Positions 1-34,041 of a stretch of 34,041 nt of DNA are shown here, one piece after another; the first letter of the stretch is position 1; each line of letters begins with the position of its first letter. The DNA is from Pseudomonadota bacterium (GTDB lineage: Bacteria > Pseudomonadota > Gammaproteobacteria > Steroidobacterales > Steroidobacteraceae): the NCBI GenBank assembly GCA_018261655.1, contig JAGTSG010000015.1, positions 1-34,041 of the forward strand, given 5' to 3'. The notes under the pieces are model-generated. The model was not told the DNA's origin. It was given only the letters and a program-made list of their open reading frames with translations, and searched no databases. The position numbers were made by a program, and so were the translations under genes.

Positions 1-26
1 GACCTGTCCCCGTCCGGGGACAGGTC
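1..26. repeat. Perfect REP-like inverted repeat downstream of clpX
   Basis: A perfect palindrome with two 12-base arms (1-12 and 15-26) and a 2-base centre. It lies 17 bases beyond the clpX stop codon. The core GTCCCCGTC (6-14) recurs in reverse orientation at 1285-1293, upstream of clpX. The window edge hides what follows, so a T-tract that would make it a clpX terminator cannot be judged. A REP-like intergenic element is my reading. Confidence 0.7.
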
Positions 27-42
27 GGCACCTGGTACCTCT
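27..42. repeat. GGTACC-type dispersed repeat, copy 1
   Basis: GGCACCTGGTACCTCT differs at one base of 16 from 14545-14560 in the cyclophilin gene. It adjoins the palindrome at 1-26, so the two may form one composite REP element. Two copies in one window plus the palindromic core support a dispersed repeat rather than chance. Confidence 0.55.
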
Positions 43-43
43 G

Positions 44-1201
<1,158 letters not shown>

Positions 1202-1244
1202 TAAACGAGGTCCTCAGGCCTTCCGGCCGCATGCCGGCAGCTTC

Positions 1245-1274
1245 CTTATAGCACGGGCCCCGCCGGCCTGAAAA
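1245..1274 (-). promoter_or_regulatory. Candidate sigma-70 promoter for clpX
   Basis: Read on the minus strand: TTTTCA (1269-1274), an 18-base spacer, then TATAAG (1245-1250), about 45 bases before the clpX ATG. It lies in the 97-base clpP-clpX gap, which suggests clpX can be transcribed apart from tig-clpP. This is an inference from hexamer matching only. Confidence 0.45.
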
Positions 1275-1288
1275 TCCCTTTGTAGACG

Positions 1289-1309
1289 GGGACTTGTGCG
1301 TCAAGTCCC
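1289..1309. repeat. Inverted repeat spanning the clpP stop codon
   Basis: The arms GGGACTTG (1289-1296) and CAAGTCCC (1302-1309) form an 8-bp stem with a 5-base loop. The clpP stop is at 1301-1303, so the stem lies half in the gene and half in the gap. No T-tract follows. The neighbouring GACGGGGAC (1285-1293) is the reverse complement of the core of the palindrome at 1-26, so related repeats bracket clpX. Confidence 0.5.
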
Positions 1310-1948
1310 ACCCGGAACGGTTGACGCCGACGGGTTGGCCGCCGGCAGCTGCCCGCGCCGGTCGAGCACCGCGTCGACCAGGCCGTAAGTCCTGGCCTGC
1401 TCGCCGCTCATGAAGTTGTCGCGGTCCGTGTCCACGCGGATCTTCTCGATCGGCTGGCCGGTGTGCCGCGACAGGATCGTGTTGAGCCGGTCGCGGGCGT
1501 CGAGGATCTCGCGGGTGTGGATCTCGATGTCGGTGGCCTGGCCCTGGAAGCCGCCCAGGGGCTGGTGGATCATGATCCGCGAGTTGGGCAGCGCGTAGCG
1601 CTTGCCGGCCGCGCCGGCGGCGAGCAGCACCGCGCCCATGCTGGCCGCCTGGCCGACGCAGATCGTGCCGATGTCCGGCTTGATGAACTGCATCGTGTCG
1701 TAGATCGCGAGCCCCGCCGACACCGACCCGCCCGGCGAGTTGATGTAGAGGTGGATGTCCTTTTCCGGGTTCTCCGACTCGAGGAACAGCAGTTGTGCCA
1801 CGACCAGGTTGGCCATGTAGTCCTCGACGGGTCCCACGATGAAGACCACCCGCTCCTTCAGCAGCCGCGAGTAGATGTCGTAGGCCCGTTCGCCGCGAGC
1901 GGTCTGCTCGACCACCATCGGCACGAGGTTCAGCGCCTTCGTTTCCAT
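1301..1948 (-). CDS. clpP: ClpP, ATP-dependent Clp protease proteolytic subunit
   Basis: This is the serine protease barrel of ClpXP and ClpAP in the cytoplasm. With the ATG at 1948 the product is 215 residues. The catalytic triad is complete: S103 in GQAASMG, H128 in IHQPLGG and D177 in DRDNFM. The oxyanion-hole glycines are in SPGGSVSAG (71-79). The ATG at 1948 follows a GGTGGA motif at suitable spacing and gives the usual N-terminus. A GTG at 1960 is the alternative. It lies 23 bases after tig and is presumably co-transcribed. Length is normal for gammaproteobacterial ClpP, and nothing matches the defect in its partner clpX. Confidence 0.97.
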
Positions 1949-1971
1949 GTTTCGGTCCACCGCGGTCTACC

Positions 1972-3285
1972 TCAGTCCTCAGACGCCTCTTCGGCGCCGA
2001 AGTTCATGATGTCCTTGAACGTGGCCGGCTGCTCGGTCACCCTGGCGGCGCCGACGATGTGGTCCACGACCTGGTCTTCCAGCACCATCATCTGCAGCTG
2101 GCGCATCGCACCTTCGTTGCCGGTGTACTGCTCGCGGGCGGCCGCCGCGTCCTCGAAACCCGACACCAGGTCGTCGAGCCGGGCCTGGACCTTGGTCGCG
2201 TCGAGCTTGATCCCGGCCTTGCGGATCGCCTCGTTGAGCAGCAGTCCGAGCGCGACGCGCCGCCGGGCGTTCGCCTCGAAGGGCTCGCGCGGCGGCATCT
2301 GGCGCGTGCTGCGGGCGCCCATGCGCCGCAGGGCCTCGACCTGCATGTCGCGGATCTCCTGCTCGACGAGCACCGAGGGCAGCTCCAGCGGGTTGGCCGC
2401 GAGCAGCTTGTCCATGACCTGCGCCTTGAGCCGGTTGCGCACGGCCTGGGCCAGCTCGCGCTCCATGTTCTCGCGCACCTCGGTGCGCAGGGCCTCGACG
2501 CCGCCCTCGTCCACGCCGAAGGCCTTGCAGAAGTCGTCGTCCACCGCCGGCAGCTGGACCTCGTCCACGGCGCCGACCGTCACCGTGAACTGCGCCGTCC
2601 GGCCCGCGAGGTTCTTCGCCGGGTAGTCCGCCGGGAAGGCGACGTCGAAGGTCCGCGTCTCGCCGGCCGCGGCGCCGCGGAGGCCGTCCTCGAAGTCCTT
2701 CAGCATCCGGCCCGCGCCGAGGGTGAACTGGTGCCCCTGGGCCTTGCCGCCCTCGAACGGCTCGCCGTCGAGCCGCCCCTCGAAGTCGATGGTCAGGCGG
2801 TCGCCGTCCGCCGATGCGCGCTCGACGGCAACGAAATTCGGGCGCTGCTTGCGCAGGCTCTCGATCATCGCGTCCACGTCGGAGGCGGCCACCGACGCCT
2901 TCGGGCGGACGAGCTCCATGCCCTCGATGCCGGCGATTTCGACCCGCGGATACACCTCGAAGGTCGCGCTGTACTTCAGGTCGCCGCCCTTGTCGGTGGC
3001 GAGCGGCTGGATGCGCGGTCCGCCCGCGGGCACCAGCTGCTCGCGCTGGACCGCCTCGGCGAAGGTCTCGCGGATCAGGTCGCTGACGACCTCCTCGCGC
3101 ACCTGCGCGCCATAGTGCTTGCGCACCACGTGGATCGGCGCCTTGCCCGGCCGGAAGCCCTTGATGCGCGCCGTGCGGCTGACGTTGAGCAGCCGCTTGT
3201 CCACCTGCTGCTCGACGCGGCTGGCCGGCACCGAGACCTGCATGCGGCGCTCGAGCCCCTTGAGCGCCTCGACTGAAACCATCAT
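1972..3285 (-). CDS. tig: Trigger factor, ribosome-associated chaperone and prolyl isomerase
   Basis: Trigger factor binds L23 at the ribosome exit tunnel and shields nascent chains. From the ATG at 3285 the product is 437 residues, the normal family length. The N-terminal ribosome-binding domain carries the signature loop GFRPGKAP (about residues 44-51). The middle FKBP-type domain is visible as DGDRLTIDFEGRLDGEPFEGG...FTLGAGRMLKDFEDGLRG. The C-terminal helical arms follow. Two adjacent ATGs (3285, 3282) lie just after a purine-rich GAAGAAGAG. The frame stays open upstream through tRNA-Leu, but that part is translated tRNA and not protein. It is first in tig-clpP-clpX. No clear promoter was seen between tRNA-Leu and tig. 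Confidence 0.97.
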   Translation of the reverse strand: MMVSVEALKGLERRMQVSVPASRVEQQVDKRLLNVSRTARIKGFRPGKAPIHVVRKHYGAQVREEVVSDLIRETFAEAVQREQLVPAGGPRIQPLATDKGGDLKYSATFEVYPRVEIAGIEGMELVRPKASVAASDVDAMIESLRKQRPNFVAVERASADGDRLTIDFEGRLDGEPFEGGKAQGHQFTLGAGRMLKDFEDGLRGAAAGETRTFDVAFPADYPAKNLAGRTAQFTVTVGAVDEVQLPAVDDDFCKAFGVDEGGVEALRTEVRENMERELAQAVRNRLKAQVMDKLLAANPLELPSVLVEQEIRDMQVEALRRMGARSTRQMPPREPFEANARRRVALGLLLNEAIRKAGIKLDATKVQARLDDLVSGFEDAAAAREQYTGNEGAMRQLQMMVLEDQVVDHIVGAARVTEQPATFKDIMNFGAEEASED

Positions 3286-3350
3286 CTCTTCTTCAACCTC
3301 TGGATGTCTGCCTCGACCGTGGCAATCCCGACGCCTCCGGGCGGCACCGA

Positions 3351-3436
<86 letters not shown>

Positions 3437-3475
3437 CGCCGGAACCGAATGACCGGCAGCGCCGGCCGCCACCGT

Positions 3476-3760
3476 CTAGCGCCGTTCGCGCCGGCGCCGC
3501 CGATCGCGGCGGCGGGCGAGCAGGAAGGCCGCCAGACTCGGCGTCAGGAAGGCCGCGAGCACGCACATGCTGACCAGGTCGCTGCGACCTTCCAGGCCGG
3601 CGTAGGTCCCGAGATAGATCAGGGCGATGGTCACGGTCCCGGCCAGCAGCGCGCCGACTTTCAGGGCCGCCAGGGCCTTCTCCACCGGCGTCGCGTCATC
3701 GTCCGTCCGGCCGGTCGGCCAGTTGTAGCTCGGTTCCTTGATCGGGTCGGGTTTCGTCAT
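3476..3760 (-). CDS. Small two-helix membrane protein of unknown function
   Basis: I do not recognise the 94-residue product. It has a polar N-terminus (about 1-28), two hydrophobic segments (about 31-53 and 61-82), and a strongly basic tail of ten or more arginines, so a small inner-membrane protein with both ends in the cytoplasm is likely. It sits between tRNA-Lys with its terminator and tRNA-Leu, on the same strand. The ATG at 3760 lacks a good ribosome-binding site, and no promoter is clear in the short gap behind the terminator. Expression may depend on read-through. The membrane pattern and charge bias argue for a real gene, but its small size keeps doubt. Confidence 0.6.
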   Translation of the reverse strand: MTKPDPIKEPSYNWPTGRTDDDATPVEKALAALKVGALLAGTVTIALIYLGTYAGLEGRSDLVSMCVLAAFLTPSLAAFLLARRRDRRRRRERR

Positions 3761-3801
3761 CGCTGCGCCGTGCCACCGCCGGTACGGCCGGTTGGCCAGG
3801 T

Positions 3802-3831
3802 AAAACGCCCCGCAGCCTGCACTGCGGGGCG
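3802..3831 (-). terminator. Rho-independent terminator of the tRNA cluster
   Basis: On the minus strand a 10-bp GC-rich perfect stem (arms 3806-3815 and 3822-3831, 6-base loop) is followed by four T residues (3802-3805). It begins 7 bases past the tRNA-Lys CCA end and would end the Pro-Arg-His-Lys transcript. The T-tract is short, so some read-through into the small ORF and tRNA-Leu is possible. Confidence 0.85.
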
Positions 3832-3838
3832 CCGTAAC

Positions 3839-3914
3839 TGGTGGGCCATGTAGGACTCGAACCTACAACCTACGGATTAAGAGTCCGCAGCTCTACCAAT
3901 TGAGCTAATGGCCC
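3839..3914 (-). tRNA. tRNA-Lys (anticodon CUU)
   Basis: 76 nucleotides. The acceptor GGGCCAT pairs with ATGGCCC, followed by A and an encoded CCA. The anticodon stem is GCGGA/TCCGT with loop CTCTTAA (CTT), and the T-loop is GTTCGAGTC. It is the last gene of the four-tRNA cluster, directly before the terminator. Confidence 0.97.
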
Positions 3915-3926
3915 GAACTTCAAAAC

Positions 3927-4003
3927 TGGGGCGAGCGATGGGACTCGAACCCACGACGGCCGGAATCACAATCCGGGGCTCTACCAACTGAGCTACGCCC
4001 GCC
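3927..4003 (-). tRNA. tRNA-His (anticodon GUG)
   Basis: 77 nucleotides including the extra 5' G(-1) typical of tRNA-His, which faces the C discriminator. CCA is encoded. The anticodon loop is TTGTGAT (GTG). One G-T wobble lies in the acceptor stem. It is third in the cluster. Confidence 0.97.
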
Positions 4004-4034
4004 ATCAAAACCGCCCCCGGTTGCGACCCCAGTC

Positions 4035-4111
4035 TGGCGCGCCCGGCAGGACTCGAACCTGCAACCGCCGGCTTAGAAGGCCGGTGCTCTATCCGGTTGA
4101 GCTACGGGCGC
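4035..4111 (-). tRNA. tRNA-Arg (anticodon UCU)
   Basis: 77 nucleotides. The acceptor GCGCCCG pairs with CGGGCGC, with G discriminator and encoded CCA. The anticodon loop is CTTCTAA (TCT), which reads AGA/AGG. It is second in the cluster. Confidence 0.97.
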
Positions 4112-4142
4112 ACGTGGTTCGCCCGCGGCGCCGCCAGATCCG

Positions 4143-4219
4143 TGGTCGGGGCAGAGGGATTCGAACCCCCGACCCTCTGCTCCCAAAGCAGATGCGCTAC
4201 CAGACTGCGCCATGCCCCG
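4143..4219 (-). tRNA. tRNA-Pro (anticodon UGG)
   Basis: 77 nucleotides. The acceptor CGGGGCA pairs with TGCCCCG, with A discriminator and encoded CCA. The anticodon loop is TTTGGGA (TGG). It is first in the cluster, about 48 bases after the inferred transcription start. Confidence 0.97.
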
Positions 4220-4273
4220 CCAGAGTCCTGTCGGATGCAACCGCGCGGGCCGCAAGCCTGCACGGGGCCCGGA

Positions 4274-4302
4274 AGTTTACGGTCGCCGCCGCGGGGCGTC
4301 AA
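4274..4302 (-). promoter_or_regulatory. Sigma-70 promoter of the tRNA cluster
   Basis: Minus-strand TTGACG (4297-4302), a 17-base spacer, then TAAACT (4274-4279). A GC-rich discriminator follows, as is common for growth-rate and ppGpp-controlled stable-RNA promoters. No open reading frame competes here. This is the best hexamer match to consensus in the window. Confidence 0.75.
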
Positions 4303-4402
4303 TTTGGCAGCGCGCAGCGCCCCTCCCGCGAGGCGTCGGGACTGCCGGCGGTCGCGCGGTCCGGCGAGCCGGTCACGACGCCGGGACGCAGCGGTGATGC
4401 GC

Positions 4403-4408
4403 TAAGAT
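4403..4408 (+). promoter_or_regulatory. Candidate -10 box of the formate dehydrogenase operon
   Basis: TAAGAT lies 12 bases before the ATG at 4421, with no recognisable -35. The same TAAGAT stands before the cyclophilin gene (14455-14460). The rest of the 4220-4420 gap holds the divergent tRNA promoter and nothing else I can identify. Confidence 0.35.
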
Positions 4409-4420
4409 GCCCCGGCATCG

Positions 4421-6172
4421 ATGAAGGTGTCGCCCCGCGAGTCGCCCGAGATGTCGCGAATCCCAACGCCAGGTCCACGCAGGACGGCCCGTGGCCTGCC
4501 GCGGGGCCGTGCGCTGGATCCGGCCGCGCTCGCCGAGGTGGAGGCGCTGCTGGCGGGCTGCCCCCGCGACCGGGAGCAGCTGCTCGAGCATCTTCATCGC
4601 CTGCAGGACCGTTACGGGCACCTGGCCACGCGTCACCTGCGGGCACTGGCCCACGCCATGCGCCTGCCCATGGCTGCGGTGTACGAGACCGCGACCTTCT
4701 ACGCGCACTTCGACATCGTGGACGAAGGCCAGGCGCCGCCCGCTCCGCTGACCCTCCGGGTATGCGATTCGCTTCCCTGCCTGCTCGCTGGCGCAGCCGG
4801 CCTCGGGCAGGCGCTCGCCGCAGGCATGGATTCCGCGCGGGTCAGGGTGACCCGCGCGCCCTGCATGGGTCGCTGCCACGAAGCGCCGGTGGTCGAGGTC
4901 GGCCACCGGCACGTCGGGCGCGCGACGCTTGCCGAGGTGCGGCAGGTCGCCGACTCGGGACGTCACGAGCCCGCGCCCGTTTCCTGGCCGCGGCTCGACG
5001 CCTATCGCGGCGCGGGCGGGTATGGCCTGCTGCAGGCGCTCCGCGCCGGCGCGGTCACGCGCGACGAGCTGGCCGCCCAGCTCGAGGCCGCGGGCCTGCG
5101 CGGGCTGGGTGGCGCCGGGTTCCCGACGCACCGCAAGTGGCGCTTCGTACTGGCCGAGCCCGGGCCCCGCTACGTCGTGATCAATGCCGACGAGGGCGAA
5201 CCCGGGACTTTCAAGGACCGCCACTACCTCGAGCTCGCGCCGCACCAGTTCCTCGAGGGTGCCCTGGTCAGTGCCGAAGTGGTCGAGGCGGCCGCGGTGT
5301 ACATCTACCTGCGCGACGAATACCCCGGCCTGCACGGCGTGCTGCGCGAAGCTATCGCCGAGGTCGAGGCCGCCGGCCTCGCGTCGCCGGGCTTCATCGT
5401 GCTGCGCCGCGGGGCGGGTTCGTACGTGTGCGGCGAGGAGTCGGCGCTGATCGAGTCGCTCGAGGGCAAGCCCGGCAAGCCGCGCCACCGGCCGCCCTAC
5501 GTCGCCCAGCGCGGCCTCTTCGACCGGCCAAGCCTCGTCAACAACGTCGAGACGGTCTGGTGGATCCCGGAGATCCATCGGCGCGGCGGCGAGTGGTTCG
5601 CAAACCAGGGTCGTCGCGGCCGGAAGGGGCTGCGCAGCTTCTCGGTGTCGGGCCGCGTCAGGCGCCCGGGCGTGCACGTCGCGCCCGCGGGCATCACCCT
5701 GCGCGAGCTGCTCGACGAGCACTGCGGCGGCATGGCCGAGGGGCACGAGTTGCTGGCTTACCTGCCGGGCGGCGCCTCGGGCGGGATCCTGCCCGCCTCG
5801 CTGGCCGACGTTCCGCTGGACTTCGATACCCTGCAGCCTTACGGCTGCTTCATCGGCTCGGCCGCCGTCATCGTCCTCTCGCAGCACGACGACCTGCGCG
5901 CCGCGCTGGCCAGCCTGATGGCCTTCTTCGCCGACGAGTCCTGCGGCCAGTGCACGCCGTGTCGCGTCGGCACGGTCAAGATGCTCGGGCTGCTCGAACA
6001 GGATCGCTGGGACGCCGCGCAGCTGCACGGGCTGTCCCGGTTGATGATCGATGCGTCCATCTGCGGGCTCGGGCAGGCGGCGCCGAACCCGGTGCTGGGG
6101 GCGCTGGCCCATTTCCGGGACCGCCTCGAGGCGCAGGGCATCCGGATCGTCGGCGAGGAGCCGGCGCCGTGA
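4421..6172 (+). CDS. NAD-dependent formate dehydrogenase, beta subunit (fused NuoE/NuoF type)
   Basis: The beta subunit accepts electrons from formate via Fe-S clusters and FMN and reduces NAD+ in the cytoplasm. The 583-residue chain fuses a NuoE-like thioredoxin fold (cysteines C115, C120, C148, C152 for a [2Fe-2S] cluster) to a NuoF-like part. The NuoF-like part has the FMN/NAD motifs GLGGAGFPTHRKW, NADEGEPGTFKDR and GSYVCGEESALIESLEG, and a [4Fe-4S] set at C508, C511, C514 and C548. This fusion is known from the tungsten enzyme FDH1 of Methylobacterium. Other soluble NAD-linked FDHs and complex I keep the two parts separate. The start could be the ATG at 4421 or at 4451; the latter gives an N-terminus more like the family as I remember it. 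The stop overlaps the GTG of the alpha subunit. Confidence 0.93.
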   Translation: MKVSPRESPEMSRIPTPGPRRTARGLPRGRALDPAALAEVEALLAGCPRDREQLLEHLHRLQDRYGHLATRHLRALAHAMRLPMAAVYETATFYAHFDIVDEGQAPPAPLTLRVCDSLPCLLAGAAGLGQALAAGMDSARVRVTRAPCMGRCHEAPVVEVGHRHVGRATLAEVRQVADSGRHEPAPVSWPRLDAYRGAGGYGLLQALRAGAVTRDELAAQLEAAGLRGLGGAGFPTHRKWRFVLAEPGPRYVVINADEGEPGTFKDRHYLELAPHQFLEGALVSAEVVEAAAVYIYLRDEYPGLHGVLREAIAEVEAAGLASPGFIVLRRGAGSYVCGEESALIESLEGKPGKPRHRPPYVAQRGLFDRPSLVNNVETVWWIPEIHRRGGEWFANQGRRGRKGLRSFSVSGRVRRPGVHVAPAGITLRELLDEHCGGMAEGHELLAYLPGGASGGILPASLADVPLDFDTLQPYGCFIGSAAVIVLSQHDDLRAALASLMAFFADESCGQCTPCRVGTVKMLGLLEQDRWDAAQLHGLSRLMIDASICGLGQAAPNPVLGALAHFRDRLEAQGIRIVGEEPAP

Positions 6173-8973
6173 ACGAGGCACCGCGCGACGCCGGCTTTGC
6201 CTTGACGCTGGACGGCCGGACGGTGACCGCCCGGCCCGGCGAGACCTTGTGGCAGCTTGCGAGACGACACGGCGAGCACATCCCGCACCTGTGCCTGAGG
6301 GACGCGCCGGGCTATCGGCCCGACGGCAACTGCCGGGCCTGCATGGTCGAGATCGAGGGCGAGCGCACCCTGGCCGCCAGCTGCACGCGCCAGGCGACGC
6401 CGGGAATGGTGGTGAGGAGCGCGACCTCGGAGCGGGCCCGCGCAGCGCGCGAGGGCGTGATGGAGCTGCTGCTCGCGGACCAGCCCGGCCGGCAGGACTC
6501 ACCGGACCGCTCGAGCCACTTCTGGCGCACGGCGGACCAGTTGCGCCTCGACACGGACGCGTCGCCGGGCGCCCTGCCCCGCCGCGCGCCCGACGCCCGG
6601 TCGCGCGATGACTCGCATCCGGCGATGCGGGTCAACCTCGACGCCTGCATCCACTGCGGGCTGTGCGTGCGCGCCTGCCGGGAAGTCCAGGTCAACGACG
6701 TGATCGGGCTGGCGGGCCGCGGCGAGCGCGCCCGGATCGTGTTCGACTTCGGCGACCGGATGGGCGCGAGCACCTGCGTCGCCTGCGGCGAGTGTGTCCA
6801 GGCCTGTCCGACGGGGGCGCTGATGCCCGCGACCCTGGTGGACGCGGCCGGGCGCGGCGACTCCGCCGTGGCCGACCGGAAGGTCGATTCCGTCTGTCCC
6901 TACTGCGGCGTCGGCTGCCAGGTCACCTTCCACGTGAAGGACGACCGGATCGTCTGCGTCGAGGGCCGCGACGGGCCGTCGAACCACAATCGACTGTGCG
7001 TGAAGGGTCGTTTCGGCCTCGACTATCTCGATCATCCGGCGCGGCTGACGCGGCCGCTGATCCGGCGCGACGGCGTGCCCAAGGGGCTCGACCCGGCGTT
7101 CGATCCGGCCCGTCCGCTGAGCCACTACCGCGAGGCAGGCTGGGACGAGGCGCTCGACCGCGCGGCCGCGGGCCTCATGACCCTGCGCGACCGGCACGGG
7201 CCGGCGGCGCTCGCGGGCTTCGGCAGCGCCAAGTGCTCGAACGAGGAGGCCTGGCTGTTCCAGAAGCTCGTCAGGACGGGCTTCGGCTCGAACAACGTGG
7301 ACCACTGCACCCGCCTGTGCCACGCCAGCTCGGTCGCGGCGCTGATGGAATGCATCGGCTCGGGCGCGGTCACGGCGTCGTTCATGCAGGTCGAGCATGC
7401 CGACGTGGCGATCCTGACCGGCTGCAACCCGTCCGTGAACCACCCGGTCGCCGCCACCTTCTTCAAGCAAGCCGCCAGGCGCGGAACGAAACTCATCGTC
7501 CTCGACCCGCGGGGCCAGGTGCTGGCCGACTACGCCTGGCGGATGGTGCGCCTCACGCCCGGCGCCGACGTGGCGCTGCTGAACGCGCTGCTGAACGTGA
7601 TCGTCACCGAGGGCCTCCACGATCCGGCCTACGTCGCCGCACACACCGAGGGCTTCGAGGCGCTGCAAACGCACGTGCTGCCCATGACGCCGGAAGCGAT
7701 GTCCCCCCTGTGCGGGGTCGAGCCCGGCGAGATCCGCGCGATCGCCCGGACCTACGCGCAGGCGCGGACCGCGATGATCTTCTGGGGCATGGGCATCTCG
7801 CAGCACGTGCACGGCACCGACAACGCGCGCTGCCTGATCTCGCTGGCGCTCGCCACCGGGCAGGTCGGCCGGCCGGGCACCGGCCTGCACCCGCTGCGCG
7901 GCCAGAACAACGTGCAGGGCGCCTCCGACGCGGGACTGATCCCGATGGTGCTCCCGGACTACCGGCCCGTCGGCAACCCGCAGTACCGCGCCGCGTTCGA
8001 GGAGCTGTGGAACGCGACGCTCGACCCGCGGCCGGGACTGACCGTCGTGGAGACCATGCACGCGATCCATGCCGGCACCATCCGCGGCATGTACATCGTG
8101 GGCGAGAACCCGGCCATGTCCGACCCGGACCTCGACCGCACGCGCGCGGCCCTCGCAAGGCTCGAACACCTGGTCGTCCAGGACCTGTTCGTGACGGAGA
8201 CCGCGCAGTTCGCGGACGTGGTGCTGCCGGCCTCGGGCTGGGCGGAGAAGGACGGCACCGTGACCAACACCAACCGCCAGGTGCAGCGCGGCCGCGTGGC
8301 GGTGCCGCTGCCCGGCGAGGCGCGCCCGGACTGGTGGATCATCCAGGAGATCGCGCGCCGCTTCGGGCTCGACTGGAACTACCGTGGACCCCGCGACGTG
8401 TTCGCGGAGATGCAGCGCGGCATGGGATCGCTGGCGCACATCAGCTGGGAGCGGCTCGAACGGGAGGACTCGGTCACCTACCCGACCGCGGCGGACGACG
8501 CGCCGGGGCAGGACGTGGTCTTCGGCGACCGGTTCCCGACCGCAGACGGCCGGGCACGCTTCGTGGCGACCGTGCCGCTGCCACCCGACGAGCCGGTCGA
8601 CGCCGACTATCCGGTCGTGCTCATCACGGGGCGGCAGCTCGAGCACTGGCACACCGGCTCGATGACCCGGCGCACGCGCGTCCTCGACGGGCTCGAGCCG
8701 GCCGCGGTGGCCTCCATGGCGCCGGCGGAACTCGACCGGCTCGGCATCGCCGCCGGCGATCCGGTCAGCATCACGACGCGGCGCGGGACGATCACGCTGG
8801 CCACGCGCTCCGACCCCCTCATGCGCGAGGGCATGATCTTCGTGCCTTTCTGCTACGCCGAGGCACCGGCCAACCGGCTCACCAACCCGGCGCTCGACCC
8901 CGTCGGCAAGATCCCGGAATTCAAGTACGCGGCCTGCCGGGTCGTGGCCGACCGCGACGGCGGAATGGTGTAG
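6169..8973 (+). CDS. NAD-dependent formate dehydrogenase, alpha (molybdopterin) subunit
   Basis: This is the catalytic subunit oxidising formate to CO2 at a Mo or W bis-MGD centre. The GTG start at 6169 overlaps the beta-subunit stop (GTGA) behind GAGGAG and gives 934 residues. Domains in order: plant-type [2Fe-2S] (C42, C55, C58, C72), two ferredoxin-type [4Fe-4S] sets (C160, C163, C166, C170 and C203, C206, C209, C213), the cofactor-proximal cluster (C243, C246, C250, C277), the molybdopterin domains, and a C-terminal dinucleotide-binding domain. In [12 protein letters not shown]384 stands where E. coli FdhF has selenocysteine, followed by H385. I see no His-Cys3 motif after the first cluster, unlike complex I NuoG. 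Similarity to FDH1 suggests tungsten, but sequence alone does not decide the metal. The frame stays open far upstream, but that part belongs to other genes. Confidence 0.94.
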
Positions 8974-9007
8974 CATCGCGGCCCTTCCCCGCGGCCGGAG
9001 GTTCGTG

Positions 9008-9871
9008 ATGGCGGTCATCCTGGACGGCAAGCTGCTTGCGGCGGAGCTGCGCGAGGACATCAAGGCGCGGGTGGCGGCGATCTGCGCGGCCGGCCGCCGT
9101 GCACCGGGACTCGCGGTGGTGCTCGTGGGCGGCGACCCGGCAAGCCACGTCTATGTCGCAGCCAAGGTCAAGCAGACCGAGGCCGTCGGCATGCGGTCGA
9201 TCGAGCACCGGCTGCCGGAGACAACGCGCGAGGCGGAACTGCTCGCGCTGGTCGCGCGGCTCAACGCCGACCCGGCGGTGGACGGGATCCTGGTCCAGCT
9301 GCCGTTGCCGAAAGGCATGGACAGCTCGCGGGTGATCGAGGCCATCGATCCGGCCAAGGACGTGGACGGGTTCCACCCCATCAACGTCGGGCGCCTGTCG
9401 ACCGGCCTGCCCGCGCTGGTCCCCTGCACGCCGCGCGGCTGCGTGATGCTCGCCAGGCGCGCGGTCGCCGACCTCACGGGCCTGCACGCGGTGATCGTCG
9501 GCCGCTCCAACATCGTCGGCAAACCGGTCGCGCAGCTGCTGCTCGCGGAGAACTGCACGGTGACCATCGCGCACTCGCGCACCCGCGACCTGCCCGCGGT
9601 CTGCCGGGCGGGCGACATCCTGGTGGCGGCCGTAGGCCGGCCACGGATGCTGGGGGCCGAGCACGTCCGGCCCGGCGCGATCGTGATCGACGTCGGCATC
9701 AACCGCGTGCCGACGGCCGACGGCCGTTCGCGGCTGGTGGGCGACGTCGACTACGACGCCGCGGCTGCCGTGGCGGGCGCCATCACGCCCGTGCCCGGGG
9801 GCGTCGGGCCGATGACCATCGCCTGCCTGCTCGACAACACGGTCCTGGCCTACGAGCGCCGCGGCGGCTGA
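9008..9871 (+). CDS. folD: FolD, methylenetetrahydrofolate dehydrogenase / methenyl-THF cyclohydrolase
   Basis: FolD interconverts 5,10-methylene-, 5,10-methenyl- and 10-formyl-tetrahydrofolate in the cytoplasm. The product is 287 residues, the normal length. The substrate-side motif is [17 protein letters not shown], with the catalytic lysine in the YVxxK stretch. [12 protein letters not shown] is intact. The Rossmann part has [15 protein letters not shown] and ends in [10 protein letters not shown]. The ATG at 9008 is preceded by GGAGG at 6-base spacing; the overlapping GTG at 9005 is less likely. It lies 34 bases after the formate dehydrogenase alpha gene and may share its transcript. It converges on fhs, whose product makes the 10-formyl-THF that FolD uses. 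Confidence 0.97.
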
Positions 9872-9890
9872 CGAGCAGCCGGGCGCACCG

Positions 9891-11576
9891 TCAGAACAGC
9901 CCTTCGGTCTGGCCGGATTCGCCGATGCGGATCCGCTCGGCGGCCGGCGACTTCGGCAGGCCCGGCATGGTCATGATGTCCCCGCAGATGACCACGATGA
10001 AGCCGGCGCCGGCGGCGAGCCGGACCTCGCGGATCGGCACCACGTGTCCGCTCGGCGCGCCGCGCAGGTCCGGGTCGGTCGAGAACGAGTACTGGGTCTT
10101 GGCGATGCACACCGGGAAGCGGCCAAAGCCCTCGGACTGGAGCTCGCGGAAACGGTCGCGCACCTTCTTGTCGGCGATGATGTCCGAGGCGCCGTAGAGC
10201 TCGGTCGCCACGGTGCGCACCTTGTCCCAGAGCGGCAGGTCGTCGGGGTAGAGCACCCTGAAGCCGTCACTCCCGCGGCGCGCCGGCCGGGCCGCCAGCT
10301 CGGTCACCGCCCGGGCCAGCTCCTCCGCACCCTTCGATCCCTCTGCATGGTGGCGGCACACGATCGCGTCCACGCCGAGCGTCTCGCGGCAGGCCTGCCG
10401 CACCAGTTCGTGCTCCGCCTCCGTGTCGGCGGCGAAGGCGTTGATGGCCACGACCGCCGGCACCCCGAACTTGCCCACGTTGCGCACGTGCCGCTGCAGG
10501 TTGGCGAGGCCACGTTGCAGCGCCCCCAGGTCCTCCTGCTCGAGCCGGTCGCGCGGCACGCCGCCGTGCATCTTGAGGGCACGCATGGTCGTCACCACGA
10601 CCGCGGCGGACGGCCTGAGCCCCGACATGCGGCACTTGATGTCGAAGAACTTCTCCGCGCCGAGGTCGGCGCCGAAGCCGGCCTCCGTGACCACGTAGTC
10701 GGCCAGCCGCAGCGCCGTGCGCGTCGCCACGACCGAGTTGCAGCCATGCGCGATGTTGGCGAACGGGCCGCCGTGGACGAAGGCGGGGTTCCCCTCCAGC
10801 GTCTGCACCAGGTTCGGCGCGAGCGCGTCCTTGAGCAGCACGGTCATCGCCCCCTGCGCCTTCAGGTCCGCGGTCCTTACCGGCGACTTGTCGCGCCGGT
10901 AGCCGATGATCATGCGGCCCAGCCGTTCCTCCAGGTCGCGCAGGTCGAGCGCCAGGCAGAAGACCGCCATGACCTCGGACGCCACCGTGATGTCGAACCC
11001 GTCCTCGCGCGGGTAGCCGTTGGCCGCGCCGCCGAGCGAGTTGATGATCGACCGCAGGGCCCGGTCGTTCATGTCCATCGCGCGCCGCCAGGTGATGCGG
11101 CGCCGGTCGAGGGTCAGCTCGTTGCCCCAGTGGACGTGGTTGTCGATCATCGCCGCCAGCAGGTTGTGGGCGGCGGTGATGGCGTGGAAGTCGCCGGTGA
11201 AGTGGAGGTTGATGCGTTCCATCGGCACCACCTGCGCGTGGCCGCCGCCCGCGGCACCGCCCTTCATGCCGAAGCACGGCCCGAGCGAGGGCTCGCGCAG
11301 GCAGATCGCGGCACGCTTGCCGATGCGGTTCAACGCGTCCCCGAGGCCGACCGACACGGTGGTCTTGCCCTCGCCCGCCGGCGTCGGGCTGGTCGCCGTC
11401 ACCAGGACCAGCCGGCCTTCGGAACGGCCGCCGAGCCCGGCGATGAAGTCCGGGGACAGCTTGGCCATCTCCCAGCCGTAGGGAATGAGCGCCTCCGGCG
11501 GGATGCCGAGCTTCGCGCCGATCTCGGTGATCGGCGCGAGCCTCTTCGAGCGGGCAATCTCGATGTCGGACTTCAT
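9891..11576 (-). CDS. fhs: Formate-tetrahydrofolate ligase
   Basis: The enzyme joins formate to tetrahydrofolate with ATP, giving 10-formyl-THF. The product is 561 residues, matching the family length of about 555-560. Visible motifs are the ATP loop [10 protein letters not shown], the signature [19 protein letters not shown] and [43 protein letters not shown], and the C-terminal [11 protein letters not shown]. The ATG at 11576 follows GTGAGG closely and lies 7 bases after the cysS stop, so it is the end of gltX-cysS-fhs. Many gammaproteobacteria lack fhs and use other routes to formyl-folate. Here it is beside folD and formate dehydrogenase, which gives a local formate-handling module. Confidence 0.97.
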
Positions 11577-11583
11577 GTGGGCC

Positions 11584-12987
11584 TCACTTTCGCCGCCAGG
11601 TCGTGCCGCCCGGACCGTCCTCCAGGATGACACCCGCCGCGGCCAGCTCGTCGCGCAGCCGGTCGGACTCGGCCCAGTCTTTTGCCCGCCGCGCCGCGGT
11701 GCGGGACGCAATCATCGCCTCGATCCGGCCGTCGTCCAGGCCGCCGCTGGCGGACTCGCCGGCCGTCAGCTCGGACCGGGTGGCGAGCCACGCACCCGGA
11801 TCGTGCTGCAGGATGCCCAGCACGCCGCCCAGGGCCCTGAGCTCGCCCGCCAGCGGCGACATCACGCCCGTATTCCCCGCCGCCTTGGCCGTGTTGAGTT
11901 CCCGCGCCAGCGTCTGCAGCACCGACAGCGCCTCCGGCGTGTTGAAGTCGTCGTCCATCGCCTCGCGGAAGCGGTCGGACCACGCCGTCGCGGGCGCCGG
12001 CGCCGCCGGGGCGACGTCGCGCAGCGCCAGGTACAGCCGCGACAGCGCGGCATCCGCCTGCTGCAGGTTGCCCTCGCTGTAGTTGATCGGCCCGCGGTAG
12101 TGGCTCGAGAGGATGAACGCCCGCAAGACCTCGGGCCGCAGTTTCGGCAGCACCTCGCGCACGGTGAAGAAGTTGCCGAGCGACTTCGACATCTTCTCGT
12201 CGTTGATGTTGAGGAAGCCGTTGTGCATCCACACGTCCACGAACTTCGAGCCGCAGGCCGCGCAGGTCTGCGCGATCTCGTTCTCGTGGTGCGGGAATTT
12301 CAGGTCCATGCCGCCGCCGTGGATGTCGAAGTGCCCGCCCAGCAGCGCCGTGGACATCGCCGAGCACTCGATGTGCCAGCCGGGCCGGCCCGCGCCCCAG
12401 GGCGAGTCCCAGGAGGGCTCGCCAGGCTTTGCCGCCTTCCACAGCACGAAGTCGAGAGGGTCGCGCTTGTGCTCGCCGATCTCGACGCGCGCCCCCGCGC
12501 GCAGGTCGGCCAGCCTCTTGCCGGAGAGGCGGCCGTAACCCTCGAACTTCGAGACGGAATACAGCACGTCCCCGTCGGCGACGTAGGCATAGCCCTTGTC
12601 GACCAGCGCCTGGATCATGGCGAGGATCTCGGGCATGTACTGCGTCGCCCGGGGCTCGTGGTGCGGCGGCAGCATGCCGAGACCCTCGAAGTCCTCGTGC
12701 ATCGCACGGATGAACTGCGCGGTCAGCTCGCCGACCGGCACGCCGTTCTCGGCTGCGCGCTGGATGATCTTGTCGTCGATGTCGGTGATGTTGCGGACGT
12801 AGGTCACCCGGTAGCCGCTGGCTTCGAGCCAGCGGCGGACGACGTCGAAGACGACCTGCGAGCGCGCGTGACCGACGTGGCAATAGTCGTAGACCGTCAT
12901 GCCGCAGACGTACATGCGGACGTGGCCGCGCTCGAGCGGCTCGAAGGCCTCCTTCCTGCCGGTCATCGAATTGTGGATCCGGAGCAT
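11584..12987 (-). CDS. cysS: Cysteinyl-tRNA synthetase
   Basis: A class I synthetase charging tRNA-Cys, 467 residues (E. coli 461). The HIGH motif is HVGH at 37-40 and KMSKS is at 265-269. The zinc ligands that select cysteine are all present: C28, C208, H233 and E237. The ATG shares its A with the gltX stop (TGATG), so translation is probably coupled. The position near folD matches the gammaproteobacterial folD-cysS neighbourhood, with fhs inserted between them here. Confidence 0.98.
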
Positions 12988-14402
12988 CAGTCCCTTCCCC
13001 CGGCGTGCACGGCGAGCCGGTGGCGCAGTGTAGACGGTGGCAGCGCCCCGAGCAGCGGCCCGAGTTCGGGACCGTCGCCGCGGCCGGTCAGCGCGATGCG
13101 CAGCGGCATGAAGAGCTCCGCACCCTTGCGGCCGGTGCGCTGGCGGACCTCGCGGGCCAGCGCCGCGAGGTCCGGGCCCGTGGCCTCCAGCGCCGCGAGC
13201 GCCGCGCGGAAGAACCCCGGGCCGGCACGCTCCACGACCTGTGCCAGGTCATCCGGAAGCGGCGGCAGCTCTCCGAACAGCACCTCGACCCACGGCAGCG
13301 CGTCGCACGGAAAGACCACGTTGTGGCTCACGGTGGCGCCCAGCAGCCCGCGCTCGCGCGCGCCGAGCGAATCCGGCAGCGCCGGCGCCAGCCACGCCTC
13401 GAGCGCGGCAGGGTCCAGCCGTTTCACGGCCTCGCGCTGCCAGTGCTGGAGCTGGACCTCGTCGAAGTGCGCCGGGGCACGGCCCACGCGGTCCAGCCGG
13501 AATGCGCCGGACTGCGCCGCCGGATCGACCCAGTCGTCCGGCGCGCCGGCGTGGCCGAGGCGCAGCAGGTAGTTGGTGACGGCCGCCGGCAGGTACCCGG
13601 CCGCGCGCAGGTCGCCGACACTGGCACTGCCGCGCCGCTTGGAGAGCGGCGCGCCGTCGGCGCCCAGCAGCATCGGCAGGTGGCCGTAGGCAGGGGGCGC
13701 CAGGCCGAGCGCCTCGAGCAGCAGCAGCTGTCGCGGCGTGTTGGTCAGGTGGTCCTCGCCGCGCAGCACGTGTGTCACGCCCATGAGCGCGTCGTCGAGC
13801 GCGTTGCAGAAGAAGAACACGGGCACCCCGTCGGCACGGCGAACGACGAAGTCGCCGATCTCTTCGGTCGAGACCTCCTGCGGCCCGCGCACGAGGTCGT
13901 CGAAGGCGACCCGCCGTCCCGGCGGCACGCGGAAGCGCAGTGTGGGGCGACGTCCGGCCGCCTCGTGGCGCGCCCGTTCGATGGCGTTGAGTTCGCGGCA
14001 GGTCCCGGCGTAGCGCGGCGGCTGGCCGGCGGCGAGCTGGGTGCGGCGCGACACTTCGAGCTCGGTCGCCGAGCAATAGCACGGATAGGTGGAGCCGGTC
14101 CCGACCAGGCGTCGGTAGTGGTCCTCGTAGAGCCCGCCGCGGGCCGACTGGCGATAGGGCCCGCGCTCGTCCTCCTTCCCCGGCCCGGCCTCCCAGTCGA
14201 GGCCCAGCCAGCGCAGGTCGGCCAGCTGCGATTCCAGGAAGGCTTCGCTGCCACGCTCGAGGTCGGTATCCTCGACGCGCAGCACGAAGCGCCCGCCCTG
14301 CGCCTTCGCCAGCAGGTAGTTGAACAACGCCGTGCGCGCATTGCCGAGGTGCATGCGGCCGGTCGGACTGGGCGCGTAGCGGGTGGTGATCGGGCTCGGC
14401 AT
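12987..14402 (-). CDS. gltX: Glutamyl-tRNA synthetase
   Basis: A class I synthetase, 471 residues from the ATG at 14402. The N-terminus has [16 protein letters not shown] (the HIGH region) and [10 protein letters not shown] serves as KMSKS. A partial zinc knuckle is seen: C108, C110 and C135, with the E. coli histidine position occupied by Glu. This is a GluRS and not GlnRS, although it occupies the place held by glnS in Pseudomonas. Whether it is discriminating, or also charges tRNA-Gln for later amidation by GatCAB, cannot be told here. A GTG at 14411 is an alternative start but would lie upstream of the likely transcription start. It is first in gltX-cysS-fhs. Confidence 0.95.
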
Positions 14403-14411
14403 CAGCGGCAC

Positions 14412-14417
14412 AGTTTA
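14412..14417 (-). promoter_or_regulatory. Candidate -10 box for gltX-cysS-fhs
   Basis: Minus-strand TAAACT, identical to the -10 of the tRNA cluster, ends 9 bases before the gltX ATG. No ribosome-binding site is visible, so the transcript would have almost no leader. The -35 match is poor (GTGAGC at 17-base spacing). Confidence 0.4.
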
Positions 14418-14454
14418 CGGGATCGGACCCGGCCGCTCACGTGCCGTCATCGGT

Positions 14455-14460
14455 TAAGAT
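14455..14460 (+). promoter_or_regulatory. Candidate -10 box for the cyclophilin-lpxH transcript
   Basis: TAAGAT lies 35 bases before the ATG at 14496 in the short divergent gap with gltX. It is the same hexamer as at 4403-4408. No clear -35. Confidence 0.35.
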
Positions 14461-14495
14461 CAGCCTGCGACGCGGGCTCGACGGTGGACAACAGC

Positions 14496-15245
14496 ATGAA
14501 AGCACGGACGATGTGGGCTCTCCGGAGGTACCCGGTACCTTCCAGGTACCTGGTACCTCTTGCGGCAACCCTGGCAATCGCGCTGCCCTTCGGCGCCTCC
14601 GCGCAGCAGCCATCGAGCCTCGAGCCGCGCGTCCGGATCGAGACGACCGCAGGCGACTTCGTCATCCAGGTCGACACGGTGCGGGCGCCGCTCACCGCCG
14701 AGAATTTCCTGCGCTACGTGCGCGACGGCTTCTACGACGGCCTGATCCTGCACCGCGTGGTGGCGAACTTCGTGGTCCAGGGTGGCGGCTACCTGCCCGA
14801 CTTCAAGGCGCGGACGACGCGCGCCAGCATCCACAACGAGTCCGGCAACGGCCTGTCGAACCTGCGCGCCACCGTCGGCATGGCGCGCGGCGAGTCACCG
14901 CACTCGGCGACGTCGCAGTTCTACGTCAACGTCAAGGACAACCCCGGCCTCAACCCCCTGCCCAGCCGCTGGGGCTACGCCGTGTTCGGACAGGTGGTCG
15001 AGGGCATGGACGTGATCGACCGCATCGCCTACCTGCCGACCGGCGAGCGTGCGGGGTTCGGGGACACGCCGCTCGAGTCGATCGTCATCCGGCGTGCCTC
15101 GGTCGTGGGCGAGCCCTCGGCGCCGACCGCGGCGCCCGCCCCGCCCGCCCCGGGTGACGGCTCCGGCGCCTCCGGCGACGGCGGCCAGCAGGACGCCCCG
15201 GGCGGCGAATCGCCGGGCGAGACCGCGGCCGACCCGCCGGCGTGA
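14496..15245 (+). CDS. Cyclophilin-type peptidyl-prolyl isomerase, exported (PpiA-like)
   Basis: A cis-trans prolyl isomerase of 249 residues. The signal peptide has a basic n-region (about 1-20), a hydrophobic core VPLAATLAIALPFG and a likely cut at ASA/QQ, so a periplasmic location is expected. The bacterial cyclophilin domain (about 46-200) shows ETTAGDFVIQVD, APLTAENFLRYV, the catalytic region LILHRVVANFVVQGGG, and SQFYVN. A Pro/Ala/Gly-rich tail of about 45 residues, unusual for PpiA, extends the C-terminus. An 18-bp tandem repeat encodes RYPVPS/RYLVPL inside the signal peptide. The stop overlaps the lpxH GTG. Cyclophilin next to lpxH is a conserved pair in Pseudomonas. The alternative start at 14511 would shorten the n-region by five residues. 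Confidence 0.93.
   Translation: MKARTMWALRRYPVPSRYLVPLAATLAIALPFGASAQQPSSLEPRVRIETTAGDFVIQVDTVRAPLTAENFLRYVRDGFYDGLILHRVVANFVVQGGGYLPDFKARTTRASIHNESGNGLSNLRATVGMARGESPHSATSQFYVNVKDNPGLNPLPSRWGYAVFGQVVEGMDVIDRIAYLPTGERAGFGDTPLESIVIRRASVVGEPSAPTAAPAPPAPGDGSGASGDGGQQDAPGGESPGETAADPPA
14526..14558. repeat. Tandem AGGTACC-N-GGTACCT palindromes inside the cyclophilin signal-peptide codons
   Basis: Two copies of AGGTACC-N-GGTACCT (14526-14540 and 14544-14558) are joined by TCC, with an 18-bp period. Being a multiple of three, it encodes a repeated hexapeptide in frame. Positions 14545-14560 match the element at 27-42 at 15 of 16 bases, so this looks like a dispersed repeat that landed in a gene. 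Confidence 0.8.
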
Positions 15246-15967
15246 CCCGGCTCTTCGCCTCGGACCTGCACCTCGATCCGGGCCGGCCGGACATCACGAC
15301 CCAGTTTCTCGACTTCCTCGACGGCCCGGCCCGGGAGGCCGGGGCCCTGTACCTGCTCGGCGACCTCTTCGAAGCCTGGCTGGGCGACGATTCGCCCGGC
15401 ACGCTCGGCGAGACGGTCATGGCCGCGCTCGCGTCATTGTCTGCGTCCGGTGTCGGGCTCTTCATCATGCAGGGCAACCGCGACTTCCTGCTGGGCGAGG
15501 ATTTCTGCCGGCGCGCGGGCGGAACCCTGCTGACCGACCCGACGCTCGTCACGATCGGGCCGCAGCGGGTCCTGCTCACCCACGGCGATGCGCTGTGCAC
15601 CGGCGACGCCGGTTACCAGCGATTGCGGTCGCTGCTGCGGGACCCCGAGGTCCAGCGCGCCTTTCTCGCGCTGCCGGTGGACCGACGCCGCGTGCTGGCG
15701 GCCGAGGCCCGTGCCGGCAGCCGGGCGCACCTCGCCGGGGCCGACGAGTACGTCACGGACGTCAGCCCGGAAGCGGTCGAGCGCGTGTTGCAGCAGGCCG
15801 GCGTCTCGCTGCTGCTGCACGGTCACACCCACCGCCCCGCGGTCCATCGCTGGCGCGTGGCCGGGCGCGACTGCACCCGCATCGTGCTCGGCGACTGGCA
15901 CCGGCAGGGAAGCGTGCTGCGGTGGGACGAGACGGGCTACGAGCTGCTGGAACTGCCGCGGACCTGA
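15242..15967 (+). CDS. lpxH: LpxH, UDP-2,3-diacylglucosamine pyrophosphatase
   Basis: This peripheral membrane metallophosphoesterase cleaves UDP-2,3-diacylglucosamine to lipid X and UMP, the fourth step of lipid A synthesis. The product is 241 residues, the usual length. The calcineurin-like metal ligands are complete: D8 and H10 in SDLHLD, D41 in GDLFEAW, N79 in GNRDF, H114 in THGD, and the HGHTHRP motif near the C-terminus. The GTG start overlaps the cyclophilin stop as GTGA, so it is coupled to that gene. Its last 31 bases overlap the 3' end of the convergent miaE gene. Confidence 0.97.
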   Translation: MTRLFASDLHLDPGRPDITTQFLDFLDGPAREAGALYLLGDLFEAWLGDDSPGTLGETVMAALASLSASGVGLFIMQGNRDFLLGEDFCRRAGGTLLTDPTLVTIGPQRVLLTHGDALCTGDAGYQRLRSLLRDPEVQRAFLALPVDRRRVLAAEARAGSRAHLAGADEYVTDVSPEAVERVLQQAGVSLLLHGHTHRPAVHRWRVAGRDCTRIVLGDWHRQGSVLRWDETGYELLELPRT

Positions 15968-16617
15968 GGAGCCCCCGAGTGGAACCGGAACTGCGCATCC
16001 GGTGACGTCGCCAGCCCGGCTTCGGTCCCGGCCAGCGACGCCAGGCGCGCCTCGATGTCGAGCCCATGCCTGTCGGCATGACGGCGCGCCAGCGCCAGGT
16101 ACAGCGTGAAGTGTCGCGCCTCGGATTCCTCGAGGCCACGGTAGAAGGACGCCACCGGCGCCGGCAGGCGCGGCGCGAGGCCGGCGAAACGCTCGCAGGA
16201 TCGCGCCTCGATCAGGGCGCCGCAGAGCAGCAGGTCGAGCCGGCGCGCGGGCTCGCCGGTGGCGACCGCGGCGCGCAGCCCCTCGGCGTAGCGGGAAGGC
16301 TTGAGCCGCCGGTACGGCAGGCCGAGCGACATGAGCAGTTTCTGCACCTGCTCGAAGTGACGCAGTTCCTCGCGCGCCAGCCTCGACAGCTGCCGCGTCA
16401 GCTCGAAGTCGTCGGCGTAGGCGAACATGAGCGCCAGCGCCGTCGAGGCAGCCTTCTTCTCGCAGTTGGCGTGGTCCAGCAGCAGTTCATGCTGGCGCTC
16501 GGCGGCGGCGTCGAACCAGGCCGCCGGCGTGGGCGCCCTGAGGAGTTCCGTCGGGGATTGCGCCGCGGCGCCGCGCCAGGCGGCGTCAGAATCCCATCGC
16601 CTCGCGGTCCGCCTCAT
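15937..16617 (-). CDS. miaE: MiaE, tRNA 2-methylthio-N6-isopentenyladenosine-37 hydroxylase
   Basis: MiaE is a ferritin-like non-haem diiron monooxygenase that hydroxylates ms2i6A37 in tRNAs reading U-starting codons. The 226-residue product has the helical-bundle iron-ligand pattern: NCEKKAAST, REELRHFEQV, ALIEARSCERF and EESEARHFTLYL. The N-terminus has about 20 extra residues relative to homologues as I recall them. No other start is visible, and the ATG lies within the last 32 bases of the upstream kinase gene, which suggests coupled translation. Its stop lies inside lpxH on the other strand. It is the last gene of the purF-glycerate kinase-kinase-miaE run. Confidence 0.9.
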   Translation of the reverse strand: MRRTARRWDSDAAWRGAAAQSPTELLRAPTPAAWFDAAAERQHELLLDHANCEKKAASTALALMFAYADDFELTRQLSRLAREELRHFEQVQKLLMSLGLPYRRLKPSRYAEGLRAAVATGEPARRLDLLLCGALIEARSCERFAGLAPRLPAPVASFYRGLEESEARHFTLYLALARRHADRHGLDIEARLASLAGTEAGLATSPDAQFRFHSGAPQVRGSSSSS

Positions 16618-17860
16618 CCTTTTCCGCTTCCTTCAACGCGTCCACCAGCTGCTCGGCCGAAGAATAGCGGCGGGAGGGATCCTTGGCGATGCAGTTGAAG
16701 ATGATGGACTCGAACCGCTTGAGTTCCGGCCTGAGCTCGGGAAGCGGCGAATGGGCGTGCTTGTAGATGACCTGCATCGGCGTGCCGGCCACGTAAGGCT
16801 TACGCCGCGTCAGCATCTCGTAGAACATGATCCCGAGGCTGTAGAGATCGCTGCGCTCGTCCGTCTCGCGGCCGTGGCCCTGCTCCGGGCTCATGTAGTA
16901 CGGCGTGCCGAAGATCTCTCCGCTGCCGGTGATGTTGGCGTCGAGCTCGAGCTGCTTGGACATCCCGAAGTCGATGAGCACGACCGAGCCGTCCTCGCGC
17001 AGCATCACGTTGCCGGGCTTCAGGTCACGGTGCAGCACGCCGGCGGCATGCAGCGCCAGCAGCGCCTCCGCCATCTGCCGGACCAGGGTCGCTGCCTCGC
17101 GGGGCTTGAGGCCGGACTTGATGCGGGCGCGCAGGTCGCCCTGCGGGAAATATTCCATCGCGATGTAGGCGTAGTCGTCCCCCGCGCCGAAATCGAAGAT
17201 CTTCACGATGTTGGGGTGGCGGATCGCGGAGGCGATCTCGTACTCGCGCAGGAACCGGTCGAAGGTTTCCGCCGCCTTGCCGCCGACCTCCGGCGCCTGG
17301 CGCAGGACCTTGAGGGCGACCTTCTCGCCGGACGAGAGCCGGTCCGCGAGGTAGACCGTCGAGACCGGGCTTTCGGCCAGCTTGCGCACGAACCGGAAGC
17401 CGCGGATGGTCAGGTCGCCAAAACGGCACTGGCGTTCCTCGGCCTCGGTCCCGACGGCCGGCTCGGCCGCGCCGCGCCCCTTGCCCTGGCCGTGGGCCGC
17501 GCGCAATGCGCCGGCGAGCCGCTGGTGATCGATCTTGCGCTTCGACACGCACGCGAACGCGCCCGCCTTGCCGGCCTCGGACTCGGCCTCCGGCGACGGC
17601 TCCGACAGCAGGTACACGATCGGCGGGAAACCGGGTCGCCGCCGCAGGTCCTTCAGCCACTCGAGGCCCGTGCCCGCGCCCGGCTGGTCGTCGAGCAGCA
17701 CCACGTCGTAGCCGGAGGCCTGGAACTCCGCCGGCAGCTTTCCCTTCGTCGCCGGGTCGTACTCGGCGACCGTGGGTGCGTCAAAGGCGGTCGAGACGTG
17801 CTGCGCGAGCAGACGCCGGTAGACCTCTTCGTCGTCGATGACCAGCACGCGCAGGCCCAT
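16586..17860 (-). CDS. Response-regulator receiver domain fused to a Hanks-type Ser/Thr kinase
   Basis: A 424-residue cytoplasmic signalling protein. The N-terminal receiver domain (about 1-120) has the acidic pair D9/D10, phospho-acceptor candidates D57/D58 in VVLLDD, and K107. After a Gly/Ala-rich linker (about 121-145), a eukaryote-like kinase domain (about 152-412) has VALK (K184), HRDLKPGN (277-284), IDFG (DFG 297-299), GTPYYMSPEQ and SDLYSLG. The ATP-binding glycine loop reads KLAESPVSTVYLA, with none of the three usual glycines, though the other catalytic residues are intact. It has no membrane or PASTA segment. The partner histidine kinase and substrates are unknown. It is 9 bases downstream of glycerate kinase and overlaps miaE by 32 bases. 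Confidence 0.92.
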   Translation of the reverse strand: MGLRVLVIDDEEVYRRLLAQHVSTAFDAPTVAEYDPATKGKLPAEFQASGYDVVLLDDQPGAGTGLEWLKDLRRRPGFPPIVYLLSEPSPEAESEAGKAGAFACVSKRKIDHQRLAGALRAAHGQGKGRGAAEPAVGTEAEERQCRFGDLTIRGFRFVRKLAESPVSTVYLADRLSSGEKVALKVLRQAPEVGGKAAETFDRFLREYEIASAIRHPNIVKIFDFGAGDDYAYIAMEYFPQGDLRARIKSGLKPREAATLVRQMAEALLALHAAGVLHRDLKPGNVMLREDGSVVLIDFGMSKQLELDANITGSGEIFGTPYYMSPEQGHGRETDERSDLYSLGIMFYEMLTRRKPYVAGTPMQVIYKHAHSPLPELRPELKRFESIIFNCIAKDPSRRYSSAEQLVDALKEAEKDEADREAMGF

Positions 17861-17866
17861 ACCCGC

Positions 17867-17872
17867 ATTTTA
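17867..17872 (-). promoter_or_regulatory. Candidate -10 box for the receiver-kinase gene, leaderless type
   Basis: Minus-strand TAAAAT (5 of 6 to consensus) is followed by 6 bases and then the ATG. Transcription would start at the initiation codon itself. It overlaps the TAA stop of glycerate kinase. No good -35 and no ribosome-binding site are seen. Confidence 0.4.
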
Positions 17873-19132
17873 CATACTGGGGGGCCGCCGCGGACTGTGA
17901 CCTTTCTCCCAGCGCAGCGCCAACAGCAGGTCGCCGACGTTGGTCCCGGTATGCCCGGTGTGAACCAGGTCACCACTGGCCTCGAGAAACCGGCCGCTAT
18001 CGGCGCGTTCGAGGCAGGCCGCGGCGTCCAGGCCCGCGTCCCGGCCGCGCTCGATCGTGCCGCCATCGACCAGCGCCCCGGCATCGTCCGTATTGCCGTC
18101 CGTGCCATCGGTCCCGGCCGCGAGCAGCAGCCGGTCGCCGGTACCGGCCAGCGCCTCGGCGGCAGCGAGCGCCAGGTGCTGGTTTCGCCCGCCACGCCCC
18201 GGCCCGGGGGGCAGCACGACGGTCGTCTCGCCGCCCCACAGCCAGAGCCCCGGGGGCCCGCCGGCGAGGTGCTCGCAAACGGATCGTGCCACCTGGACGG
18301 CGGACCCCTCGAGCCGGCCCGCCGGGCGTTCGACCGGGAACCCGGCCGCCGACGCGGCCTGCGCCATGGCCTCGAGGGCCTCGTCGAGGCGTCCCACGCA
18401 GCGCAGCGGAACCGGGGGCGGCACGGGGGACTCGCCGGCGCCGCGCGTTAGCATGGCAGCCAGCCAGCCGGGCAGGCCCGCCGGGTCGAAGGTCGCCGCC
18501 GAGCGCGCCAGCAGTCCCGAGCCGACCACCGCCGGGTCGTCACCGGGCACATCGGAGAGGTAGTAGCCCTCGACGCGACAGTGCCCGACGCGCAGCAGCA
18601 GCCGGCCGTCTTTGAGCTGCGACAGGCGCCGTCGAACCGCGTTGACGCGCTCGATGGACTCGCCGGAGGACAGGGCCCAGGCGGACACGCGCCGCAGGTC
18701 GTCGAGCGACAGGCCTTCCGCCAGCGACTCCACCAGGCTCGAGGCGCCGCCGGACACGAGCAGCAGGACCGGCTGGCCGGGCCGCGCCTCGCGCGTGAAC
18801 TGCAGCGCGGCCGAGCCCGCCGCGAGGCTGCGCGAGTCGGGCACCGGGTGGCCGCCCACCAGGCAGCGCACCCGGGGGTCCTGCTGCAGGCCGGGCCCGA
18901 AGTGACCCTCCCGCGAGATGACCAGCGCGCGCTCGACCCGCGACCCGAGCGCGTCGATCGCGCCGACGGTCATCGCGTCGGCCGCCTTGCCTGCCGCGAG
19001 GATCCAGGCGCGGTCGAGGTCGTGCCGGCCGGCCAGCGCCGCGTGCATGCGGCGGCGGCCGTCCACCGCGGCCAGCCCGGTCTCCAGCAGATCAAGCAGG
19101 AAGTCGCGTCGCGCGTCGCGGGCAGGACGCAC
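17870..19132 (-). CDS. Glycerate 2-kinase (MOFRL / GckA-TtuD type)
   Basis: The enzyme phosphorylates D-glycerate to 2-phosphoglycerate, linking glyoxylate, hydroxypyruvate or tartrate breakdown (and the serine cycle where present) to glycolysis. The product is 420 residues, with the N-terminal domain AAGKAADAM, the glycine-rich LLVSGGASSLVE, and YYLSDVPGDDPAVVGSGL. The C-terminal MOFRL part is GGETTVVLPPGPGRGGRNQHLALAAA and AAGTDGTDGNTDDAGA. It starts with GTG 7 bases after the purF stop, so it is probably in the purF transcript. No glyoxylate carboligase, tartronate reductase or serine-cycle genes are in view, so the source of glycerate is unknown. Confidence 0.93.
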   Translation of the reverse strand: MRPARDARRDFLLDLLETGLAAVDGRRRMHAALAGRHDLDRAWILAAGKAADAMTVGAIDALGSRVERALVISREGHFGPGLQQDPRVRCLVGGHPVPDSRSLAAGSAALQFTREARPGQPVLLLVSGGASSLVESLAEGLSLDDLRRVSAWALSSGESIERVNAVRRRLSQLKDGRLLLRVGHCRVEGYYLSDVPGDDPAVVGSGLLARSAATFDPAGLPGWLAAMLTRGAGESPVPPPVPLRCVGRLDEALEAMAQAASAAGFPVERPAGRLEGSAVQVARSVCEHLAGGPPGLWLWGGETTVVLPPGPGRGGRNQHLALAAAEALAGTGDRLLLAAGTDGTDGNTDDAGALVDGGTIERGRDAGLDAAACLERADSGRFLEASGDLVHTGHTGTNVGDLLLALRWEKGHSPRRPPSM

Positions 19133-19139
19133 CGTGCCC

Positions 19140-20648
19140 TCAGACCGCGCGGATCACCCGGCCGGCCTGCGGGTCGTCGCGGCGCCGGGCCTTGACGTCG
19201 TCGGCGCGCTCGCGCACGAGGCGGCCGAGGTAGTCGGCAGTGACGTCGCCGGTGACGTACTCGCCCGAGAAGCAGGACGTGTCGAAGTCCTCGATCTGCG
19301 CGTTGTCGTGACGACAGGCTGCGATCAGGTCCTGCAGGTCCTGGTAGATGAGCCAGTCGGCGCCGATGATGCGGGCGACCTCGTCCTCGGACCGGCCCGC
19401 CGCGACCAGCTCGGAAGCGACGGGCATGTCGATGCCGTAGACGTTCGGGTAGCGCACCGGCGGCGCCGCCGAGGCGAAATAGACCTTGGCCGCACCCGCC
19501 TCGCGCGCCATCTCGATGATCTGCGCCGAGGTCGTGCCACGCACGATCGAGTCGTCCACCAGCAGCACGTTGCGGCCGCGGAACTCGAGGTCGATGGCGT
19601 TCAGCTTGCCGCGGACCGACTTCTCCCGCATCTCCTGGCCCGGCATGATGAACGTCCGCCCGATGTAGCGGTTCTTGACGAAGCCCTCACGGTACTTCAC
19701 GCCCAGCGCGGCGGCCATCTGCATCGCGCTCGTGCGGCTGGTGTCGGGAATCGGGATGACCACGTCGATGTCGTGGTCGGGCCGCAGCCGGCGGACCTTC
19801 TCGGCCAGGCGCTCGCCCATGCGCATCCGGGCCTTGTGCACCGAGATGTTGTCGATGATCGAGTCCGGGCGCGCGAAGTAGACGTACTCGAACACGCAGG
19901 GCGTGTGCCGGGCCGCGGGCGCGCACTGGTGCGTGTGCAGCCGCGCCTCCTGGTCGACGTAGACCGCCTCGCCCGGGTTGACGTCGCGCACCAGGCGGAA
20001 GCCGAGCATGTCGAGCGCCACGCTCTCCGAGGCGAGCATCCACTCGGTGCCGCGTGGCGACTCGCGGCGTCCCAGCACGAGCGGGCGAATCCCGTTCGGG
20101 TCGCGGAAGCCGACCACGCCGTGGCCGACCACCAGCGCGACCACGGCAAAGCCGCCGCGACAGCGGCGAAAGACGTTCTCGAGCGCCGCGAAGATGTCCT
20201 GCGGCGCGAATTTCCCGCCGGAGCGCTTCTGCAGCTCGCTGGCCAGGACGTTGAGCAGCACCTCCGAGTCCGAGCTGGTGTTGAGGTGGCGCCGGTCGTC
20301 GCGGACCAGCGACTCCGTCAGCTGCATGGCGTTGGTGAGGTTGCCGTTGTGGCCGAGGCCGATGCCGAAGGGCGAGTTGACGTAGAAGGGCTGCGCCTCG
20401 TCGGCCCGGTCGCAGCCTGCGGTGGGGTAGCGCACGTGCCCGATGCCGACGTTGCCCGCCAGCTGCAGCATGTGCCGCTGCTGGAATACGTCGCGCACGA
20501 GCCCGGCATCCTTGCGCGCAAACAGCTCTCCCTCGCGCACCGTCATGATGCCCGCAGCGTCCTGCCCGCGGTGCTGCAGCACCGTCAGGGCGTCATAGAT
20601 CCGCTGGTTGACCGGGGACTGGCCGACGATGCCAACGATGCCGCACAT
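19140..20648 (-). CDS. purF: Amidophosphoribosyltransferase
   Basis: The first committed step of purine synthesis: PRPP plus glutamine gives phosphoribosylamine. The product is 502 residues (E. coli 505). It begins MCGIVGIVG, so the N-terminal nucleophile cysteine is exposed simply by methionine removal, with no propeptide. The glutaminase part shows HRGQDAAGI and GHVRYPTAG. The PRTase part shows the PRPP loop [17 protein letters not shown]. The ATG follows a perfect GGAGGTGA at 5-base spacing inside the end of cvpA, 4 bases away. The cvpA-purF pair is conserved in gammaproteobacteria. Confidence 0.98.
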
Positions 20649-20652
20649 CGGC

Positions 20653-21165
20653 TCACCTCCGGATCAGGTCGGCGGCCTCGTCGAGCAGCGGTTCTACGGC
20701 CGGCTCGGCATAACGTTCCAGCCAGGATCCGGCGTGTTCGGCATAGGGCATCAGGCGGGAGGACTTCCACCACCGCTCGCCGTCGAGGTCGAGCCCCTGC
20801 CCCACGATCACGAAGACGCCGATCATCACCAGGGCGCGGAACAGGCCGAACATCGCGCCGAGCAGGCGGTCGGTCACGGCCAGTCCGGTTGCGCGCGTCA
20901 CGAGGTAGCTGACCAGCGCGCCGATCGCCGACCCCACCAGCAGCACGAGGGCGAGCATCAGCACGCGCGCCACCCATTCGCGCAGGCCTGGCTGGGCGAG
21001 CGTGCCGCCGAGGTATGGATGGAGCAGGTCGGCGTAGTGCCAGGCGAGCCACAGGCCGATCAGCCAGACCAGCAACGCGATCCCTTCACGGACGAACCCG
21101 CGCATGACCCCGAGCATCAGCGAAACGACCAGGATCCCGATGAAGAGGTAATCGGCTCCGTTCAT
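20653..21165 (-). CDS. cvpA: CvpA family inner-membrane protein
   Basis: CvpA was first described as needed for colicin V production and later linked to purine metabolism and envelope stress; its molecular role is unsettled. The 170-residue product has four hydrophobic segments (about 4-24, 29-48, 64-88, 102-124). The early [23 protein letters not shown] is typical of the family (GxxRGFxRE). A charged C-terminal tail follows. GGGAG precedes the ATG by about 9 bases. It is directly upstream of purF and downstream of dedD, as in Pseudomonas. Confidence 0.93.
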
Positions 21166-21195
21166 GTGTCGCGGGCTCCCGATGAGGTGGCCGGG

Positions 21196-21201
21196 ATTCT
21201 A
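21196..21201 (-). promoter_or_regulatory. Candidate -10 box for cvpA-purF
   Basis: Minus-strand TAGAAT, about 30 bases before the cvpA ATG, in the 70-base gap after dedD. The same TAGAATCCCG string stands before prmB. The -35 is not clear. Confidence 0.35.
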
Positions 21202-21235
21202 ACCCATGCGTACCGGCCGGCGGGCGCCGGTCGCG

Positions 21236-21853
21236 TCACGGATGCGAAACGACGCTGGGCTTCATCCCTTCGGCCTGCAGGCGGGCTGCCAGTGCATCGG
21301 CCCGGTTGCGCTGCGGCTCGGGACCGACGCGTACGCGATAGAACACCCGCCCGTCGGCCCGGTGCTCGAGCACGAAGGCGGAATAGCCCTTGCCCCGGAG
21401 TTCGGCGACCATCTTCGCTGCGGCGTCCTGGCTGGACAGCGCGGCGACCTGCACGGCCCAGGCGCCACCCGGCATCGGGGAGGCCGGCACGACCTTCGGC
21501 CCGGACGCCGGTGGCGCCGCGGGTTCCGCCGCCTGAACCGCCGCCTGATCCGCCACGACCGCGGACCCGGCCTGCGGCGCCGGGCTGGCGATGGCTTCCG
21601 GCGCGGGCGGCGGCATGGCCACCGGGTCCTCGACGATGTCCGGCACGGACGCCGTCCCTACCGGCGCCTGCGTCCTCGACAGGTCGATTTCCACCACGCG
21701 GACCTCGCCGGCGGCGTCCGCCGCCGCGGACGGCGGCTCTCCTGCCGGCACCGGCTCGCGGGGCCCGCTCAACAGCGCCGGCACCACGAGCACCACCAGC
21801 ACGACCAGGATGGCGGCCCCGACCAGGCGTTCCTTGACGGCGTTGTCCATCAT
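21236..21853 (-). CDS. DedD-like SPOR-domain protein
   Basis: DedD-type proteins sit in the inner membrane and bind denuded septal peptidoglycan through a SPOR domain. From the ATG at 21853 the product is 205 residues: a short cytoplasmic start (MMDNAVKERLVGA), one membrane helix (about 12-29), a Pro/Ala-rich periplasmic linker (about 35-125), and the SPOR domain (about 130-205, AWAVQVAALSSQDAAAKMVAELRGKGYSAFV ending in FYRVRVGP). The second ATG at 21850 has better spacing to GGGAG and is equally possible. The place between folC and cvpA is the conserved dedD locus. A TAGAAT box overlaps the folC stop (21904-21909) and may drive it. Confidence 0.92.
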   Translation of the reverse strand: MMDNAVKERLVGAAILVVLVVLVVPALLSGPREPVPAGEPPSAAADAAGEVRVVEIDLSRTQAPVGTASVPDIVEDPVAMPPPAPEAIASPAPQAGSAVVADQAAVQAAEPAAPPASGPKVVPASPMPGGAWAVQVAALSSQDAAAKMVAELRGKGYSAFVLEHRADGRVFYRVRVGPEPQRNRADALAARLQAEGMKPSVVSHP

Positions 21854-21906
21854 CGGGCTCCCGGACCGCGGTCCAGGCAGTTCCTCAGCTTGGGCGGTCA
21901 CCCATT

Positions 21907-23196
21907 CTAGCCTTCCGCGGCATCGAGGCCGAGCCATTCGAGCGCGGGGCCCACCGTGTGGAACGAACCGAAGACGACGACGCGATCGCCGTCGCGCGCG
22001 AGGTCGCGGGCCAGGGCAAGGCCGCCGGCCACGTCGGCGGCCTGCTGCACGGACTTGCCGATCGCCTGCCCGAGGCGCCCGGCCAGCGCCGCAGCGTCGA
22101 GCGCCCGCGGGCCACCGACGCCGACGGCGATCCATTCGTCCACCCCGGGCGACATCTCGCGCGCCACGCCGGCCACATCCTTGTCGGCGAGCATCCCGCA
22201 GACCGCCAGCGTCCGGCCCCGGCATGACCGCATTGCGAGGCTGCGGGCGAGCACGCGGGCCGCGTCCCGGTTGTGGGCGACGTCGAGGATCCACTCGGGC
22301 GGCCCCGGGACGACCTGGAACCGGCCGGCGAGCCGCGCGCGGGCGAGCCCGGACTTCACCGCGTCGTCGGGAACCAGCAGGCCGGGCTCGGCCGCCTCGA
22401 GCACCGCCAGCGCGGTGGCCGCATTGCCGAGCTGGGCCGCGCCGCCGATCGCAGGCAGCGGCAGTTCGGCGCGCCGCGATCCGGTCCCTACGTAGTCCCA
22501 GCCGTCGGGCCGCTCGACGAAGTCGAAGTCGATGCCCAGCCGCCTGAGCCGGGCGCCGACCGCCGAGGCCACGGCGGCCACGGACCACGGCATCTGCCGG
22601 TCGCCAAACACGGCCGGGCGGCCCTGGCGGAAGATCCCGGCCTTCTCGCGGCCGATCTCGTCGACGGTGTCGCCCAGCCACTCGCAATGGTCGAGCGCAA
22701 CGGAGACCACCGCCGCGACGTCCGCGTCGACCGCGTTCACCGCGTCCAGCCGGCCACCGAGGCCGACCTCGAGCACCGCCACGTCGAGACCGGCGCCCTC
22801 GAGGATCGAGAAGGCGGCCAGCGCATTCCACTCGAAGAAGGTCAGGCTGGTTTCGCCGCGGGCCGCGTCGATGCGCGCGAAGGCCGCGACGAGGTCCGCA
22901 TCGTCAACCGGCCGGCCGCCGATGCGGATGCGCTCGTTGTACCGGACCAGGTGGGGCGAGGTGAAGCATCCCGCTGCGAAACCCGCCTGGCGCAGGATCG
23001 CATCGAGATAGGCCACGACCGATCCCTTGCCGTTGGTGCCGCCGACGGTGAGCACGATGCCGGCCGGTCGCCCGAGCCCCATCCGTCCGAGCACGTGGTG
23101 GACGCGCTCGAGGCCCAGGTCGATGGCCTTCGGATGCAGCGACTGCTGCCAGTCGAGCCAGTCCTGCAGCGATTCGAATCGCAAGCCCGGGCTCAC
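21907..23196 (-). CDS. folC: Folylpolyglutamate synthase / dihydrofolate synthase
   Basis: FolC adds glutamate to dihydropteroate and to reduced folates, making and retaining the cofactors used by FolD and Fhs. The product is 429 residues (E. coli 422). The P-loop is [11 protein letters not shown] (about 46-56). Other motifs are [46 protein letters not shown] and the Mur-ligase-like [12 protein letters not shown]. The GTG start overlaps the accD stop by four bases (GTGA), so translation is coupled. The accD-folC-dedD order is the gammaproteobacterial standard. Confidence 0.97.
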
Positions 23197-24056
23197 TCGC
23201 GGGCCGGCGGGACCTTCATCAGGATCGCCAGCAGTCCGGCAATCCGGTCGCGCAGGTCGCGTCGGTCGACGATCATGTCGATGGCGCCGTGCTCCAGCAG
23301 GAACTCGCTGCGCTGGAAGCCCTCGGGCAGCGTCTCGCGCACCGTCTGTGCGATGACCCGCGGGCCGGCGAAGCCGATCAGCGCCTTGGGCTCGGCGATG
23401 TTGACGTCACCTAACATCGCGAGGCTCGCCGAGACGCCGCCGGTGGTCGGGTCCGTCAGCACCGAGACGAAGGGCAACCGCTCGCGGGCGAGCGCGGCCA
23501 GGGAGGCGCTGGTCTTCGCCATCTGCATCAGCGAGAGCAGCCCTTCCTGCATGCGCGCGCCGCCGCTCGAGGAAAAGCACACCAGCGGTGTGCGGTGACG
23601 GATGCAGTGCTCGACCGCCTGCACGAAGCGCTCGCCGACGACCGAGCCCATGGAGCCGCCGAGGAAGGCAAACTCGAAGGCCGCGGCGACGACGTCCATG
23701 CCCTTGAGGCGCCCGGCCATGACGACCAGCGCGTCGCTCTCGCCGGTGCCTTTCTGCGCGGCCGTGAGGCGGTCCCGGTAACGCTTGGTGTCGCGGAACT
23801 TGAGCGGGTCCTCGGGCGACACATTCGCCGCCAGCTCGGTGCCGCTGTCGGGGTCGAGGAAGCGGACCAGCCGGTCGCGCGCGCCGATCCGCATGTGGTG
23901 CGAGCACTTGGGGCAGACTTGCAGGTTGCGCTCCACCTCGGGACGGTAGAGCACGGCGTCGCAGGTCGGGCACTTCATCCACAGCCCTTCCGGCACCGAA
24001 CGCGTGCGGCGCTCGGTCTTGATCCGCGACGGGATGATCTTCTCGAACCAGGTCAT
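23193..24056 (-). CDS. accD: Acetyl-CoA carboxylase carboxyltransferase subunit beta
   Basis: With AccA it moves the carboxyl group from biotin to acetyl-CoA, giving malonyl-CoA for fatty-acid synthesis. The product is 287 residues. The N-terminal zinc ribbon has C29, C32, C48 and C51. The crotonase-like core shows [43 protein letters not shown] and GFAGPRVI. It starts 19 bases after truA. In Pseudomonas and Xanthomonas trpF (and sometimes trpBA) lies between truA and accD; here there is no room for it. Confidence 0.98.
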
Positions 24057-24075
24057 AGCGCCTCGCGCCCGGCGG

Positions 24076-24891
24076 TCATGCGCCGGCGATCATGGCCGAC
24101 GCGGCGGGATCCGCAGCCGGCAGGCCGAAGTGGCGAGGATACTCGATACGCAGGAAGTACAGCCCCCCGGCCGGCGCGGTGATCCCGGCCGCGCGGCGGT
24201 CCCGGCCGGCGAGCGCCTCGGCGACCCACGCACGCGGCCGGTCGCCGCGGCCCACGGCAATCAGGGTGCCGGCGATGTTGCGCACCATGTGGTGCAGGAA
24301 GGCGTTGGCGGTGACCTCGATCGTCACGCGGTCCGCGTCGCGGCCGACGGCAATGCGGTCCAGCCGCCGCACGGCGGTCCGGGACTGGCACTCCGAGGCG
24401 CGAAACGCCGAGAAATCGTGCTCGCCCAGCAGGCACTGCGCGGCGTCGTGCATTGCGGCCTCGTCGAGCGGCTCGTGGACCCAGCACGCGCGCTGCCGCG
24501 CCAGCGCGGGCCGCACGGCGCGGTTCTGGATCACGTAGCGATAGCTGCGCGCGAGCGCGGAGTGGCGGGCGTGAAACTCCCCGGGCACCTGGACGGCCCA
24601 CAGGACGGCGATGTCGGGAGGCAGGGCGGTGTTGGCGCCGAGCGCCCAGCCGCGCATGGAGCGCCGGGCGGTCGAGTCGAAGTGGGCCACCTGGCCGAGC
24701 GCGTGCACGCCCGCGTCGGTCCGGCCGCCGCAGGTGGCCTCGACCGGATGGTCGGCGACCGCACCGAGGGCGCGTTCGACCTCGGCCTGGACGGAGGGGG
24801 CATCCGCCTGCCGTTGCCATCCGGCAAAACGGCGGCCGTCGTACTCGATGCCGACGGCGATGCGCTGCTGCACCGGGTCGCGGGTGTTCAT
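24076..24891 (-). CDS. truA: tRNA pseudouridine(38-40) synthase
   Basis: TruA converts uridines 38-40 in the anticodon arm to pseudouridine. The product is 271 residues (E. coli 270). The catalytic aspartate is D59 in [10 protein letters not shown]. Further family motifs are [37 protein letters not shown] and [15 protein letters not shown]. It starts 43 bases after fimV, the conserved order. Together with MiaE it is one of two anticodon-arm modification enzymes in the window. Confidence 0.98.
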
Positions 24892-24934
24892 CCGCGCGTG
24901 GGACCGCCGTGGACGGCGAGTCGCAGCCGGGCGA

Positions 24935-27502
24935 TCAGGCGCCGGGCAACGAGTCGAGCAGGCGCTTCGCCTCCTGCTTCTGGGACGCGCTGCCCTCCTT
25001 GAGGACCTCCTCGAGGATGCTGCGTGCGCCGTCCGGGTCGCCCATGTCCACGTAGGCCCGCGCCAGGTCGAGCTTGGTGCCGACCTCCGACATCGTCACC
25101 GGCTCGAGCTCCGACATCTGCGGCAGCTCGTCGAGCGAGATCTGCTCGGTCGCGGTGAACTCGCCCGCCTTGTCCTCGAAGGCGCGGCCCACGTCCACGA
25201 TCTGCGTAACTTCCTCCGTGCCGGCCGCCGACACTTCGGGCGACAGCTCGGTCAGGTCGAAGTCCATGCCCGCCTCGCCCGCCGGCATCCGGCGGGTCGC
25301 CTCGTCCGCAGGCGCGATCCGCGTGACATCGTCCTCCGGGGCGTCGCCCGACAGGGCGTCCAGGTCCCCGAGATCGATGCCGAGGTCGTCCATGGCCAGC
25401 TCGGCGGTCGCATCCGGCGACACCGGCTGCATCTGCGTGGCTTCCATGGTCGGCATCTCGGCGGTGTCGTCGCCGACGCGCGGCATCTTCGCCGTGGGCA
25501 TCTCTGCCGTCTTCGCGCCCGGCTGCAGCATCTCGACCGTCGGCGCCGATCCCTGGGAGTCGAGGTCGAAATCCAGGACCTCGGCCTCGCCGGTCTCCGC
25601 CTCGGAATCCGACGCCTCCAGCGCCTCGCCCAGATCGAGGTCGATGCCATCCTCGCCGCCCGGGGGCGTCAGCAGCTCCAGGTCGACGAGGCTGTCGCCA
25701 CCCTCGAGGTTCAGGTCCAGGCCGCCGCCTGCGGCAGCACCTTCGAACAACGGATCTTCCGGCGCCAGCTGGCGACCCATGATCAGCACGCGGTCCCAGT
25801 CGGCCGCGTCGCCGTCACCGCGCCTCGACGCGGCCTTGCGCGCGGCCTCGAGGAAATGCGCCTTGTCGCCCGAGACGAAGAAGATCTCGAGCAACTTCAG
25901 CTCGTAGTCGCGGCGGCCGGGTTCCCGCTCCAGCCCGAGCCGGATGATGTCGGCGGCCTGGTCATACAGGCCGTAGGCCATGTGGAAGTCCGCCTCGGCC
26001 AGCGGATCGCCCTTGTCGAGGTCGGTCGCCGCTTCGCTGCTGAGCGTGTCCTCGAAGGAGACGCCGAGGTCCCGCGCCGTCCGGCCCGACGGCGGGAGCG
26101 TCGACGTGCGGAAGTCCTCGAGTTCCTGTTCCTCGGTCGTGGTGCCGACCACCATGCCCGTTCCGGACAGCGCGCGCAGGCGCTGCGTCTCCGACGGGAC
26201 GGGGGCGGAAACCGGCGGTTCGAAGCTGCGGATCGAGTCGTCGAACTCCTCCTCGCGGCGCCGGCGCACGAAGCCATAGGCCAGGCCGCCGCCGAGCAGC
26301 AACACGGCTGCACCGAGCACGTACTGCCAGTTGTCCGTCAGGCTGTCGACGAAGGACCGTTCCGGCTCGGTCTCCTGGGGGGCCGCTTCCGCGGGCGCGG
26401 GTTCAGGTGGTGCCGGGGCTTCGGCCGGGGCCGGTTCGGCCGGCGCGGCTGGCGCCGGGGCCGCCGCTTCAGGCTCCGCGGCTGGCGCCTCGGCCGGCGC
26501 CTGGGCAGCCGCGGCTTCCTGTGCCGCCTGCTGCTGGAGTTGCGCCAGCTCCTGGCTCTTCAGTTCGAGCAGCCGGCGGGACTCCTCGATCTCGCGATTC
26601 AACTGCTCGATGCGCCCGGCCGCATCGGTGGTGGCCGGCTCGGGTTGCGCGGCGGCCGGCGCCGACTCGGTCGGCGTGACCAGCCTGAGCCGCGCGGGCT
26701 CCTGCGCGGGCTGCTCGCCGCGCCACGCCGCCGTCTGCCGGCCGATCTCGCTCGCCGCTTCACCGGCGCCGACCTCGGCCAGCGACTCCGGCCCCGGGAC
26801 CCGCAGGATCGCGCCGGAGCGCAGCACGTTGATGTTGCCGCCGAATGCCTCCGGGTTGGCCCGGTACATCGCGATCATCATCCGGTTGGTTTCGCTGCGG
26901 CCGCCGCCGCTGAACTGCGAGGCAACGCCGTACAGCGTATCGCCCCGCTGCACGCGGTACGTCGATGGGGTCTCGCCCGAGGGCGCCGCCGGCTGCGCCG
27001 CCGCGACAGCCTCGGCCGGCGCCGCGGCGGGCGCAGGAGCGGCTGCCGGTTCCTGGCGCGCCGTCCGCGGCGCCGCCACCGGCGCGGGCGGCGCGGCTTC
27101 CTGAGGGGCGAACACGGGCGGATCGAGCAGCACCGTGTACTCGCGCAGCAGGCGGCCACGCGGCCAGGTGACCTCAACCACGAACGTGACGAACGGCTCG
27201 CTGATGGGTGCCGCCGAACTCACCAGCAGGACGTTGCGCCCGTCGCGCCCGCGGCCGACGGAAAACTGCACGGTATCGAGGTAGGCCGGGCGGTCGAGCC
27301 CGAGGCGCTGGAACAGTTCGCGCGACGCCAGCTGGGCGGACAGCGAGCCGAGTTCGTCGCTCGTCGGCGCGACCAGCTCGATCTCTGCGGAAAGCGGCTC
27401 ATTCAGGGCCGAGCCGAGGCGAATGTCGCCGAGACCCAGTGAGAAAGCGGCCTGCGGCGCGAGCAAAAGCGCCGACACTGCGGCGCGAAGTTTCCAGCTC
27501 AT
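24935..27502 (-). CDS. fimV: FimV-like peptidoglycan-binding polar hub protein
   Basis: FimV/TspA organises the cell pole and promotes type IV pilus secretin assembly and twitching in Pseudomonas. The 855-residue product has a signal peptide (about 1-21), a periplasmic N-terminal FimV domain (LGLGDIRLGSALNEPLSAEIEL, 22-130), a Pro/Ala linker, a LysM domain (about 181-236, YRVQRGDTLYGVASQF), a coiled coil (about 294-330), an Ala/Pro/Glu repeat (331-378) and one membrane helix (391-412). A long acidic cytoplasmic region with helical repeats follows, ending in the FimV C-terminal TPR-like domain (about 795-855). The ATG at 27502 follows GGGAG at 5 bases. The fimV-truA pairing supports the name. 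No pilus genes are in view. Confidence 0.94.
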   Translation of the reverse strand: MSWKLRAAVSALLLAPQAAFSLGLGDIRLGSALNEPLSAEIELVAPTSDELGSLSAQLASRELFQRLGLDRPAYLDTVQFSVGRGRDGRNVLLVSSAAPISEPFVTFVVEVTWPRGRLLREYTVLLDPPVFAPQEAAPPAPVAAPRTARQEPAAAPAPAAAPAEAVAAAQPAAPSGETPSTYRVQRGDTLYGVASQFSGGGRSETNRMMIAMYRANPEAFGGNINVLRSGAILRVPGPESLAEVGAGEAASEIGRQTAAWRGEQPAQEPARLRLVTPTESAPAAAQPEPATTDAAGRIEQLNREIEESRRLLELKSQELAQLQQQAAQEAAAAQAPAEAPAAEPEAAAPAPAAPAEPAPAEAPAPPEPAPAEAAPQETEPERSFVDSLTDNWQYVLGAAVLLLGGGLAYGFVRRRREEEFDDSIRSFEPPVSAPVPSETQRLRALSGTGMVVGTTTEEQELEDFRTSTLPPSGRTARDLGVSFEDTLSSEAATDLDKGDPLAEADFHMAYGLYDQAADIIRLGLEREPGRRDYELKLLEIFFVSGDKAHFLEAARKAASRRGDGDAADWDRVLIMGRQLAPEDPLFEGAAAGGGLDLNLEGGDSLVDLELLTPPGGEDGIDLDLGEALEASDSEAETGEAEVLDFDLDSQGSAPTVEMLQPGAKTAEMPTAKMPRVGDDTAEMPTMEATQMQPVSPDATAELAMDDLGIDLGDLDALSGDAPEDDVTRIAPADEATRRMPAGEAGMDFDLTELSPEVSAAGTEEVTQIVDVGRAFEDKAGEFTATEQISLDELPQMSELEPVTMSEVGTKLDLARAYVDMGDPDGARSILEEVLKEGSASQKQEAKRLLDSLPGA

Positions 27503-27560
27503 CGTGGCTCCCGAACGGACATCGCCCGACCCCAAGAATGGTCCCGGACAGGCCAAACCG

Positions 27561-27578
27561 TTGTGAAATCAATCACAA
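27561..27578. promoter_or_regulatory. CRP/Vfr-type operator in the fimV leader
   Basis: TTGTGA-N6-TCACAA is a perfect inverted repeat containing the full CRP core TGTGA-N6-TCACA, and it is conspicuous as an AT-rich site in GC-rich DNA. Its centre (27569.5) lies 67 bases before the fimV ATG. Relative to the promoter at 27595-27623 it falls inside the early transcript. Relative to a weaker downstream -10 (CATTCT, 27535-27540) it would be centred near -41.5, the class II activator position. Confidence 0.6.
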
Positions 27579-27594
27579 GTCCCTGATCCAGCGG

Positions 27595-27623
27595 ACTATA
27601 GCCTACCCTCGTCCATTTACCAA
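27595..27623 (-). promoter_or_regulatory. Sigma-70 promoter for fimV-truA-accD
   Basis: Minus-strand TTGGTA (27618-27623), a 17-base spacer, then TATAGT (27595-27600, 5 of 6). The inferred start is about 85 bases before the fimV ATG. It lies in the 135-base gap after the MFS gene, which otherwise holds only the CRP-type palindrome. Confidence 0.6.
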
Positions 27624-27637
27624 AATCTGGCCGGGCG

Positions 27638-28855
27638 TCACGGATTCTGCACGCGATCCTGCGACGCCGGCAGCCCCCGGAGACCCACGATAGCCAGCAG
27701 CGCGGCCGCCATGGCAAGTCCCGCGCCGGCCAGGAAGGCGGCTGCGGGCGAAACCTCGCTAAAAAGCCAGCCGCTGCCGATCGCGCCTGCCATGCCGCCC
27801 AGTCCATAACCGACGCTGCCGTGGAGTGCCTGGCCGCGGGCCGCGGCGCCGCTGGGGAAGAGCCGCCCGGCCAGCGCCACCGAGCACAGGTGGAACAACC
27901 CGAAGCTGGCGAGGTGCAGCGTCTGCGCGGCGAAGACGACCCCGATCAGGGCGGGCCACAGGGCCAGCATCACCCAGCGTAGCGCCGTCACGGTCAGCGC
28001 CGTCACCATCAGCGTCCTGAGAGTGAATCGCGCGAGCAGGCGCCGCGCCGCCAGGAAGACGCCGATCTCCGCGATCACCGCCCAGGCCCACAACAGCCCG
28101 ATGGTGGTCCGGCCGTACCCGACCGCCGCGAGGTGGATCGAGAAGAAGTTGTAGTAGGCGCCGTGGCTGGCGACCATCAGGAAGGCGACCACGAGGAACA
28201 CGCGGACCCGCCGGTCCGCCAGCAGGCGGGCGAGACGAGGCGACGGCTCGCCGGCCTGCCTGACCGGCCCGCGGTCCGGCCCGCGCAGGGTGTTCCAGGT
28301 CAGGGCGATCAACGCGACGAGCAGCCACGGCAGCGCATCGAGCCCGGCCAGGTCGAGGACCCTGCCAGCCGTCACGGCCAGCACGATGAACCCGATCGAG
28401 CCCCACAGCCGCAGTGTCCCGTAGCGCCCCGAGTCCGCGCCGGCCCGCTCGAGCACGTGCGCGTCGTAGACGGACATGACGCCATTCCACGCCGCGCTGT
28501 AGAGCGCCAGCGGAATCACGAACGACCAGGCCGTGTCGAGCCAGGCGAATGACAGCGCGCAGCACAGCGCGACGAGCGCCGCCGCGCGTAACAGGGCCAG
28601 CCGGCGCCCCGACATGTCGGCCCAGTGCGCATAGACGGGCGGCACGACGACCCGCATCGCGGCGGCAGCGCCCATGAGCAGGCCGATCTCGACCGGGTCG
28701 AGGCCGCGCATGGCGAGGAACGGCGGCCAGTACGGGACCATCAGGCCCACGGTCGAGAAGTACCAGAAGTACCCCTGGGCGAGGCGTCGCCGCTCGGCGC
28801 TCGCGGCCGGGAGCCCCGGTCCTGCGCCCGCACCGGGCGCGCGCTGCGGGAACAA
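27638..28855 (-). CDS. Major facilitator superfamily transporter (MFS_1-like / HcaT-type)
   Basis: A twelve-helix inner-membrane transporter of 405 residues, substrate unknown. Visible features are GYFWYFSTVGLMVPYWPPFLAMRGLDPVEIGLLMG in helix 1 and its loop, and WADMSGRR as the helix 2-3 loop. The central cytoplasmic loop is about 195-210. The start YFSTVGLMVPYWPPFL is typical of the 3-phenylpropionate transporter-like family. The gene follows aroC in Pseudomonas as well, where it is also uncharacterised. The start appears to be TTG at 28855, 9 bases after aroC, behind a weak TAGGT; a later start is possible because the first 20 residues are not family-like. Confidence 0.85.
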   Translation of the reverse strand: MFPQRAPGAGAGPGLPAASAERRRLAQGYFWYFSTVGLMVPYWPPFLAMRGLDPVEIGLLMGAAAAMRVVVPPVYAHWADMSGRRLALLRAAALVALCCALSFAWLDTAWSFVIPLALYSAAWNGVMSVYDAHVLERAGADSGRYGTLRLWGSIGFIVLAVTAGRVLDLAGLDALPWLLVALIALTWNTLRGPDRGPVRQAGEPSPRLARLLADRRVRVFLVVAFLMVASHGAYYNFFSIHLAAVGYGRTTIGLLWAWAVIAEIGVFLAARRLLARFTLRTLMVTALTVTALRWVMLALWPALIGVVFAAQTLHLASFGLFHLCSVALAGRLFPSGAAARGQALHGSVGYGLGGMAGAIGSGWLFSEVSPAAAFLAGAGLAMAAALLAIVGLRGLPASQDRVQNP

Positions 28856-28864
28856 GCCGCTGAC

Positions 28865-29962
28865 CTACCGGGGCCGCGTGATGTCGGGCGTCGGGGAGAC
28901 CACGTCCGCGCACTGGGCGCGGTGCCGGAGGTAGTGGTCCATCAGGACGAGCAGCAGCATTGCCTCGACGATCGGCACGGCGCGGAAGCCGACGCAGGGA
29001 TCGTGCCGCCCGGTGGTGACGATCTCGACCGGCGCCCCGGCCACGTCGATGGTCCAGCCGGGCACCTGGATGCTCGAGGTGGGCTTCAATGCGACGTGCA
29101 CGATGAGGTCCTGCCCGGAGGTGATGCCGCCGAGCGTCCCGCCGGCATGGTTCGAACGGAATCCCGTGGGAGTCAGCTCGTCGCGGTGCTCGCTGCCGAG
29201 CTGCCGGGCGACCTCCACGCCGTCGCCGATCTCGACCGCCTTCACCGCATTGATGCCCATCATGGCGTGCGCCAGGTCGGCGTCGATACGGTCGAACATC
29301 GGTTCGCCGAGCCCCGCTGGCACGCCGCGCGCCACGGCGGTCACCCGCGCACCGACGGAATCGCCCTGCTTGCGCAGTGACCAGATGTAGTCCTCGAGTT
29401 CCTGCACGCGCGACGGGTCCGGGCAGAAGAACGGGTTGTCGCAGGCGGTCGCCGGATCGACCGGATCGAGGTCGATCGGTCCCATCCTCGAGAGCCAGCC
29501 GCCGACCGTGAGCCCGAGCTTCTCGCGCAGGTACTTGCGCGCGATGGCCCCGGCCGCCACGGTGGCGACCGTGATGCGGGCGGAGGAGCGCCCGCCGCCG
29601 CGGTAGTCGCGGAAGCCGTACTTCTGCTGGTGGGTGTAGTCGGCGTGTCCCGGGCGGAACCGGTCCTTGATCCGGTCGTAGTCGCGCGAGCGCTGGTCGG
29701 TGTTCTCCACCAGCAGGCCGATCGACGCCCCGGTCGTGCGGCCCTCGAAGACGCCCGACAGGATCTTCACGGCGTCCGGCTCCTGGCGCTGGCTGGTGAA
29801 CTTCGAGGTGCCGGTGCGGCGTCGATCGAGGTCCGCCCGCAGGTCGGCTTCTGACAGCTCGAGACCCGGCGGGCAGCCGTCGACGACCGCGCCCAGCGCC
29901 GGACCGTGGCTTTCGCCGAAGGTCGTGACGGTGAACGACTTGCCAAGCGTGTTGCCGGACAT
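28865..29962 (-). CDS. aroC: Chorismate synthase
   Basis: The last shikimate step, EPSP to chorismate with reduced FMN. The product is 365 residues (E. coli 361). The family signatures are all present: [16 protein letters not shown], the [17 protein letters not shown] region, [27 protein letters not shown], and [15 protein letters not shown]. The ATG follows GGGAG and lies 3 bases after prmB, so prmB-aroC-MFS is one unit. It lacks a flavin reductase domain, as expected for bacterial enzymes. Confidence 0.98.
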
Positions 29963-29965
29963 GCG

Positions 29966-30904
29966 CTAGGACTCCCGTCGGAAGTACCGCCGGCAGCGGT
30001 GGACATCGGCCGCCGCCAGCGCGAAGACGCCGCCGCCACCGCGCTCGAACTCGAGCCAGGTGAACGGCACCCGCGGCCAGGACTCCTGGACCGCCGCTTG
30101 CGAGTCGCCCACCTCGACCACGAGCAGCCCGCCCGGCTCGAGGTGCTCGTCCGCGCCCGCGAGGATGCGACGGACCACGTCGAGGCCGCGCTCGCCGGCG
30201 GCGAGCCCGATGCGCGGTTCGCGATGGTACTCGCTCGGCAGGGCGCGCATCTCGGCCTCGGGCACGTAGGGCGGGTTGCTGACGATGATATCGTAGCGTC
30301 TGTCGCCGACGCCTGAATAAACGTCCGAGAGCAGCGGCGATACCCTGCCCTGCAAGCCGTGCGCGCCGATGTTGCGCTTCGCCACCTCGAGCGCCGCGGG
30401 GGAGATGTCCGTGGCATCGACCTGCGCCGCCGGGAAGGCGTAGGCGCAGGCGATGGCGATGCACCCCGAGCCGGTCCCGATGTCGAGTACGCGGCGGACG
30501 CGCGCAGCATCGGTCCACGGCGCGAAGCCCGTCTCGCACAACTCGGCAATCGGCGAGCGCGGCACCAGCACGTCGGGCGTGACCTCGATTTCGTGGCCCG
30601 CGAACCAGGTGCGGCCCGTCAGGTAGGCGGAAGGGACGCGCTCGCGGATGCGCCGGTCGACCAGGTCCGCCGCGCGGGCAATCGCGGCGGCATCGACCGG
30701 CAACGCATAGGCGCGCGCCGCGTCGTCGTGCGCGAGGCCCAGGGCGTGGAACACCAGCGCCCCGGCTTCGTCCCGGGGGTTGTCGGTGCCGTGCCCGTAG
30801 TGCAGGCGCGCGCGGGACAGGCGCCGGGCGGCCCAGGCGATGAGTTCGGCGACGGTGGCCACATCCGGATGCGGGGGAGCGCGGGGGACGGGCGGTCGGG
30901 GCAT
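29966..30904 (-). CDS. prmB: PrmB, 50S ribosomal protein L3 glutamine methyltransferase
   Basis: PrmB methylates a glutamine of ribosomal protein uL3 (Gln150 in E. coli) using S-adenosylmethionine, helping ribosome assembly. The product is 312 residues (E. coli 310). The SAM site is VLDIGTGSGCIAIA, and the catalytic NPPY is in IIVSNPPYVPEAEM. The N-terminal helical domain ends in RIRERVPSAYLTGRTWFAGHEIEV, where the Tyr-Leu-Thr-Gly-Arg-Thr pattern favours PrmB over PrmC. The open frame runs further upstream but contains no family sequence. The ATG at 30904 has no ribosome-binding site and sits 7 bases from a TAGAAT box. Confidence 0.95.
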   Translation of the reverse strand: MPRPPVPRAPPHPDVATVAELIAWAARRLSRARLHYGHGTDNPRDEAGALVFHALGLAHDDAARAYALPVDAAAIARAADLVDRRIRERVPSAYLTGRTWFAGHEIEVTPDVLVPRSPIAELCETGFAPWTDAARVRRVLDIGTGSGCIAIACAYAFPAAQVDATDISPAALEVAKRNIGAHGLQGRVSPLLSDVYSGVGDRRYDIIVSNPPYVPEAEMRALPSEYHREPRIGLAAGERGLDVVRRILAGADEHLEPGGLLVVEVGDSQAAVQESWPRVPFTWLEFERGGGGVFALAAADVHRCRRYFRRES

Positions 30905-30911
30905 GGACGGG

Positions 30912-30917
30912 ATTCTA
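30912..30917 (-). promoter_or_regulatory. Candidate -10 box for prmB-aroC, near-leaderless
   Basis: Minus-strand TAGAAT with only 7 bases to the ATG, so the transcript would begin at or next to the start codon. The rest of the 102-base divergent gap (30905-31006) has a GATAAT (30972-30977) that may serve the SCO operon; nothing else is seen. Confidence 0.4.
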
Positions 30918-31006
30918 GCGGCTCGGGCCTGCCGGCACCCGGCAGCGGACCAGCGCCCGCTGCGCGTGTGGGATAATTGAGGTTTGGGCCGCGCAGGTTT
31001 CCAAAC

Positions 31007-31645
31007 GTGTCCTCCACCCTCCGCATCGCCATCGCCGTCCTGGTCGCCGTCACCGCTGCCGTGGCCGGAATGTGGCTCGCCCGCGAGCGGGCGCCCGTTC
31101 CGGTCGTTCTCGACCACGCCACGCTGTTCCCGGCCGGGCGTCCCCTGCCCGCCTTCGACCTGGTCGACCAGCTCGGATCGCCGTTTGGCCCGGAACGGCT
31201 GCGCGGCCGGTGGAGCATCCTCTTCTTCGGGTTTACCCAGTGCCCCGACGTCTGCCCCTCGACGCTCGCGACCCTGGCGGCGGCCCGCCGTGAACTGGCG
31301 GACCTGCCGGCAGCGGAACGGCCCACCGTCGTGCTGGTCTCCGTCGACCCCCAGCGCGACACCGTGGCCAGGCTGGCGGAGTACGTCCGCTTCTTCGACC
31401 CCACCTTCACCGGCGTGACCGGCGACCCGGCCGCGCTCGCAGCGTTCACCCGCGAACTTGGCGTCGCCGTCATCGTCGGCGAGCCCGACGCGGCCGGCCA
31501 GTACACGATCGATCACACCGCTACCTTGTTCCTCATCGATCCCGCGGGGAGCCTGGCCGCGGTGTTCGGCACGCCGCACACGCCGGAGGGCATCGCGCAG
31601 GACTACCGCAGGATCCTGGAGTACGCCTCGCGGAGCCGCCGATGA
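31007..31645 (+). CDS. SCO1/SenC/PrrC family copper chaperone
   Basis: SCO proteins deliver copper to, or reduce the CuA thiols of, cytochrome c oxidase. From the GTG at 31007 the product is 212 residues, with one N-terminal membrane anchor (about 6-24) and a periplasmic thioredoxin fold. The copper ligands are C79 and C83 in CPDVC, and H170 in DHTATLFL. The GTG is preceded by AGG at 9 bases. An in-frame TTG at 30977 is a poorer start because it would lie just inside the likely -10 GATAAT. No cytochrome oxidase genes are near; instead it overlaps psd (ATGA), so its link to the operon is not obvious. Confidence 0.94.
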   Translation: MSSTLRIAIAVLVAVTAAVAGMWLARERAPVPVVLDHATLFPAGRPLPAFDLVDQLGSPFGPERLRGRWSILFFGFTQCPDVCPSTLATLAAARRELADLPAAERPTVVLVSVDPQRDTVARLAEYVRFFDPTFTGVTGDPAALAAFTRELGVAVIVGEPDAAGQYTIDHTATLFLIDPAGSLAAVFGTPHTPEGIAQDYRRILEYASRSRR

Positions 31646-32517
31646 ACGAGGAACGGACCGGACCTGGCGACCGGCTGTTCGTCGGCCTGCAGTACCTGCT
31701 GCCGCAGCACCTGCTGTCGCGCGGCATGAACGCGCTCGCCCGGGTCCGCGCCCGCCCGGTCAAGGACCTGGCGATCAGGGCATTCCTGGCGCACTACCCC
31801 ATCAACCTCGCCGAGGCGGAGCACGCCGACCCGACGGCCTACGAGTCCTTCAACGCCTTCTTCACGCGCGCGCTCAAGCCCGGCGCGAGGACGGCCGATC
31901 CGGCGCCGGAGGCGGTCGTCTCGCCGGTGGACGGCCTGGTCAGCCAGGCCGGGCCGCTCGAGCGCGACATGTTGCTGCAGGCGAAGGGCATCCAGTACTC
32001 CGCCGCGGCCCTGCTCGGCGGCGACGACACCCTGGCGCGCCGGTTCGAAGGCGGCCACTTCGCGACGATCTACCTTGCGCCGTATCACTATCACCGGATC
32101 CACATGCCGCTGGCCGGCACGCTGGCGCGCGCGCGGTTCGTCCCCGGCGACCTGTTCAGCGTCAATGCCGCGACGGCTGCGGCGGTCCCGGGCCTGTTCG
32201 CGCGCAACGAGCGCATCGCCTGCGTCTTCGAGACCGCGGCCGGGCCGATGGCCGTCGTCATGGTCGGCGCGCTGTTCGTGGGAAGCATGAGCCTGTCGTG
32301 GACCGGTGAGGTCCTCGCGCGCCCGGGACGCAAGGCCTACGACATCGGTTCCGGCGGCTCCCCGGTCACGCTGGACAAGGCGGCGGAGCTCGGCCGCTTC
32401 AACATGGGCTCGACGGTGATCCTGATGTTCCCGCGCGGCGCCGTCCGGCCCGATGCCGGACTGACGCCGGGAAGGGCGGTCCGCATGGGCGAGCGGATCG
32501 CCGTCCTGTCGCGATGA
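31642..32517 (+). CDS. psd: Phosphatidylserine decarboxylase proenzyme
   Basis: Psd makes phosphatidylethanolamine at the inner membrane. The 291-residue proenzyme should self-cleave at G256-S257 in NMGST, leaving a pyruvoyl group on the small alpha chain (about 257-291). D97 (SPVDG) and H154 (HRIHMP), with S257, form the self-cleavage triad known from the E. coli enzyme. The type-I features YESFNAFFTRALKPGAR and APYHYHRIHMP are intact. It overlaps the SCO stop (ATGA) and its own stop overlaps the epmA ATG (ATGA), so three genes are translationally chained. No pssA is in view. Confidence 0.97.
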   Translation: MNEERTGPGDRLFVGLQYLLPQHLLSRGMNALARVRARPVKDLAIRAFLAHYPINLAEAEHADPTAYESFNAFFTRALKPGARTADPAPEAVVSPVDGLVSQAGPLERDMLLQAKGIQYSAAALLGGDDTLARRFEGGHFATIYLAPYHYHRIHMPLAGTLARARFVPGDLFSVNAATAAAVPGLFARNERIACVFETAAGPMAVVMVGALFVGSMSLSWTGEVLARPGRKAYDIGSGGSPVTLDKAAELGRFNMGSTVILMFPRGAVRPDAGLTPGRAVRMGERIAVLSR

Positions 32518-33485
32518 ACGCCGCGGACTGGCGCCCCGCGGCATCGCTGACGACCTTGCGGACCCGCGCCCGGATGCTCGCGGCCGCGCGCGAGTACTTT
32601 TCGGACGAGGGCGTGATCGAGGTGGACACGGCGCTGCTGTCACGGGCCGCGGTGACCGACATCCACCTCGAGTCCGTACCGGCCACGGTGGCCGGCGTCG
32701 GCCCGATGTACCTGCATACCTCGCCGGAGTACGCCATGAAGCGGCTGCTCGCGGCAGGAATCGGCGACTGCTACCAGGTCTCTCACGTCTTCCGGGACGG
32801 GGAGCGTGGCGCGCAGCACAACCCCGAGTTCACCCTCATCGAGTGGTACCGGCTGGGCTTCGACGTTTCCGCACTCATGGACGACGTCGAGGCGCTGGTG
32901 GCGCGCGTCCTCGAGGGACTGCGGCCGCTGGCCCGCGCCGAGCGCACGACCTACCGCGAGGCGGTCCGCGGGGCCTCCGGCGTCGACCCGATGACCGCGA
33001 CGGCCGCGGAGATCGCCACGGCGCTGCGCGCCCACGGCGTCGATGCGCCGCCCACCGCGCTCGACGACGGCGATGCCCTGCTCGACCTGCTGGTCTCGAC
33101 CGTGGTGGGCCCCCGCCTGGGCGCCCCCCGGCCGTCCTTCATCCACGACTACCCGGCCTCGCAGGCCGCGCTCGCGCGCATCCGGCCCGGTGACTTTCCG
33201 GTGGCCGAGCGCTTCGAGCTGTACCTCGACGGCATCGAGCTCGCCAACGGCTTTCACGAGCTCGGCGATGCGGTCGAACAGCGCCGGCGCTTCGAGGCAG
33301 ACCTCGCCCACCGGGCGGCGGTCGGCAAGCCGCCTCGTCCCGTGGACGAGCGCCTGCTGGCGGCCCTGTCACACGGCCTTCCCGACTGCGCCGGGGTGGC
33401 GCTCGGCTTCGACCGCCTGGTCATGGCCGCACTCGGGCTCGACTCGATCGACCAGGCCATGCCATTTGCGGTGGACCGCGCATGA
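32514..33485 (+). CDS. epmA: EpmA, elongation factor P (R)-beta-lysine ligase
   Basis: EpmA (GenX/PoxA/YjeA) attaches (R)-beta-lysine to a conserved lysine of EF-P, which then relieves polyproline stalling. It is a class II LysRS-like catalytic core without the anticodon-binding domain, 323 residues (E. coli 325). Motif 2 is in YQVSHVFRDGERGAQHNPEFTLIEWYR, the lysine-site region is YLDGIELANGFHEL, and motif 3 is GVALGFDRLVMAALG. It follows psd with a four-base overlap. EpmB, the lysine 2,3-aminomutase, and EF-P itself are not in the window. The Pro-rich tails of FimV and the cyclophilin are plausible EF-P-dependent products. Confidence 0.97.
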   Translation: MNAADWRPAASLTTLRTRARMLAAAREYFSDEGVIEVDTALLSRAAVTDIHLESVPATVAGVGPMYLHTSPEYAMKRLLAAGIGDCYQVSHVFRDGERGAQHNPEFTLIEWYRLGFDVSALMDDVEALVARVLEGLRPLARAERTTYREAVRGASGVDPMTATAAEIATALRAHGVDAPPTALDDGDALLDLLVSTVVGPRLGAPRPSFIHDYPASQAALARIRPGDFPVAERFELYLDGIELANGFHELGDAVEQRRRFEADLAHRAAVGKPPRPVDERLLAALSHGLPDCAGVALGFDRLVMAALGLDSIDQAMPFAVDRA

Positions 33486-33495
33486 GGTACCGGCG

Positions 33496-34011
33496 ATGAC
33501 CTTCCAGCCCGACGCGCCGACTGCCCGCGACAAGCCGGGCCTGTATCGCGAGTTGCTGACGCAGGTCGAGGGAGTCATCGCCGCGGAGCGGGATCCCTGG
33601 GCCAATGCTGCCAACGCCGCGGCGCTGCTGTTCGCAACGCTGCCGGACCTGAACTGGGCCGGCTTCTACTTCCTGCGCGGCGGCGGGCTGGTGGTCGGCC
33701 CGTTCCAGGGCAAGCCGGCCTGCGTGCGCATCGCGCTCGGGCGCGGCGTCTGCGGCACCGCCGCGGCGGAGCGGCGCACGCTGGTGGTCCCCGACGTCCA
33801 CGCGTTCGCGGACCACATCGCCTGCGACGCGGCGTCGAACTCCGAGGTCGTGGTGCCGATCGTGAGCGAGGGGCGGCTCGTCGGCGTGCTGGACCTCGAC
33901 AGCCCGTCGCGCGGACGCTTCGACGCGGACGATGCCGCCGGACTCGAGCGCGTCGCGGCGGTGATCGCCGGCGGCTGTGACTGGAGGCTCGCCGGCATCG
34001 ACTCGTTCTGA
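33496..34011 (+). CDS. msrC: Free methionine-(R)-sulfoxide reductase (GAF domain)
   Basis: It reduces free L-methionine-(R)-sulfoxide with thioredoxin. A single GAF domain of 171 residues (E. coli 165). The three redox cysteines are present: C76 in GKPAC, C86 in GRGVCGTA and C110 in HIACD, followed by SNSEVVVPI and GVLDLDSP. The ATG lies 10 bases after epmA, so it is probably the end of SCO-psd-epmA-msrC. Nothing is recognisable in the 30 bases after the stop. Confidence 0.95.
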   Translation: MTFQPDAPTARDKPGLYRELLTQVEGVIAAERDPWANAANAAALLFATLPDLNWAGFYFLRGGGLVVGPFQGKPACVRIALGRGVCGTAAAERRTLVVPDVHAFADHIACDAASNSEVVVPIVSEGRLVGVLDLDSPSRGRFDADDAAGLERVAAVIAGGCDWRLAGIDSF

Positions 34012-34041
34012 GTGGCCCGGCCCAGGCGCTCGTCGGGCGGG

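Follow-up and report, generated by a model that had tools for sequence, protein, structure and literature searches.

The window, by which we mean the whole stretch of 34,041 nucleotides that was analysed, carries on its minus strand the gene fimV (24935–27502, with the ATG at 27502), which encodes an 855-residue polar landmark protein of the FimV/HubP family (TIGR03504, TIGR03505, FimV_N) and is followed on the same strand by truA (24076–24891, TIGR00071 over cut-off), accD (23193–24056, TIGR00515 over cut-off) and folC (21907–23196, NF008101 and TIGR01499 over cut-off). These genes are closely packed, with 43 bp separating fimV from truA, 19 bp separating truA from accD and a 4-bp overlap between accD and folC; one terminator-like place lies inside accD. 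Upstream of fimV, also on the minus strand, there is an MFS transporter gene (27638–28855), and the 135-bp gap between the two contains a probable CRP-type operator, TTGTGATTGATTTCACAA as read on the fimV strand (27561–27578, minus strand, centre at 27569.5). The TTGTGA-N6-TCACAA palindrome claimed by the earlier note is present there as TTGTGAAATCAATCACAA on the plus strand, with all six pairs of arm bases complementary, and it includes an exact copy of the TGTGA-N6-TCACA core by which CRP sites are recognised. The GC-rich surroundings that had been emphasised hold for the window (71.5% GC), but the 135-bp gap itself has only 57.8% GC.

The 12-base form occurs a single time in the 2,218,414-base draft genome (74.6% complete), with three further places when two mismatches are allowed. 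The 10-base core, searched with at most one mismatch, gave 11 matches in this genome against 1 for a reversed control pattern, and the fimV-leader site is the only exact one among the 11. In the other five members of the genus the corresponding counts were 12 v 6, 25 v 7, 10 v 3, 21 v 4 and 13 v 10, so that the genome-wide enrichment is uneven, the excess ranging from at least threefold to 13 against 10. Among 20,000 dinucleotide shuffles of the 135-bp gap the 12-base form never arose, and the core arose once. A chance origin of the palindrome was considered and is ruled out by its uniqueness in the genome, by the shuffles and by the conservation described below.

Conservation was assessed in the Steroidobacteraceae, a placement that follows from the record titles of named relatives (SG8_30, Ww125, Prado184, Povalibacter, Steroidobacter). 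Of the 150 genomes of the family, themselves a selection from a larger group, 136 gave a fimV match. The leader set comprised 130 leaders from 129 genomes, with G002 contributing two copies, and left out G097, G111, G048, G137, G065, G099 and G088, whose matches were truncated or weak, together with the second copies in G033, G115, G029 and G050. Leaders were scanned over 160 nt from the start (L096 is shorter than that), the start codons being set by script, with those of genus g14 unsure. The earlier note had staked its proposal on the palindrome recurring in the fimV leaders of relatives, and it does recur: the core is found with at most one mismatch in 19 of the 130 leaders and exactly in 14, compared with means of 0.42 (maximum 2) and 0.01 (maximum 1), respectively, in 100 shuffled leader sets. 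The carriers fall into six of 24 genera, namely g1, to which the genome of the window belongs (4/5 leaders), g9 (5/5), g25 (1/1), g14 (3/3), g24 (5/13, leaving eight leaders without the site) and g12 (1/1, with one mismatch), while the remaining 18 genera contribute 102 leaders and no match.

Ten close leaders, defined as those of g1 without G084, g9 and g25, were compared base by base. All six bases of the left arm and four of six in the right arm are invariant (10 of 12 arm bases in total), as opposed to none of the six in the N6 spacer and none of the next 43 downstream. Fixed arms combined with a free spacer and a free downstream sequence, here in orthologous leaders, are the mark of a protein-binding DNA site. 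It has to be noted that the outermost base, the A that follows TCACA, is A in just two of the 18 distinct carrier rows, which indicates selection on TTGTGA-N6-TCAC(A/G) and not on the perfect 12-base palindrome. The statement that every position matches the CRP consensus is accordingly exact for the window and overstates the conserved part. The palindrome in the fimV leader is real, and the case for it is stronger than had been stated at the outset.

The history of the site was followed on a tree of FimV N-termini from 53 of the 130 leaders (129 columns), on which the site label changes eight times, three of these changes being forced by well-supported branches; either a single origin followed by losses or repeated gain may account for this pattern. 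Beyond the family, seven of 80 named loci (L168–L173 and L181) had the core, with one mismatch allowed, at the usual position; they look like the g1, g9 and g24 carriers themselves or genomes closely related to them. An exact 19-base pattern, GACTTGTGA-N6-TCAC, was matched in seven of 147 genomes of the order, with the two matches inside the family (G000 and G008) lying beside fimV and the five outside it lying elsewhere. The palindrome has been kept by evolution in part of the Steroidobacteraceae, and its lineage-limited distribution supplies natural pairs of leaders with and without the site. Separately, a locus from a Sedimenticola MAG (L241) has an exact TGTGA-N6-TCACA at -213 from fimV.

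A protein able to read such a site is encoded in the same genome. The earlier note had made the presence of a CRP-family gene decisive for its proposal, and a CRP/Vfr orthologue was found on contig C26 (L002), whose best matches among solved structures are catabolite gene activator/CRP entries, followed by Vfr. In an alignment of 206 residues it shares 116 with E. coli CRP and keeps R169, Q170, R180, E181 and R185 (E. coli CRP residues), which read TGTGA. It likewise keeps G71, E72, R82, S83 and T127, and has N in place of S128, a residue of the cAMP pocket. Its activating surfaces are also preserved, as class II activation would require, with AR1 retained at 8/9 positions, all acidic residues of AR3 kept, and R-R-E-R in AR2 in place of H-H-E-K. 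The residue ranges used for AR1 and AR3 were those given in PMC4693257. Orthologues of this protein (E <= 1e-40) occur in 138 of the 150 family genomes, at 99% identity in three members of the genus and 91–92% in the other two.

On these grounds it is predicted from the sequence, with considerable confidence, that the palindrome is bound by CRP. A different member of the CRP/FNR family might in principle be the reader, for instance the second such protein of this genome (L007 1195–3207, minus strand, contig C109), whose recognition helix is CRP-like and also shows R-E-x-x-x-R. That protein occurs, however, in only 10 of 150 family genomes (E <= 1e-30), against 138 for the CRP orthologue, and among the site carriers it is confined to g1 and g25 genomes, being missing in g9, g14, g12 and the five g24 carriers; as a rarity of this kind it is an unlikely reader for a site that has been conserved in those lineages, and a reader other than CRP is considered very improbable.

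Class III nucleotide cyclase domains were detected in all six genomes of the genus, with three matches in the present one, as were PilT-family proteins above the model cut-off (six of six). One locus (L250 1036–2079) encodes a 347-residue fusion of a glyoxalase domain and a class III nucleotide cyclase domain. The cyclase CyaB carries a MASE2 domain, and no MASE2-type membrane cyclase (PF05230) was found in the six genus genomes, which are drafts of 66–96% completeness, so that these genomes lend no support to a FimV-CyaB-cAMP-Vfr loop that runs by way of a CyaB-like enzyme.

The placement of the site would allow it to shift fimV from one transcription start to another. The strong promoter that had been noticed upstream was recovered as P1, TTGGTA-17-TATAGT at 27623–27595 on the minus strand, and is the sole promoter-like match in 27400–27800. 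Its -35 hexamer TTGGTA (27618–27623) is invariant in all six columns across the ten close leaders, and its -10 hexamer TATAGT (27595–27600), separated from it by a 17-bp spacer, in four of six, with one leader deviating; the corresponding start would lie near 27588. From the end of the P1 -10 to the palindrome centre there are 25 bp in eight of the ten close leaders and 26 and 27 bp in the other two, which puts the centre at about +19.5 of P1 when the start is taken 7 nt after the -10. For the eight carriers of g24 and g14 the same distance amounts to 44 to 52 bp, i.e., the site is 19 to 27 bp farther from P1 than in the close leaders, and still downstream of it. The divergent g1 leader of G084 (FimV identity 60%) keeps GATCAGGCACTTGTG and is missing both the palindrome and the P1 hexamers.

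The location of P1 has a history of its own. Many relatives have asd as the gene immediately preceding fimV, as in Povalibacter (L176), where the gene order is MFS-asd-fimV, and in relatives with asd the P1 -35 sits within the last codons of that gene (EILVK or QILVN), with the stop a few codons on, adjoining the -10. No asd was found between the MFS gene and fimV in g1, yet CAGATTTTGGTAAAT (27615–27629, minus strand), a remnant of the last asd codons that spells QILVN in the old frame, persists there and contains the -35. A tail-like motif is similarly kept in the five g9 and several g24 leaders, with no asd match in the available upstream stretch. Judged by these comparisons, the P1 -35 is evidently what is left of the 3' end of an asd gene that has been lost, and that precisely this piece was kept argues for P1 being in use; it also suggests how a promoter buried in the end of a gene can outlive the gene.

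Between P1 and the operator, directly 5' of the latter and at about +1 to +10 of the P1 transcript, lies a conserved block (27579–27588, minus strand; GATCAGGGAC, also given as GATCAGNGAC) with seven of its ten columns invariant in the ten close leaders. An ATCAG-N-GAC-like motif is also present in g24, g14 and g12 leaders, and in g24 and g14 the block is preceded, about 15 bp upstream, by a second GACTTGNGA-like copy. The GATCAGNGAC block is not explained by CRP. Two candidates for it were rejected: GGA, the core of a CsrA/RsmA-type motif, is missing from the block in G058, G024 and four of the five g24 carriers, and a symmetric partner that would make GATCA-N8-TGATC occurs in two g9 leaders and is not kept elsewhere. 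Farther downstream, within the first fimV codons, there is a terminator-like hairpin followed by TTTTGC (window 27469–27486, minus strand); terminator-like matches number 2 in 401 bases against 0.5 expected.

Since the putative P1 transcript contains both arms, which can pair with one another, the inverted repeat could alternatively act as an RNA stem-loop in the fimV leader, and the centroid fold does show a 5-bp stem. The folding z-score of the leader is nevertheless -0.15, among the 18 distinct rows 13 have a broken outer pair and none shows a pair changed on both sides, and arms that are fixed in sequence are what a DNA operator predicts, all of which makes an RNA element extremely improbable.

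On its other side the palindrome faces a possible -10 box, CATTCT (27535–27540, minus strand), which begins 21 nt after TCACA and would specify a second start, P2, near 27528. With that start taken 7 nt after the box, the palindrome centre falls at -41.5, the spacing of a class II CRP site. A NANNNT hexamer lies 21 or 22 nt after the right arm in each of the ten close leaders, the highest count of 43 offset pairs, the next being 6 (for a neighbouring pair) and 5 (at offset 9), although the ten leaders share ancestry and the positional peak does not represent ten independent events. The boxes are weak: CATTCT has three of the six TATAAT bases, hexamers at the fixed offsets 21 and 22 average 1.6–1.7 matches of 6, and offset 26 scores higher, at 2.2. 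None of the eight carriers in g24 and g14 has such a hexamer at this spacing. The geometry proposed by the earlier note, a site inside the P1 transcript and near -41.5 of a second candidate -10, holds at the level of sequence and recurs in the ten close leaders, with the reservation that its second box is weak and does not extend to g24 or g14. P2 is put forward as a hypothesis for the g1/g9/g25 branch only.

What is known of E. coli CRP gives both positions a precedent. PMC5772556 describes PredCRP rules by which E. coli sites from +2 to +70.5 (rule R1, the downstream part of which rests on five sites) and from -31 to 23 (rule R2) are repressors; the fimV site, at about +19.5 as reckoned from the P1 hexamers and a putative start, would lie within the first of these ranges, though the rules are derived from few downstream sites in E. 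coli and are transferred here. In the gal operon, according to PMC4693257, cAMP-CRP acting from one site activates P1 and represses P2. The arrangement deduced for fimV would resemble gal in that one CRP site would serve as a class II activator (about -41.5) of one start and a repressor of another; it differs in that the gal starts are 5 bp apart and those of fimV about 60 bp, and in that the repressed start of fimV would lie upstream of the site.

The best reading, which is offered tentatively, is that cAMP-CRP blocks P1 and, in the g1/g9/g25 branch, activates P2, in the manner of a gal-like switch. In this model the operator would be read by the CRP/Vfr orthologue of the genome, and at high cAMP a CRP dimer at about +19.5 of P1 would block promoter clearance or early elongation. 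In g1, g9 and g25 the same bound dimer, at about -41.5 of the weak second -10, would recruit RNA polymerase as a class II activator, so that cAMP, instead of simply switching the gene on or off, would make its transcription begin at P2, with a short leader, and no longer at P1, with a long one; the closely packed truA-accD-folC genes may follow the switch. Several observations weigh against this model: the P2 boxes are weak and offset 26 scores higher, the ten leaders are related by descent, the g24 and g14 carriers have no box at this spacing and a site farther from P1, S128 of the cAMP pocket is replaced by N, G084 has neither palindrome nor P1 hexamers, eight of 13 g24 leaders are without the site, and the GATCAGNGAC block is left unexplained by CRP. 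The main rival holds that CRP only represses, blocking P1 from downstream, and that the box at 27540–27535 is accidental, with no second promoter. It fits the carriers of both groups, because all 18 carriers from g1, g9, g25, g24 and g14 have a P1-like -10 upstream of the site, the eight g24/g14 carriers lack a box at class II spacing, and rules R1 and R2 (PMC5772556) tie such positions to repression in E. coli. Against it, the NANNNT hexamer is kept at 21/22 nt in 10/10 leaders that share not one invariant base across the 43 columns downstream, and the CRP protein retains its AR1, AR2-like and AR3 surfaces; repression alone is accordingly judged somewhat unlikely.

The converse possibility, that P2 is the working promoter, activated by CRP, and P1 of little weight, agrees with the class II spacing in all ten close leaders and with the activation by Vfr of the pilus-related fimU and algZ promoters in P. 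aeruginosa (PMC8787478). It is difficult to reconcile with a P1 -35 that is as invariant as the left operator arm (six of six each) and was kept after the surrounding asd had been lost, or with P2 boxes that are weak and absent in g24/g14, and is regarded as improbable. The interpretation given in the earlier note stands as far as the sequence can carry it, and a switch between P1 and P2 is the preferred, tentative form of it.

In a broader form, fimV would stand directly under cAMP in part of the Steroidobacteraceae, with a single operator flipping two starts, the upstream promoter being a scrap of the deleted asd, and the loop would be closed if FimV raises cAMP as in P. aeruginosa; taken as a whole this is a doubtful proposition. 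In P. aeruginosa, FimV acts upstream of cAMP, according to PMC6855561, and a vfr mutant microarray lists fimV among the altered genes, in a passage of PMC8787478 that gives neither the direction nor the directness of the effect. PMC6610081 reports five transcription factors at the P. aeruginosa fimV promoter by ChIP-seq. The P. aeruginosa system, as described in PMC8787478, has in common with the present one an orthologue of CRP/Vfr and a target that belongs to the biology of the polar pilus; a difference is that the fimU site deviates in its downstream half, whereas the fimV core here is exact. If fimV of a second lineage does carry an operator bound directly by CRP, the FimV-cAMP circuit would be closed transcriptionally, and a single fusion to the leader would suffice to test the sign of the FimV-cAMP feedback.

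The available portions of open-licence PMC papers on fimV with Vfr, CRP, Clp, asd and start sites contained no mention of a CRP operator in the fimV leader, nor was a paper in that collection found to join fimV, asd and a transcription start site, and PMC12552656 yielded no passage on the fimV promoter; as the search was limited to open-licence PMC, seen in part, it is weak evidence of novelty. As a target of a regulator of a known kind, fimV would be new, with a site unusually placed between two candidate starts.

The earlier note had advised looking for the same palindrome before other pole or pilus genes; no pilus gene was recognised beside the 11 sites with at most one mismatch, the neighbours outside the window being judged by eye. 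A frame-composition script placed four of nine of these sites, the fimV site included, in intergenic DNA; the other two, both in the window, lie within an ORF. One CRP-like site with one mismatch lies between an S4-domain-like gene and small ORFs (L267 ~1480, G000 C99:17279), and an exact one occupies the same intergenic place in G058 (L158 ~1501, C151:50088; genes judged by eye). Inside the window, TGTGAACCAGGTCACC at 17959–17974 is located near the 3' end of a DUF4147/MOFRL gene and ahead, by about 100 bp, of a response regulator-kinase ORF (16586–17860); similar sites occur at G073 C19:3018 and G058 C66:72, and the TGTGAACCAGGTCACC pattern may reflect coding constraint.
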